Source: Acidobacteriota bacterium
GTDB taxonomy: Bacteria > Acidobacteriota > Terriglobia > Bryobacterales > Bryobacteraceae
Length of the DNA: 64,000 nt
Reading direction: 5' to 3'
Assembly: GCA_017304135.1 (NCBI GenBank)
Contig: JAFLBB010000021.1
Location: forward strand, 1-64,000
Position 1 is the stretch's first letter, and every line of letters begins with the position of its first letter. The notes beneath the pieces were generated by a model. The model saw only the letters and a program-made list of their open reading frames with translations, was not told the DNA's origin and made no database searches. A program made the position numbers and the translations under genes. Of this stretch, positions 1 to 64,000 are shown piece by piece.

Positions 1-634
1 CGTCGGAGGCGCCGTGGCGGGATAGCAGGTCCCGCGGCAGGTAGACGCGGTCCTTCTGCCAGTCGATGGAAACATCCTGCCAGAAGTTGGCCAGTTGCAG
101 GGCGGTGCAGGTGGCGTCGCTCAGGCGCTGGCGCTCGGCGTCGCGATAGCCGCAGAGGTAGAGCACGAGCCGGCCGACGGGATTGGCCGAGTAGCGGCAG
201 TAGGCGAACACCTCGTCCCAGTTGGCGTAGCGTGTGACGCGCTGGTCGTGTTCGAAGGCGGTGATGAGATCCAGGAACGGCTCGGCGGGCAGGCGGTGGC
301 GCTCGATGGTGGGTTGCAAGGCGGTGAAGACGGGATGCGTGGCGCTGCCGGCGTAGGCCTCATTCGTGAGTTCGCGCCACCAGGCGAGGAGGCGCAGGGA
401 TTCTTCGGTGGACCCGATTTCGTCGCCCAGATCGTCGGCCCAGCGGCAGAAGGCGTAGACGTTGTAGAAATCCTGGTGGAGGTGTTTGGGGAGCAGAAAG
501 CTGACGACGTGGAAGTTCTCGTAGTGATGCGTGGCCAGCCAGCGCGTGTAGGCGAGCGATTCATCGAGCGGCCAGGAGCGCCGCAGTGAGGCGTCATCGC
601 GGACGAACTGCGCTGGCTCCAGGAAACCGGGCAC
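1..634 (-). CDS. hpnC: Squalene synthase HpnC-type, 3' end outside the window
   Basis: Reading the minus strand from a GTG at 634 gives 211 residues without a stop up to the window edge. The Asp-rich motif DDLGD is at residues 67-71 and the NFWQDVSID motif at 183-191, both typical of the squalene/phytoene synthase fold. In the hopanoid pathway HpnD makes presqualene diphosphate and HpnC turns it into hydroxysqualene; assignment to HpnC rather than HpnD rests on overall resemblance (the RWADDLGDE and NFWQDVSIDWQKDR segments) and on the hopanoid neighbours. The GTG lies 3 nt after the stop codon of the upstream dehydrogenase and has no clear Shine-Dalgarno, so translational coupling is likely. 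It is the seventh visible gene of the hopanoid operon. About 70-80 residues are probably missing beyond position 1. Confidence 0.88.
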   Translation of the reverse strand, partial: MPGFLEPAQFVRDDASLRRSWPLDESLAYTRWLATHHYENFHVVSFLLPKHLHQDFYNVYAFCRWADDLGDEIGSTEESLRLLAWWRELTNEAYAGSATHPVFTALQPTIERHRLPAEPFLDLITAFEHDQRVTRYANWDEVFAYCRYSANPVGRLVLYLCGYRDAERQRLSDATCTALQLANFWQDVSIDWQKDRVYLPRDLLSRHGASD

Positions 635-637
635 GGC

Positions 638-1678
638 TTAGGGGATGATGGCGGTTTTCATGTGCCCGTTGTGGCTCATGAGGTAGCGCATCACTTCAAG
701 CAGGTTGCCGAGGGGTTCGACGCGGTTGACGAAATCGGAGGCGCGGATTTCGCCGCGCGACACCGATTCGAGCGCGCGCTGGATGAGGGCCGGCGTGTGG
801 TGGAAGCTGGCCTTGCAGGTGATTTCCGAGTAGTGGAGCAGCGAGGTTTCCAGCGTCACGCGGCTGTCGTTGGGGCAGCCGCCGAAGAAGTTGACCACGC
901 CGCCGCGGCGGACCATGCGGACCGCCTGTTCCCAGGTTTCCGGAATGCCGACGGCTTCAATGGCGACGTCGGCGCCGTGGCCGCCGGTGAGCTTGCGAAC
1001 CTCATCGATGACGTCGGTGTCGCCGGCGCTGACAATCAGTTCGTCGGCGCCCATACGGGCGGCGCGTTCCACTTGGCTCTGGCGGCGGCCGACGGCGATG
1101 ACGCGGGCGCCGCGCACTTTGGCGAGGCGAACAAACATGAGGCCGATGGGACCGAGGCCGATGACGACGGCATCGTCGCCAGCCTTCAAGCCGCTTTCGT
1201 CGGCGCCTTTCATGACGCACGCCAGCGGCTCAATGAGCGCGGCGTCCTGGTAGGTGACGTGTTCGGGGACGAGGTAGGTGTTGCGTTCGACAATGCGCGC
1301 CGGAATGCGCATGAACTCGGCGTAGGCGCCGTTGTTGAACAGCAGGTCGGAGCAGAGGTTCTGGTTGCCCTTGCGGCAATAGTGGCATTCGCCGCAGGGA
1401 GCGGAATTGGCGGCCACGACCCGGTCACCGGGGCGGAACTTCGTCACTTGTTCGCCCACGGAGACGACGTCGCCGGCCAGTTCATGGCCGAAGAGAGCCG
1501 GCGGGACGATCATGCGGGCATGATAGCCGCGGCGAAATACCTTCACATCGGTTCCGCAGGTTAGGGCGGCCCGTACTCGTACCAACACATCTCCCGCAGT
1601 GATCTGGGGAACGGCCACCTCTTGCACGCGCAAGTCTTCCTTGCCGTACAGCACGGCGGCCATCATCTGAGTCTTCAC
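638..1678 (-). CDS. Zinc-dependent medium-chain dehydrogenase in the hopanoid operon (second)
   Basis: A 346-residue MDR-family alcohol/polyol dehydrogenase. The catalytic zinc ligands are visible as C41 (TCGTD) and the GHE motif at 64-66; the structural zinc cysteines are C95, C98, C101 and C109; the Rossmann motif GLGPIG follows near residue 175. The GTG start directly abuts the TAA of the preceding dehydrogenase (TAAGTG); an ATG four codons inside is an alternative. The nearest general relatives are threonine- and sorbitol-type dehydrogenases, but the substrate cannot be read from the sequence. Its place between hpnG and hpnC suggests a role in oxidising or reducing the hopanoid side chain (inference). 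Confidence 0.85.
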   Translation of the reverse strand: MKTQMMAAVLYGKEDLRVQEVAVPQITAGDVLVRVRAALTCGTDVKVFRRGYHARMIVPPALFGHELAGDVVSVGEQVTKFRPGDRVVAANSAPCGECHYCRKGNQNLCSDLLFNNGAYAEFMRIPARIVERNTYLVPEHVTYQDAALIEPLACVMKGADESGLKAGDDAVVIGLGPIGLMFVRLAKVRGARVIAVGRRQSQVERAARMGADELIVSAGDTDVIDEVRKLTGGHGADVAIEAVGIPETWEQAVRMVRRGGVVNFFGGCPNDSRVTLETSLLHYSEITCKASFHHTPALIQRALESVSRGEIRASDFVNRVEPLGNLLEVMRYLMSHNGHMKTAIIP

Positions 1679-2734
1679 TTAAAAGATCCTCTGTGGCTGA
1701 ACTATAATTTTCAACGATTGCGCGTCAGGATGCAACGCGAGGGCGAATCCCCGTTCAATTTCGTTTAGAGGGAGGCGGTGGGAGATGAGCTCCTTGACGG
1801 GAATTTCCCCACTGAACACGAGGCGGGCCGACTCTGCCTGCTGGTCGACATCGGCGCTGTAGGAGCCGAACAGGGTCCGTTCGCCGACGCAGATGTCGGC
1901 GCCGGACAGATCGAGACGCTCCTGGTGGGAGGTCTGGGCGAAGAGCAGGATGCGCGCGCCGGGGCGGCTGGCGGCGAGAGCTTCGTTGACAAGGCCGGGT
2001 ACGGAGGTGGCCGCGATGACGAAATCGGCGCCCCGTCCGGCGGCGAACCTCTTCATGGACTCCACGACGTTCACTTCGCGTGGATTCCAGGCTTCCTCGG
2101 CGCCGAATTTGCGGCCCAGGGCGAGGCGTTCGGGGATGGTGTCGGTGACAGCCAGCCGCACGCCGCGCAATTTCATGAGCATGGTGAAGAGCAGGCCGAT
2201 GGGGCCTTGGCCCTGGATGAGGACGAAGTCGCCGGGTTGCGGATCGGCGATGGCGACGGCCTTCACACACGTGTTGAGCGGTTCGATGAAACTGGCCTCG
2301 TCAAACGAGACGTGATCGGGCAGGGCGACCACGCCGCGGCGGGCGATCCAATCCATCACGCGGACAAATTGGCTGAAGCCGCCGCCGGCGGGTTCAAAGC
2401 CGGCCGTGACGCCCACCTTTTTGTAGACAGGGCATTGGGCATAGAGTTTGCGGGCGCAGTAAAAGCAGTCGCCGCAGGGGATGTGATGGAAGACGGCGGC
2501 GCGCTGGCCGGGGCGGAATTGGTTGACGCCTTCGCCTGCGGCGACGATGACGCCGGCCGTCTCATGGCCGAAGATGCGCGGCGGGGGCAGCAGGTTGTAT
2601 TCGATCTTTTTCAGATCGGTGTGGCAGATGCCGCAGGACTCAACGCGAATGAGCAGTTCGCCGGGGCCGATCGGGGGAACGGGGATGTCGTCGACGGCAA
2701 TGCGGCTGTCTCCACGATAGACGGCGGCTTTCAT
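1679..2734 (-). CDS. Zinc-dependent medium-chain dehydrogenase in the hopanoid operon (first)
   Basis: A 351-residue MDR dehydrogenase when started at the ATG of MKAAVYRG, the usual N-terminus of the family. The catalytic site shows C37 in CGICHTD and GHE at 56-58; the structural zinc site is C87, C90, C93 and C101; the Rossmann motif is GQGPIG. An in-frame TTG at 2773 preceded by a purine-rich GGGGGA would add 13 residues and overlap hpnG by 23 nt; I prefer the ATG because the extra residues have no family counterpart, though the upstream start is not excluded. It is a paralogue-like neighbour of the next gene, yet the two differ enough to suggest different substrates. Function in hopanoid tailoring is inferred from context only. 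Confidence 0.83.
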   Translation of the reverse strand: MKAAVYRGDSRIAVDDIPVPPIGPGELLIRVESCGICHTDLKKIEYNLLPPPRIFGHETAGVIVAAGEGVNQFRPGQRAAVFHHIPCGDCFYCARKLYAQCPVYKKVGVTAGFEPAGGGFSQFVRVMDWIARRGVVALPDHVSFDEASFIEPLNTCVKAVAIADPQPGDFVLIQGQGPIGLLFTMLMKLRGVRLAVTDTIPERLALGRKFGAEEAWNPREVNVVESMKRFAAGRGADFVIAATSVPGLVNEALAASRPGARILLFAQTSHQERLDLSGADICVGERTLFGSYSADVDQQAESARLVFSGEIPVKELISHRLPLNEIERGFALALHPDAQSLKIIVQPQRIF

Positions 2735-2750
2735 CGAATGTGGGATGGTC

Positions 2751-3422
2751 TCATTCGAAGCGTGTGCTGGCAAGAAAGTCCCCCAATCTATCGGATGCTC
2801 TGGCGGAATTGACGGCGAGGCGTTTCAGGGCGGGCAGGCCCGACCACGGGCGCACGAGTGCGAGCCGGACGACGCTGGATGCGCGGATACGGCCCTCGTG
2901 GTCGCGGGCGCGGTTGAGGTCGAGGCCGAGGTCTTCGCCGGCCTCGTCGCTGACGGCGCGGATGATGCGGAACGGGATGTTGTGTTCGGCGGCGAAGTGG
3001 GCCAGGGCGTGCGATTCCATGTCGATGGCGGCGGCTTTGGTTTGGGCAAAGGCGCGGCGCTTGTCGTCGGCGGAGGTGACCACCTGATCGACGCCGAGGA
3101 TTTCACCGGGCTGCCCGCCGGCGAGCGAGCAGGCGACGATGTCGCCGATACGGAGGTGGGGGGCCAGCGCCCCGCAGTACCCGGCGCTTACGATCAGCGC
3201 GGGGCGCGTGCAGGCCAGCGCGGCTTCGGCGGCGCGCAGGGCGAGCCTGGAACCGGCGCCGTTGGCCACCAGCAGAAAACGTGTGCCGCCGAGGGTGCCT
3301 TCGGCGGCATAGTCGACGTCCCAATCGAGTTCCCGCACAGGAGAGAGACGGCGCGCGAAGCCGGAGAATTCGCGCCGGTCCGAGGCGACCATGAGAATCG
3401 TGTTGTCGGCGGGAAAACTCAT
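2751..3422 (-). CDS. hpnG: Hopanoid-associated phosphorylase / adenosylhopane nucleosidase HpnG
   Basis: A 223-residue protein with the purine-nucleoside-phosphorylase fold. Visible family segments are VSAGYCGALAP, the IDMESHALAHFA stretch with the ligand-binding Met-Glu pair, and RAVSDEAGEDL. HpnG is known to remove adenine from adenosylhopane, leading to ribosylhopane. The ATG at 3422 follows the hpnA stop with one base between them (TGACATG). A longer open frame upstream overlaps hpnA and is not coding. Neighbours hpnA and the cyclase support the call. Confidence 0.88.
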   Translation of the reverse strand: MSFPADNTILMVASDRREFSGFARRLSPVRELDWDVDYAAEGTLGGTRFLLVANGAGSRLALRAAEAALACTRPALIVSAGYCGALAPHLRIGDIVACSLAGGQPGEILGVDQVVTSADDKRRAFAQTKAAAIDMESHALAHFAAEHNIPFRIIRAVSDEAGEDLGLDLNRARDHEGRIRASSVVRLALVRPWSGLPALKRLAVNSARASDRLGDFLASTRFE

Positions 3423-3423
3423 G

Positions 3424-4398
3424 TCAGCAATATCCGTTCTCCCGAAACCAGGTGACCGCGCGGGCCAGTGCGTCGCCGACCGGTTGCGGTGCAAAGCCAA
3501 GCTCGCGCCGGGCCTTGTCGCAGGATACCCACATTTTCTTGCGCGCCATGCGGACGCCCTCCAGCGGGGCGCGCGGCGCGCGGCCGGTGAGCGAGGCCCA
3601 GCCGGTGCTGATGAGGCCGATGGCGTAGGCGGCGGGGTAGGGAATGCGGATGGCCGGGGCGCGGCGGCCGCAGATGAGGGCGAGGCGTTCGAGGATCTCA
3701 CGCAGCGTAAGATTCTCCGAGCCGAGGATGTAGCGCTGGCCGGGGGCGCCGCGTTCGGCGGCCAGCAGGTGGCCGGCGGCGCAGTCGCGCACATCGACAA
3801 GGTTGAGGCCGGTATCGACGAAGGCGGGCATGTCGCCGCGCAGGAAGTCGAGAATGATTTTACCGGTAGGCGTTGGCTTGACGTCATGATCGCCAATAGG
3901 CGCGGTGGGGTTGACGATGACCACGGGACGGCCGCGCTTCGCCTCACCCAGCGCGACTTCTTCGGCGAGGAACTTGGAGCGCTTGTAGTGGCCGGTCATC
4001 TCGTCGAGCGTTACGGGCGTGGACTCATCGCCGAGGGCACCCTGCGGCAGGCCGATGCAGCCGACCGTGGAGGTATAAACGAAGCGCTCGACGCCGGCTT
4101 CCCAGGCGGCCCGCATCAGGTTGCGCGTGCCGTCGACGTTGGAGGCGTAGAGATCACCAGGGTTGCGTGACCAGAGGCGGTAGTCGGCGGCGGCGTGGAA
4201 GACGGCGTCGCAACCGGCCACGGCCGCACGGAGCGAGCCGGCGTCGCGCAAATCGCCGCGTAGCACTTCGCCGCGCAGTCCCTCCACGGTGCTGCCGGGG
4301 CGCAGCAGGAGGCGCGTGGCCTGACCGCGTTCCTCCAGCGCACTGGCGATGTGCCAGCCGAGAAACCCAGAGGCGCCCGTAATCAGGGTGAGTGCCAT
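3424..4398 (-). CDS. hpnA: Hopanoid-associated sugar epimerase HpnA
   Basis: A 324-residue extended SDR protein. The NAD-binding GASGFLG sits at residues 8-14 and the catalytic Tyr-x3-Lys is the HYKRSK segment near residue 140. It resembles the NAD-dependent epimerase/dehydratase known as HpnA, which commonly travels with squalene-hopene cyclase; its exact reaction is not settled in the literature I know. Translation starts 9 nt after the cyclase stop and ends one base before hpnG, so it is part of the same transcript. Confidence 0.88.
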   Translation of the reverse strand: MALTLITGASGFLGWHIASALEERGQATRLLLRPGSTVEGLRGEVLRGDLRDAGSLRAAVAGCDAVFHAAADYRLWSRNPGDLYASNVDGTRNLMRAAWEAGVERFVYTSTVGCIGLPQGALGDESTPVTLDEMTGHYKRSKFLAEEVALGEAKRGRPVVIVNPTAPIGDHDVKPTPTGKIILDFLRGDMPAFVDTGLNLVDVRDCAAGHLLAAERGAPGQRYILGSENLTLREILERLALICGRRAPAIRIPYPAAYAIGLISTGWASLTGRAPRAPLEGVRMARKKMWVSCDKARRELGFAPQPVGDALARAVTWFRENGYC

Positions 4399-4407
4399 GA
4401 TGCGTGG

Positions 4408-6336
4408 CTACCGCCGTGCACCCAGCCGCAGCTTGCGATAGGTGGAGAGGGCAAGCAGCGGGAACGAGTCGCGATAGAGGTGGTACTGCAGGTAAAAAAC
4501 ACGCGGGAAGCCCGTGCCTGTGGCGAGTTCCTCGCGCCAGCGCCCCTCGGCTCCCTGTGTGTCGATGAGGAACTCGATGCCGCTCTGGACGCTGAGGCTG
4601 TTCGTATCGCCGCCGGCGATGAGGCCAAGCACGGCCCAGGCGGTTTGCGAGGCCGTGCTGGGGGCGGGCACGAAAGCCTTCTGATCGTAGCTGGCGCAGC
4701 TTTCGCCCCAGCCGCCGTCGGCGTTCTGATTGGAGCGCAGCCATTCGCCGGCGCGCAGGATGGCCGCTTCGCGGTCACTTACCCCGGCGGCCTGAAGGCC
4801 GCGCAGGGCAAGGAAGGTGCCGTAGACATAATTGACGCCCCAACGGCCATGCCAACTGCCATCGTTCTCCTGCGTCCGAAGCAGATACCCGGCGCCGCGT
4901 TGGATGGCGGGGGCATCGGGCTCGACGCCGCAGGCAACGAGCGCTTCCATCACGCGTCCGGTGATGTCCGGGCAGGTGGGGTCGAGCATGGCGTTGTGGT
5001 CGGCGAAGGGGACCGCGCTCAGCATGTCCCAATTGTTGTCCACGTCGAAGGCAGCCCAGCCACCGTCCTTGGATTGCATGGCGAGCAGCCAGTTGGTGGC
5101 GCGCTCCATCACCTTGCGCTGATGATCGCCCCGGGCGCTCTTGACCTGGCTGAGGGCAAGCAGCACCATGGCGGTGTCGTCGATATCGGGATAGAACTCG
5201 TTAGCGAACTCGAAATACCAGCCGGAGGGCTCGACATTGGGGCGCTTGACGCTCCAATCGCCCTTGCGGCGGACCTCCTTGGTGAGCAGCCACGAGGCGG
5301 CATGTTCGAGCACGGCCGGCGAGCCCATGCCGCTCTCGCCCATGGCATGGGTGAGGATGGCGGTGTCCCACACAGGGGAAAAACAGGGCTGAAAAAAGAA
5401 GCCGCGCTCGTCATCCACCATGAGGGCTTCGAACTGTTGAAGGGCTTCCTGGCGGTCAGGATGATCGGCCGCGTAACCGAGGACATCGAAGGCCATGATG
5501 GCGTACATCATGGGCGGGTAGATGGCGCCGAGGCCGCCGGAGTAGCGCGTGCGCTCGACCATCCATTGCTCGCAGCGGCGGATGGCCTTGCGGCGGATGG
5601 CCGTGGGACCGAAGCGCTCCCACACTTTCAGGGCGGCGTCGACGGTGAGAAAAAAGTTGTGCCAGCTGAAGAAACCCTCGCCGTTGAGGAAGCGCGGCGG
5701 GGCGCCTGGTCCCCACAGCTCCTTGAGGTCGAAGCCGGCGGGGACTGGGCGGTTGGGGTTGGCGGCATGAACGATGGCCAGCGGCACGACGATGGCGCGC
5801 GACCAGGAGGACATCTCGTAGAGGAAGTTGCCAAACAGGATCAGCTCCGGCGGCACGCTGGGCGTGTACTGGCGCGGGTAGAGGCCGAACAGGCTGAGGT
5901 TGAGCTTAACGTAGCTATTGGCCTTCTGCAGGCCGCCGCGTTCTAGAATGCGTTGGCGGGCCTGGGCCAGACGAGGGTCGTCCACGGGGATGCCGGAGAG
6001 CTTGAGGGCGAAGTAGGCTTTGACGGTGGCGCTGATGTCAGTGGGGCCGCCGTGGTAGATGTTGAAGCCGCCGTCGGGCAACTGGCGTTGGAGGATGGAG
6101 GCGATGGCGCGGTCAACCTGCTGGCGGTTGGGAGGGGTCCATGCGCCGTTGACCGGAGGGTGGAGCCAGAGTTGGAGGAGGATGTAGTCGGACTCAAGGG
6201 TGCTATCCGCGGTGAGGTCGCCCCACCAGTAGCCGTCGGTGTGCTGGGCGGCGGAAAGCGAGACCACGGCTTTGCGAATCGCCTGCTCACAATTTGTGTC
6301 GAGCGAGTGCGCGAGTTGGATGCCGGTACTACTCAT
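4408..6336 (-). CDS. shc: Squalene-hopene cyclase
   Basis: A 642-residue class II triterpene cyclase, close to the usual 630-690. The catalytic DIDDTA motif is at residues 384-389 and supplies the proton for cyclisation of squalene to hopene/hopanol. Several QW-type repeats are visible (QHTDGYWWGD, QLPDGGFNIY, QSKDGGWAAF, QENDGSWHG, QNADGGWGE). The enzyme is a monotopic membrane protein in known members. The ATG overlaps the ispH stop (ATGA, 6333-6336), so the two are translationally coupled and isoprenoid supply is tied to cyclisation. Confidence 0.96.
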   Translation of the reverse strand: MSSTGIQLAHSLDTNCEQAIRKAVVSLSAAQHTDGYWWGDLTADSTLESDYILLQLWLHPPVNGAWTPPNRQQVDRAIASILQRQLPDGGFNIYHGGPTDISATVKAYFALKLSGIPVDDPRLAQARQRILERGGLQKANSYVKLNLSLFGLYPRQYTPSVPPELILFGNFLYEMSSWSRAIVVPLAIVHAANPNRPVPAGFDLKELWGPGAPPRFLNGEGFFSWHNFFLTVDAALKVWERFGPTAIRRKAIRRCEQWMVERTRYSGGLGAIYPPMMYAIMAFDVLGYAADHPDRQEALQQFEALMVDDERGFFFQPCFSPVWDTAILTHAMGESGMGSPAVLEHAASWLLTKEVRRKGDWSVKRPNVEPSGWYFEFANEFYPDIDDTAMVLLALSQVKSARGDHQRKVMERATNWLLAMQSKDGGWAAFDVDNNWDMLSAVPFADHNAMLDPTCPDITGRVMEALVACGVEPDAPAIQRGAGYLLRTQENDGSWHGRWGVNYVYGTFLALRGLQAAGVSDREAAILRAGEWLRSNQNADGGWGESCASYDQKAFVPAPSTASQTAWAVLGLIAGGDTNSLSVQSGIEFLIDTQGAEGRWREELATGTGFPRVFYLQYHLYRDSFPLLALSTYRKLRLGARR

Positions 6337-7328
6337 ACAGTGATCGTCGTCAACCTCTGCGAGGCCAATTGCAACTCCGCGGGCAACGAGAACCGCACGT
6401 CCTCATCCTTGATCTCCACTTCCTCCACTGTGGCAAAACCGAAGCGCGACTGGAGGGCGCTGATCAGGCCCTGGACCAGGTTTTCCGGCGCCGAAGCTCC
6501 GGCGGTGACGCCCACGGTGGACGCCGAGGCGAACCACTCGGGCTTGAGATCCCGATCATCGTCGACGAGATAGGCCGGCACGCCCGTGTTCACGCACACC
6601 TCGACCATACGCCGGGAATTGGAGCTGTTCTGCGAACCGACGACCAGGAGCAGGTCGATGCGCGGGGCCACGGCCTTCACGGCCAACTGGCGGTTTTCCG
6701 TGGCGTAGCAGATGTCCTGAGCCGGCGGCCCGTGCATTTTGGGGAAGCGCTGCTTGAGCACCGCGACGATGCCCGTGGTTTCGTCCAGGCTGAGGGTGGT
6801 CTGCGTGAGATAGACGATGCGGTCCGGGTTGGGAACCTCGACCGTCGCCGCCTCGGCTTCGTCACTGACGACGATGGTCGCCGCCGGCGCTTCACCCATC
6901 GTGCCGATCACTTCATCGTGATCGCGGTGGCCGATGAGCAGAATGGTGTAGCCGTCGCGGGCGAACTTGAGCGCCTCCAGGTGGACCTTGGTCACCAGCG
7001 GGCAGGTGGCGTCGATGACGTTCAGCTTGCGAGCGGCGGCCTCGCCGCGCACCTCCGGCGAGACGCCATGGGCGCTGAAGATGACGCGCGATCCGGCCGG
7101 CGCTTCCGGCAATTCGTCAATGAAGATGGCGCCCATGGCGCGCAATTCCTCGACGACGTGGCGGTTGTGGACGATCTCCCTGCGCACGTAGATCGGTGCG
7201 CCATAGAGGCCCAGTGCAATCTTGACCACATCGATCGCCCGCACGACTCCGGCGCAAAAACCGCGAGGAGTGAGAAGCAGGATCTGTTTGGAGTGGCCAC
7301 CACTTGTCCCAGCGGAAGCTACAGGCAT
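6333..7328 (-). CDS. ispH: 4-hydroxy-3-methylbut-2-enyl diphosphate reductase
   Basis: A 331-residue IspH/LytB protein. The three [4Fe-4S] ligands are C25 (GFCAG), C109 (ATCPL) and C207 (ICYATENRQ), and the SQNSSNS substrate loop follows. It performs the last step of the MEP pathway, giving IPP and DMAPP. Being first in the operon, it feeds precursors to the squalene and hopene steps below. There is no Shine-Dalgarno before the ATG, but an extended -10 lies 14 nt upstream. About 14 extra residues at the N-terminus precede the conserved core. Confidence 0.96.
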   Translation of the reverse strand: MPVASAGTSGGHSKQILLLTPRGFCAGVVRAIDVVKIALGLYGAPIYVRREIVHNRHVVEELRAMGAIFIDELPEAPAGSRVIFSAHGVSPEVRGEAAARKLNVIDATCPLVTKVHLEALKFARDGYTILLIGHRDHDEVIGTMGEAPAATIVVSDEAEAATVEVPNPDRIVYLTQTTLSLDETTGIVAVLKQRFPKMHGPPAQDICYATENRQLAVKAVAPRIDLLLVVGSQNSSNSRRMVEVCVNTGVPAYLVDDDRDLKPEWFASASTVGVTAGASAPENLVQGLISALQSRFGFATVEEVEIKDEDVRFSLPAELQLASQRLTTITV

Positions 7329-7342
7329 AGTGTGTATACCCG

Positions 7343-7351
7343 ATTATAGCA
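7343..7351 (-). promoter_or_regulatory. Extended -10 promoter of the hopanoid operon
   Basis: On the minus strand the sequence TGCTATAAT is a perfect consensus -10 with the TG extension. No good -35 stands at the normal distance (TTGCAA is present but 22 nt away), which fits an extended -10 promoter. The predicted start of transcription lies about 8 nt before the ispH ATG, so the leader would be very short. Confidence 0.6.
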
Positions 7352-7405
7352 GCCGGGTCCCGATCAGCCCTTGCAACGAGCAATGCTGGGAGCGAGCAAC
7401 GGAGG

Positions 7406-8050
7406 CTATTGGGCGAGGGAAAAATCGAGGTAGGGCTTGAGGAGGGTTTCCAGCCCGGCGGGCGTCCGCGTTGCCGGCGGAACCTCCTTCGCACCGGGGT
7501 AGCGGATATTGAAACGCGAACCGGAGGTGCGGCGGCGGATCTGCTCCGGGCTCAGCGCCGTGGCGTCGCCGGCAGCTGCGCGCTCCTTCATGCGCTGTTC
7601 CTGCTCCAGGCGCTCCTCGCGAAGACGCCGCAGGCGCGTATCGATGTAGCGGCGTTGCGAGGGCGAGGCCGAGCGGCGCTCGCGTTCGAGGCGGCTTTCC
7701 TCACTGGACTTCTTCACGGCGCTGTTGGAGGTGGTCATGCGGTCCTTGAACGAACCGAAGCCGCCGCCGTTGAGGTGAAACTCGATGTGGTCCTTCCGCA
7801 CATGAACCGCGGTCACCTTCACGCGGGCGTTTTTTTTGATCCCGATGCCGAAGCGGCGGATGTCCTCGGCGACCTGGAAGTCGTTGGTGAGCGAATCCTC
7901 ACCGGGGTTGAGGTCGATGCCGTTGCTGTCGCCAGGCATGTCGAGCTTGGCGATGACGGTGCGGCCGACGAAGTGTTCGCGCAGCAGTTCCTCGGTTTGC
8001 GCCCACAGCGGGGCGAGGATCAGGAGTAAGAGCAGCCCAACGCGAGTCAT
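7406..8050 (-). CDS. Secreted protein of unknown function, Arg/Glu-rich centre
   Basis: A 214-residue product starting at the ATG at 8050; longer in-frame extensions upstream overlap the divergent gene and look non-coding. The first 18 residues (MTRVGLLLLLILAPLWAQ) form a signal peptide. A beta-rich part follows (GRTVIAKLDMPGD, then KVTAVHVRKDHIEFHLNGGGFG), then a charged segment of about 50 residues rich in Arg and Glu that is likely helical or coiled coil. I do not recognise the family. It is transcribed divergently from the SUMF1-like gene from overlapping -10 boxes. Confidence 0.7.
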   Translation of the reverse strand: MTRVGLLLLLILAPLWAQTEELLREHFVGRTVIAKLDMPGDSNGIDLNPGEDSLTNDFQVAEDIRRFGIGIKKNARVKVTAVHVRKDHIEFHLNGGGFGSFKDRMTTSNSAVKKSSEESRLERERRSASPSQRRYIDTRLRRLREERLEQEQRMKERAAAGDATALSPEQIRRRTSGSRFNIRYPGAKEVPPATRTPAGLETLLKPYLDFSLAQ

Positions 8051-8056
8051 GGCGGC

Positions 8057-8063
8057 TAGGATA
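8057..8063. promoter_or_regulatory. Overlapping divergent -10 boxes
   Basis: The heptamer TAGGATA reads as TAGGAT on the plus strand and TATCCT on the minus strand. Each is a plausible -10 for the gene it faces, 12 nt before the plus-strand ATG at 8075 and 7 nt before the minus-strand ATG at 8050. No convincing -35 is seen on either side. Confidence 0.35.
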
Positions 8064-8074
8064 TCATCGGCGCC

Positions 8075-8899
8075 ATGTTGAGCAGGCGGGCCCTTGCGCG
8101 GTGGGCATGGCAGAGCCTCGCGGGGGCAAGGCCTGGGCAGCGGGCTCGCATCGCAGGCGTGGCGTTGTGCTGGTGTCCGCCGGGGACGTTCCGGATGGGT
8201 AGTCCCAGAGCGGAACCGCATCACCGCGCGGACGAGGAGCAGGTGGAGGTGACGATCACGCGGGGCTTCTGGATGGGGCAGTATGAGGTGACGCAGGGCG
8301 AGTGGCAACGAGTGAGCGGCGCCTTCCCGCAGCCGCAGGACAAAGGCGTGGGCGCGCGGTTCCCGGTGCACTGGGTGAGTTTCCGGGAAGCCGAGGAGTT
8401 TTGCCTACAGCTGAACGCCGCCGGACGCCAATCCCGAGAGATCCCGAAAGGCTGGAGCTTCCGGCTGCCGGCCGAGGCGGAGTGGGAATACGCCTGCCGC
8501 GCCGGGACAACCACGGCGACCGCATTCGGCGATTCGCTCAGCGTTGCGCAGGCGAACTTCGCAAGCGCGCCATACAACGGCGCGACACCCGGTCCGGCGC
8601 TGATGCGTGCCTCCGAAGTGGGCAGCTATCCGGCCAACGCCTGGGGACTGCACGACATGCACGGCAACGTATGGGAATACTGCCGCGACTGGTATCACGC
8701 ACGGCTGCCCGGCGGCACGGACCCTGACCTCTATGCCGTGAAGGGCCAGCAGAACCGCGACGGCACACACTCACGCGTTCGCCGCGGCGGGGCCTGGATC
8801 GAAGAGGGTTGGACGTGCCGCCCGGCAATGCGATTGCGCTATGAGCCGGAGCGGCGGTCGGACCATATCGGCTTCCGCGTCGTGCTGGCGCGGACGTAG
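8075..8899 (+). CDS. SUMF1/FGE-fold protein lacking one catalytic cysteine
   Basis: A 274-residue protein with the formylglycine-generating-enzyme-like fold: PPGTFRMGSP near the N-terminus, VTQGEWQRV, PVHWVSFREAEEFC, RLPAEAEWEYACRAG, and GLHDMHGNVWEYCRDWY, closing with RRGGAWIEEGW and GFRVV. True FGEs carry two copper-binding cysteines in a GGSFLCHxSYC-like stretch; here the first is replaced by Glu and only the second remains (WTCRP). It is therefore probably not a sulfatase activator; no sulfatase lies nearby. The N-terminus has a short basic/hydrophobic stretch that may be a signal. No Shine-Dalgarno precedes the ATG. Confidence 0.85.
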   Translation: MLSRRALARWAWQSLAGARPGQRARIAGVALCWCPPGTFRMGSPRAEPHHRADEEQVEVTITRGFWMGQYEVTQGEWQRVSGAFPQPQDKGVGARFPVHWVSFREAEEFCLQLNAAGRQSREIPKGWSFRLPAEAEWEYACRAGTTTATAFGDSLSVAQANFASAPYNGATPGPALMRASEVGSYPANAWGLHDMHGNVWEYCRDWYHARLPGGTDPDLYAVKGQQNRDGTHSRVRRGGAWIEEGWTCRPAMRLRYEPERRSDHIGFRVVLART

Positions 8900-8902
8900 A
8901 GC

Positions 8903-9070
8903 CTAGGAGCTTGTTGAAAAATGATTCTCTGATGTTAGGAGGTGGAATCTGCCTGAAGAACTTCGCACAGAATTGACCTACAACGCGTCGAATCGAACGC
9001 GGCAGGCATTTGCTATCCCCTGATCAGAGATCATTCTGCGGCGTGTTCGAGTTTTTCAACAAGCTCCTAG
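8903..9070. mobile_element. MITE-like element, 168 bp, 19-bp perfect terminal inverted repeats
   Basis: The outer 19 bases at 8903-8921 are the exact reverse complement of 9052-9070 (CTAGGAGCTTGTTGAAAAA and its complement). Inside, TGATTCTCTGAT and GATCAGAGATCA extend the symmetry imperfectly. There is no reading frame. The GAGCTTGTTGAAAAA end resembles the ends of IS1182-like insertion sequences (from memory; needs a search), so this could be a non-autonomous derivative or a deletion relic. CTAG at each tip is its own complement and could be a 4-bp target duplication. The element starts 3 nt after one gene and its right tip contains the stop codon of the next, so it may also act as a bidirectional terminator. 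Confidence 0.75.
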
Positions 9071-10779
9071 TGCGGCCAGGCCGCGAGCGCGCCGGGCGGG
9101 GCGGTGGCCTTCATGCGCTCGATGGCCTTGGGGATGTACATCTGGTGGTAACGCAGGCGCGAGATGCCGTTGGGGCGAGTAGGGTCTCCGTTCCAGCAAT
9201 GTTCGGCGCGCTCGCCGTAGGTCACTTCGCCGCCGTAGTGAGGCGTGGTGGTCGTGTTCAGGAACTCCTCGGCGAGGTAGACAGCGTTGTTCAGATAGTA
9301 ATTATCCATGTCGCCGCAATAGAGGTTGAGCTTGCCCGCGAGCTTGCGGCCAAGCTGCTTGGCCGGGTCGTTCCAATCGCGCTTGAGGATGTGGACGAGG
9401 TCGAAGTTCTCACGCCAGTGGGCGGCGACGGCGGGGTCGATGGCGCCGGTGAGTTTGTTGAAGATGGGCTTGGGGTAGCCGTCAGCGCCCATGGGCGAGT
9501 AGACGGCCTCCCAGATGTCGAACTGGCCGCCGGAGCGCGAGTGGGTGCCAAGCACGAGTTCGAGGTGGTTCATGTCTTCGACGGTGGTTTGCACTTCGCC
9601 GAGATAGTTGCGCTTACCGGGGCGGCGCAGTTGGCGCACGGTGGAGTCGACGTAGTAGGCGTTCCCGTGTTCGTAGAGGTTGACGGTGGTGTAGGCGCGG
9701 AAGTCGACCGGATCCGGGCAGGCGCCATAGGCTCCGTTATAGTCGTCCGGGTAAAGCACCTGCACGGCGAGGGCTTCCCAGCCGCCGGTGGAGCCACCGT
9801 ACATAAAGCGCGACCAGGGTGTGCCCAGCCCACGGAAGGTTTTCTCGATGTAAGGAATCAACTCATGGGTGATGGCGTCGCCATAGGGCCCGAGGTTGGC
9901 TGAGTTTACGGCGTAGGAGTCGTCGTAGTAAGGGTTGGCGTGCTGGATTTCGATGACAATGGCGCGCGGGAAGCTGGGGCTGATCCAGTCCTGGTAGAGC
10001 TGCCAGGAGAGATCCTGCTGCACGATGTTATAGCCCTCCATGCGGAAGCGGGCCGAGTAGACAGGCTTCAGGTTGGGGTCGGGCGGCGTTTCGCGGAAGC
10101 CGCCAATGGTGGGCGCGAAGTGGCCGTGGTAAATCATCAACGGGTAACGCGCCTGCGGGTTCTCCTGCCAGCCGTGGGGCAGCAGGACCGCCGCGCCGAG
10201 GTACATGTCGCGGCCCCAGAACTTCGAGAGCCGTTCGCTGCGCATGCGGATGTGCCTGATGTACTGCGTGTCCGCGACGGGCTTGACGGGCGGGTTCACT
10301 TCGGTGAGTTCGAGTCGCAGCGGCGACTTTGGCGGCCACCGCACCGTGACGGGTTTGGAGAAGAGATTGCCGGGAGCGCTACGCCACTGCTGGCCTTCGC
10401 CGCGGTCCATGGGGAGCTTTACGGTGTGGCCGGTGGCAAGGGCGAAGGTCTCGTATTTGTGAAGCAGGGCCTGCACCTGGTAGGTGCCGGCGGGGATGGC
10501 GGCGAGCGATCGGATGGGCCAGCCGAAGACTTTGGCGTCGATGACCGCGGGCGTGCCGGCGCGCCAGGCGTTGACGTCGATGCCGAAGGCGAGAGCGGGG
10601 TTGGCGGCATCGTCGGCGACCTTCTCGCGCGGTTCGCCTTCGCCTTGTGACAAGAAGAGAAGCAGCCGTCCATCGAAAGGCCCCTTGTGTTGCGCGGGGT
10701 AGGAAACGGAGACGGCAGTGGTGGTTTGGGCGGCGGCCATGAGGGCCGCCACAAACAGGGTGGCCAAGGGTCGCATCAT
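9067..10779 (-). CDS. Secreted esterase-family alpha/beta hydrolase, stop codon inside the MITE
   Basis: A 570-residue protein from the first ATG of MMRPLATLF; a much longer open frame upstream overlaps the divergent nitrilase gene and is spurious. It has a signal peptide (about 18 residues ending at AAAQ), a beta-rich N-terminal domain and a C-terminal esterase-like domain with YGGSTGGWEA carrying the nucleophile Ser and HCWNG as the likely catalytic His region. It looks like a putative esterase (esterase D type) of the large secreted kind common in Acidobacteriota; substrate unknown. The TAG stop at 9067-9069 belongs to the right tip of the MITE-like element, so the original C-terminus may have been a little longer. 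Confidence 0.82.
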   Translation of the reverse strand: MMRPLATLFVAALMAAAQTTTAVSVSYPAQHKGPFDGRLLLFLSQGEGEPREKVADDAANPALAFGIDVNAWRAGTPAVIDAKVFGWPIRSLAAIPAGTYQVQALLHKYETFALATGHTVKLPMDRGEGQQWRSAPGNLFSKPVTVRWPPKSPLRLELTEVNPPVKPVADTQYIRHIRMRSERLSKFWGRDMYLGAAVLLPHGWQENPQARYPLMIYHGHFAPTIGGFRETPPDPNLKPVYSARFRMEGYNIVQQDLSWQLYQDWISPSFPRAIVIEIQHANPYYDDSYAVNSANLGPYGDAITHELIPYIEKTFRGLGTPWSRFMYGGSTGGWEALAVQVLYPDDYNGAYGACPDPVDFRAYTTVNLYEHGNAYYVDSTVRQLRRPGKRNYLGEVQTTVEDMNHLELVLGTHSRSGGQFDIWEAVYSPMGADGYPKPIFNKLTGAIDPAVAAHWRENFDLVHILKRDWNDPAKQLGRKLAGKLNLYCGDMDNYYLNNAVYLAEEFLNTTTTPHYGGEVTYGERAEHCWNGDPTRPNGISRLRYHQMYIPKAIERMKATAPPGALAAWPH

Positions 10780-10829
10780 GGGCGTAGTGTAGCGCGGGCT
10801 GCACGGGCGGCGCGGGCTAGGATGGAGGG

Positions 10830-11633
10830 ATGAGCGTGTTTCGAGTGGCGCTGGCGAACCTTCGCTATCCGGCGACGCCGGCGGAGTCAGTGAACCTGGC
10901 TGTGGAGGTGGTGGAACAAGCAGGTGCGGCTGGGGCGGCCGTGGTCTGTTTCCCGGAATGCTATGTTCCGGGTTATCGCGCGCCGGACAAGGCCGTGCCA
11001 GCGCCGGATGCGGTGTTCCTCGAAGCGGCGTGGAGACGCATCGCATCGGCGGCGGCGCGGGCGCGGGTGGGCGTCGTGTTGGGCACCGAGCGCACAACGG
11101 AGCAGGGCCTGGTGGCGACGGCGCTGGTGATCGATGAAGGCGGCGCGCGGCTGGGGTTTCAGGACAAGGTGCAGATCGATCCGAGCGAGGAGCCAACCTA
11201 CACACCCGGTGTGGGGCGCAGCGTATTCCAGGTGCGAGGAATCACCTTCGGGATCGCTATTTGCCACGAGGGCTGGCGCTATCCGGAGACCGTGCGCTGG
11301 GCGGCGCAGCGCGGCGCGCAGGTGGTGTTTCACCCGCACTTTCATGAGGCCGAGCCGGGCTCGTTCCGCCCCGCGTCGTTTGCCGACCCGGCCAACACGT
11401 TCCACGAAAAGTCGATGCTCTGCAGGGCGGCGGAGAACAACTGCTTCTTCGTTTCTGTGAATTGCGCTGGCGAAGGTTCGCCGACGACCTCAGCTGTGAT
11501 CCGGCCCGACGGCACGGTGCAGTGCTGGCAACCGTATGGAGAGCGCGGTTTGCTGGTGGCCGACCTCGACCTGGCGCAGGCCAAGGGGTTGCTGGCGGCG
11601 CGCTGCAAGGCGCCCTATGCGGACAAGGCGTAA
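10830..11633 (+). CDS. Carbon-nitrogen hydrolase (nitrilase superfamily)
   Basis: A 267-residue cytoplasmic amidohydrolase. The Glu-Lys-Cys triad is E43 (FPECYVPGYR), K113 (FQDKVQIDP) and C145 (IAICHEGWRYPE). Members hydrolyse amides, carbamoyl groups or nitriles; the substrate here cannot be assigned. GGAGGG directly upstream of the ATG is a good Shine-Dalgarno. It is divergent from the esterase gene with about 50 bp between the starts, and ends against a terminator shared with the convergent receptor gene. Confidence 0.9.
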   Translation: MSVFRVALANLRYPATPAESVNLAVEVVEQAGAAGAAVVCFPECYVPGYRAPDKAVPAPDAVFLEAAWRRIASAAARARVGVVLGTERTTEQGLVATALVIDEGGARLGFQDKVQIDPSEEPTYTPGVGRSVFQVRGITFGIAICHEGWRYPETVRWAAQRGAQVVFHPHFHEAEPGSFRPASFADPANTFHEKSMLCRAAENNCFFVSVNCAGEGSPTTSAVIRPDGTVQCWQPYGERGLLVADLDLAQAKGLLAARCKAPYADKA

Positions 11634-11635
11634 AC

Positions 11636-11667
11636 GCAAAAAGGGCCAGCCCGAAGGCCGGCCCCTT
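11636..11667 (-). terminator. Intrinsic terminator of the TonB-type receptor gene, possibly bidirectional
   Basis: A G+C-rich stem (AAGGGCCAGCC, loop CGAA, GGCCGGCCCCTT; 11641-11667) is followed on the minus strand by CTTTTTGCG, a U-run. On the plus strand the stem also follows the nitrilase stop but has no U-tract. Confidence 0.7.
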
Positions 11668-11702
11668 CCTGCTCCTTGCGGAGCCCCTGAAGTTTCCGCG
11701 CT

Positions 11703-14700
11703 CTAGAAGTCGAGACGCAGACCCATGGTGATGATGCGCGGACCTGACTGCGGGCCTGTGGCCGCGCCGAAGGCGGCGTTGCCGATGGCCCCGTTCACGC
11801 CGAAGTTGGTCCGGTTGAACAGGTTGAACATGTCGGCGCGGTAGACGAAGTCGATTGCGCGGGTGTCGTTGAGCTCCCAACGGAAGCGCTTGGAGAGGGA
11901 AATGTTCTCTTCGCGGACCATCGGTTGGCGGAAGGCCGAGTGGTAGAGGGCCGCCGTGCCGAGCGTGTAGGTGGGCGCGGAGGCGAACGGCGCGCTGGCG
12001 CCGGAGTTGAAGAAGCGGACGCCGGTGTTGCCCGGATCGAGCGTGGTGTGGTCGACACCCGTTCTCACCGCGCTGTTGATCTGGTTGGCCTTGGTGAGGC
12101 GCGAGAAAAGCACGCCGTTGCCAAGCGGGTTGCCCGGGGTGGCCACCTGGAACAGAACGCCGGAGCGGTACTGCAGCGCGGCCGAGGCGTTCCAGCCGCC
12201 GATGAAGAAATTCGCCACGCGGCTGCTGGTGTTGAGGAACTTCTTGCCTTTGCCGATGGGCAGTTCGTAGGAGCTGAGCACGTTCAGGATGTGCGGCTGG
12301 TCAAACGGCAGGTACGACTTCATGTCGTCCAGGTTGTAGGCATCCTGGGCGCCGACGTTGAAGTGCTGCGAAAAGATCTGGCGGTAGTGGTTGGCCGCCA
12401 GCGACTTGCCGAAGGTGTAGCTGGAGAGCAACTGCCAGTCGCCGAAGCGGCGTTCCAGTTTGGCCTGGAAGGCGTCGTACCAGGTCTTGCCGTGGCCGGT
12501 GTTGCGGCTGATGACGCCGAAGAACTGCGGGAACGGGCGCAGCGCTTGGGCCAGCGTCTGGGTGTCGGGGAAGGCGGCGTAGGGCTTGGTGAAGCCGGCG
12601 GCGACGACGGCCGGGTCGGTGATGCGGCGGCCGAGAAGGCTGCCCAGCGCCAGCCGGCCGGTGGGCAACTGGTTGATGTCGACGCTCGAGTTGAGGCGAG
12701 TGCCGCGGTTGCCGACGTAAGCGAGGTCGATGAGGAAGTTCTTCACTTCATGCTGCAGGTTGAAGCTCCACTCGTGCACGCGCGGCGACTTGCCGTAGGT
12801 GCTCGACATGTGGTCCATGTCGCCGGAGAGGATGCCCTGCGCCGGGCTGAGCGACGGCGGATCGACGAAGTTGGACGGGCGCGGCACGCCGAGGTCCCAG
12901 TTCACAGCCTGGTTGAGGCCGTCGGAGACGTAGCTGATGATGCCGCTGCCGTAGCCGAGACGGCAGCCGCAACCGCCGTTTCCGAGGGTCTGGTAGTAGA
13001 CGCCCCAGCCGCCGCGAAGGACGGTCTTGTTGGTAAGGCGGTAAGCGAAGCCGACGCGCGGGCCGATGTTGCTGAAGTCAGTCGGGTAGAAGCGCTTCAC
13101 GTTGGCGCGCCCGGCGCCAAAGCCGCCGAACACCAGCGTGCCGGGCAGTCCGCCGGCGGCCGCGTTGGGCTTGGTCAGGTCGATCTGTGAGTAGTCGCCA
13201 TTCTTTTCGTGCCAGCCGATAGGCACTTCATAGCGCATGCCGAGGTTCAGCGTGAGGCGCGAGTTCACCTTCCAGTTGTCCTGGATGTAACCGGCCGTGT
13301 AGCCGTAGCGGATCTGGGCGATGAGCGTTTGCGGCGTCACGGTGAGGTTGGCCGAGTCGGTGGTGCCCAGCAGCATGCTGGCAAAGGCGTGGCCGGTGGT
13401 GGTGAGCGCCGTCGGCAGGGCCGTTTGGGCGCGGTTGAAGAAGAACTGGCCGTTGGTGCCGGCCAGGTCGAGCGGGTTGGAGAAGGTGCGCAGGTTGCGC
13501 CAGTCCCAACCCATCTTGATTTCGTGCTTGCCGGTCAGGTAGGTGATGCCCTGCGTCAGGTGGTAGGTCCAGTTGAACTGGGTTCCGTTGGAGACCTTGC
13601 CGTCCTGCACGCCCCAGTTCGAGAGCGCATCGGCGCCGGTGAAGTTGACGCGCGGGAAGGCGTCGGAAAGGCCGCTTACGCCGGGGATGCCGATCTTGGA
13701 GCCGAAGCCCTTCTGCGCCGGGTTATCCCAGCCCTGTTGCTGGCGGGTGAAGCTGAAGGTGGAGTGGATGAGCAGGGTCGGCTTCAGCACCAGGTCGTGG
13801 TTCACACGGTAGTTTTCCGGCTTCTGCGTGTTCGAGCCAAGGCCGTTGCCGATGGGACCGTCGAAGTTGGTGGTGTTCTGGATGTCCTGGTTCTGGCGGC
13901 TCATGTAGTAGGACAAGCGGTTGCTGTTGGAGAAGGCGTGATCGAACTTGAGGCTGTAGTGGTAGTCCTTCACCGCCGAGGTGTTGACATAAGCGTAGTT
14001 GTTGGCCACGCCGGGGTTGGTGGGGTTCGGCAGCAGCGGCAGGACGTTGGTGGCCACGCGCGAAAAACGACTGCGCGGAATCAGGTTACCCGCGAACGGC
14101 GTACGCGTGGTGCCGGCGGTGGTGGCCGGGTCGTAAATGAGCTGCGAACCGGCGAAGTTGCCGTCCTTCCAGGCCGCCGTGGGTACGGTGAGCACGGGGA
14201 AGCCGAGCGAAGCCGGGCGCAGGTCCTTGGCGTAGGTAAAGTACCAGAAGGTCTTGTTGCGGCCGTCGTAGACCTTGGGCAGCCACACCGGGCCGCCAAT
14301 GACGCCGCCCGCCTCGTTGAAGCGTTCCTTCGGACGGAAGCCGGGGCGGTTGGCCGGGTTGCGGTTTACGTTGTAGCCGGCTGCGTTAAAGATGTCGCGG
14401 CGGAGGTTCCAGAAGGCGCCGCCATGCAGTTCGTTGGTGCCCGACTTGGTGATGAACACCTCGACGCCGCCGCCAAAGCGGCCATATTCAGAGGAGTAGG
14501 TGCCGGTGAGCAACTTGAACTCGCCGAACTGCTCGGAGGCGGGGAAGTTGAACGAAACGCCGCCGGACTCAGGAATGGTGGCGCTGCCGCCATCCAGGAG
14601 AATCTCCTTGGCTCGGCCGCCCGAACCGGAGATCGAAGTTTCCGGCGTGCCCGAGCTCACACCCGGCATGTAGCGGATGAAGGCTTCCGGGTTGCGGATG

Positions 14701-15146
14701 CCGCCGGTGAACAGCGGCAAGGTGTTCATAAACTTGTTGGAGAAATTCTGGCCGCGTGTGGCGTCCTGCGCTTCCAGCAGCGGCGCTTCGGCGGTGACTT
14801 CCACCGATTGCTGCACGTCGCCGACTTCCAGCGACAGGTCGAGCACGACGCGCTGAGCGACGCGCACTTCCATACCGGCGCGGACCAGTTTCTTAAAGCC
14901 GGTCTGAGAGACGCTAACCTCATATTGGCCCACCGGGACGCTGCCAAATACATACAGACCCGCCGCGGAGGAGACGGTTTCCGTCGTGATCCCGCTGGAT
15001 AGGTTCTTGGCCGTAATTTTGGCGTTCGGAATGGCCGCGCCACCCGGATCTGTGATCGTGCCTGCAATGGAACCCGTGCTAACTTGCCCAAAGCACAGGG
15101 AACTGATGAGCAGGAACACCACGACAAACATTGTCTTCGTGTTCAT
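11703..15146 (-). CDS. Oar-like TonB-type outer-membrane receptor with carboxypeptidase regulatory domain
   Basis: A 1147-residue outer-membrane protein. The start is the ATG at 15146, preceded by GAAGAAGGGG; an in-frame extension of 11 residues upstream has no signal-peptide sense. A signal peptide of about 21 residues (MNTKTMFVVVFLLISSLCFGQ) is followed by a CarboxypepD-regulatory-like domain (GSIAGTITDPGGAAIPNAKI), a plug-like region (EVTAEAPLLEAQDATRGQ) and a long beta-barrel closing with the aromatic signature GLRLDF. Such Oar-like receptors are greatly expanded in Acidobacteriota and are thought to take up complex carbohydrate or peptide ligands; the ligand here is unknown. The gene has its own promoter with a palindrome in the spacer. 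Confidence 0.92.
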   Translation of the reverse strand: MNTKTMFVVVFLLISSLCFGQVSTGSIAGTITDPGGAAIPNAKITAKNLSSGITTETVSSAAGLYVFGSVPVGQYEVSVSQTGFKKLVRAGMEVRVAQRVVLDLSLEVGDVQQSVEVTAEAPLLEAQDATRGQNFSNKFMNTLPLFTGGIRNPEAFIRYMPGVSSGTPETSISGSGGRAKEILLDGGSATIPESGGVSFNFPASEQFGEFKLLTGTYSSEYGRFGGGVEVFITKSGTNELHGGAFWNLRRDIFNAAGYNVNRNPANRPGFRPKERFNEAGGVIGGPVWLPKVYDGRNKTFWYFTYAKDLRPASLGFPVLTVPTAAWKDGNFAGSQLIYDPATTAGTTRTPFAGNLIPRSRFSRVATNVLPLLPNPTNPGVANNYAYVNTSAVKDYHYSLKFDHAFSNSNRLSYYMSRQNQDIQNTTNFDGPIGNGLGSNTQKPENYRVNHDLVLKPTLLIHSTFSFTRQQQGWDNPAQKGFGSKIGIPGVSGLSDAFPRVNFTGADALSNWGVQDGKVSNGTQFNWTYHLTQGITYLTGKHEIKMGWDWRNLRTFSNPLDLAGTNGQFFFNRAQTALPTALTTTGHAFASMLLGTTDSANLTVTPQTLIAQIRYGYTAGYIQDNWKVNSRLTLNLGMRYEVPIGWHEKNGDYSQIDLTKPNAAAGGLPGTLVFGGFGAGRANVKRFYPTDFSNIGPRVGFAYRLTNKTVLRGGWGVYYQTLGNGGCGCRLGYGSGIISYVSDGLNQAVNWDLGVPRPSNFVDPPSLSPAQGILSGDMDHMSSTYGKSPRVHEWSFNLQHEVKNFLIDLAYVGNRGTRLNSSVDINQLPTGRLALGSLLGRRITDPAVVAAGFTKPYAAFPDTQTLAQALRPFPQFFGVISRNTGHGKTWYDAFQAKLERRFGDWQLLSSYTFGKSLAANHYRQIFSQHFNVGAQDAYNLDDMKSYLPFDQPHILNVLSSYELPIGKGKKFLNTSSRVANFFIGGWNASAALQYRSGVLFQVATPGNPLGNGVLFSRLTKANQINSAVRTGVDHTTLDPGNTGVRFFNSGASAPFASAPTYTLGTAALYHSAFRQPMVREENISLSKRFRWELNDTRAIDFVYRADMFNLFNRTNFGVNGAIGNAAFGAATGPQSGPRIITMGLRLDF

Positions 15147-15211
15147 AAACCCCTTCTTCGATTGAGTGAATTCCCACACCTGCCCCTAAAGCGGTGCAAG
15201 AACGTTATTGA

Positions 15212-15240
15212 ATTGTATTTTCCCTGGAGGGAATCGTCAA
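15212..15240 (-). promoter_or_regulatory. Sigma-70 promoter of the receptor gene with embedded palindrome
   Basis: On the minus strand TTGACG (15235-15240), a 17-nt spacer and TACAAT (15212-15217) form a near-consensus promoter. The spacer holds the dyad TTCCCT-GG-AGGGAA (15220-15233), well placed for a repressor. The leader would be about 60 nt. Confidence 0.75.
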
Positions 15241-15285
15241 GTAAAACATCGGCGGAGTGGGTGCGGAAGTTTACTGCAACTTGTT

Positions 15286-15750
15286 TTATTTCATGCTGTT
15301 AGCGGCGGTAACCCCAGCCGCGGCGATGATGCCGTCCTGCGTCGACAAAACGCCCGAAACCCCAATGGCGCCAATCAGTTCCCCGCCGGCCATGAGGGGA
15401 ACGCCGCCCTCCACGGGCATGTAACCGGGCAGTTTGAGCACGGCCTGGCGCCCACCCACCAACGTATCTTCCTGCACCTTCGTGGGCCGCTTGTAGCGCA
15501 CGGCGGCCATGGCTTTCTCCTGGGCCACGGCGAGCGATCCGATCTGCGTGCCGTCCATCTTTTGCAGGTAAACGAGGTTGGCGCCGTCGTCGACGATGGC
15601 GATGACGACGTTCCAGTTGTTCTTCTTCGCTTCGGCCTCGGCGGCGGCGGCGATCTTCTTGGCCGCATCGAGGGTGAGCGACTTTTTGATGGCCAACTGG
15701 CCGGGCAGGGCAGCGGCGCACAGCAATGCGGCAAGGATGAGTTTGTTCAT
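15286..15750 (-). CDS. Secreted GlcG/HbpS-family (DUF336) protein
   Basis: A 154-residue protein: signal peptide MNKLILAALLCAAALPGQ, then the full GlcG/HbpS domain with NVVIAIVDDGANLVYLQKMDG and GGVPLMAGGELIGAIGVSG. Relatives include the haem-binding HbpS and GlcG of unclear role; they often form multimers. AGGAGACC precedes the ATG. It is separated from the downstream receptor gene by that gene's own promoter. Haem or small-molecule binding is a family expectation and cannot be seen directly. Confidence 0.85.
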   Translation of the reverse strand: MNKLILAALLCAAALPGQLAIKKSLTLDAAKKIAAAAEAEAKKNNWNVVIAIVDDGANLVYLQKMDGTQIGSLAVAQEKAMAAVRYKRPTKVQEDTLVGGRQAVLKLPGYMPVEGGVPLMAGGELIGAIGVSGVLSTQDGIIAAAGVTAANSMK

Positions 15751-15831
15751 GGGAAGGTCTCCTAAGCGCGAGTTTCGGCCGTGCGCTTTCTCAAGATGGT
15801 ACAGCAGCCGGCGAGGGAGCGCGGCGCCCGC

Positions 15832-16953
15832 TTACAACTTGATGAAAATCCGCCGCCGGTAGAGCACCCAGGCGAACAGGAACAGCACGGCGACGTTGGC
15901 CAGTCCGTACAGTGCGCTGGCATTGATGGGCGAGGCGATTTGGAGGAAGAAGCCGTTGTAGAGGGCCTTTTTCGCGCCAGTGACGGACATGAGGTCGGCG
16001 AAAATGCTCGACAGCGAATAGACGGCGATGGCGTTCACGCCGAAGATGACGAAGAACTGGGCCGTGCCCTTGTTGCCGCGCACGTCCACCAGCCACCAGG
16101 AGAGCGCCATGGCGAGAAAGGCGTGGCCGGAGGTGAACATGGCGAATGAGGAGGTCCAGAGGTTCTTGTTAATGGGCAGCCAGAGGTCGCAGAGTACGCC
16201 GAGGGTGACAAGCCCGAACCCCCACACGGCGAGCGAGCGGAGCTTGGAGCGGTTGTCGTCGTCCGAGCGCAGAATGCCGCCGCAGATGAGCCCGAAGAGC
16301 GTGTTGGCGATGGAGGGTATGGTGGAGACGATGCCCTCGGGGTCCCAGCGCAACTGGTTCTTGTAGAGGTGGCCCTGGAGCAGCATCGAGTCGATGTACT
16401 GGATGAAATTCCCCTGCAGGTCGAGGATGCCCGCGCCGTAGCCGGGCACGGGGTAGAGCTTCATCAGCGCCCAGTAAGAAGCCAGCAGCCCGGCGCTCCA
16501 CAGAATGAGCCCGCGCGTTTCGCTATAAAAGGCGATGATCGAGGCGAACAGATAGCAGAGGGCAATGCGCTGCAGCACGCCGGGGATGCGTAGGTTGGCG
16601 AAATCGAAGGCTGGGAAGGCGTTCAAGAACAGGCCAATGGCGAATAGAGCGCTGGCGCGGAGGCCGACATGGCGCAGGAACACTTCCGGTTTTTCGCCGC
16701 GCGCCCGTCGGGAGGCAAAGCTGAAGGCCATGGCCACGCCCATGATCCAGAGAAAGAAGGGGAAGATGAGGTCGGTCGGCGTCCAGCCATGCCACTGTGC
16801 GTGGAGCAGCGGGGCGTAGGCGTTGGAATGGTCGCCAAGGTTGTTCACCAGGATCATCCCGGCGATGGTGGCGCCGCGAAAGGCGTCGAGCGAAGTGAGG
16901 CGGCGCGGGGCGGGCAGCGCCGGGGCGGGTGTGGCGGTGGCGGCTGAGGACAT
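15832..16953 (-). CDS. NagX-like membrane protein (HGSNAT-type acyltransferase family)
   Basis: A 373-residue integral membrane protein with about ten hydrophobic segments. The N-terminal LTSLDAFRGATIAGMILVNN and the TPTDLIFPFFLWIMGVAMAFS segment are typical of the DUF5009/NagX group related to heparan-alpha-glucosaminide N-acetyltransferase. Known relatives transfer acetyl groups to amino sugars across the membrane. The start is 2 nt after the stop of the upstream oxidoreductase gene, so both are in one operon, which fits a sugar-processing role. Confidence 0.85.
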   Translation of the reverse strand: MSSAATATPAPALPAPRRLTSLDAFRGATIAGMILVNNLGDHSNAYAPLLHAQWHGWTPTDLIFPFFLWIMGVAMAFSFASRRARGEKPEVFLRHVGLRASALFAIGLFLNAFPAFDFANLRIPGVLQRIALCYLFASIIAFYSETRGLILWSAGLLASYWALMKLYPVPGYGAGILDLQGNFIQYIDSMLLQGHLYKNQLRWDPEGIVSTIPSIANTLFGLICGGILRSDDDNRSKLRSLAVWGFGLVTLGVLCDLWLPINKNLWTSSFAMFTSGHAFLAMALSWWLVDVRGNKGTAQFFVIFGVNAIAVYSLSSIFADLMSVTGAKKALYNGFFLQIASPINASALYGLANVAVLFLFAWVLYRRRIFIKL

Positions 16954-16955
16954 GA

Positions 16956-18266
16956 TCAGCCGCGCACTTTATTCGTCTTGTGATCCCACTCCAAGCGCCG
17001 CTTCTGGCGATAGGAGGCGTTGGCGACATGGGCCGCTCCGGCGGCATAATGACCCTCGGTGGCGTTCTCTCTGGAAGGCGAGCCCTCGCGAATCGATTTA
17101 ATGAAGTACTCGGCGTGCGACAGGCCGCGATCGATGGTGACCACGGCCGGCTCCTTGGGGGGCGGCAGCGGTTCCTTGGGCCGCCCATTGGGAAGGTAGC
17201 CCTTGGAGACGTAATACTGCTCGCGCATCTCACGCGGCCACTGGTAGGTGCCGTAGCCTTGCACATCGAGGTCTTCCGGTTCGGGGAAGACCACCAGCGC
17301 GTTGCGCTCTTCGTGCATCGTGCCCTCGGTGCCGTGGATGGTCCAGGGGCGCTGGCGGTAGCTGGTTTCGAGGTTGACGTACATGTCGGCCAGGAAGCCA
17401 TCGTACTCAAACAGCGTGTTCATGAAGTCGGGGACGGTGCGACCGTCGTTCCACTTATAAATGCCCCCATGCGAACTGATGGCGTGCGGCGCCTGGACGT
17501 CCATCACCTCGTGCAGCCAGGTGAGCAGGTGGACGTAGAGGTCGGTGGCCACGCCGCCTGAGTATTCCCACCAGCAGCGCCACTGGAAGAAGGTGCGGGC
17601 ATCGAACGCTTTGTTCTTGTAGTGGCCGAGGAAGCGCGGCCAGTCGATCGTCTGCGGCGAGGCGTCGGGCGGAATGGCGTATTTCCAGGAGCCCTGGGCG
17701 TTGTTGCGGTGGTTGGACATGCGCACCATGTGCACCTTGCCCAGTTGGCCGCTTTTCACGATGTCGCGCGCTTTGGCGGTGAGCGCGGAGGTTTTGCCCT
17801 GGCTTCCGACCTGCAGCACCTTGCCGGAGGCCTTTTCGGCGGCGATCATCTGCGGACCCTCGGCCAGGCTCCAGGTCATCGGCTTTTCGATATAGACGTG
17901 CTTGCCGGCCGACAAGGCGTCGAGGGTGACTTTCTTGTGCAGGTGGTCGGGGATGGCGATGACGACGGCGTCGATGTCCTTGCGGTCGAGAATCGCCCGG
18001 TAGTCCTTGCCGACCATGATCTGGTCGTTGATCTGCTCCTTGGCGCGTTTCAGGCAGCCGTCGTAGAGATCGACCACGGCCAGGCAGTTCACGCCGGCGA
18101 TCGGCTTATGGTCTTCAATGAGTTGCGTGCCGCGGATGCCGCTGCCGATGAAGCCCAGGTTGACCTGGTCGTTGACGCTGGCTGCGCGCAGGGCGGGGCC
18201 TTTGGCGGCCAGTTGGTAGACGACCGCGGCGCCGGCGGTTTCCAAGAATCTGCGACGGTTGGGCAT
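16956..18266 (-). CDS. Secreted Gfo/Idh/MocA-family oxidoreductase
   Basis: A 436-residue protein starting at ATG 18266 behind AAGGAG; an 18-codon extension upstream runs through the promoter and is rejected. The N-terminus MPNRRRFLETAGAAVV has twin arginines and a hydrophobic stretch, so Tat export is likely. The NAD(P)-binding region shows NLGFIGSGIRGTQLI and the EKPMTWSLAE segment contains the conserved Glu-Lys-Pro. This type is abundant in Acidobacteriota and Planctomycetes and acts on sugars or glycosides; the substrate is unknown. It heads an operon with the NagX-like gene. Confidence 0.9.
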   Translation of the reverse strand: MPNRRRFLETAGAAVVYQLAAKGPALRAASVNDQVNLGFIGSGIRGTQLIEDHKPIAGVNCLAVVDLYDGCLKRAKEQINDQIMVGKDYRAILDRKDIDAVVIAIPDHLHKKVTLDALSAGKHVYIEKPMTWSLAEGPQMIAAEKASGKVLQVGSQGKTSALTAKARDIVKSGQLGKVHMVRMSNHRNNAQGSWKYAIPPDASPQTIDWPRFLGHYKNKAFDARTFFQWRCWWEYSGGVATDLYVHLLTWLHEVMDVQAPHAISSHGGIYKWNDGRTVPDFMNTLFEYDGFLADMYVNLETSYRQRPWTIHGTEGTMHEERNALVVFPEPEDLDVQGYGTYQWPREMREQYYVSKGYLPNGRPKEPLPPPKEPAVVTIDRGLSHAEYFIKSIREGSPSRENATEGHYAAGAAHVANASYRQKRRLEWDHKTNKVRG

Positions 18267-18282
18267 GGGAACTCCTTGCCGA

Positions 18283-18310
18283 ATTATAGACCCTCTGGCG
18301 ATGAAGCCAA
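18283..18310 (-). promoter_or_regulatory. Promoter of the Gfo/Idh/MocA operon
   Basis: A perfect TATAAT (18283-18288, minus strand) stands 16 nt from TTGGCT (18305-18310). The AAGGAG ribosome site lies just downstream, giving a leader of roughly 10 nt. Confidence 0.65.
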
Positions 18311-18318
18311 AAACCAGC

Positions 18319-18335
18319 AATTCGTAGGACGAATT
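18319..18335. promoter_or_regulatory. Perfect 7-bp inverted repeat, possible operator
   Basis: AATTCGT-AGG-ACGAATT is a perfect dyad, A+T-rich against the surroundings. It lies just upstream of the -35 of the minus-strand oxidoreductase promoter and about 60 bp before the plus-strand ATPase, so it could control either or both. Confidence 0.45.
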
Positions 18336-18395
18336 ACCCCGCTTCGGCTAAACCTCCCGCCCCCGCTTGCCGATGACCTAAGTGGATTGCTGGAG

Positions 18396-19721
18396 ATGCA
18401 GACGGAACAAGTCGCTCAACTCGCCGCCAACCTGCAGGTGAGCCCTGCCGTCCCCGCCCTGCCCACCCACCTGCGCGACACCGGCTTGCCGGAAGCCATG
18501 GTGGAGCAGTTGATTCTGAAGACGTTATACTTCCGCAGCGAAACGCTGGGGCGCGATTTGGCGCGCTCGCTCGGCCTGCGGTTCAGCGTCATCGACGAGA
18601 TGATCGAGTTCCTCAAGCGCCAGCACCTGGTGCAGGTCAGGCGCTCGATGGGGATGGGCGCGATCTCCTCCGTATACGCCCTTACCGAGGCCGGACGCCT
18701 GCACGCCCGCGAATACCTGGAACAGAATCAGTATGCCGGCAAGGCCCCGGTGCCGCTGTCGCAATATGCCGACATGGTGAAGGCGCAGCGCTGGAAGGAC
18801 AGCTGGCTCTCCATGGACCGGCTGGAGATGGCCTACCGGCACATGGTGACCACGCCGCGCATGCTGAGCCAGCTCGGGCCGGCGGTGAATGCCGGCAAAT
18901 CGTTCCTCGTCTACGGCCAGCCCGGCAACGGGAAGACCTACCTCGCCGAGGCGCTCAACGAAATTGATCCCGAGCCGATCTACATGCCCTACGCCATTGA
19001 GTGCCAGGGCCAGATCATCCAGCTCTATGACCCCGTCTACCACAAGCCGATTGTCGACGAAGGCGACGAAATCCGCGCCATGGCCTTTGAGCCGGATTAC
19101 GACACCCGCTGGTTCAAGACCCGCCGGCCGTTCATCGTCTCCGGCGGCGAACTGTCGCTTGAGGTGCTCGATCTCAGCTACAACACGATCTCCAAGTTCT
19201 ACGACGCGCCGCTGCAGTTGAAGGCAAACAACGGCATCTACCTTCTTGACGACTTCGGCCGCCAGAAGTGCTCGCCGGCGGAGATTCTGAACCGCTGGAT
19301 CGTGCCCATGGAACGGCATATCGACTACCTCACCTTCCAGAACGGCGCGAAGATGAACGTGCCGTTCGAGGCGTTCCTGATCTTCTCCACCAACCTCAAC
19401 CCGGACCAATTGGGCGACGAGGCGTTTCTACGCCGCATCAGCTACAAGATGCTCATGCGCAACCCGAGCGAAGAGGAGTTTCTGGAAATTTTCCGCCGCT
19501 TCGCCGACCAGCAGCAGTTGGACTACACCGAACAGCTGATGCAGGACTTCCTCAACCGCCACTATCGCGGCACCTCGCGCGATCGCCGCCGCTGCCATCC
19601 GCGCGATGTGATTAACCACGCCATCGACCTCATCCGCTTCGAACGCCGCCCGTGGGAGCTCAACGAAGAGGTTCTCCACCTGGCCTTTGAAAGCGTCTTC
19701 GTGCACGACGAAGACGAGTAG
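18396..19721 (+). CDS. AAA-family ATPase with an N-terminal winged-helix-like region
   Basis: A 441-residue cytoplasmic protein. Residues about 30-105 look like a winged-helix (FSVIDEMIEFLKRQHLVQV, then a hairpin and VYALTEAGRLHAREYL). The ATPase core has Walker A GQPGNGKT (174-181), Walker B LLDDFGRQ (283-290), sensor 1 FSTNL (330-334) and the arginine-containing FLRRISYK. A TTG three codons upstream is an alternative start; GGAG touches the ATG and is too close to be a good ribosome site. I recognise it as a conserved AAA protein but know no function. Its immediate neighbours, a permease and an oxidoreductase operon, do not explain it. Confidence 0.8.
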   Translation: MQTEQVAQLAANLQVSPAVPALPTHLRDTGLPEAMVEQLILKTLYFRSETLGRDLARSLGLRFSVIDEMIEFLKRQHLVQVRRSMGMGAISSVYALTEAGRLHAREYLEQNQYAGKAPVPLSQYADMVKAQRWKDSWLSMDRLEMAYRHMVTTPRMLSQLGPAVNAGKSFLVYGQPGNGKTYLAEALNEIDPEPIYMPYAIECQGQIIQLYDPVYHKPIVDEGDEIRAMAFEPDYDTRWFKTRRPFIVSGGELSLEVLDLSYNTISKFYDAPLQLKANNGIYLLDDFGRQKCSPAEILNRWIVPMERHIDYLTFQNGAKMNVPFEAFLIFSTNLNPDQLGDEAFLRRISYKMLMRNPSEEEFLEIFRRFADQQQLDYTEQLMQDFLNRHYRGTSRDRRRCHPRDVINHAIDLIRFERRPWELNEEVLHLAFESVFVHDEDE

Positions 19722-19742
19722 CGCCTCCTCGTCCGCCAAGCC

Positions 19743-19760
19743 GCCGCACGCTCGTGCGGC
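19743..19760 (+). terminator. Stem-loop after the AAA ATPase gene
   Basis: GCCGCACG-CT-CGTGCGGC is a perfect 8-bp inverted repeat 21 nt after the stop codon. There is no U-run behind it, so it could be a weak or Rho-assisted terminator. Confidence 0.4.
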
Positions 19761-19772
19761 AAGCCCCGGTGA

Positions 19773-19778
19773 TACACT
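19773..19778 (+). promoter_or_regulatory. -10 box TACACT close to the permease start
   Basis: GATACACT lies 9 nt before the ATG at 19788, which puts the expected transcript start within about 3 nt of the start codon. No Shine-Dalgarno is present. Confidence 0.5.
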
Positions 19779-19787
19779 CACCCGGTC

Positions 19788-21095
19788 ATGGACTGGAGTG
19801 TCGCCGGCATCGTCGTCTCGCTAATTGTGATCGTCGCCCTCGCCCTGCGCGGCTGGCACATCATCCTCATCGCCCCGCTGGCGGTCATCGTCACGGCTCT
19901 GTTTTCCGGCATGGAGATTCTGCCGCTGCTCACCGGCCCCTACATGAAGGGCTTCGTGAACTACGCCGGCAAGTTCTACCTCGTGTTTCTCACCGCGTCG
20001 ATCTTCGGTAAGGCGATGGAGGACTCCGGCGCGGCGCGTTCGATCGCGCTGGCGATTCTGCGGCTCACCGGGCGCGGCAGCCAGTACAACGTGCTGCTGG
20101 CCATCAGCGCCATCACGCTCGGCCTCACCTATGGCGGCGTGAGCCTGTTCGTCGTCATCTTCGCTGTCATCCCCATCGCCCGGCCCCTATTCCGCGAACT
20201 CAACGTGCCCTGGCACCTGTTCGCGGCCGCCTTCACCTTCGGCCTCGGCTCCATCACGATGACGATGATCCCCGGCACGCCGTCGATCATCAACATCATG
20301 CCGACGCGCTACATGACCTCCTCGCCCACCTCGGCGCCGCTGCTGGGGCTGCTGGGCGCGGCGGTTCTGGTTGTGTTCAACCTCTGGTACATGCGATTTG
20401 CCCTGCGGCGCGCGGTGGCGCGCGGGGAAAGCTACGCCGCAACACCGGCAGGCGGGGCCGCTACGGAGCCCGAGGCGCCAGGCTCGCAGCCGGTGGGTCC
20501 GCATGTCGCCCTCTGCCTGTTGCCGCCCGCCACCCTCATCGTCCTGCTCAACGTCGTCAAGCTCGACATCCTGGTGGCCATGACGGCGGCCACGGCGGTC
20601 TGCGTGGCGCTCTTCTGGAGCCGCTTCGGTAACCTGCTCGACACGCTGAACCGGGGCGCGGTGAACACGGTGAACCCGATCATCAACACCTGCGCCGATG
20701 TCGGCTACGGCATGTCGATCGCCGCCACCGAAGGCTTCAAGACGGTCAGCGCCTGGCTGCTGGCCATGCCCGGCCATCCGATCATCTCGCTCTCCATCGC
20801 CACCAACATCATGGCCGGCATCTCCGGTTCGGCCTCCGGCGGACTGGGCATCATCCTGGAGACCATCGCGCCTAAGTACCTTGCTCTCGGCCTCAGCCCC
20901 GACCTCGTCCACCGCATCTGCGTCATGTCGGCCGGCGCCTTCGATGCGCTGCCGCACAACGGTGTCGTCATCACCACGCTGGCTGTGGCCGGACTCACCC
21001 ACTCGAACTCCTACAAGCACGTCTGGTGGGGGCACGTCGTCGCTACCGTGATTGCGCTGGCGATCGTCATTCCGGTGGGCATCCTGCTCTACTAA
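19788..21095 (+). CDS. GntP-family permease
   Basis: A 435-residue inner-membrane transporter with about 12 hydrophobic segments. Glycine-rich motifs such as LTYGGVSLFVVIFAV, MTMIPGTPSIIN and MAGISGSASGGLGI are typical of the GntP gluconate/hydroxy-acid symporter family. Similar proteins import gluconate or 3-hydroxybutyrate; the substrate is not determined here. A loop of about 30 residues between TM segments near residue 220 is rich in Ala, Glu and Pro. It is followed 33 bp later by a sugar isomerase-like gene on the same strand, hinting at sugar-acid metabolism. Confidence 0.9.
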   Translation: MDWSVAGIVVSLIVIVALALRGWHIILIAPLAVIVTALFSGMEILPLLTGPYMKGFVNYAGKFYLVFLTASIFGKAMEDSGAARSIALAILRLTGRGSQYNVLLAISAITLGLTYGGVSLFVVIFAVIPIARPLFRELNVPWHLFAAAFTFGLGSITMTMIPGTPSIINIMPTRYMTSSPTSAPLLGLLGAAVLVVFNLWYMRFALRRAVARGESYAATPAGGAATEPEAPGSQPVGPHVALCLLPPATLIVLLNVVKLDILVAMTAATAVCVALFWSRFGNLLDTLNRGAVNTVNPIINTCADVGYGMSIAATEGFKTVSAWLLAMPGHPIISLSIATNIMAGISGSASGGLGIILETIAPKYLALGLSPDLVHRICVMSAGAFDALPHNGVVITTLAVAGLTHSNSYKHVWWGHVVATVIALAIVIPVGILLY

Positions 21096-21112
21096 TTCGC
21101 GTCCGCGAGGGA

Positions 21113-21118
21113 TACACT
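21113..21118 (+). promoter_or_regulatory. -10 box TACACT close to the TIM-barrel gene start
   Basis: The same GATACACT octamer as before the permease lies 10 nt before the ATG at 21129. No Shine-Dalgarno is visible and no -35 is clear. Confidence 0.45.
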
Positions 21119-21128
21119 AGGGATCGTT

Positions 21129-22061
21129 ATGATCACCCGCCGCACCGCACTGGCCGGCCTGGCCGGAAGCGCCGCAGCATTGGCCTCTCCGCCGAACGGA
21201 GCCAACCCGCTGCCCATCTGCGCCTTCTCGAAGCACTTTCAATGGACCGACGTGAAGGAGACCGCGGCGCTCTGTAAGGAGATCGGCTACGACGGTGTCG
21301 ACCTCACCGTGCGCGCCGGTGGCCATGTGCTGCCCGAACGCGTTGCCGACGATCTGCCGCGCGCTGTCGAGACGATCCACAAGGCGGGTCTCTCAACGCC
21401 CATGGTGACGGCGGGCATCGTCGACGCCACCTCGCCGCATGCCGAAGCGATCCTCAAAACACTGGCCTCGCTCAACATCAAGCGCTACCGCTGGGGCGGT
21501 TTCCGCTGGGACGAAAAGAAGGCGCCCGAAGCGCAGCTGAAGGCCTACTACGAGAAAACCAAGGACCTCGACGCGCTCAACCGCGCCCACGGCATGTGCG
21601 CCATGTATCACACGCACTCAGGCCCCGGGCAGTTCGGCAATGCGTTTTGGGACATCTTCACCGTCACGCGCGAGTTCAAACCGGAGTCGATCAGCATCAA
21701 CCTTGACATCGGCCATGCCACGGTGGAGGGCGGCTACGGCGCATGGATGTCCACCTCGCGTATGATCCTGCCCTACACGCGCGGCATCGCCGTGAAGGAC
21801 TTCTATTGGGAGAAGAACGCCAAGGGCGTGTGGGCCCCGCGCTGGTGTTCGCTCGGCAAGGGCATGGTGAACCTCACGCGCTTCCTCGGCTACGTGAAAG
21901 AGGCCGGGTTCACCGGCCCCGTTCAGCTTCATATGGAATACCCGGAGGTGGGCGATGCCCATGCCGGCAAGGGCATGACCATCGAGCGCTCCGAATTCCT
22001 CCGATTGATGAAGAGCGATCTGGCCACACTGCGCGCGGCCATGAAGACGGTGGGCCTGTAG
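21129..22061 (+). CDS. Exported sugar isomerase/epimerase-like TIM-barrel protein
   Basis: A 310-residue protein of the xylose-isomerase-like TIM-barrel family. The N-terminus MITRRTALAGLAGSAAALA has an RR-containing Tat-like signal. Barrel residues include IGYDGVDLTVR, MYHTHSG, INLDIGHATVEGGYG and PVQLHMEYPEVGDA, with Glu, Asp and His positions that bind a metal in relatives. Substrate unknown. It may be co-transcribed with the GntP gene, though it has its own -10-like box. Confidence 0.87.
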   Translation: MITRRTALAGLAGSAAALASPPNGANPLPICAFSKHFQWTDVKETAALCKEIGYDGVDLTVRAGGHVLPERVADDLPRAVETIHKAGLSTPMVTAGIVDATSPHAEAILKTLASLNIKRYRWGGFRWDEKKAPEAQLKAYYEKTKDLDALNRAHGMCAMYHTHSGPGQFGNAFWDIFTVTREFKPESISINLDIGHATVEGGYGAWMSTSRMILPYTRGIAVKDFYWEKNAKGVWAPRWCSLGKGMVNLTRFLGYVKEAGFTGPVQLHMEYPEVGDAHAGKGMTIERSEFLRLMKSDLATLRAAMKTVGL

Positions 22062-22070
22062 CGCGCGGCC

Positions 22071-23021
22071 TTAGGCAGCGACTTCGAACAAGGCGGGCGC
22101 GGCCGGTGTCTGCGCAGCCGTGGCGGCGGCCACTTGCGGGCGCAGCGGCGGGGTCAGCCGTTCGCCGCCCAGCAGCGACTGCATCTGGAGCGCGTTGATC
22201 ACGCTCCTGCCGCCGCCGTCGTTGGCGAACACCACGTAGACCTCCTCGGCGAAGCGGCGCAGATGTTCGATGCGCGGTTGCCAGGCTTCCATCTCGACCA
22301 GTGAGAAGAAGTGGTTGTGGCCTGTGCGCTGGCCGTTGCGCGTGGCTTCGCGGTCGTCAAACTCGGCGAAACTCGTGCCTGTTTGCGGACCGTACAGCTT
22401 CACATAGCCGACGCGCGTGGTGAGCCACGAGGCCGGCGCGGTGGCGCGCAGCGAACGCGGCTGGTCGAGATTGCAGAAGCCCACCTTGTAATCCACCAGA
22501 GTGCCGATGGCCTCCTCCACCGTCCAGGAGGCATGCCGCAACTCGGCCACCAGCGGGAACGCCGAAAAAGCGCGGCGTAGTTGGATCAGGAAGTCGCGGT
22601 TCTCGCCCGTGAAGCGGAACGAGGAGGGGAACTGCATCAGCAGCGCGCCCAGTTGGCCGCGATCCAGCAACGGGTGCAGGCTTTGCGTGAAAAGCGCCAC
22701 CGAGGCGTCGTCCAACTGCCGCTCATGCGTGAACTGGCGGTGCAGGCGCGCCGTGAATTTGAACTGCTCGTTGTGGGCCACCTTGGCGCCCCACAGCTTA
22801 GTCAGTTCCGGGCGGTGGAACTGATACATCGTGCTGTCGATTTCCAGCGTGTCGAGCCGCTGCGCCAGGAACTCAAGGGGATGGAAGCCGCGCGCCTGGG
22901 GGCGGGGAAACACCGCGCGGTCCCACCCGGCGTGCATCCAGCCAGACGCGCCACAGCGCGGACCAGGCGTGGAAGATGCGGAGACGGAGGTGCCGCTCCG
23001 CAAAGAAAGGGAATGAGTCAT
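22071..23021 (-). CDS. DUF72 family protein
   Basis: A 316-residue protein; the ATG at 23021 has AGGAGAGG in front, and a further in-frame extension of 25 codons upstream overlaps the promoter and is rejected. The DUF72 signature appears as CGASGWMHAGW, FLAQRLDTLEIDSTMYQFHR, LLMQFPSSFRF, VAELRHASW and VYVVFANDGGGRSV. The fold is a TIM barrel; biochemical role unknown in the family. The last 40 residues are Ala/Pro-rich. The first 35 residues (SLRSGTSVSASSTPG) are longer than usual for the family. Confidence 0.88.
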   Translation of the reverse strand: MTHSLSLRSGTSVSASSTPGPRCGASGWMHAGWDRAVFPRPQARGFHPLEFLAQRLDTLEIDSTMYQFHRPELTKLWGAKVAHNEQFKFTARLHRQFTHERQLDDASVALFTQSLHPLLDRGQLGALLMQFPSSFRFTGENRDFLIQLRRAFSAFPLVAELRHASWTVEEAIGTLVDYKVGFCNLDQPRSLRATAPASWLTTRVGYVKLYGPQTGTSFAEFDDREATRNGQRTGHNHFFSLVEMEAWQPRIEHLRRFAEEVYVVFANDGGGRSVINALQMQSLLGGERLTPPLRPQVAAATAAQTPAAPALFEVAA

Positions 23022-23067
23022 GGCTGCCTCTCCTTGGCGACGAGTATTTCGCTGTCTGTTCGCCACC

Positions 23068-23096
23068 AGAATACGAGAGGGCGAAGAAAAGGTCAA
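23068..23096 (-). promoter_or_regulatory. Sigma-70 promoter of the DUF72 gene
   Basis: TTGACC (23091-23096), a 17-nt spacer and TATTCT (23068-23073) on the minus strand. The leader would be about 40 nt and ends in a good Shine-Dalgarno. Confidence 0.7.
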
Positions 23097-23187
23097 GGAG
23101 AAAATGTGAACGCGATTATCGATTTTTTTACGCGCGGCTGTAACATCCCCCGGTACCCCCGCGCCCTATAGACATCCCCGTTACGAC

Positions 23188-23230
23188 AGCGGGCGCCATC
23201 ACCCCTCATCACCCAACACAGGCGCCCGCT
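23188..23230 (-). terminator. Large stem-loop downstream of cysK
   Basis: AGCGGGCGCC (23188-23197) is the exact complement of GGCGCCCGCT (23221-23230), with a 23-nt loop. It lies 30 nt after the cysK stop. There is no U-tract, so termination is only one reading; the 23-nt loop would suit an RNA stability element. Confidence 0.45.
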
Positions 23231-23259
23231 CCTCTCAGATTCTTCTCCGCATTTCCTAC

Positions 23260-24216
23260 CTATTCATTAAACATTCCTTCAAACAGGACGCTGCTCAGGT
23301 AGCGCTCGCCAGAGTCTGGCAAAATCACCACGATCGTCTTGCCTGCCATCTCCGGTTCGTGCGCAAGCCGCACTGCCGCCGCGGCAGCAGCGCCGCAGGA
23401 GATGCCGCACAGGATTCCTTCCTGCGCCGCCAACCGCCGGGCCATCTCGATGGCCTCGTCATTGCTTACTTGCTCGACGCGGTCCACCATCTTCAGGTCG
23501 AGTGTGTCGGGGATGAAGCCGGCGCCGATCCCCTGGATCTTGTGCGGCCCGGGCTTGATCGCCTCGCCTTTGAGCGTTTGCGTGATCACCGGGCTTGCCG
23601 TCGGTTCGACGCCCACCGCCACGATCTTCTTCCCCTTTGCCTCTTTGAAAAACCGCGAAATGCCGGTGATCGTCCCGCCGGTGCCGATGCCGCTCACCAG
23701 CACATCCATTCCGCCGTTGGTGTCGTCCCAGATTTCCGGACCGGTGGTTTCAAAGTGGATCTTCGGGTTGGCCGGGTTCTTGAACTGCTGTAGAAGCAGG
23801 AATCGTTTCGGATCGGCGGCGGCGATCTCCTCGGCCTTCTGGATGGCTCCGCGCATGCCGGCCGCGCCTTCGGTCAGCAGCAGTTTCGCGCCAAAGGCCT
23901 TCAGCACCTTGCGGCGCTCAATCGACATCGTCTCCGGCATGGTGAGCGTGATCGGGTAGCCGCGGGCCGCGGCAACGAAAGCCAGCGCAATGCCGGTGTT
24001 GCCGCTGGTAGGCTCCACCAGTTCCATGCCCGGTTTCAGTGCGCCGCTCTTTTCAGCCTCCCAGATCATTGATGCGCCGATGCGGCACTTCACCGAATAG
24101 GCCGGATTGCGGCCTTCGATCTTGGCCAGGATGGTGACCGGGAGTCCCTGCGTCACGCGGTTCAATCGCACCAGCGGGGTACGGCCAATGCTCAATGAGT
24201 TGTCGTTGAAAACCAT
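23260..24216 (-). CDS. cysK: Cysteine synthase (O-acetylserine sulfhydrylase)
   Basis: A 318-residue PLP enzyme. K43 in the YSVKCRIG segment is the Schiff-base lysine and SGNTG (71-75) is the substrate loop. [10 protein letters not shown] binds the cofactor phosphate and the [12 protein letters not shown] segment is close to the canonical GISSGA. It makes cysteine from O-acetylserine and sulfide in the cytoplasm. AGGAGC precedes the ATG. It lies 37 nt after an Rrf2 regulator gene and is almost certainly co-transcribed with it. Confidence 0.94.
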
Positions 24217-24253
24217 GAGTGCTCCTGATGAGGTGAGCCGCCGCGGGCGGCGT

Positions 24254-24688
24254 CTAGATTTCCCAATTCGGTATATAGCGGCTCTGCCGCTCCTGCCATG
24301 TGCGCGCGACCTCAGCCAGCGTGCAGTGGTCCAAAATGCCGCTCACGGCCGTTTCCACGCGCCCCCACATCTCTGAGAAGGGCGTCTCCTGCCGGCGCTT
24401 TCCCTGGTTGCGTCCCATACGGCCGCTCTCCACAAATCGCAGGATATCGCCCACGTTGATTTCATGCGGCGGTCGGGACAGCAGGTAACCGCCATCGGCG
24501 CCACGGCGCGACTCTACAAAATTTCCCTGCTTCAGCGCCGCCAGGATCAGTTCAAGGAACTTCTGGGGAATTTTCTGCCTCTGCGCGATGCCGGCGATCT
24601 TCACCGGTTCGCCCGGACGCTGCAGGGCGAGGTCGAACAGGGCCAGCAGGGCGTATTCACCCTTTACAGAGATGTTGAGAGGTCCCAC
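24254..24688 (-). CDS. Rrf2-family regulator, CymR-like
   Basis: A 144-residue Rrf2 protein with a GTG start at 24688. The winged-helix N-terminus shows [27 protein letters not shown] and [15 protein letters not shown]. Only one cysteine is present (C122), so the three-Cys Fe-S site of IscR is absent; this agrees with the CymR type, which senses cysteine status through CysK. The gene sits directly upstream of cysK, so control of cysteine synthesis is a reasonable inference. Confidence 0.87.
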
Positions 24689-24693
24689 GCTTG

Positions 24694-24718
24694 AATCACC
24701 TATTGCCTAGTAGAGATT
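24694..24718. promoter_or_regulatory. Imperfect dyad over the -10, possible Rrf2 operator
   Basis: Read on the minus strand the 25 bases have arms AATC-x-CTA and TAG-xx-GATT around an 8-nt centre. The dyad overlaps the -10 of the rrf2-cysK promoter, the usual place for autorepression. The symmetry is imperfect by one base in spacing. Confidence 0.4.
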
Positions 24719-24743
24719 ATCTGATGGGGACAAGGGTCGTCAA
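24714..24743 (-). promoter_or_regulatory. Sigma-70 promoter of rrf2-cysK
   Basis: TTGACG (24738-24743) is followed after 17 or 18 nt by ATAATC or TAATCT (24714-24720) on the minus strand. The predicted leader is about 20 nt. Confidence 0.65.
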
Positions 24744-24759
24744 GCGAGGCAAAGGTCCC

Positions 24760-25737
24760 TTACAAACCGTTGTGTTTGCGATACCAGCGGTCGGCGGTAG
24801 CGACAATGTGGGCCAGGTCGCTCGAAACCGGCTGCCAGTTGAGCTCAGCGATCGCTTTGGCCGGGTCGGCCACCAGTTCGGCCGGATCGCCGGCGCGGCG
24901 CGGGGCTTCCTGCACAGGAACCTTCACGCCACAGACCTCTTCGACGGTGCGGATGATCTCGCGCACGCTCGAGCCGCGACCGGTGCCGAGGTTGTACTCG
25001 CAGGTCGTGTTGGTGGCGCGGATGCGGTCGAGTGCGCGCAGGTGGGCTTGCGCCAGGTCGTCGACGTGGATGTAGTCGCGCACGGCCGTGCCGTCCGGGG
25101 TGGGGTAATCGCTGCCGTAAATCGAGATATGCGGGCGCTTGCCGTGAGCGGCGGCCAGGACGAGCGGGATGAGGTGCGACTCGGGCGAATGGTCTTCGCC
25201 GATGCGCGCTTCGGCGTCGGCCCCGGCGGCGTTGAAGTAACGCAGCTTTGCGGCGGCAACGCCATGGCTCAGCGAAAACCAGTCGAGCATGCGCTCCACC
25301 ATGAGCTTGGTTTCGCCGTAGGCGTTCACCGGGTTCTTGGGGTGCGACTCGGGGATGGGCACCTGCTGCGGAGTGCCATACACAGCGGCCGTAGAGGAAA
25401 AGACGATGTGCTTCACGCCGGCGCGCTGCATGGCTTCGAGCAGGTTCAGCGAGCAGCCGACGTTGTTGCGGAAATACTTGCCCGGGTCCTGCATCGACTC
25501 GCCCACTTCGATATAGGCGGCAAAGTGAATGACGGCATCAATCGGGTGGCGCTTGAAGATGCTCTCAATGGCCGCCGTGTCGGCGAGTTCGCAGAATTCG
25601 AACTGGCCCCAGCGCACGGCCCAGTCGTGGCCCTTCACCAGGTTGTCGGCGACGATGGGATGATGTCCGGCTTCGGCGATGGCCTTCACCGTGTGGCTAC
25701 CGATGTAACCCGCTCCGCCGGCAACAAGGATGTTCAT
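24760..25737 (-). CDS. galE: UDP-glucose 4-epimerase
   Basis: A 325-residue extended SDR. GGAGYIGS (7-14) binds NAD, the catalytic Ser/Tyr/Lys are in FSSTAAVYG and YGETK, and the RYFNAAGAD, VRDYIHVDDLA and YNLGTGRGSSV segments are diagnostic for GalE. It interconverts UDP-glucose and UDP-galactose for cell-surface sugars. It starts 5 nt after purA and is likely in the same transcript, an unusual pairing of purine and sugar-nucleotide genes. Confidence 0.95.
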   Translation of the reverse strand: MNILVAGGAGYIGSHTVKAIAEAGHHPIVADNLVKGHDWAVRWGQFEFCELADTAAIESIFKRHPIDAVIHFAAYIEVGESMQDPGKYFRNNVGCSLNLLEAMQRAGVKHIVFSSTAAVYGTPQQVPIPESHPKNPVNAYGETKLMVERMLDWFSLSHGVAAAKLRYFNAAGADAEARIGEDHSPESHLIPLVLAAAHGKRPHISIYGSDYPTPDGTAVRDYIHVDDLAQAHLRALDRIRATNTTCEYNLGTGRGSSVREIIRTVEEVCGVKVPVQEAPRRAGDPAELVADPAKAIAELNWQPVSSDLAHIVATADRWYRKHNGL

Positions 25738-25742
25738 CGCGG

Positions 25743-27973
<2,231 letters not shown>

Positions 27974-27998
27974 AGGTGGAGTTCTTTCCAGACACACC

Positions 27999-29786
27999 GT
28001 GCGCCTGCGCATCCCCACAACCTGGCTCTGGGCCTCTGTAGCCGCGCTGCTGGTCGCCTTGCTGCTTTCGCTCGCGTTCCTCCAGTTCCGCTGGATCGAC
28101 GCCGTCACGGTGGCCGAGCGCGAGCGCATGCAAGCGCACTTGCGCGCCGCCTCGGGCCGGCTGACGCAGGAGTTTGATCATGAGGTGATGCGCGCCTGCA
28201 TGACCTTCCTCGTCGCCCCGTTTGAATGGCGCGAAGGCCATTGGCGCGACGTCGGCGGGCACGCCCGCGTGTGGCGGCAAACGGCCGCATTCCCCAACCT
28301 CATCCGCAGCATTTATGTGATCAACATCGAAGCTAATGGCGCCGCCGCCCTTCATCGCTATCAGGAAGGCGATCCCGCGCTCGCGTCGGCCAAGTGGGAG
28401 GAACGCTTTGAAAGCGTCCGCGCCAGGCTCACCACGGCGACCGGACAGGGCGGGCCACCCGTGCAATGGCGCATCGATACCGCGATTCCGGCGTTGGTGC
28501 TCTACGTCTCCGACACCGGCGCGCGCCAGGGCGAGCCGGGCGCAGGTCACGAAAAAGGAGCGGTGATTCTCGAATTGGATGAGGACTACCTGCGCCGCAC
28601 GCTGCTGCCTGCGCTGGTGAGCAAACATCTTGCCGTGAGCGCCGGACTGGATTACGAGGTGGAGGTGCGCACGAGCGATGCGGGGCGGCTCATCTTTCCA
28701 TCGCCGGCCGCACACGAACCGGGGGCAGGGAAGCCTGACCTGGAGCTTCCGTTTTTCGCGCTGCGTCCGGAGGAGGCCAGCCGCTTTGCGCCGCTGGCGG
28801 CGTTTGAGGCTTCAGGGCCGGGCCGCCGCGGGCAGGGCCAGCCCAAGGGACGTGGGCCACGCGCCGACCGGCCTTCTTTTCGAGGCCGCGGTCTGGCCGC
28901 GCAGAGTGTGCAGGGCGGCGGGGAAGGGCACTGGCGGCTGGCCGTGCGCCACCGCGCGGGTTCGCTCGAAGCGGCGGTGGACGGTCTGCGCAAGCGCAAC
29001 CTCGCGCTCGGTTTCGCCATGTTGCTGCTGCTCGGCGCAAGCGTGCTGCTGATCGTCACGCTGACGCGGCGGACGCAGAAGTTGGCGCGCGCCCATTCCG
29101 AGTTCCTGGCCGGCATTTCGCATGAACTGCTCACGCCGCTGGCCGTCATCCGCTCCGCGGCCGACAACCTCGCCGATGGCGTAGCGGTCTCCAACGAGCG
29201 CGCCCAGCAGTATGGCGAGATCATCCGCAAGCAGAGCCGGCGGCTGTCTGAGATGGTCCAAGACGCTCTCGGCTTCGCCGTCGCCCAGAGCGTGGCCCGT
29301 GAACGCTTCCGTGAGGTGGCCGTCGAGGATGTGGTTCGCCGCGCCGTGGAAACCTGCCGCCCGGCGATCGCCGAAGCCGGCGTCGAATTCGTGCAGCAGG
29401 TGGAGCCGGGCTTACCCGCGATCCTCGGCGACGCCACCGCACTCTCCCACATGCTACGCAACCTGATCATGAACGGAGTGCAGTATGGCGGCTCTGGCGG
29501 ATCGCTCGCCCTGAAGGTGAAGCGCGCGCGGACAAAGAGCGGGGATGCGGTCGAGATCACCGTGGAAGATAAAGGCGGGGGCATCGCGCCCGGCGAGTTG
29601 CAGCGCATCTTTGAACCCTTCTTCCGCGGCCAGGGCGCGGCGCAAATGCGGCTCCATGGCACTGGCCTGGGATTGAGCCTGGTGAAGCGCATCGCCGAGG
29701 ATCATCGCGGCACGGTGAGCGTCGAGAGCCAGCGGCCGGGCGGAACGGTCTTCACCGTGCGGCTCCCGGCGGCGGGCGCAGAATAG
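27999..29786 (+). CDS. Sensor histidine kinase
   Basis: A 595-residue membrane kinase with a GTG start. One transmembrane segment near residues 9-28 and another near 335-352 enclose a periplasmic sensor of about 300 residues with a Gly/Arg/Pro-rich stretch before the second segment. H375 in FLAGISHELLTPLAVI is the phosphorylated His; the N-box LRNLIMNGVQYG, VEDKGGGI, IFEPFFRG and GTGLGLSLV complete the ATPase. The sensor is not a recognised domain. It pairs with the response regulator immediately downstream. Confidence 0.93.
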   Translation: MRLRIPTTWLWASVAALLVALLLSLAFLQFRWIDAVTVAERERMQAHLRAASGRLTQEFDHEVMRACMTFLVAPFEWREGHWRDVGGHARVWRQTAAFPNLIRSIYVINIEANGAAALHRYQEGDPALASAKWEERFESVRARLTTATGQGGPPVQWRIDTAIPALVLYVSDTGARQGEPGAGHEKGAVILELDEDYLRRTLLPALVSKHLAVSAGLDYEVEVRTSDAGRLIFPSPAAHEPGAGKPDLELPFFALRPEEASRFAPLAAFEASGPGRRGQGQPKGRGPRADRPSFRGRGLAAQSVQGGGEGHWRLAVRHRAGSLEAAVDGLRKRNLALGFAMLLLLGASVLLIVTLTRRTQKLARAHSEFLAGISHELLTPLAVIRSAADNLADGVAVSNERAQQYGEIIRKQSRRLSEMVQDALGFAVAQSVARERFREVAVEDVVRRAVETCRPAIAEAGVEFVQQVEPGLPAILGDATALSHMLRNLIMNGVQYGGSGGSLALKVKRARTKSGDAVEITVEDKGGGIAPGELQRIFEPFFRGQGAAQMRLHGTGLGLSLVKRIAEDHRGTVSVESQRPGGTVFTVRLPAAGAE

Positions 29787-29808
29787 AGCCGCCGCGGGCG
29801 CAGAATAG
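29772..29808 (+). repeat. Tandem duplication over the kinase stop codon
   Basis: GCGGGCGCAGAATAG occurs at 29772-29786 and again at 29794-29808 (period 22). The copy repeats the last codons and stop of the kinase gene just before the GTG of the response regulator, lengthening the gap between them. Confidence 0.7.
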
Positions 29809-29815
29809 AAAGATA

Positions 29816-30499
29816 GTGTCGAAGAAAATCCTGGTGGTGGAAGACGAAGCCGATCTCGTGATGATGCTCGAGGATCGCCTGCGTGTCGAGGGCTATCAGG
29901 TGGAGGCGGTCGCCGATGGCGAGCGGGCGCTGGCACTCTTGCGCGAGCACGTTTATGACCTCGTACTGCTCGATGTCGGCCTGCCCGGCATGAGCGGCCT
30001 CGACGTCTGCCAGGAGCTGCGCCGCATGGGCTCGGCCGTGCCGGTGATCATGCTCACGGCGCGCTCCCAGGTGGTGGATAAAGTGGTCGGGCTCAAGCTG
30101 GGCGCCGACGACTACGTCACCAAACCGTTCGAGATGATGGAACTGCTGGCTCGCATCGAGGTGCTGCTGCGGCGCGCGCAGGCCAGCGTGCCGGCGGGTC
30201 CGGTGGTGGAGTTCGGCGATGTGGTGGTGAACCTGCGCGGCGCCGAGGTGCGGCGCGCGGGTGAACCGGTGGCGCTCTCGGCGCGCGAGTTCCAACTGCT
30301 GCGCTACCTCATTGAGCATCGCGGCGAAGCCCTTGGCCGCGACCAACTGCTGCGCGATGTCTGGGGCTACGAGTCGGCGCTCACCACGCGCACCGTCGAT
30401 GTGCACGTGGGCTGGCTGCGGCAGAAACTTGAACCCGATGTGAAGCACCCGCGCTTCATCGTCACCCTCCAGGGCATCGGCTATAAGTTCGCCGGTTGA
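29816..30499 (+). CDS. OmpR/PhoB-family response regulator
   Basis: A 227-residue regulator with a GTG start. The receiver has E9/D10 acid residues, the phosphoacceptor D53 (LVLLDVGLPG), T81 and K103 (TKPF). The C-terminal winged helix shows LSAREFQLLRYLIEHRGE, TRTVDVHVGWLRQKLE and GIGYKF. Its probable targets are the direct repeats just downstream, ahead of the Gly-rich and DUF2202 genes. Confidence 0.95.
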   Translation: MSKKILVVEDEADLVMMLEDRLRVEGYQVEAVADGERALALLREHVYDLVLLDVGLPGMSGLDVCQELRRMGSAVPVIMLTARSQVVDKVVGLKLGADDYVTKPFEMMELLARIEVLLRRAQASVPAGPVVEFGDVVVNLRGAEVRRAGEPVALSAREFQLLRYLIEHRGEALGRDQLLRDVWGYESALTTRTVDVHVGWLRQKLEPDVKHPRFIVTLQGIGYKFAG

Positions 30500-30529
30500 G
30501 CCTGTAGGCAGGCCATGCCCATCCCCGAT

Positions 30530-30556
30530 GTAAAGAGGCGGTAAAGGACGTTTTAC
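30530..30556 (+). promoter_or_regulatory. Direct repeats typical of an OmpR-family operator
   Basis: GTAAAG occurs at 30530-30535 and 30541-30546, 11 bp apart (one helical turn), followed by the reversed form GTTTTAC at 30550-30556. OmpR-type regulators bind such head-to-tail repeats. The site lies between the response regulator gene and the secreted-protein operon. The remaining gap up to 30698 holds a ribosome site AGGAG (30687-30691) and nothing else I can name. Confidence 0.5.
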
Positions 30557-30698
30557 GCCCATTTTGCCGCTTTGTTTGTTTTGGTTGCGTCTCCACTAGC
30601 AGGAGATCAGAAAACAAGATTCAGAGGATCTCCAGGAAGCCGGCAGCCAGAAGGCCTCGGCGACCAGGTTCATACCAGAAATGCATAGGAGACAGATC

Positions 30699-31013
30699 AT
30701 GAAACGCTTTTTCTTAACCACCACCCTCGCCGCGGGCATGTTCGTGTTCACGGCTCCCACGTTTGCCCAGTTCGTCGCCGGTTCGCCGCAGACGCCGGGC
30801 TTCAACGGCAACTCCGCCATGAAGGGCAAGCGGAATGGCCCCAACGACGGCACCGGCAACCAGGGCGCGGGCCCGAAAGACGGCACCGGCTACGGCGCCA
30901 AGTCAGGCAACCGGCAGGGCGGACAAAACGGCGGCGTGTGTGACAACACCGGGCCGAAGGGCCGTTCTTCGCAAGGCCGTAGCTCGCAGGGCAGCCGCGG
31001 AGGCCGCCGCTAG
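30699..31013 (+). CDS. Small secreted Gly/Asn/Arg-rich protein
   Basis: A 104-residue product starting at ATG 30699 behind AGGAG. The signal peptide MKRFFLTTTLAAGMFVFTAPTFAQ is followed by a low-complexity chain of Gly, Asn, Lys, Ser and Arg, with the repeated motif GPNDGTGNQG / GPKDGTGYGA, and a basic tail (GRSSQGRSSQGSRGGRR). One Cys only. Comparable Gly/Asp repeats often lie next to DUF2202 genes. The chain is probably disordered, perhaps binding metal or polyanion (inference). Confidence 0.72.
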   Translation: MKRFFLTTTLAAGMFVFTAPTFAQFVAGSPQTPGFNGNSAMKGKRNGPNDGTGNQGAGPKDGTGYGAKSGNRQGGQNGGVCDNTGPKGRSSQGRSSQGSRGGRR

Positions 31014-31062
31014 TAAGCGGCCGGCACGATCGACACGAACGAGACGATGAGGAGACTCCATC

Positions 31063-31692
31063 ATGAACCGCACACCCCAATCCAACGCGTCCTTCTGGAC
31101 GAAGATGCTCACCGTGGCCGGCGCCGCCATCCTGGCCGCCGCCCCCCTGCTGGCCCAGGCCAACGGTAACGGCAATGGCAGCGGACCCGCGAACAGGCCC
31201 GGCAGCGGGACCGGCGTTTGCACCGGCACATGCGTCGCCGCGCCCCAACCGCTGAGTGAAGCCGAGGCCGCCAGCCTGGCCTTCATGCGGGAAGAGGAGA
31301 AACTGGCCCGCGATGTCTACCGCCGGCTCTATGCCAAGTGGAACATCCGCTCCTTTGACCGCATCGCCGAAAGCGAGCAGCGGCACATGGATGCCCTTGG
31401 CCGCCTGCTGGAGCGCTACCAGCTTGCCGACCCGGCCGCGGGCAACGCGGAAGGTGTGTTCAAGAGCCAGGAGTTGCAAAACCTGTTCAATGAACTGCTG
31501 GCCAAGGGTGAGCAATCCGTGAAGGACGCGCTCGAAGTGGGCGTGCTGGTGGAGAAGACCGATATCGCCGATCTGGAAAAGGCCCTGCCGGCTGTGGTCA
31601 ACACCGAGGTGAAGCGAGTCTACACCTCGCTGCTGAGCGGATCGATGAACCATCTGGACAGCTTCGAAAGCCTCCTCGAGGTGGTCAACTGA
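31063..31692 (+). CDS. Secreted DUF2202 ferritin-like protein
   Basis: A 209-residue protein with a signal peptide (hydrophobic core AGAAILAAAPLLAQ) and a low-complexity GNGNGSGPANRPGSG linker. The four-helix DUF2202 domain begins at LAFMREEEKLARDVYRRLY, whose Glu-Glu pair matches the first di-metal ligand position, and continues with ESEQRHMDALGRLLERY, carrying the ExxH pattern. The domain is related to ferritin-like di-iron proteins; function in periplasmic metal or oxidant handling is inferred. GAGGAGA precedes the start. Confidence 0.85.
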   Translation: MNRTPQSNASFWTKMLTVAGAAILAAAPLLAQANGNGNGSGPANRPGSGTGVCTGTCVAAPQPLSEAEAASLAFMREEEKLARDVYRRLYAKWNIRSFDRIAESEQRHMDALGRLLERYQLADPAAGNAEGVFKSQELQNLFNELLAKGEQSVKDALEVGVLVEKTDIADLEKALPAVVNTEVKRVYTSLLSGSMNHLDSFESLLEVVN

Positions 31693-31757
31693 ACACAGAC
31701 CATCCGGAAGCTGATCCAAGGGCTCCAGGGCAGGGTGAGGGACCTTGCTCTGGAGCC

Positions 31758-31777
31758 GCCTGCCTTTGTAGGCGGGC
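31758..31777 (+). terminator. Stem-loop after the DUF2202 gene
   Basis: GCCTGCC and GGCGGGC form a 7-bp stem with one wobble and a TTTGTA loop, 65 nt after the stop. No U-run. A second stem of 9 bp follows at 31808-31838, just before the ribosomal promoter. Confidence 0.4.
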
Positions 31778-31840
31778 GAATCTGGGTGTGCGAAAATCGA
31801 GGAACCAGGGGCCGCTTGGCGATAAGCTCAGCGGCTCCAC

Positions 31841-31868
31841 TTGCGTTTGGCAGCCGGGTTGCTATACT
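31841..31868 (+). promoter_or_regulatory. Promoter of the rplA-rplJ-rplL block
   Basis: TTGCGT (31841-31846), a 16-nt spacer and TATACT (31863-31868). Transcription would start near 31875, leaving a leader of about 165 nt before rplA. Confidence 0.65.
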
Positions 31869-31887
31869 GAGAGGGTTCGCCTTCTGA

Positions 31888-31990
31888 CCCCTGCTGTGGC
31901 CTTGCCAGGGCAGGCGGATTCAGGAAGAGGTGGACGCAGCTTTGGGAGGCCTGTCCGGCTAGCCTATCCCGGCAAGAACGCAGCAATGGG
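31888..31990 (+). ncRNA. Foldable leader RNA upstream of rplA
   Basis: Nested pairings run through the leader: CCC/GGG (31888-31890 with 31988-31990), TGCTG/CAGCA (31892-31896 with 31981-31985), CTTGCC/GGCAAG (31901-31906 with 31971-31976) and GGGCAGGC/GCCTGTCC (31908-31915 with 31949-31956, one wobble). GGCTAGCC at 31957-31964 is self-complementary. It has no reading frame. It could be an autoregulatory leader for L1 or the L1-L10-L12 operon; I could not match it to a known L1 leader or to 4.5S RNA. From 31693 to 32040 no protein gene is visible. Confidence 0.45.
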
Positions 31991-32040
31991 TTCGCGATTG
32001 GGGTGGGGGCACAGGGCGGCCGTTTGGACCAGGTCACAAT

Positions 32041-32754
32041 ATGTCTCGCAAAACCGGTAAGAAGTACACCGCTGCGCTCAAGCAGGTAGACGACAAGTTC
32101 TACACGTTGGAAGAAGCGGTTCCTCTCGTTCAGAAAATCAAGTTTGCCAAGTTCGATGAGACGGTCGAGGTGCACATGCGCCTCGGCGTCGATCCCAAGC
32201 ACGCCGACCAGATGGTGCGCGGCACGGTTGTCCTGCCCAATGGTTTGGGCAAGAAGATTCGCGTGCTGGTCATCGCAGGCAGCGACAAGGTGAAGGAAGC
32301 CCAGGAAGCCGGCGCGGAGTTCGTGGGTGGCGAAGAGATGGTGCAGAAGATCCAGGGTGAAGGTTGGATCGACTACGACGCCGTGATCGCCACGCCGGAC
32401 ATGATGCGCTCGGTGGGCCGCCTTGGTAAAGTGCTTGGTCCGCGCGGCTTGATGCCGAACCCGAAAACGGGTACGGTGACGGCCGATGTGGCTGGCGCGA
32501 TTCGCGAAATCAAAGCCGGTAAGGTGGAATTTCGCGTGGATAAAACGGGCGTGATTCACGCCCCGGTGGGCAAGTCGAGCTTCTCCACGCCGAAGTTGGT
32601 GGAGAACGCCAGCACGCTGATCGGCGCCGTGGTGCGCGCCAAGCCGGCGGCCGCCAAGGGCAAGTATGTGAAGAGCGTGACGGTGTGCTCCACGATGGGC
32701 CCCGGCATTCCGCTCGATGTCACCACCTACAATCTGACGGTGAAGGCTGTCTAG
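32041..32754 (+). CDS. rplA: 50S ribosomal protein L1
   Basis: A 237-residue L1. Signatures are [23 protein letters not shown]-like [33 protein letters not shown] and GPGIPLDV at the end. L1 forms the mobile L1 stalk of the large subunit and represses its own mRNA in known bacteria. In most bacteria rplK (L11) stands directly before it; here the 350 nt upstream are non-coding. No strong Shine-Dalgarno precedes the ATG. Confidence 0.97.
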
Positions 32755-32771
32755 GCGCGACGAGGAAAGCC

Positions 32772-33299
32772 ATGAAGAAGAAATCGCTCAAAATCGAAGA
32801 AGCCCAGCAGTTGCATACCGCGCTCGAGTCGACGCCGCACGTCTTCCTCACCGCGTTCGAAAAGCTCACCGTGGCGCAGGATTTCGCTTTGCGCAAAGCC
32901 GTGCGTGACGCCGGCGGCCGCTACAAGGTGATCAAGAACACGACGGTGGAGAAGGCGGCCAAGGGCACGCCCGCCGAGCCCATTCTGAAGGGCCTGGGCG
33001 GCATGAGTTCCATCGCCTACACAAGCACCGATCCGGTGGCCCTGGCTAAGGCGCTCACCAAGTATGCCAAGGAAAATCCCACGTTCACCTTTAAGGCGGG
33101 CGTGGTCGAGGGTCGCGTCTTTGAAGTGAGCCAGATTGAAGCTCTGGCCAACATGCCCTCGAAGGAAGCAATTTTCGCCAAGCTGTTGTATGTCATCAAT
33201 GCTCCGGCGCAGCAGTTGGTGACGGCGATCAATGGCGTAGGCCGCAACCTGGCCGTGGTCATCGACCAGGGTGTGAAAGAAAACAAGTTCTCCGCGTAG
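32772..33299 (+). CDS. rplJ: 50S ribosomal protein L10
   Basis: A 175-residue L10 starting at ATG 32772, behind GAGGAAAG. VFLTAFEKLTVAQDFALRKAVRDAGGRYKVIKNT is split here as the typical N-terminal RNA-binding part, followed by the C-terminal helix that carries L7/L12 dimers. Only 17 nt separate it from rplA, so the usual long L10 leader between L1 and L10 is missing; control may be exerted by the leader before rplA instead. Confidence 0.93.
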   Translation: MKKKSLKIEEAQQLHTALESTPHVFLTAFEKLTVAQDFALRKAVRDAGGRYKVIKNTTVEKAAKGTPAEPILKGLGGMSSIAYTSTDPVALAKALTKYAKENPTFTFKAGVVEGRVFEVSQIEALANMPSKEAIFAKLLYVINAPAQQLVTAINGVGRNLAVVIDQGVKENKFSA

Positions 33300-33368
33300 A
33301 TACGCACGGTCCCTCGCGGGCAGGCGTGATCGCGGTTCGAGTTCAAGGAAAAAAGGAGTTCGGGTATC

Positions 33369-33749
33369 ATGGCGGACATCAACGCAATTGCAGAATCGAT
33401 TCAGGGTCTGACGCTTCTTGAGGCGTCCTCGCTCGTGAAGATGTTGGAAGAGAAGCTGGGCGTTTCGGCGGCGGCTGCGGCCGTGGCCGTGGCGGCTCCG
33501 GCGGCCGGTGGTCCTGTGGCTGCCGCGGTCGAAGAGAAGACCGAGTTCACGGTGGTTCTCAAGGCGGCCGGCGCCAACAAGATCAACGTCATTAAGGTGG
33601 TCCGCGAGATCACCAGCCTGGGTCTGAAGGAAGCCAAGGACCTGGTGGACGGTGCGCCCAAGAATGTGAAGGAAGGCGTGACCAAGGACGAAGCCGAGGC
33701 GATCAAGAAGAAGTTCGTCGACGCCGGCGCCGAAGTCGAAGTGAAGTAA
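33369..33749 (+). CDS. rplL: 50S ribosomal protein L7/L12
   Basis: A 126-residue L7/L12 with an AAGGAG ribosome site. The N-terminal dimerisation helix ([19 protein letters not shown]), the Ala/Pro hinge and the C-terminal [21 protein letters not shown] with [16 protein letters not shown]-like sequence are all present. It recruits translation factors. Confidence 0.97.
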
Positions 33750-34339
33750 CCGGGTGCGGGGCCTGTCCCCGCCAACACCGGCGGCCACCCGGGCGCGGAG
33801 CGTGGGCGGTTGCCGGAAGGCTCAGTGTGGACATCTTCCGCCGCGCGGCGGGGCCCGATCTAGGGTCAATTTGCCGCGCGGTTGGGTGTGTTTGACGCCA
33901 GTTTCTGGCGTTTGTTACACTTAAGTTGATCTCGGCCGGAGTCGGACTCGGAACTTGCGCTTGAATTTTTCCTTACATGACCGGGGCAGGGGTGTGTCTC
34001 CCTCTGCCTCCATCGTCGTTTCCCGTGTGTTTCTCCAGGGGGGAAGCTCGTGGGAATCGTGCGCCCCCGCCCGGCCCGCCGCGCGGCAGCAGGTTTCCTC
34101 ATTCGTCATCTCCCCGCGCGAGGCCTTCCCCGCTTCGCCCAGCCGGATCCCCGGCGCATACCGGTCGAACGCCCCATGCGGATTTGCCCCGTGCAGCCAG
34201 CCAAGTGTAGTCCTGCCGTTGTTTGAGATCCAAGTTGCCGGTGAGCGCGCCCAAGGCCAGCGCGCCGCCAGCAGCTTGCTTGTTTCGTAGCCTGAACCCC
34301 GGGCCGGGCCAGCCTGAGTGGTGTGTGAGGAGTGAATCA
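33750..34339 (+). promoter_or_regulatory. 590-nt rplL-rpoB gap with an internal promoter-like site and stem-loops
   Basis: No protein gene is convincing here. A GCGGGG/CCCCGC stem (33756-33772) follows rplL. At 33892-33921 TTGACG and TACACT stand 18 nt apart, overlapping a perfect ACGCCAG-TTT-CTGGCGT stem (33895-33911) that is followed by TTTGTT. The same bases could thus be a promoter for rpoBC or a terminator/attenuator after rplL. The remaining 400 nt before rpoB would be its leader; GAGGAGTG is the rpoB ribosome site. E. coli also has an attenuator and processing site in this gap. Confidence 0.5.
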
Positions 34340-38719
<4,380 letters not shown>

Positions 38720-38756
38720 CGGGAATAGCCAAGAAAGAGGAAAGGAGCAAAAGCTT

Positions 38757-42983
<4,227 letters not shown>

Positions 42984-43000
42984 ACTCACTCCAGACTGCT

Positions 43001-43036
43001 GCAAGGGCCCCGGCTACGGCCGGGGCTCTTTGCTTT
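43001..43036 (+). terminator. Intrinsic terminator of the rpoBC operon
   Basis: A long stem GGGCCCCGGC / GCCGGGGCTC with extended GCAA/TTGC flanks and a 3-nt loop is followed by CTTTGCTTTT. It lies 18 nt after the rpoC stop. Confidence 0.85.
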
Positions 43037-43126
43037 TCCGCCTACCCGTTGACTCCCGCCGCGCCGCGTTGCATGAATAGTGCAACCGCCGGCCTCGCCG
43101 CCGGGACTGTACAGGAGGCCTACCGT

Positions 43127-44128
43127 ATGAGTGAACATCCGCCGCCAGGGTGGAACGGCATCATGGAGATTGATCCCTCCGAGGACACCGTCATGGAGCG
43201 CCGCGACCTCTTTCGCGGGGCAGGCACAGTGGCCGCCTGGCTGGCCGCTTCGCGCGGAGCCGCCGCCGCCCCCGCGCCCGACGGCGCCGTGCCCGAAGCC
43301 AAACCGGGCCCAACACTACCCTGTGTCCCCTTCGGCAAACACAAAGTCTCGCGCCTCATCGCCGGCGCCAACACCATCTACGGCTACTCGCACTTCAACT
43401 ACGTCTTCAGCGCCCACATGGGCGAATACCACAGCACGCCGCGCGTGCTCGCCTTCCTGCGCGAGTTGGAGCGCTCCGGCGTCACCACCTGGCAGGCCAG
43501 TTGGAGCGAGCGCCTGGAGACCGATTGGACCGCCTACAAGGAGCAGGGCGGCAAACTCGACCTGCTCATGCTCTCCAAGCCCACCTTCAACGACGAACCC
43601 GAAATGGTGAAGCGCGCCGCCAAGCTCAAGCCGCTCGGCCTTGCCCAGCACGGCGCCGCCACCAACCGCTTCTGGGACGCCGGCCAGATGGACCGCTGCG
43701 TCGACTACCTCAAGCGCATCCGCGACACCGGACTCATGGTCGGCCTTTCCTGCCACAATCCGCTCATGGTCGAGTACTCCGAAGAACACAACTGGGATGT
43801 CGACTACTACATGACCAGCCTCTACTACATCAACCGCCCGCGCGCCGAGTTTGAACGTATCCTCGGCCAGGTGCCGATCGGCGAGATCTACCTGCCCTCC
43901 GACGTGCCCAAGATGCTCGCCACCATCCGCAAAGTGAAGAAGCCCTGCCTGGCGTACAAGGTGCTCGCGGCGGGCCGCACCGTCAATTCGCCGCAGCAAG
44001 TAAAGGAACGCATGGCCGTGGCGCTCAAAGGCATCAAGCCCGCCGACGCAGTCATCATCGGTATGTACCAGCGCTTCAATGACCAGATCGGCCAGACGGC
44101 GCAGTTCACCCGCGAGATCCTCGCCTAG
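43127..44128 (+). CDS. Exported protein of unknown function, possibly aldo/keto-reductase-like TIM barrel
   Basis: A 333-residue product with CAGGAGG before the ATG. Unusually, 23 residues precede the Tat-like motif ERRDLFRGAGTVAAWLAASRG; an internal ATG at 43193 just before it might be the true start. The mature part begins PCVPFGKHKVSRLIAGANTIYG, a pattern seen in aldo/keto reductases, and contains GVTTWQASWSERLE and LMVGLSCHNPLM. Such proteins are frequent in Acidobacteriota and Planctomycetes but uncharacterised. The aldo/keto-reductase link is a resemblance and no full tetrad could be assigned. Confidence 0.68.
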   Translation: MSEHPPPGWNGIMEIDPSEDTVMERRDLFRGAGTVAAWLAASRGAAAAPAPDGAVPEAKPGPTLPCVPFGKHKVSRLIAGANTIYGYSHFNYVFSAHMGEYHSTPRVLAFLRELERSGVTTWQASWSERLETDWTAYKEQGGKLDLLMLSKPTFNDEPEMVKRAAKLKPLGLAQHGAATNRFWDAGQMDRCVDYLKRIRDTGLMVGLSCHNPLMVEYSEEHNWDVDYYMTSLYYINRPRAEFERILGQVPIGEIYLPSDVPKMLATIRKVKKPCLAYKVLAAGRTVNSPQQVKERMAVALKGIKPADAVIIGMYQRFNDQIGQTAQFTREILA

Positions 44129-44154
44129 CCTCGCGCATCACCACTTCGGTTGCG

Positions 44155-44160
44155 TACACT
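44155..44160 (+). promoter_or_regulatory. -10 box TACACT close to the esterase start
   Basis: GTACACT lies 7 nt before the ATG at 44168, the distance expected for a leaderless transcript. No Shine-Dalgarno and no clear -35. Confidence 0.5.
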
Positions 44161-44167
44161 ATCAGCG

Positions 44168-45187
44168 ATGAAACTCGCGCTTGCTCTCCTCATCGCCTCC
44201 GCCGGCACGCTCGCCTTCGCCCAGGGAACGCCCGAACGCATCAAGGTCCACGGTAAGAGCCTCGAAGGCAACCTTTCGGCCGATCCAGCCGATCGCGACG
44301 TCTCGGTTTACCTGCCGCCCAGCTATAAGAAGGACAAGAACCGCCGCTATCCCGTCGTCTACTTCCTGCACGGCTTCACCGACAGCGACCAAAAATGGTT
44401 TTGGGAGGAGAAGCACTGGATCAACCTGCCCAAGGTGCTCGACCGTTCCCTCGCCGAAGGCGCGGCCGAAATAATCGTCGTCATGCCCAACGCCTTCACC
44501 TTCTTCCAAGGCAGCATGTATTCGAACTCGGTCACCACCGGCGATTGGGAAAGCTACGTCGCGCGCGAGCTGGTTGCCCACGTCGACAGCCACTACCGCA
44601 CGCTTGCCCGCCGCGAAAGCCGCGGCATCGCCGGCCACTCCATGGGCGGCTACGGCACGCTGCGCATCGGCATGAAGAACCCAGATGTGTTCTCGGCCCT
44701 CTACGCTCTCAGCCCCTGCTGCATGACTCCCGGCGGCACATCGCGCGGTCCGCAGCCCGACCTTTCCCACGTCCGCACCGCCGACGACGTGGCCAAGCTC
44801 AACTTCTTCCAGAAGGCCTCGCTTGCCGGCGCGGCGGCCTGGTCGCCCAATCCGCAAAACCCGCCGCTCTACCTCGACCTTGCGCCGCGCGACGGCAGCG
44901 TGCCGCCCGAACTGATGGCGCGCTGGGCCGCTAATGCGCCGCTCGCTTTCGTCGACCAGTACATCACCCATCTCAAACGCTACAAGGGCATCGGCTTCGA
45001 CGCGGGCGACCAGGAAGCCGTCATCGGCCGTGATGCCAAGGCTTTCAGCGCCAAACTGCAGGCCTACAGCTTGCCGCACGACTTTGAGATCTACCCCGGC
45101 AACCACACCAATCACATCGACGAGCGCATCGTGAAGAAGACGATGCCCTTCTTCACGCGCCATCTGGAGGCCGGCAAGAAGCGTTAA
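44168..45187 (+). CDS. Secreted esterase (esterase D / feruloyl-esterase-like)
   Basis: A 339-residue alpha/beta hydrolase. A signal peptide ([19 protein letters not shown]) precedes [28 protein letters not shown], with oxyanion region HGF, nucleophile Ser in GHSMGGYG, and a C-terminal His in NHTNHIDE. Relatives hydrolyse esters of carbohydrates or S-formylglutathione; export suggests carbohydrate esters. The TAA stop overlaps the stop of the convergent neighbour in a shared TTAA. Confidence 0.88.
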
Positions 45188-46680
45188 GGCAGCAGTTCGT
45201 ACACCACGTAGGCGAAGCGCTTCGAGTCCGGCGCCCACGAGTTCACGTTAACGCTTCCTTGTCCGCCGAAAAATGTGACCAGCGTGTCCACCATGGGGTT
45301 TGCCTCCGGCTTTTTTCCCGGGGCTTTGATCATGCGCAGCGTCATGCCGGGCATGCGGCCGTTGTGACCCTCGGTGCCCGCCGGGAACGTGAGGAACACA
45401 ATCCGTTTGCCGTTGGGCGAGGGATGCGGGAACCAGTCTTCGCCGGCATCGCTGGTGATCTGCTGCGCCAGTGTGTCACCCTCTCCGCCGCCCGCCGCCG
45501 GAATGCGCCAGATGTTCCAGCCATCCTTGCGATTCGAGTTGAAGTAGATCCACTTGCCGTCTGGCGAGTAATCCGGACCGTCGTCGTAGGCGCCCGCCGA
45601 GGTGAGCCGCAACTCCTCTCCGCCCGTTGGCGCTACGCGGAACAACTCATACTTCCCGTTGCGCTGGCCCACGAACGCGAGCCACTTGCCGTCGGGCGAC
45701 CAGCCGTGAAAGTAACTCGGCGCGGCAGGCGTGAGCAGCTTCGTACCGCTGCCATCGGCTGCGGCAAGGAACACCTGCGACTGCCGCGACGACGGGCTCG
45801 ACGCCGAAAACGAGAGCCACTTGCCATCGCGCGACAGATCATGGTCGTTGTTGCAGCGGAATCCCTCTCCGACTGAAATCAACTGCGGCGTCGCCACACC
45901 ATCCAGCGGCAACCGGTACAGGTTCCCGCCCGCGTTGATCAACAGCCACTTTCCATCGCGCGACCAGTTGGGCGCCTCGACAACGCCCTCGGCTTCATAC
46001 ACTGTCTTCGAATTCCGGCTCGTCAAATCGAAAATCGTCACCTTGCTGCGATACCGCGGCGCCACCTCCAGCCGCACATTGGTGAAGACAACCGTCTCGA
46101 GCACCTTCGCATCGTGCGAGCACACGCCGAGCCCGACATAGATCGGGCCGGAGAGTTCCACCGCCTGCGGTCCTGATGCGGACAGAGGTTCATCTGGCTT
46201 GCCCGCCTGCATCGTGAACTGGTTGCCGCGCCGCTGCAGCCGCAGGCGCACGGGGCCGCTCACACTTGAGCGCAACTCCGCCGTTGGTCCGCCTGCAGCC
46301 GCGCGGTATTGCAGTGAGCTCAAGCCATCGCCATGCACAGCAGCGTCCGCATAAGCCGCCCCCGCGCTCAGATCCTGCCGCGCCATGAGCACGGCCTTGC
46401 GATGCGCATTCACGCCCGCGCCCACAAACTGGACATCCGCCGTCAGCGTGAAGTCGCCACTGACGCGCCGGTAGACGAAATGAAAAGCGTCCTGCGTCCC
46501 CCAAATGTTCGCGCCGCCACCCGTGATGCGATACGTTCCTCCCTCGGCGCCAAACTCCAGGCCACCGCTAAGCGGTAACTCGCCCACTCCGCCGTGAGCT
46601 TCGTGAAAGGGAGCCTGCTGCCCGCGCAGAGGCGCAAGAATCAACAGGCAAGAGAAGGCGAACATCAACACCGATCGCAT
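45184..46680 (-). CDS. Secreted beta-propeller (WD40-like PD40) protein
   Basis: A 498-residue protein from ATG 46680; a GTG two codons upstream (46686) is an alternative. The signal peptide is [21 protein letters not shown]. The N-terminal 200 residues look like a concanavalin/DUF1349-type beta-sandwich ([35 protein letters not shown]). The C-terminal half has five PD40/TolB-like repeats with the SxDGKWL/SPDGKWI motif ([54 protein letters not shown]). It is probably a periplasmic or surface binding protein; ligand unknown. Confidence 0.85.
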
Positions 46681-46689
46681 ATCCACGCC

Positions 46690-46695
46690 AGCATA
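46690..46695 (-). promoter_or_regulatory. -10 box of the beta-propeller gene
   Basis: TATGCT on the minus strand, 9 nt before the ATG at 46680. No Shine-Dalgarno follows, so the transcript would have almost no leader. Confidence 0.4.
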
Positions 46696-46759
46696 TCACC
46701 CGCCGATTGCCCCTCTGCGCCGAAACCGCCTTCAGCCGCGCGTTGTTCAATGAGACACA

Positions 46760-47704
46760 ATGCGCGCCGTTAGCATACTCCTCCTGGTATCCGCCGCCGC
46801 GGCCGGAATAGCGGCCCTCACCCCGCATCATCCGGACATCCCTCCTCCGGGCCGGTTCGTGACGGTGGACGGCGCGCGTCTCCATCTTTGGTGCATCGGC
46901 CACGGCTCGCCCACGGTGGTTCTTGAGGCTGGCCTCGGCGGCACAACGTTGCAATGGTCGTGGCTGCAGCCGGAACTGGCGCAGTCCACACGCGTCTGCT
47001 CGTATGATCGGCCGGGACTTGGATGGTCTGATGCGTTGTCCATGACGCACGATGGCCGTTCACAGGCCCGCCTTCTCCATCTCCTGCTCAACGCCGCGGG
47101 CGAGGCTGGCCCCTTCGTCCTCGTGGGCCACTCCATCGGCGGAAGCTACGCGCGCCTCTATCGCGACCAGTTCCGCAACGATGTGCAAGGAATCGTCCTG
47201 CTGGATTCCGTGCAGTCAGGCTATTGCGAGCGCATGCCGGGCGCTGAGCAATCCATGCGCGACCTCGCCTCGCGTCTTGCCCTCAGCCGCCGCGGCGCTC
47301 AGCTGGGCGCCGCATCCCTCCTGATGCCCACGCCTGCCACCTACAGCCAACTGCCCGAACCCGTGCACCCGGCCCTCAAGAGCTTTCTCAACTCGCCCAC
47401 CCACCTCGAAGCCATGCAGGGTGAAGCCGAGCAGTGGTTCGAAACCATGAAGCAGATCAGTTCGGTGCGGCCCCTAGGCTCGCTCCCGCTGCTCGTGCTT
47501 TCAGCCGAAGTGAGCGGCGGGCCCGTGCGTCGTGAATGGATGCCCTACTGGCGGGAGATGCAGAAGGACCTCGGCATGCTATCGCGCCAATCCGAGGTGC
47601 GCGTCGTCCCCGGCTCCAATCACGAGAGCATCGTCACCAGCCCCGCGCACGCTGGCCATGCCGTGCGCGCCATTCTCGATTGGATGTGCACCGTCACGCT
47701 GTAG
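46760..47704 (+). CDS. Alpha/beta hydrolase, exported or membrane-anchored
   Basis: A 314-residue alpha/beta-hydrolase with a hydrophobic N-terminus (MRAVSILLLVSAAAAGIAAL) serving as signal or anchor. Core motifs are PTVVLEAGLGG (oxyanion region), YDRPGLGWSD, GHSIGGSYARLY with the nucleophile Ser, and VPGSNHES with the catalytic His. The substrate is unknown. It is divergent from the propeller gene with 80 bp between starts. No Shine-Dalgarno is visible. Confidence 0.88.
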   Translation: MRAVSILLLVSAAAAGIAALTPHHPDIPPPGRFVTVDGARLHLWCIGHGSPTVVLEAGLGGTTLQWSWLQPELAQSTRVCSYDRPGLGWSDALSMTHDGRSQARLLHLLLNAAGEAGPFVLVGHSIGGSYARLYRDQFRNDVQGIVLLDSVQSGYCERMPGAEQSMRDLASRLALSRRGAQLGAASLLMPTPATYSQLPEPVHPALKSFLNSPTHLEAMQGEAEQWFETMKQISSVRPLGSLPLLVLSAEVSGGPVRREWMPYWREMQKDLGMLSRQSEVRVVPGSNHESIVTSPAHAGHAVRAILDWMCTVTL

Positions 47705-47724
47705 AGCCCGCTCCAGGCCCGCCG

Positions 47725-49803
47725 CTACAGGCCCGTCTGCGCCGGCAGAATCACCATCGGCGTGCGGTGGAAGGCAAACTTCTTCCCCGCTTTGTCGACC
47801 ACGCTCACCTGGCACAAGTAATCCCCGGGCGGCAGGTTTTCCAGTGGTACCCGCAACTGCACCGGCACCGACAGCGATTTTTCACTGGGCCGCGAATCGA
47901 TCACCACCGCCTCCGATTCCAGCGCCTTCCCCTTGCGGTTGAACAAACTGACGCTCGCTTCCAGATCGAGCGTCTGCGCCGGCGTCGAGCCTGGCTCGTA
48001 GACCTCAAACAGCACAAACAGCTCGCCCCCTTCGCGCACCACCCGCGTCACGCTGGGAATGAGCTTCGCTCCATCGCGCACGAGCGGATTGCCCTTATTC
48101 GACTTGTCCTTCTTGTCCGCCGCCCCGACGCGCTGCTGCAACGGCACGCGCTGCGTGCCCCACACGACGGAACTCGTGCGCAGCCACGCCTGCTCGGCGG
48201 CCAAATCAGGAATGGTGAACTTTGTTTCAAACGTCCCGAGCCGCCCGTTCTCATTCTCGCGGGCCACGAACTTCAAACGGTACTCGCCCGGCGGTAGCGT
48301 GAAGGCCGAGTCATACTGCAGCAGCTTACGGCCAAGCTGCCCCAGGTTCTCCTTGGTCAACTCAATGCGGATGAAATCGCGCACGCTGGCCACGGCACGC
48401 CCGCGCTCATCGCGCACCTCGGCGATGAAGTCGAGCCGTGCCTCTTCGCGCTGCTTCTTACGCACCACGGGAATCACCGAACCGGGGATCTTCACCGCCA
48501 GCGGGACGATGTAGCGGTCCTTGGCGCGACGGAACCAGTTCACCTCAATCGCCATCGGCAGGTCCGTCACCGGGTCTCCCAGTCGCAGCGCCTCTTCCAG
48601 TTGCCGCTCCTTGTCCGTGCTCGAATACTTGTCGAAGGTCTTCGGCGCGTAGTAGCCGGCGCGGTACTCCAGCTTGTACTTCTCCGGCGATTTCAGCTTC
48701 ACCTCGACGCGCCTGAAGCGCCCATCCTCGGCCGGGTTCGACGAATAGTAGCCGAGAATGTAGTAGCTCGCAAACGACTGCTGCGCCTGCACGATGCCGA
48801 GCGACAAGTCGTTGGTGTCGACCATCGCCTTGCCGCCCGTGTCGGCCGCCAGCGTGTCCATCGTCTCCTGCTGCGCGTTCACCCGGTCACGCCGCTGCCG
48901 CTGCGCGCCGCCGCTGAATAATGAGTCGCCGCGAATGTTGCCGACATCGGCGTTGCCCGCCGGAGCCTCCGCTATCAGCCCGCGCGCATCCACCGGATAA
49001 AACGAAACATTGGCCCGCACCGCCGCGTTCACCGTCGAACGCAACTGCGATTCGTTCTCTGATCCCGTGCGGCTCGTGCCCGAGCTGAAGTACACAATCG
49101 CCTTTTTCTCGGGCAGCGAAGCGAGCATGTCCACCGCGTCTTCCAGCGCCCCCAGCTTACGGTCTGTATTGAAGATGTCGAACTCCGAACTGTCGGCCGT
49201 GAACGCCGCGCCTGTGTCCTCGGTCGTCTCATCGGCGGCGGCGCCTTCGGCCAGGTCGCTTGCCTCGCCCAGGCGCATCGACTTGATGGCTGCCAGCAAC
49301 GACTCTTTGTCGTCGGAGAAATCATGCAGGATCTTCAACTGGCTCGAGAACGACATAATCGCCAGCAGATCGCTCGCGTTCATCGACTTCTGGATGTAGT
49401 CCTCAGCCGCCCGCCGCGCGCGGATCTCCTCGGCCACGGCCAGCGCCGAGACATCGAAGTAGAGCACGATCAACCGCCGGTCGCGGTAGCGCAACTCACC
49501 CGGCTTGGAGGCGGAAATCGCCGGCGCCGAGCGCGCCTCCTCTGCTGCCGCAACCGCGGCCGGGGCAGGCGGCGCCTCTGACTCCAACCTTTGATACTCA
49601 AACACCGAGATGCGCTGCGGCTGTTTGCTTTCGAGAACCTCAAAGTCCTCGGCCTTGAGGCCCTCCACCGGTTTGCCGTCGCGGCTCCTCACCTCGACGT
49701 TGACCACGACGAGATTGGTCGTCGTGCGGAAAATGGGCTGCTCCTGCGGCAAGGCGAGCGTGGCGGCGATCAGCAGCACGGCGGTGGGGCGAAGTCGTGG
49801 CAT
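47725..49803 (-). CDS. VWFA-related acidobacterial domain protein
   Basis: A 692-residue secreted protein. After a signal peptide, FRTTTNLVVVNVEVRSRDGKPVEGLKAEDFEV is the typical opening of the VWFA-related family first defined in Acidobacteria. The von Willebrand A domain follows (RRLIVLYFDVSALA with Asp and Ser-containing MIDAS-like stretches), then a C-terminal part with beta-sandwich character. Function is unknown; protein-protein binding in the periplasm or at the surface is expected. The start is 3 nt after the stop of the upstream TonB-type receptor, so the two form an operon. Confidence 0.9.
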   Translation of the reverse strand: MPRLRPTAVLLIAATLALPQEQPIFRTTTNLVVVNVEVRSRDGKPVEGLKAEDFEVLESKQPQRISVFEYQRLESEAPPAPAAVAAAEEARSAPAISASKPGELRYRDRRLIVLYFDVSALAVAEEIRARRAAEDYIQKSMNASDLLAIMSFSSQLKILHDFSDDKESLLAAIKSMRLGEASDLAEGAAADETTEDTGAAFTADSSEFDIFNTDRKLGALEDAVDMLASLPEKKAIVYFSSGTSRTGSENESQLRSTVNAAVRANVSFYPVDARGLIAEAPAGNADVGNIRGDSLFSGGAQRQRRDRVNAQQETMDTLAADTGGKAMVDTNDLSLGIVQAQQSFASYYILGYYSSNPAEDGRFRRVEVKLKSPEKYKLEYRAGYYAPKTFDKYSSTDKERQLEEALRLGDPVTDLPMAIEVNWFRRAKDRYIVPLAVKIPGSVIPVVRKKQREEARLDFIAEVRDERGRAVASVRDFIRIELTKENLGQLGRKLLQYDSAFTLPPGEYRLKFVARENENGRLGTFETKFTIPDLAAEQAWLRTSSVVWGTQRVPLQQRVGAADKKDKSNKGNPLVRDGAKLIPSVTRVVREGGELFVLFEVYEPGSTPAQTLDLEASVSLFNRKGKALESEAVVIDSRPSEKSLSVPVQLRVPLENLPPGDYLCQVSVVDKAGKKFAFHRTPMVILPAQTGL

Positions 49804-49806
49804 GGT

Positions 49807-52800
49807 TTAGAAGCGAAACCTCAGTTCCAGACTGATCCGTCTCATTTGTCCGGCGTTGGTCGCCAGCCCAAAGTTGGCGCTGTTGAGCGTCGTTCCGAAG
49901 TTGGAGATGTTCACCAGGTTGAACACGTTATCGGCCTCGGCGCGAACCTCCAGCGCCCGGCGTTCGCCCGCAATCGGAATGCTGCGGTTGAGCGACGCGT
50001 TCACGACAAACAGATTTGGGCCGGGAATCGTGTTGCGGCCCGCGTTGCCATAGCGGTTCGCGGCCGGCACGGCAAATGCCGCAGTGTTGAAGTAACCCTC
50101 GCCGCCCACCACCGGCAATCCTGTCGAGTCGGCGCGCGCACTGCCCACCACGCCTGAACCACCGGCGTCCGAACGGTTGCCGAGCACGCTCGCCGTCAGC
50201 GGTGTGCCCGAGTTGGCGCGAATCGTCGTCATCAGCGTCCAGTCGCGCAGCAGCACCCCTTTCATGCCCTCGGCCGCGCGCCGTGAGCCTCGGCTATACG
50301 GCGAGGCCAGCACGAAGTTGGCATCCAGCGTGTGCCGCACGTCGAAGCTCGATAGTCCACGCTCGGCGCGCAGGTTGTTGTTGTCCTGCACCACCGTGGT
50401 GCGTCCGCCGCCATACGTCGACACATCGTCGATCGACTTCCCGTATTGATACCGCGCATTGAACGTGAAGCCGCCCCGGAAGCGCCGCGTCAGGCGCACA
50501 TTGCCGGAGTGGAGAATCGAATTGCCGATGGCGCTATCCAGCGTGAAGCCGAGCGCATAGGGAATCGGGCGGCGGTTCTCCGAGTCGGTGGGCGAACCGG
50601 GCGGCGCCTGGTTCGGCAACCGTTGCACATCCAGCCGCGTCCCCTTCGTACCCAGGTAGCCGGCCTCCAACACGAGTGAATGCGGCAGGTTCGTCTGCAC
50701 CGAGAAGTTCCACGTCTGCCCATAGCCCGTCCGGTAGCCGCGGTCCACGGCGAATGTATTTTGGATCAGATTACCCGCCGGCGAGGTCACAAACCCGCTC
50801 CGTATCGTCAGCGGCCGTGCCAGCGTTGTCGTCTGCTGCGTGGTGCTGGCATACGGCGGTTGCTGCGCCAGGCGGCTCGCCAGTTGACTGTAAATGGCCG
50901 CGTTGAAATAGAGCCCGTAGCCGCCGCGCAGCTGCAGCGACCGCTTTGGCAGCGGCTTCCATGCAAAACCGAAACGCGGCGCCACGTTGTTCCGGTCCGG
51001 GTCAATCAGCGCATCGGGAAAGCTGCCGGTGTAAACGCCGCTCGTGCCGGGAGTCACCACCGCCACACCCGCGTAGCCGGAGGCGATGTCGAGATTGGAG
51101 GCGCGCCCGTACTTCTCATACGTCGGGTTGGTGAACTCATAGCGCACCCCGGCGTTGATGCTCAGGTTGGCGTTGACGCGCCAGTCGTCCTGCGTGAACA
51201 GGCTCAGGCTCCAGCCACGAAAGTAGTTGTCGGCGTTCCCGTAGCGGATGTTGGCCGTCTGCGGAAATCCGAGTAAAAAGTCCGCGAAGTCGTAGCCCGT
51301 GTTGTTCAATGGGCTTCCGCTGGCGTCAAACGCGCTCGTCAACAGTCCGCTGAAGGCATACGCCCCGCGCCCGGTCGGCTCGCTGATCTGGTTCGTCAGG
51401 CTGCGGCGGAAGTTGATCCCCGTGGTGAAGTTGTGCTGGCCGCGCGTCAGCGTGATGCCTTCGTTGAGTGCCCACGATTGATCGCTGCGGAAGTTCGGAT
51501 TGCCGTCGTTCAGCGCGCCGAAGTTGGTGAAGCTCAGGTTGGGCGGGCCGAAGGAGAACGGATTGCGTGACGTGCCGGCAATGCCCAGGCTTGCCGCTAC
51601 GTCGTTGCCATAAGCAAAGTAGGGCGTCGTCGTGGAGCGGTTGCGGCTGAAGTCCAGGCGCAGGTTGCTGAGCATCACGGGCGACAGCGTGTGCGTCCAC
51701 CCCAGGTTCACTCTCAGCCCGCGGCCATAGGTTTCGTCGCGGAATCCAAAGAGTTGCAGCGTCTCACCCGTGCGCCGCTGAAATCCCGCACCCAGTGACA
51801 GCCTGTCCTTGCTGCCCAACGGCTGCATGATGCGCACGTCCAGGTTGTCGTTGTTGTTCGGATTCGCGTTCACGATGTTGTAGTTCTGCACGCTCCCCGG
51901 CTGTGTCTCTTGCGGGAAAAACGCCAGCAGGCCGGCGGCGGCTGGATCGATGCGCGATTGCGGCAGCCGCCCATTCGGAAACGGCGTTCCAGAAAGCGGA
52001 TCGAAGATCGTCACTGCGCGGCCGCGCACCCGAGACGAGGTGAAATCGCCTGCCCGCGCCGCAGCCGTTGGCACAATGCCAAACCGGCTCACCGGGTTGT
52101 TGCTGCGTGTGCCGTTGTAGTTGACGAAGAAGATGGTGTCCGGCGCCGAGAACAGCTTCGGGATGCGCAGGGGCCCGCCCAGCCCAATGCCATACCGTGC
52201 GCGCGAATACTCAGGCTTGGCCACCTCCTGGCCGTTAATGGAAAACGCCCGCGCATCGAACGTGGAGTTGTTCAGCGAAAACGTCGCCCGCCCGCGGATC
52301 TGCGCCTGCTGGTTGCGCCGCCGGTTGCCAAACGCCGCCACGCCGCGCTGCCCAAGGAATGCCGGACGGCCCCCCGGCCCTGTGCGCGCCGCACGACGGT
52401 CCACCTTTGCCTCACGGCGCCCACCCGGACCACCGGGACCACCCGGACCGAATCCCCCCGGGCCTCCAAAGCCTGGCCCCCCGGGCCCGCCACCACCACC
52501 CGGACCACCCGCACGCGCCCCCATCGTCCCCGGCGCCTGCGCCTGTCCCAACTGTCCCTGTCCCTCCATCCCACCTGGCCCGCCCGGCATCCCCGCCTCA
52601 CCGAAGCCTGGTGCGCCCGGTCCGCCTGGCCCGCCCGGAGGTCCGAAGCCCGGTCCGAATCCCGGCCCCGGCAGCCCCTCCTCCGCCATACCCAGGCCTT
52701 CGCTCGAACTGCCGCTCACCAAAAACGTCTCCGTCGCCGTGCGCGCAAACTCCGGTTGCTGCGTGGCCGGCACATCGAAGTTCATCTCTGTTTGCGCCGC

Positions 52801-53178
52801 GCCGCCCTCCGGCTCCACGCGGTTCATCTGCATGCGTTGGAACGCTTGCCGATCCTGCCGTACGCGGTTGGCCAGGCTCACGCGGGGCACGGCGATGGTC
52901 AAGGCAAACTCCTGCCCGCCCGCGGCCGGAAGCTGAACCGACTGTGTCAGTGGGTTGAAACCGAACGCACTGACCTCCACGCGCCATTCGCCCTCGGCCA
53001 GGCCGCGCGCCGTGAATCCGCCATCGGAGCGGGAATACACCACCAGCTTCTGTTCGCCCTGGGCCAGCGTCACGGTGGCGCCTGGAATCGGCAGTTGATT
53101 GGACCGCACGAAGCCGCTGAAATCGGCCCCAGGCGCTAGTGCCGCGGCGCCGAGCATGATGAGAATGCGCAAAAGCAT
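49807..53178 (-). CDS. TonB-type outer-membrane receptor with a collagen-like Gly-Pro segment
   Basis: A 1123-residue Oar-like receptor from ATG 53178; an upstream in-frame extension of 65 codons overlaps the divergent DUF4159 gene and its promoter and is rejected. It has a signal peptide, a CarboxypepD-regulatory-like domain (FSGFVRSNQLPIPGATVTL), an unusual Gly/Pro-rich stretch at residues 169-253, a barrel starting around residue 300 (RGRATFSLNNSTFDARAF), and a closing RISLELRFRF signature. The ligand is unknown. It precedes the VWFA gene in one operon. Confidence 0.9.
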   Translation of the reverse strand: MLLRILIMLGAAALAPGADFSGFVRSNQLPIPGATVTLAQGEQKLVVYSRSDGGFTARGLAEGEWRVEVSAFGFNPLTQSVQLPAAGGQEFALTIAVPRVSLANRVRQDRQAFQRMQMNRVEPEGGAAQTEMNFDVPATQQPEFARTATETFLVSGSSSEGLGMAEEGLPGPGFGPGFGPPGGPGGPGAPGFGEAGMPGGPGGMEGQGQLGQAQAPGTMGARAGGPGGGGGPGGPGFGGPGGFGPGGPGGPGGRREAKVDRRAARTGPGGRPAFLGQRGVAAFGNRRRNQQAQIRGRATFSLNNSTFDARAFSINGQEVAKPEYSRARYGIGLGGPLRIPKLFSAPDTIFFVNYNGTRSNNPVSRFGIVPTAAARAGDFTSSRVRGRAVTIFDPLSGTPFPNGRLPQSRIDPAAAGLLAFFPQETQPGSVQNYNIVNANPNNNDNLDVRIMQPLGSKDRLSLGAGFQRRTGETLQLFGFRDETYGRGLRVNLGWTHTLSPVMLSNLRLDFSRNRSTTTPYFAYGNDVAASLGIAGTSRNPFSFGPPNLSFTNFGALNDGNPNFRSDQSWALNEGITLTRGQHNFTTGINFRRSLTNQISEPTGRGAYAFSGLLTSAFDASGSPLNNTGYDFADFLLGFPQTANIRYGNADNYFRGWSLSLFTQDDWRVNANLSINAGVRYEFTNPTYEKYGRASNLDIASGYAGVAVVTPGTSGVYTGSFPDALIDPDRNNVAPRFGFAWKPLPKRSLQLRGGYGLYFNAAIYSQLASRLAQQPPYASTTQQTTTLARPLTIRSGFVTSPAGNLIQNTFAVDRGYRTGYGQTWNFSVQTNLPHSLVLEAGYLGTKGTRLDVQRLPNQAPPGSPTDSENRRPIPYALGFTLDSAIGNSILHSGNVRLTRRFRGGFTFNARYQYGKSIDDVSTYGGGRTTVVQDNNNLRAERGLSSFDVRHTLDANFVLASPYSRGSRRAAEGMKGVLLRDWTLMTTIRANSGTPLTASVLGNRSDAGGSGVVGSARADSTGLPVVGGEGYFNTAAFAVPAANRYGNAGRNTIPGPNLFVVNASLNRSIPIAGERRALEVRAEADNVFNLVNISNFGTTLNSANFGLATNAGQMRRISLELRFRF
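52420..52674 (-). repeat. Gly-Pro-rich low-complexity coding segment
   Basis: Residues 169-253 of the receptor are over half Gly and Pro, with many GGPGGP and GPGFG units, interrupted by a short Gln/Ala-rich piece (GQGQLGQAQAPG). On the plus strand the DNA is strongly C-rich. Collagen-like GxP triplets are irregular, so a flexible spacer between regulatory domain and barrel is the simplest reading. Confidence 0.8.
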
Positions 53179-53238
53179 AAAGTGACGTGTGCCGCCCCTT
53201 GTGTAGACGGGGATGAGCCCCCCGGGTGTTACCCATCC

Positions 53239-53244
53239 TATAAT
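53239..53244 (+). promoter_or_regulatory. -10 box TATAAT close to the DUF4159 start
   Basis: A perfect TATAAT lies 7 nt before the ATG at 53252. It overlaps an in-frame ATG at 53243, which argues for the downstream start. No Shine-Dalgarno follows. Confidence 0.55.
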
Positions 53245-53251
53245 GGCCGCC

Positions 53252-54028
53252 ATGGCTGGCAGACGCGAGGTCGCGGGCGGGCTCGCGCTTCTCTTTGCCT
53301 GCTTTTGGATCGCCAGCGGCCAGCGGCCCCGCGGTGAGGGGGCCGCCGCTCCATCCTCTGAATTCCACTTCATCCGCGCTGAATACCGCGACCTCTATCG
53401 CGCCCGCGGAGGTTTCGGCCGGGGCTGGTGGATGCAGGACTGGCCCGAAGCCGACCACCACTTCACCCTCGGCATCCGCCGCCTCACCCGGCTCGACGTC
53501 GGTGAGCCTCGCCACCTTTCGCTGCTCGACGACCGCCTCTTCGACTACCCCTGGATCTACGCCACCCAAGCCGGCTACTGGAATCTGAGCAACGCTGAAA
53601 CCGCCCGCCTGCGCGAGTACCTGCTCCGCGGCGGCTTCCTCGTCGTCGACGATTTTTACGGGCCGCGGGAGTGGGAGGTCTTTCGCGAGGCCATGCAGCG
53701 CACCCTCGGTGACCAGCCCATCCTCGAACTGGAAATGGACCACCCGCTCATGCACGTCCTCTTCGACATCCACGAGAAAACGCAGATCCCCGGCCTCCGC
53801 CACCTGGGCATCGGCCGTGGCGGCCGCACCTTCGCCCAGGTCCCCGCCGGTCCGCCACATTGGCGCGCGCTGTTCGATGGCCGCGGCCGCCTGATCGTGG
53901 CCGTCAATTTCCAGATGGACGTCGGCGATGCCTGGGAGCACGCCGATCTGCCCGAGTACCCCGCCGAGATGACCGGACTCGCCTATCGCTTCGGCATCAA
54001 CTACATCATCTATGCGATGACGCACTGA
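53252..54028 (+). CDS. DUF4159 protein, exported
   Basis: A 258-residue protein starting MAGRREVAGGLALLFACFWIASGQ, a signal peptide. The DUF4159 region includes FHFIRAEYRDLYRARGGFGRGWWMQDWPEADHHF (read as parts), PWIYATQAGYWNLSNAE, LREYLLRGGFLVVDDFYG and HPLMHVLFDI. In other bacteria DUF4159 stands near MoxR/DUF58/VWA genes; here a VWFA-related gene is one gene away, divergent. The fold is class-I-glutamine-amidotransferase-like by family; function unknown. Its end overlaps the convergent glycosyltransferase gene by 23 bp. Confidence 0.85.
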   Translation: MAGRREVAGGLALLFACFWIASGQRPRGEGAAAPSSEFHFIRAEYRDLYRARGGFGRGWWMQDWPEADHHFTLGIRRLTRLDVGEPRHLSLLDDRLFDYPWIYATQAGYWNLSNAETARLREYLLRGGFLVVDDFYGPREWEVFREAMQRTLGDQPILELEMDHPLMHVLFDIHEKTQIPGLRHLGIGRGGRTFAQVPAGPPHWRALFDGRGRLIVAVNFQMDVGDAWEHADLPEYPAEMTGLAYRFGINYIIYAMTH

Positions 54029-54896
54029 GCCCGGCCGCGAGCACGATCGCCTCAACCGCCTCGCGCGTCGCATCGGCGTCCGCCGTACCTACTGCCGCAA
54101 GCCGCGCCGCCTGATCGTCGAAGCGCCGCGGAAACGCCAGCGCCGTGTGCCGTGGGCGCAACTCCATCGTGTCGGCGATGCTGTTGTATCCACCGCCCGT
54201 AAAGATGTGGCTTGCCCGCGCCAGCACGTTTGCGGCGGGAAAGTAGTCAAAGCAGGCAACGCCATCTAGCTGCCACGGCGTGATCGCGGCGACCTCCGCT
54301 GATGAACGGGCTCGCGCGTTCGCTACGAGTTGCGCCACCTCTTCCCTCGGACCTCCGTGCACCACCAGCGCGGCGCCGTTATCGAGCAGTTGCAGCAGCC
54401 GCTCCGGCCCCGCCCCACCAATCCTCCCCGGAGCTAGGCGGATCAAACCGCGCAGCGCGTGCACCGGCGGCGACAGCAGCGCCTCGTGCTCCGGCGCGAG
54501 CGCTTCAATCGCCACCGTCAAAGCAAAGCCGCGCCACGCCGCGCCATCCGTCGCAAACTGCGCATAGTTTTCCAAGCGCAGCCGCCGCGCCATGTGGATC
54601 AGCGGCACGTCCGGCCGCTGCAGCCACTCCCCGCGCAGCCCGTTGGGAAAGGTATCCACCACGGCCGCCCGGGGCGCGCGTTCGGCCAGCAGGCGCGGCG
54701 CGGCCGCGGACCACTGGTCGTTGGCGATCTGCGTCACCCGTATCCGCGCCAACCGCGCCAGCGGCTGGGCGAAGGGTGAATTGGTGGCGATCTCGGCCTC
54801 GACCCCCAACTCGCGCAGCTCCAGGCACACCGCAAGCGCGCGCGTCAGATGGCCCAGTCCCGAACCGGGCGCGAAGTAAAGGACTGCCGCGCTCAT
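54006..54896 (-). CDS. Glycosyltransferase, MurG/GT28-like
   Basis: A 296-residue protein with the opening LYFAPGSGLGHLTRALAVCLEL, the Gly-rich donor loop of GT-B enzymes, and IFTGGGYNSIADTMELRPRHTALAFPR, the typical UDP-sugar-binding segment of MurG-like transferases. No membrane segment. It is the last gene of a five-gene operon and starts inside the stop of the preceding glycosyltransferase gene (ATGA at 54893-54896). Acceptor unknown. Confidence 0.82.
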   Translation of the reverse strand: MSAAVLYFAPGSGLGHLTRALAVCLELRELGVEAEIATNSPFAQPLARLARIRVTQIANDQWSAAAPRLLAERAPRAAVVDTFPNGLRGEWLQRPDVPLIHMARRLRLENYAQFATDGAAWRGFALTVAIEALAPEHEALLSPPVHALRGLIRLAPGRIGGAGPERLLQLLDNGAALVVHGGPREEVAQLVANARARSSAEVAAITPWQLDGVACFDYFPAANVLARASHIFTGGGYNSIADTMELRPRHTALAFPRRFDDQAARLAAVGTADADATREAVEAIVLAAGLSASSHR

Positions 54897-56032
54897 CCCG
54901 CCATCGCCGCTTCGATTAGCCGCGCCATCGCATCCATCTCCACCTGCGGCGTGAACCGCTCGGCCACTGAAGCCCGCGCCCGTGCCGACATGGCGGCCAG
55001 TTCTTCATCGCTCAGCGCCACGGCCCGCTTCGTCGCCGCGCCCGCCGCATCGCGATTCTCGGCGGCAAACAGGAAGCCCGTCACCCCGTCTTCCACCACG
55101 CTTGCCATCGCCCCCGCATCGGAGGCCACCGCCGCCGCGCCGCACGCCATTGCTTCCAACAGCACATTCGGCATGCCTTCAAACGCCGAGGGGATGGCCA
55201 CAAAGTCGCACGCCGCATACAGCGCGGGCAACTCATCGGCTGAGCAGAACGGCAGCCGCACGCTCGGTGGCGCAATGGCGGGGTCACTCAGAATGCGCGT
55301 CGTGTCGTCATCCGTCGTGCCTACCACCAGCAAGCTGATCGCCCCCAACAGCCCCGCATCGCGCACGGCCTCCAGCCAGAACGGCACGCGCTTCTTGAAT
55401 TTCAGCTCGCCGAACAACCCGAACACGCGCCGCTGTCCCGCTTTCAACAGCGCCCTCACCTCGTCGCGCCGCCGCTCATCGGCGCCTAGCAACTGCCAGC
55501 GCGCCACATCGATGCTGTTTGGCGTCCACAGCACTGTCCGCCCCGGGTAGAGCCCCGCAATGCGGTCCACCTTCTCTTGCGAAACCGCCCCGATCGCCCG
55601 CGCCCGCGAGAACGCTTCGCGCACCCAACCGCCACGGCGCGGCAGAAACCAGTCGCGATCCAGATCATTGCCGCGCACCAGCACCGCGCACGGAACGCCC
55701 AGCCACGCCGCGAAGCTGGCCGCATTGAATCCCGCCCACGAAGCGCCAAAGCCCACCGTGCACTGATACGGCGCGCGCGCATGCCGCTCACGAATGGCGG
55801 TCCAGGCCATGTTCGGCGCAATCTCCGTCGCCGGGTGCCGCCGGAAATGAAGATCAACTCCGCCGTCAGTAGGCTTCACGGCATTCTCGGTGAGCGACCC
55901 GCCCAGCACCACCACATCCACTTCGTAGCCGCGTTTGCGCATCCCGCGCACCTGCCGCAGGCAACTCACCGCCATGCCGCCCTTGGCCGGTGGGTAACGC
56001 TCTGTGACCCACAAAATTCGAATCGGGTGCAT
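54893..56032 (-). CDS. GT4-family glycosyltransferase
   Basis: A 379-residue GT-B enzyme. The N-terminal segment ILWVTERYPPAKGGMAVSC and the C-terminal IPSAFEGMPNVLLEAMACGAAAVASDAG, with the GT4 ExFxxxExxxE-type motif, are clear. It probably adds a sugar to a surface glycan. Start is 9 nt after the upstream Cys-rich gene and its stop overlaps the next transferase start. Confidence 0.92.
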   Translation of the reverse strand: MHPIRILWVTERYPPAKGGMAVSCLRQVRGMRKRGYEVDVVVLGGSLTENAVKPTDGGVDLHFRRHPATEIAPNMAWTAIRERHARAPYQCTVGFGASWAGFNAASFAAWLGVPCAVLVRGNDLDRDWFLPRRGGWVREAFSRARAIGAVSQEKVDRIAGLYPGRTVLWTPNSIDVARWQLLGADERRRDEVRALLKAGQRRVFGLFGELKFKKRVPFWLEAVRDAGLLGAISLLVVGTTDDDTTRILSDPAIAPPSVRLPFCSADELPALYAACDFVAIPSAFEGMPNVLLEAMACGAAAVASDAGAMASVVEDGVTGFLFAAENRDAAGAATKRAVALSDEELAAMSARARASVAERFTPQVEMDAMARLIEAAMAG

Positions 56033-56041
56033 CAGCCGCGC

Positions 56042-56371
56042 TTAGGTGTCAAACGGGTCGTAGTCATCGTCGCCGGTCGAGGTGAATCCAGCCGCGCCGG
56101 GCCCCATCGCGCCACGATTGCCCTGCGAAAAATAGGATGCCGAACCATACTCTTCGCCGCCGCCATAAGTATTGTAGTAGTCGTTGCGCGAAGCCGCTTC
56201 GCGCCCGGCCTCGCTATCATCCACCTGCCCGCCCATGGCCATGCATTCCGGACAGGTGCCACCAGCCATGTGCATCATGCACAGCGATTTGCCGCATTGC
56301 GAACACCCACCCACGGCGGGCTGGCCGCATTGGCGCAACACAAGCAGACCGGCGCTTGCCATGCAACTCAT
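56042..56371 (-). CDS. Cys-rich miniprotein of unknown function
   Basis: A 109-residue protein. The first 45 residues carry nine Cys and one key His: QCGQPAVGGCSQCGKSLCMMHMAGGTCPECMAMG, resembling a B-box or small zinc-ribbon array that could bind two zinc ions. The rest is acidic, Gly/Tyr-rich and probably disordered, ending DDDYDPFDT. It overlaps the upstream membrane-protein gene by ATGA, so it is surely translated with it. I do not know the family. Confidence 0.75.
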   Translation of the reverse strand: MSCMASAGLLVLRQCGQPAVGGCSQCGKSLCMMHMAGGTCPECMAMGGQVDDSEAGREAASRNDYYNTYGGGEEYGSASYFSQGNRGAMGPGAAGFTSTGDDDYDPFDT

Positions 56372-57288
56372 GAGCGCACCTCCGGCGGAGCCACCATGGC
56401 CGAATGCAGCCGCAGCAACAAGCCCACCACTTCGCGCGACGGCGGCGCATCGCCCGGCGCATCACCGCCTCCCTTGAACTTCCAATATCTCTCCATGCGC
56501 GCGCAGGTAACGCCGTCCTTGTCCACCATCTTCACCTTCTCCAATCGCGAATCCGCGCGCTCGCGCAGCGAGTCTTCCTTCCATTGAATCGACTCCGGCG
56601 GCATCAGCGTCGCCCGCGCCACACATTCCTTGCGCCACTTCGTCTTAAACTTGATTTTCCCCCGGCTGCCCCGCTTCCTCACATCCAGCTTGTGCCAGGT
56701 GATGTCAAACTCCACCACTGCCGTCGTCCCATCCACCAGCGGCAGCCGGACCTCACACCACGGGTCCTCATAAATGGTCTCCTCCACCTTGATGTACGCA
56801 CCCGGCGGAATCTCCATCTTCGACTTCTTCTTGCTCTCCACTGGACCTGAAAGATCCATCTGCACCTTGATCTTCTTTTCGCGGTCAATGTCGTTGGCCA
56901 GGTCCTTCAACGCCGGCCGCAGGCAGCCGCGAAAGTCGTTGATCAGATCCATCTTCTTGCATTTGCGGTATCGCAACAGCCGGTGAATGGCCAGGCCAAT
57001 GAACGCCGGCAGCAGCAGCCAGACTAAACCCGTGTTCAACACCTCGCCCAAAATCGCCCCCGCGAAGATGCTCAGGAACGCCAACACGAAGAAGCCGATC
57101 GTCCAGCCGAGCGCCCTCCCCGTGGCCTTCTCATTCACCTCATCGAAGTGAGCCAGTTCGCCCAACACCTTGATCAGCCGGTTCAATTCCCAGTTGCCCG
57201 TAATCGCGCGGTTGCGAATCGCCTCTTGCGCCTCGGGCGTGAACTGCTCCAATGAGGTCTTCTTATACGGCTGCGCCGGTTTCGTCAT
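56368..57288 (-). CDS. Membrane protein of unknown function in the glycosyltransferase operon
   Basis: A 306-residue protein starting at ATG 57288 behind AGGAGGAGAGG; a longer frame upstream is overlapped by the previous gene and rejected. Two hydrophobic segments lie near residues 60-82 and 85-105, followed by a soluble part of 200 residues with many Lys, Arg and Trp, including two stretches that look like beta-strands (WCEVRLPLVDGTTAVVEFDI). I do not recognise a family. It is flanked by glycosyltransferases and overlaps the Cys-rich gene, suggesting a membrane-anchored helper of glycan synthesis. Confidence 0.75.
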   Translation of the reverse strand: MTKPAQPYKKTSLEQFTPEAQEAIRNRAITGNWELNRLIKVLGELAHFDEVNEKATGRALGWTIGFFVLAFLSIFAGAILGEVLNTGLVWLLLPAFIGLAIHRLLRYRKCKKMDLINDFRGCLRPALKDLANDIDREKKIKVQMDLSGPVESKKKSKMEIPPGAYIKVEETIYEDPWCEVRLPLVDGTTAVVEFDITWHKLDVRKRGSRGKIKFKTKWRKECVARATLMPPESIQWKEDSLRERADSRLEKVKMVDKDGVTCARMERYWKFKGGGDAPGDAPPSREVVGLLLRLHSAMVAPPEVRS

Positions 57289-58478
57289 GCCTCTCCTCCT
57301 GCCGCCACATATTGAAACATATTGTGCAACTGTTCGTGCACCACCCGCCAGGAAAACTCGGCCTCGGCCCGCCTCCGCGCCGCCGAGGCCGGCCCGCCGG
57401 GCAGCGGATCGCGAAACATCCGCCGCAACGCCAACGCCCATCCGCGCACATCACCCGGCGTCACCAGCAGCCCTTCCCGTTCCGCCGAAACCCATTCGCG
57501 GCACACCGCCAGGTCCGACGCCACCACAGGCGTGCCCGCCGCCAGCGACTCCACCAGCTTGATCGGACAGCACCCCTGCACCGTATTGCGCGGTGTATCG
57601 GCCAGCGGCACGGCCGTGAAGCGTAGACGCGCCAGCGCCGCCGCAACGCCCTCCGCCGGCAGCGGCCGGTGTAGCAGGATGCGCTCCCCCATCCGCGTTC
57701 GCACAATGCGCCGCTCAACCGCCCGCACCATGCGTGGCGTGTCTCCATGCAGGATCAGCAGCCGCGCCCGAGGCACATCCGGCGCCGCCAGCGCAAAGGC
57801 GTCAATCAGCGTCTCCACTCCCTGCCACGGCTGCAAACCGCCGATGTAGCCGCACCAGTCGCCCTCTTCCAACTCCGCAATCGGGCAGGGCAGGGAAGCG
57901 CCCGCGAAAAACTCATCGTGCGCCACGTTCGGAATCACGTCCACGCGCCCGGCCTCCACGCCCTCGGCCGCCAGCGCGCGCCGCGTCACCGACGACACGC
58001 ACAACACCCGCGCCGCGCGCCGCAAGCAGTACCGCTCCATGTCTCTCAGCTTGGCCTGCAACGCCGCATCGGCCGCCAGCCCCGGCCGCGAATAGGCCAG
58101 TTCCCAACTCGGCAGCGCGTTCACCTCAAACACAGCCGGACACCCCGGCCCGGTCCGCAAAAGCGGATAGCCGCCCCAGGGATCGCGAAACACCGCCAGC
58201 TTTAGTCCGCCCCGCAGCCCCCGCGTATGCCGCCCCACGAAGCGTGCAAACAGCGTGGCCCGCTGCAGCAGATCGCGCCGCCGTTCGCGGAAGCGGAAGA
58301 TCTCAATGTTCCCCTCGCGCTGGTAGGCCGGCATCTCCGGCGTGCCCAGGCACAACAGCCGCACACTGCCAAACGCCCGCTCCAGCCCGCGCACCATCGA
58401 CGCGATATGGCTCGACGACCCCTTCGCGCGTGGGAACACATCAAATGCAACGTAAAGCGAGGCCGCGCGCGCGCTCAT
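57285..58478 (-). CDS. GT4-family glycosyltransferase, first gene of the operon
   Basis: A 397-residue GT-B enzyme. LYVAFDVFPRAKGSSSHIASMVRGL is the N-terminal acceptor side; VLCVSSVTRRAL, GYIGGLQPWQGVETLIDAFAL and PIKLVESLAAGTPVVASDLAV give the GT4 donor-binding side. It starts at ATG 58478, 14 nt after the DUF1552 stop, and overlaps the next gene by ATGA. Product unknown. Confidence 0.9.
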   Translation of the reverse strand: MSARAASLYVAFDVFPRAKGSSSHIASMVRGLERAFGSVRLLCLGTPEMPAYQREGNIEIFRFRERRRDLLQRATLFARFVGRHTRGLRGGLKLAVFRDPWGGYPLLRTGPGCPAVFEVNALPSWELAYSRPGLAADAALQAKLRDMERYCLRRAARVLCVSSVTRRALAAEGVEAGRVDVIPNVAHDEFFAGASLPCPIAELEEGDWCGYIGGLQPWQGVETLIDAFALAAPDVPRARLLILHGDTPRMVRAVERRIVRTRMGERILLHRPLPAEGVAAALARLRFTAVPLADTPRNTVQGCCPIKLVESLAAGTPVVASDLAVCREWVSAEREGLLVTPGDVRGWALALRRMFRDPLPGGPASAARRRAEAEFSWRVVHEQLHNMFQYVAAGGEA

Positions 58479-58492
58479 CGCGAACCGGCGGC

Positions 58493-59860
58493 CTAGGCCA
58501 AGCCTTCCAGCGGAGCCGTGCTGTCGCCAAAGCTGTCCAGCTTTACCCCCATCCGGTGCAGCAGCGCCAGGTGCAGATTGCAGAACGGCGTCTTCGGCGC
58601 CGCTCGCAACCGCCGCCCCGGACGAATCGCCCCCTTGCCCCGCCCTGCCAGCAGCAGCGGCAGGTTCTCCTCCGTATGCCGGTTGCCGTCCTTCAGCGAC
58701 GAGCCAAACAGAATCATCGAGCTATCCAGCATCGAACGCCCGCCTTCGTCCAGACTCTTCACCCGCCCCAGGAACCACGCCAGTTGCTCCATCTGCCAGT
58801 GGATGATGCGCTCATACTGCTCGCGCTTGGCCGGCTCGTTCAAATGGTGCGACAACCCGTGCCAGTTGCCCTTTACGCCCTCCAGCCACGAGTAATCCTG
58901 CGAACTCTGCGCATCCCCGAACATGAACGTGCCGATGCGCGTCGAGTCGGTCCAGAAGGCCAGCAGCAGAATCTCCAGCATCAGCCGTACATGCTCCTGG
59001 TGCGACTCCGGCAGCCCCGGAGCCGGCCGCTCCAACGGAAACTTGCCTTCGTTGATCCACCGCTTCTGCGGCTTTAACGAAGCCTCAATGCGCTGCTCCA
59101 CGGAGCGCACCGATTCAAAAAACTCATCCAGCTTCATCTGGTCGGCCGCGCTGCCCTTTCGCCGCAACGCCTTGGCATCGCCCATCACCAGGTCAAGCAC
59201 GCTCGTCTCATCGCGCTGCAACGACGACATCACCGCCGCCCCCGTTGGATCCAGGTTCGACGTCACCGGCACGCGCTTGTTGCGGAACAACCGGTCAAAG
59301 GCCAATTGCGGAATGATCTCCTTCTGCACCGGCGTGTGCGGGTCGCGCCAGGAGACGAACGAGCCGTAAATGCGTGCAAATCCGCCGCCGATGTTGTCGA
59401 TGCCCGTGCGCGGTGCGTCAATTCCCAACTCCAGCGACGGCAGCGGCGTCTCCGCCCCAATGTGCTGCGCCGCCACCTGGTCGGCCGATGTGCCGCCCGC
59501 ATCCAGGTCGCGCCCCGTTGAGCGCTCCACATAGCCGCCCGACAGCCAGGCCGGCACCTTCGGCCAGTGACCGTTCCGCCCCACCGTATTCTTGTGCCAC
59601 AGATTCTCGAGCAGCAGAATGTCGTTCTTGAGGTCCCGCAGTGGCTCCAGGTGCTGCGTCAGCTCGAACTCCTCGCCGTCGCCCGGCGGGGTCCAGTAGT
59701 CGGGCCGCACCCCGTTCGGCATAAAGAGGTAAGCAACCCGCAGCGGCGGTTCGCTCAACCGGTCGCCTGCCGCCGCCGGCGACATGGCCTCCAACAGGGG
59801 CAACGACAACGCCGCGCCCGTCCCTCTGAGAAGCGTTCTACGCGAGATCGGCCGAATCAT
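58493..59860 (-). CDS. DUF1552 protein with Tat signal
   Basis: A 455-residue exported protein. SRRTLLRGTGAALSLPLLEAM is a good twin-arginine signal (SRRTLLRG). Diagnostic DUF1552 segments are YLFMPNGVRPDYWTP, GRNGHWPKVPAWLSGG, SLELGIDAPRTG and HTEENLPLLLAGRGKG. DUF1552 is typical of Planctomycetes, Verrucomicrobia and Acidobacteriota, usually next to a DUF1592-family c-type cytochrome; none is adjacent here. Function unknown. The gene is transcribed away from the cytochrome cluster. A TACGCT box 12 nt before the ATG may be its -10. Confidence 0.9.
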   Translation of the reverse strand: MIRPISRRTLLRGTGAALSLPLLEAMSPAAAGDRLSEPPLRVAYLFMPNGVRPDYWTPPGDGEEFELTQHLEPLRDLKNDILLLENLWHKNTVGRNGHWPKVPAWLSGGYVERSTGRDLDAGGTSADQVAAQHIGAETPLPSLELGIDAPRTGIDNIGGGFARIYGSFVSWRDPHTPVQKEIIPQLAFDRLFRNKRVPVTSNLDPTGAAVMSSLQRDETSVLDLVMGDAKALRRKGSAADQMKLDEFFESVRSVEQRIEASLKPQKRWINEGKFPLERPAPGLPESHQEHVRLMLEILLLAFWTDSTRIGTFMFGDAQSSQDYSWLEGVKGNWHGLSHHLNEPAKREQYERIIHWQMEQLAWFLGRVKSLDEGGRSMLDSSMILFGSSLKDGNRHTEENLPLLLAGRGKGAIRPGRRLRAAPKTPFCNLHLALLHRMGVKLDSFGDSTAPLEGLA

Positions 59861-59934
59861 GGAATTGGGAAAAGCGTATCACGCCGCACACTGGATGTCC
59901 CGCCTCCAGCCGTCTCGCGCCGACCCCCAGATGT

Positions 59935-60060
59935 CACCCGCCGCCGCCGGCGTCTCCCGCTGCCCCCCCGCCGTCCCCCGCCCCCCCGGAGTCTCCCGCC
60001 GCCCCTCGGCCCTCACCCCCCCAGGTCGTCTCCCAGCCGCCCACCCGTCCTCCTCCCGAC
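59935..60060. repeat. C-rich degenerate tandem tract with G-quadruplex potential
   Basis: About six degenerate units starting GTCTCCC, GTCACCC or GTCCCCC and 18-24 nt long fill the region. Runs of five to seven C occur at 59963-59969, 59975-59979, 59981-59987 and 60016-60022, so the minus strand could form a G-quadruplex. The whole gap 59861-60183 holds no gene. It also contains TTTTCCC (60064-60070) and its complement GGGAAAA (60093-60099) flanking TTGACG at 60076-60081, possibly the -35 of the cytochrome operon, with a poor -10 (AATCAA) 17 nt further. Confidence 0.6.
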
Positions 60061-60183
60061 GGCTTTTCCCGGCTATTGACGGATTCCGTTGTGGGAAAAA
60101 TCAACAAGACCGTGGAGAATGAAAACGTGGGTGATGCGATTGGCCCACTGCGTGCACAACTTCAGCTGAGGTCATAACCGCGG

Positions 60184-61149
60184 ATGTTGAGAAACCTCGT
60201 ACTCATTCTGGGATTCGTACTTACACCACTCGTGGCGCAGGAGGTGGCCAAACCGGCCGCCGAACCCCCGCCAGGCCCTGATGCCAAGCCTACGTATGTC
60301 AATTCGGAGACCTGCCAGGCCTGCCACGAAGACATTTTCAAGGCGTTCGCCAAGAACCCCCACTACCGTTTGGAAACCGACAAGAAGCGGAAGTGGGAGC
60401 AAAAGGCTTGTGAGAGTTGCCACGGTCCTGGGTCAAAACACTCAGAATCGATGGCTGCCACCGATATCATTCAACCCACCAAACTCGCGCCTTCTCAGGC
60501 AGATAAGACTTGCTTAACTTGCCACCGCAATCAGCCCACTCACGTCGGACGTATCGACAGCGGTCACGCCCGCAGCGCCATTGCCTGCACCAGTTGTCAT
60601 AGCGTGCACAAACCGAAGGAGTTGGCTCGCCACGGGCGCAACGCGGCGGTGAACCAGCAGTGCACCTCCTGCCACGTGAACACGCTCGCCAGCTTCCAGA
60701 AGCCGCACGCCCACCCGCTGTCGACGCTGTCTTCGGCGGGCAACAATGCCATGTCCTGCCTGGACTGCCATAACCCGCACGGCTCGGCCCCCAAGGCGAA
60801 CCTGAAGTTTGCCTCGGCCAATGAGCCGGGCTGCCTGAAGTGCCACTCCGACAAGCGCGGTCCGTTCGCCTTTGAGCATGCGCCCATGCGCACCGAAGGC
60901 TGCTCGTCCTGCCACGAGCCGCATGGCTCGACCAACCCCCGCATGCTGACGCGCCCCGAGGTGCGCCTGCAGTGCCTGGAGTGCCACTCCAACATCGCCA
61001 CGCAGCAGGCCACCGGCGCCGCCGCCGGAGGCACGCTCGGCGGCATCCCGCCGGCCTTCCATGACATCCGCAGCCCGCGCTACGCCAACTGCACCAGTTG
61101 CCATATGAAGATCCACGGCTCGCACGTCAACCGGGCCTTCCTCAGGTAA
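60184..61149 (+). CDS. Decaheme c-type cytochrome, MtrA/DmsE-like
   Basis: A 321-residue periplasmic cytochrome. A signal peptide (MLRNLVLILGFVLTPLVAQ) and a Pro/Ala-rich linker are followed by ten CxxCH haem sites (CQACH, CESCH, CLTCH, CTSCH, CTSCH, CLDCH, CLKCH, CSSCH, CLECH, CTSCH). Ten haems in about 320 residues match MtrA/PioA/DmsE proteins, which insert into an outer-membrane barrel and move electrons across it. The barrel gene is next, 11 nt downstream. A single ATG in this frame opens the signal peptide; GAGGT lies upstream. Confidence 0.92.
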   Translation: MLRNLVLILGFVLTPLVAQEVAKPAAEPPPGPDAKPTYVNSETCQACHEDIFKAFAKNPHYRLETDKKRKWEQKACESCHGPGSKHSESMAATDIIQPTKLAPSQADKTCLTCHRNQPTHVGRIDSGHARSAIACTSCHSVHKPKELARHGRNAAVNQQCTSCHVNTLASFQKPHAHPLSTLSSAGNNAMSCLDCHNPHGSAPKANLKFASANEPGCLKCHSDKRGPFAFEHAPMRTEGCSSCHEPHGSTNPRMLTRPEVRLQCLECHSNIATQQATGAAAGGTLGGIPPAFHDIRSPRYANCTSCHMKIHGSHVNRAFLR

Positions 61150-61160
61150 AGGAGAACACG

Positions 61161-63224
61161 ATGAGAACCCTACCTATCCTCATGCTGAGTGCTCTCCTGG
61201 GTGGCGCCCTGTGGGCGCAGGAGGCGGCCAAACCGGCCGAAACCAAACCGGAAGAAGCCAAGACCGAGGCGCAGGCTGCTCCCGCCGCCGAAGAATCTCC
61301 CGCCCCGGTCGCGGAAAAGCCCTTCACCGCCACCATCGATGCCGGCGCCCGGTACATCTCCGGGGTCGCCGGTGACCTCCGCACCTACCGCAGCGTCGTC
61401 AACCTCGGCGAAGGCGCCAAGCTGTTCGGCTTTGAAGCCAACTACCTCAACCCCGAGGCCAAGATGCTCAACGGCTTCTCGGTGTCGGCACGCAACTGGG
61501 GCGGCGATCCTTTTTCAACCCTCCGCCTGACGGCGGAAAACACCAAGTGGTGGCGCCTCTCGGCCGACTACCGCTCGATGCTCTATTACAACTTCCTCCC
61601 TTCGTTCGCCAATCCGCGCCTCCGCCAGCCCGGACAGACCGCGGCCTCCCCCGGCCCCGACCTCTTCCTCAACCAGCGCGGCTTTGACCAGCGCCGTAAA
61701 ACCACCGACGTCGATCTCGAACTGCTTCCCGGCCGCCGCATCATCCCCTATCTGGGCTTCTCGCGGAATTCAGGCGACGGCACCGGCGTCACGCCGTTCG
61801 TCGCCGCCGGCAACGAGTATCCCGTCTCCACCCTGCTCAGCGACGAGGCCAATACCTACCGCGGCGGCGTGCGGTTCGAATACGACCGTTTCCACCTCAC
61901 CCTCGAACAGGGCGGCATCACCTATAAGGACGACCAGTCGGTGTTCACACGCGACCGCAACCTCGGCAACCGCACCACCACCGCCTTCGGCCAGACGCTC
62001 TTCCTGGCCGACCTCAACCAGGCCTATGGCGTGCGCGGCGACAGCATCTACTCGAAAGCGATGGCCACCGGTTCGCCCTTCCACTGGCTGCACGCCTTCG
62101 GCCAGTTCCTCTACAGCCGGCCCAAGACCGACGTGACCTACACCGACAACGCCCGCGGGCTGTTCGTGCTGGGCGCGACGCGCTTCTTCAACACTGGCCA
62201 GTCCCTCCTCGATTCAGCCGCCAACCAGCCGCACAGCTCGGCCTCCGGCGGCGCCGAGATCCAGGTGGGCCGCTTCCGCCTCGTGAACAGCTTCTTCACC
62301 GACCGTTTCCACAACGCCTCTTCGGCCCTGCTCACCGAGACGCTCTTCTTTACGCCCACGCTCAGCGAGTCTTCCACCGCCTTTACCGCCGACCGCCTCG
62401 TGGTGAACAATCACCGCTACCAGGTGGACGGCTTCTTTGACGCCACGCGCAAGCTCACCTTCCGCGGCGGCTACCGCCATGTGTGGGGCGACGCCGCCGT
62501 CCGCGCCGGCCGGGTGAATCCGTTCGGTCCGTCCGAACTGGGCGAACTGAAGCAAAACGTCGGCATCGCCGGCATCAACTTCCGTCCCCTGTCGGGCTCC
62601 TCCTGGAACGCCGAATACGAACGCGCCTCGGCTGACCAGGTCTACTTCCGCACCAGCCTGTCCAACTACCATCGCCTGCGCGTGCGCGGCCGCCAGCAAC
62701 TGCATTCGACCCTGCAGTTGGGCTTCAATTACTACCTGCTGGACAACCGCAACCCGCATGCCGCCGACAGCTTCCGCGCCGCCACCCAATGGAAGTCCTC
62801 CTCCCAGGCGGCCAGCCTGGCCTTGCAATGGACGCCCAAGGCCGGCAAATTCGGATCCCTCATCGGCGAGTACACCCACTCCAAGCTGCGCAGCGACTTC
62901 CAGTACCTGGCGCCACAGATCCTCAGCGCCGAAAAGTCGCTCTACACCGAATACGGCCACACGGCCACGGCATTGCTCGACCTGGCCGCGCCCAAGAGCT
63001 GGCTGGTGGGCGGGCCGCACGTGCAGTTGGGCGGCTCCTTTTACATCGGCTCCGGAAGCCGGCCCACGAATTTCTATCAGCCCATCGTCGGGCTTCGGCT
63101 GCCCTTCCATTCCCGGGTGGAGTGGTACGCCGATTGGCGCTACTATGGGTTCTCGCAACCCACGTATCTTTACGAAGCGTTCCGCACCCACACCGTGGTG
63201 AGCGGGTTGAGAATCGGATTGTAG
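61161..63224 (+). CDS. MtrB/PioB-like outer-membrane beta-barrel
   Basis: A 687-residue protein behind AAAGGAG, with a signal peptide ending at LWAQ, a Lys/Glu/Ala/Pro linker and a barrel of alternating strands rich in Tyr, Phe and Arg, ending VVSGLRIGL. Size and linkage match the MtrB/PioB porin family that sheathes the decaheme cytochrome. No cysteine is present, so the N-terminal CxxC of Shewanella MtrB is absent, as in several distant members. Together with the previous gene it should form a trans-outer-membrane electron conduit. Confidence 0.85.
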   Translation: MRTLPILMLSALLGGALWAQEAAKPAETKPEEAKTEAQAAPAAEESPAPVAEKPFTATIDAGARYISGVAGDLRTYRSVVNLGEGAKLFGFEANYLNPEAKMLNGFSVSARNWGGDPFSTLRLTAENTKWWRLSADYRSMLYYNFLPSFANPRLRQPGQTAASPGPDLFLNQRGFDQRRKTTDVDLELLPGRRIIPYLGFSRNSGDGTGVTPFVAAGNEYPVSTLLSDEANTYRGGVRFEYDRFHLTLEQGGITYKDDQSVFTRDRNLGNRTTTAFGQTLFLADLNQAYGVRGDSIYSKAMATGSPFHWLHAFGQFLYSRPKTDVTYTDNARGLFVLGATRFFNTGQSLLDSAANQPHSSASGGAEIQVGRFRLVNSFFTDRFHNASSALLTETLFFTPTLSESSTAFTADRLVVNNHRYQVDGFFDATRKLTFRGGYRHVWGDAAVRAGRVNPFGPSELGELKQNVGIAGINFRPLSGSSWNAEYERASADQVYFRTSLSNYHRLRVRGRQQLHSTLQLGFNYYLLDNRNPHAADSFRAATQWKSSSQAASLALQWTPKAGKFGSLIGEYTHSKLRSDFQYLAPQILSAEKSLYTEYGHTATALLDLAAPKSWLVGGPHVQLGGSFYIGSGSRPTNFYQPIVGLRLPFHSRVEWYADWRYYGFSQPTYLYEAFRTHTVVSGLRIGL

Positions 63225-63233
63225 GAGAGGGCG

Positions 63234-64000
63234 ATGAGATCGGTCACAATCGGCTGTATCGGTGTTCTCCTGGGCGCGGCCATGGCGATGGCCGCGGTTC
63301 CCGGCGACGCGCAGCGCGGCGAACAGGTGCTGCGCGAGCAGAAGTGCCTCACCTGCCACACCGTGGGTGGCGGCAAAGGGTCGGCGCCCGACCTGGGCCG
63401 CCGCGGTTCGCGCGCCTACACACCCTCCCACATGGTTTCGCTCATGTGGAACCATGCGCCGCAAATGTGGCGGGCCATGGAATCGGCCGGCCTTGGCCGT
63501 CCCGAACTGAGCGTGCAACAGTCGGCCGACCTGTTCGCTTATTTCTACTCCCTGCGCTACTTCGAGGCGCCCGGCGACGGCGGCCGCGGCAAGGCCGTCT
63601 TCCAGGCCAAACAGTGCGCCGGATGCCACGCCTTGGGCAACGAAGCCGCCAAACAGGGACCGCCCGTTGACGCCTGGCCCGCCGTGGAGAACCCCGTCGA
63701 GCTGGCCCGCGCCATGTGGAACCACGCCCCACAGATGCTGCCCAAAATGAAGGCCAGCGGCATTGCCTGGCCCTCCATGTCCGGCGCCGAAATGACCGAC
63801 CTGACCGTCTACCTCTCTTCGTTCAGCCGCACCCGTGGCAAAGCACCCGCCTTCGCCGCCGCGCCCGCCGAAGACGGCAAATCGGTGTTCGACAATCGCG
63901 GCTGCGCCGGCTGCCACCATGGCAAGCTCGACCTCACCACCGGCCTGCAGGCGCAGAAACGCACGCTCGCCAGCTTCTCGGCCGGCATGTGGAACCACGC
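63234..64000 (+). CDS. Tandem-domain cytochrome c, 3' end outside the window
   Basis: The frame is open from ATG 63234 (behind GGAGAGG, 9 nt after the barrel gene) to the window edge, 255 residues. A signal peptide (MRSVTIGCIGVLLGAAMAMA) is followed by at least three class-I-like cytochrome domains of about 90 residues, with CLTCH, CAGCH and CAGCH haem sites. Each domain repeats MWNHAPQM or MWNHA, which probably supplies the distal Met. It may bring or remove electrons on either side of the porin-cytochrome complex. Confidence 0.88.
   Translation, partial: MRSVTIGCIGVLLGAAMAMAAVPGDAQRGEQVLREQKCLTCHTVGGGKGSAPDLGRRGSRAYTPSHMVSLMWNHAPQMWRAMESAGLGRPELSVQQSADLFAYFYSLRYFEAPGDGGRGKAVFQAKQCAGCHALGNEAAKQGPPVDAWPAVENPVELARAMWNHAPQMLPKMKASGIAWPSMSGAEMTDLTVYLSSFSRTRGKAPAFAAAPAEDGKSVFDNRGCAGCHHGKLDLTTGLQAQKRTLASFSAGMWNH

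Follow-up and report, generated by a model that had tools for sequence, protein, structure and literature searches.

The locus at the end of the window (the whole 64,000-nucleotide stretch analysed) is most likely the mtrAB part of an MtrCAB extracellular respiration system of the Bryobacteraceae, a family of common soil acidobacteria. In this reading mtrA and mtrB belong to a six-gene operon with an outward electron path, mtrC has been relocated, and both loci share sigma54 control. Computation supplied the underlying gene content and family assignments, the fold of the barrel, the separation of mtrC, the nested positions in the trees and the conserved promoter sites. A first-pass annotation had recognised a porin-cytochrome electron conduit here. 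That identification stands, as MtrA matches TIGR03508 and 6r2q_A and the barrel model has the MtrB fold, but the account was incomplete in that it contained neither MtrC nor the two quinone oxidoreductases.

The genes are organised as one predicted operon, A to F, which runs on 3.7 kb beyond the window to contig position 67709. Within the window the gaps are 11 nt between mtrA and the barrel gene and 9 nt between the barrel gene and gene C, so that these three genes do lie within 20 nt of each other, as first described. Genes of the DUF1552 and DUF1501/PSD1 types, named by inspection, flank the operon on the opposite strand. No molybdopterin or other reductase gene was found in or adjoining the operon, dmsA and dmsB are not adjacent to it, and operon A-F contains no HiPIP gene.

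The decahaem cytochrome and its barrel

Gene A (mtrA, 60184-61149, + strand) encodes a predicted periplasmic/outer-membrane decahaem cytochrome of 321 aa. The protein has exactly 10 CxxCH motifs, compared to a mean of 0.09 and a maximum of 3 in 2000 shuffled proteins, and 24 histidines for its 10 haems. A profile search gave 232.7 bits against TIGR03508 (cut-off 192.2), and in the PDB the protein matched MtrA as it stands in the Mtr complex structure (6r2q_A, 8e-36). The motif count and the profile score thus agree with the earlier description of a ten-haem MtrA/DmsE-like cytochrome. In a quick tree, MtrA of the window nests in the Bryobacteraceae clade of mtrC-linked MtrA proteins. The genome also carries a second mtrAB pair, without mtrC.

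Gene B (mtrB, 61161-63224, + strand) encodes an outer-membrane beta-barrel protein that has no cysteine among its 687 aa. Its sequence returned no match in Pfam, NCBIfam or the PDB and a fold comparison was therefore needed. The AlphaFold2 model (pLDDT 84.3) has about 26–27 strands, compared to 26 in Shewanella MtrB. The top Foldseek match in the PDB was MtrB itself (6r2q_B, E 1.6e-13, TM 0.63/0.67), while the next-best chain scored 0.46 or lower. The MtrB-like character proposed earlier is borne out by this match, and the structure prediction, which could have revealed the wrong kind of barrel, instead gave a model consistent with an MtrB-type wide barrel of the kind able to hold MtrA.

Periplasmic carriers and quinone oxidoreductases

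Gene C (63234-64334, + strand, 366 aa; window part 63234-64000) crosses the window edge at 64000 and encodes a predicted periplasmic cytochrome with four tandem class-I c domains. The repeated CxxCH/MWNHA domains noted previously number four of each, the latter being MWNHA-like repeats. The class-I c domains are probably His/Met, and suggest a carrier of higher potential than the periplasmic carriers of Geobacter, a property that would also fit Fe(II) oxidation. PDB searches with genes C and E returned generic haem-protein matches only.

Reading the same contig beyond 64000 for further haem proteins, as the first-pass annotation had recommended, revealed three. Gene D (64391-64594, 67 aa) encodes a small monohaem protein. 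Gene E (64625-66340) combines nine CX2CH motifs, at residues 41–270, with a cytochrome b membrane domain (Ni_hydr_CYTB, 55.8 bits; FdnI-type match at 348–530); hydropathy indicates an N-terminal signal or anchor plus five helices, where the CbcL/MtrH/MtoC family criterion is six. Gene F (about 66312-67709) encodes three transmembrane (TM) regions followed by six haem motifs, five CX2CH and one CX3CH, and has a Cytochrom_NNT match of 34.2 bits and an NrfH-like match. It conforms to the ImcH family, in which three N-terminal TM helices precede NapC/NirT-like haems with 6–10 motifs in homologues, although ImcH itself has seven CX2CH motifs. Judged by architecture and domain matches, E would be a CbcL/MtrH/MtoC-like nine-haem quinone oxidoreductase and F an ImcH/NapC-like six-haem one.

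Both other genus members have the same operon A-F, in which A, B and E are 78–83% identical. The barrel is present in every one of the 22 Bryobacteraceae genomes with a strong E, as against 31 of all 37 genomes (hypergeometric P 0.002); nine genomes of the family have the barrel without a strong E. Outside the genus, gene F is linked to mtrCAB independently in L046, L083, L085, L191, L194, L198 and L199. The notion that an E-F pair occurs in relatives lacking mtrAB proved wrong, as the barrel is present in those genomes and merely unlinked.

MtrC and sigma54 promoter sites

The first-pass annotation saw no MtrC before the window edge. This holds for the window but not for the genome: a profile built from homologues of the phylum detected MtrC, and two OmcA/MtrC-family genes lie on other contigs (TIGR03507, 504 and 454 bits; cut-off 209). 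An MtrC-less, Mto/Pio-type reading was dropped once these genes turned up. The 504-bit decahaem gene has as neighbours a histidine kinase and a response regulator of the sigma54-dependent type, an arrangement that is the same in both other genus members. In all three members of the genus (G000, G297 and G298) mtrC lies on contigs other than that of mtrAB, whereas the genes are clustered in most relatives of the family; the assembly is a draft of 353 contigs, and the separation is one of contigs. In trees of both MtrA and MtrC the genus sits inside Bryobacteraceae whose mtrC adjoins mtrA, which indicates that mtrC was split off. No lipobox cysteine was seen in the N-terminal signal of the C58 MtrC, so that surface anchoring of MtrC in this genus is putative.

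A predicted sigma54 (-24/-12) promoter site, TGGCCCACTGCGTGCA (60141..60156, + strand), lies 27 nt upstream of the start of mtrA. Sites of this kind stand 27–29 nt ahead of the mtrA and mtrC start codons and share the sequence TGGC-N8-TGCW, with GG at -24, GC at -12 and fixed spacing. Upstream of mtrA and mtrC in the three species, the site is the main conserved block, for mtrA together with the ribosome-binding site. A genome-wide search for TGGCC-N5-CGTGCW gave 28 sites, compared to 19 for a reversed control; this count alone is uninformative, and the evidence for the sites is consequently their position and conservation. Among the Bryobacteraceae, sites were found at 17 of 26 mtrC starts but only 4 of 58 internal genes (Fisher 4e-8), and at 14 of 23 mtrC starts when the window genus was left out (Fisher 8e-7). 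The monohaem-CbcL-ImcH module has a site at 11 of its 12 loci in the family. No site precedes the second mtrC (C202) or the second mtrA, nor gene D or gene E in the window genus. The genome encodes RpoN (C35, 192.7 bits), and its NtrC-type regulators read GAFTDA where GAFTGA is usual. With predicted promoters of the same kind, mtrC and the mtrA operon would probably be turned on jointly; the pairing of regulators with promoters is inferred.

Electron flow and relation to known systems

The path, direction and substrate of the conduit we infer as follows. Gene E, which joins nine c haems to a b-type membrane domain, and/or gene F would oxidise menaquinol at the inner membrane. The tetrahaem cytochrome C, the small monohaem D or both would then carry the electrons over the periplasm. 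MtrA, lodged in the MtrB barrel, would pass them across the outer membrane to surface MtrC, and from there they would reach an acceptor that is solid or bulky, for example Fe(III). In this genus, mtrC would have moved to its place beside the histidine kinase and sigma54-dependent regulator. The most likely function is sigma54-switched extracellular respiration, probably in the reductive direction.

An inward, Mto/Pio-like conduit appears unlikely. Electrons would then be drawn from Fe(II) or some other donor outside the cell, with C as a high-potential, MtoD-like carrier and E as an MtoC-like quinone reductase. MtoC, a homologue of CbcL, is encoded together with mtoA, mtoB and mtoD in organisms that oxidise Fe(II) (PMC6295460), and the class-I c domains of gene C and the four haem-copper oxidase subunit I genes of the genome are in keeping with such a scheme. 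The genome nevertheless encodes MtrC, which the Mto and Pio systems lack, and the ImcH-type proteins reported before all came from Fe(III) reducers (PMC6295460). Since there is no RuBisCO in the genome and the described Fe(III) reducer Paludibaculum belongs to the same order (PMC8407742), both pointers to a heterotroph, we favor reduction of a solid acceptor and consider iron oxidation less likely.

Less probable still is a reading in which the window operon has no use for the distant MtrC and instead feeds, in the manner of DmsEF or otherwise, a dedicated reductase outside the cell or a small soluble acceptor, both mtrC genes then serving something else. The lack of a reductase gene within the operon or beside it, the placement of MtrA and MtrC among members with adjacent mtrC-mtrA, and the sigma54 site and spacing common to the two loci all argue against this, even though mtrC lies apart in each of the three members of the genus, MtrA also falls in a model named for the DmsE family (TIGR03508), and the second mtrAB pair has no mtrC.

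Beyond the outward MtrCAB reading, we tentatively entertain the possibility of a family-wide sigma54 regulon with an outer half (MtrCAB) and an inner half (monohaem-CbcL-ImcH). The halves would be fused here into an envelope-spanning operon, with mtrC detached beside its kinase and regulator and MtrAB perhaps capped by alternative MtrCs. If so, sensing and surface contact would be encoded together.

Compared to characterised systems, the DmsEF conduit of DMSO respiration has adjacent dmsA/dmsB molybdoenzyme genes, which the window operon does not. MtoAB and PioAB have no MtrC and are partnered by monohaem MtoD or the HiPIP PioC; the window system differs on both counts, with a tetrahaem class-I partner. 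The MtoABCD and Rhodoferax MtrH clusters (PMC6295460) resemble it in joining mtrAB-type conduit genes to a CbcL-type protein and a periplasmic cytochrome c, while the carrier here is tetrahaem rather than a monohaem class-I cytochrome, an ImcH-like protein is added and MtrC is present in the genome. Likeness to Shewanella MtrCAB (6r2q) extends to the MtrA sequence, the barrel fold and an OmcA/MtrC-family MtrC; Shewanella uses CymA at the inner membrane, whereas the window system has CbcL/ImcH-like proteins, class-I c carriers and a separate mtrC. Gene E resembles Geobacter CbcL in its nine CX2CH motifs and FdnI-type membrane domain, and gene F resembles Geobacter ImcH in its three TM helices and NapC/NirT-type haems, but here the two are neighbours in a single operon that also encodes an MtrAB conduit.

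Acidobacteria were already known to be capable of extracellular electron transfer (PMC8805035, PMC7399161, PMC8407742). The closest likeness is to the acidobacterial MtrCAB 'Group 5' of Bryobacterales/Acidobacteriia, which was described with a tetrahaem cytochrome but with no quinone oxidoreductase of the inner membrane close by (Baker et al. 2022, PMC8805035). Both have a decahaem MtrA, an MtrB barrel, an MtrC-family protein and a tetrahaem periplasmic cytochrome directly after mtrB, gene C having the position and haem number of 'c-cyt group 5'. Clustering of mtrC with mtrAB was a gene-cluster search criterion in that survey, not a functional requirement, and a demand for contiguous mtrCAB can miss complete-looking systems. 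The sigma54 sites described here are a further difference, the word 'sigma' being absent from that paper's main text (PMC8805035); with the two-component system they form a candidate switch for turning on extracellular respiration. As no quinone oxidoreductase had been found near acidobacterial MtrCAB, the source of electrons had been open. Whereas Group 5 has mtrC in the cluster, the window genus has it on another contig and an operon with two inner-membrane quinone oxidoreductases, which, conserved in the genus and co-occurring in the family, offers a concrete, testable candidate for the inner-membrane partner of acidobacterial MtrCAB.

A six-gene operon across the window edge

The three genes that the first-pass annotation assigned to a porin-cytochrome conduit at 60184-64000 were borne out at their coordinates. 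Gene A (mtrA, 60184-61149) encodes 321 residues with ten CxxCH motifs, against a mean of 0.09 in shuffled versions. After 11 nt follows gene B (61161-63224), a 687-residue protein without cysteine, and after a further 9 nt gene C (63234-64334, its stop lying past the window edge), with four CxxCH motifs and four MWNHA-like repeats. With 232.7 bits, gene A passes the 192.2-bit cut-off of the DmsE-family decahaem model, and its PDB match is the MtrA chain in the solved Mtr complex of Shewanella (8e-36); that record, whose molecule name reads 'Cystathionine beta-synthase', is evidently mislabelled, since 6r2q is identified by the fold search as the Mtr complex. Neither sequence families nor PDB sequences gave a match to gene B. 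An AlphaFold2 model of the barrel alone, built from 28 homologues (pLDDT 84.3), has about 26-27 predicted strands. Its top PDB fold match is MtrB (6r2q_B; E 1.6e-13, TM 0.63/0.67), the remaining listed matches having TM ≤0.46 and being nearly all TonB-dependent receptors; the outcome that the annotation had named as a refutation, a barrel too narrow for the decahaem protein, did not arise in this model. Elsewhere in the window, 49807-53373 on the minus strand encodes an outer-membrane protein that resembles TonB receptors and has, close to its N-terminus, a long insertion rich in Gly and Pro.

Reading past 64000 for more haem proteins, as had been proposed, revealed three further genes on the same strand of the 72,428-bp contig. 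Gene D (64391-64594) encodes a monohaem protein of 67 residues that has a signal peptide and matched no family; in gene E (64625-66340) nine CxxCH motifs precede a membrane domain of b561/FdnI type; and gene F (about 66312-67709) joins three membrane helices to a NapC/NirT-NrfH-like part, with five CX2CH motifs and one CX3CH. Because the flanking genes on both sides run on the opposite strand, A-F reads as a single operon.

Monohaem proteins of 67-90 residues (signal peptide, K-rich stretch, one CxxCH) form a conserved family accompanying the E-F module, with nothing over cut-off in Pfam or NCBIfam (L002:4391-4594 on the window contig; also loci L042, L043, L044, L045, L047, L052 and L056). 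Outside the genus, E-F pairs have as neighbours a ten-haem gene A relative and a 702 aa ORF (L059:2722-10087), and a 980-residue protein with 19 CxxCH (L052:3212-6154).

Separation of mtrC from mtrAB

No MtrC-type cytochrome is visible before the window edge, as originally noted, but the genome does encode two. A profile of MtrC-like proteins adjoining mtrA elsewhere in the phylum gave full-length matches on contigs 58 and 202, and NCBIfam places both in the OmcA/MtrC family (504 and 454 bits; cut-off 209). On contig 58, mtrC comes directly 3' of genes for a PAS histidine kinase and for a response regulator of the sigma54-dependent type, an arrangement common to both other genomes of the genus. 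In most Bryobacteraceae relatives mtrC is immediately 5' of mtrA, and gene C is often immediately 3' of mtrB. When 125 MtrA rows were placed in a quick maximum-likelihood tree, the genus nested within a Bryobacteraceae clade whose genes are mostly mtrC-linked (support 98-99); in a tree of MtrC, its unlinked MtrC nests among family MtrCs adjoining mtrA (support 96). The simple reading of these trees is that mtrC was relocated away from mtrAB in this genus. PSD1/DUF1501-type gene pairs, whose PSD1-like members carry two CxxCH, flank both the mtrC locus (L168:6953-11422) and the operon (L002:7787-11832). We offer only as a suggestion that they were recombination sites for the move; the genome is rich in such pairs, and their presence at both loci may instead be chance.

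The contig-202 decahaem gene stands alone (L169:1931-3934), with neither a sigma54 site nor a linked regulator. A second mtrAB pair without mtrC (L178:7487-10419; contig 157, about 49,486-52,418) comprises a barrel and a ten-haem MtrA (TIGR03508, 271.6 bits) from a separate MtrC-less Bryobacterales clade.

A shared sigma54-type signature

A predicted -24/-12 element (TGGCC-N5-CGTGCW, 60141-60156) lies 27 nt 5' of the mtrA start codon, and one lies 27-29 nt upstream of that of mtrC in all three species of the genus. Three-way alignments show upstream conservation mainly in two blocks, this element and the ribosome-binding site. The general form TGGC-N8-TGCW occurs at 0.0067 per 100 strand-bases in the fetched DNA of the window genome, which encodes RpoN. 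Across the family TGG[CTA]-N8-TGC[AT], a motif sharpened once the first sites had been seen, occurs near the mtrC start (350 bases) in 17 of 26 cases, versus 4 of 58 internal starts (mtrA, mtrB and gene C) and a rate of 3.9% in shuffled sequence. The Fisher values (4e-8; 8e-7 for 14/23 with the genus left out), like the other motif P value, are optimistic because related genomes were counted as independent.

In 12 relatives the D-E-F module adjoins the gene of a response regulator akin to that encoded next to mtrC. Between this regulator and gene E, 11 of the 12 have a sigma54-type site on the gene E strand (P about 4e-6), the primary site always ending ATTGC[AT]. All regulators have GAFTDA for the textbook GAFTGA loop, so action through sigma54 is likely but unproven. 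In Geobacter, RpoN has been linked with cytochrome genes of extracellular electron transfer (PMC2725144).

A proline-rich open stretch directly 5' of mtrA (59900-60178, one frame, ending ...DGFSRLLTDSVVGKINKTVENENVGDAIGPLRAQLQLRS) contains the sigma54 site; it has no clear start codon and is not kept within the genus.

Electron path and comparison with known systems

Gene E fits the published CbcL/MtrH/MtoC architecture (nine CX2CH and a HydC/FdnI-like domain) and gene F that of ImcH (three helices and NapC/NirT-like haems; PMC6295460), names that denote architecture, not established orthology to Geobacter sequences. Most likely, quinol would reduce E and/or F, which would pass electrons to C and/or D, then to MtrA held in the MtrB barrel, and through MtrC to an acceptor outside the cell. 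We favour outward flow because gene F is of ImcH type, which PMC6295460 reports only from Fe(III) reducers, because RuBisCO is absent from the window genome, and because Paludibaculum, of the same order, reduces Fe(III) (PMC8407742). Electrons may instead flow inward through the same conduit: CbcL/MtoC proteins are known for both directions, and class-I domains make up gene C. A separate cluster (L172:5-8825, contig 20) encodes a Rieske protein, cytochrome b, a cytochrome with seven haems and a large NarG-like oxidoreductase of the molybdopterin type.

An orthologous barrel occurs in 31 of 37 family genomes and a strong gene E homologue in 22, all among those 31 (P 0.002). Independently of the genus, gene F adjoins mtrCAB at L046, L083, L085, L191, L194, L198 and L199. 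Acidobacterial porin-cytochrome conduits and the MtrCAB of Bryobacterales are already published (PMC7399161, PMC5900883, PMC8805035); as far as the literature searched shows, with all preprints and most subscription papers outside it, what is new is the inner-membrane module, the mtrC split from mtrAB and the sigma54 signature that they share. Baker et al. described a tetrahaem periplasmic cytochrome 3' of mtrB in all Group 5 Acidobacteriia, and mtrCAB without a putative inner-membrane quinone oxidoreductase nearby (PMC8805035). In contrast, the operon described here contains a candidate for that oxidoreductase, which the family data also supply.
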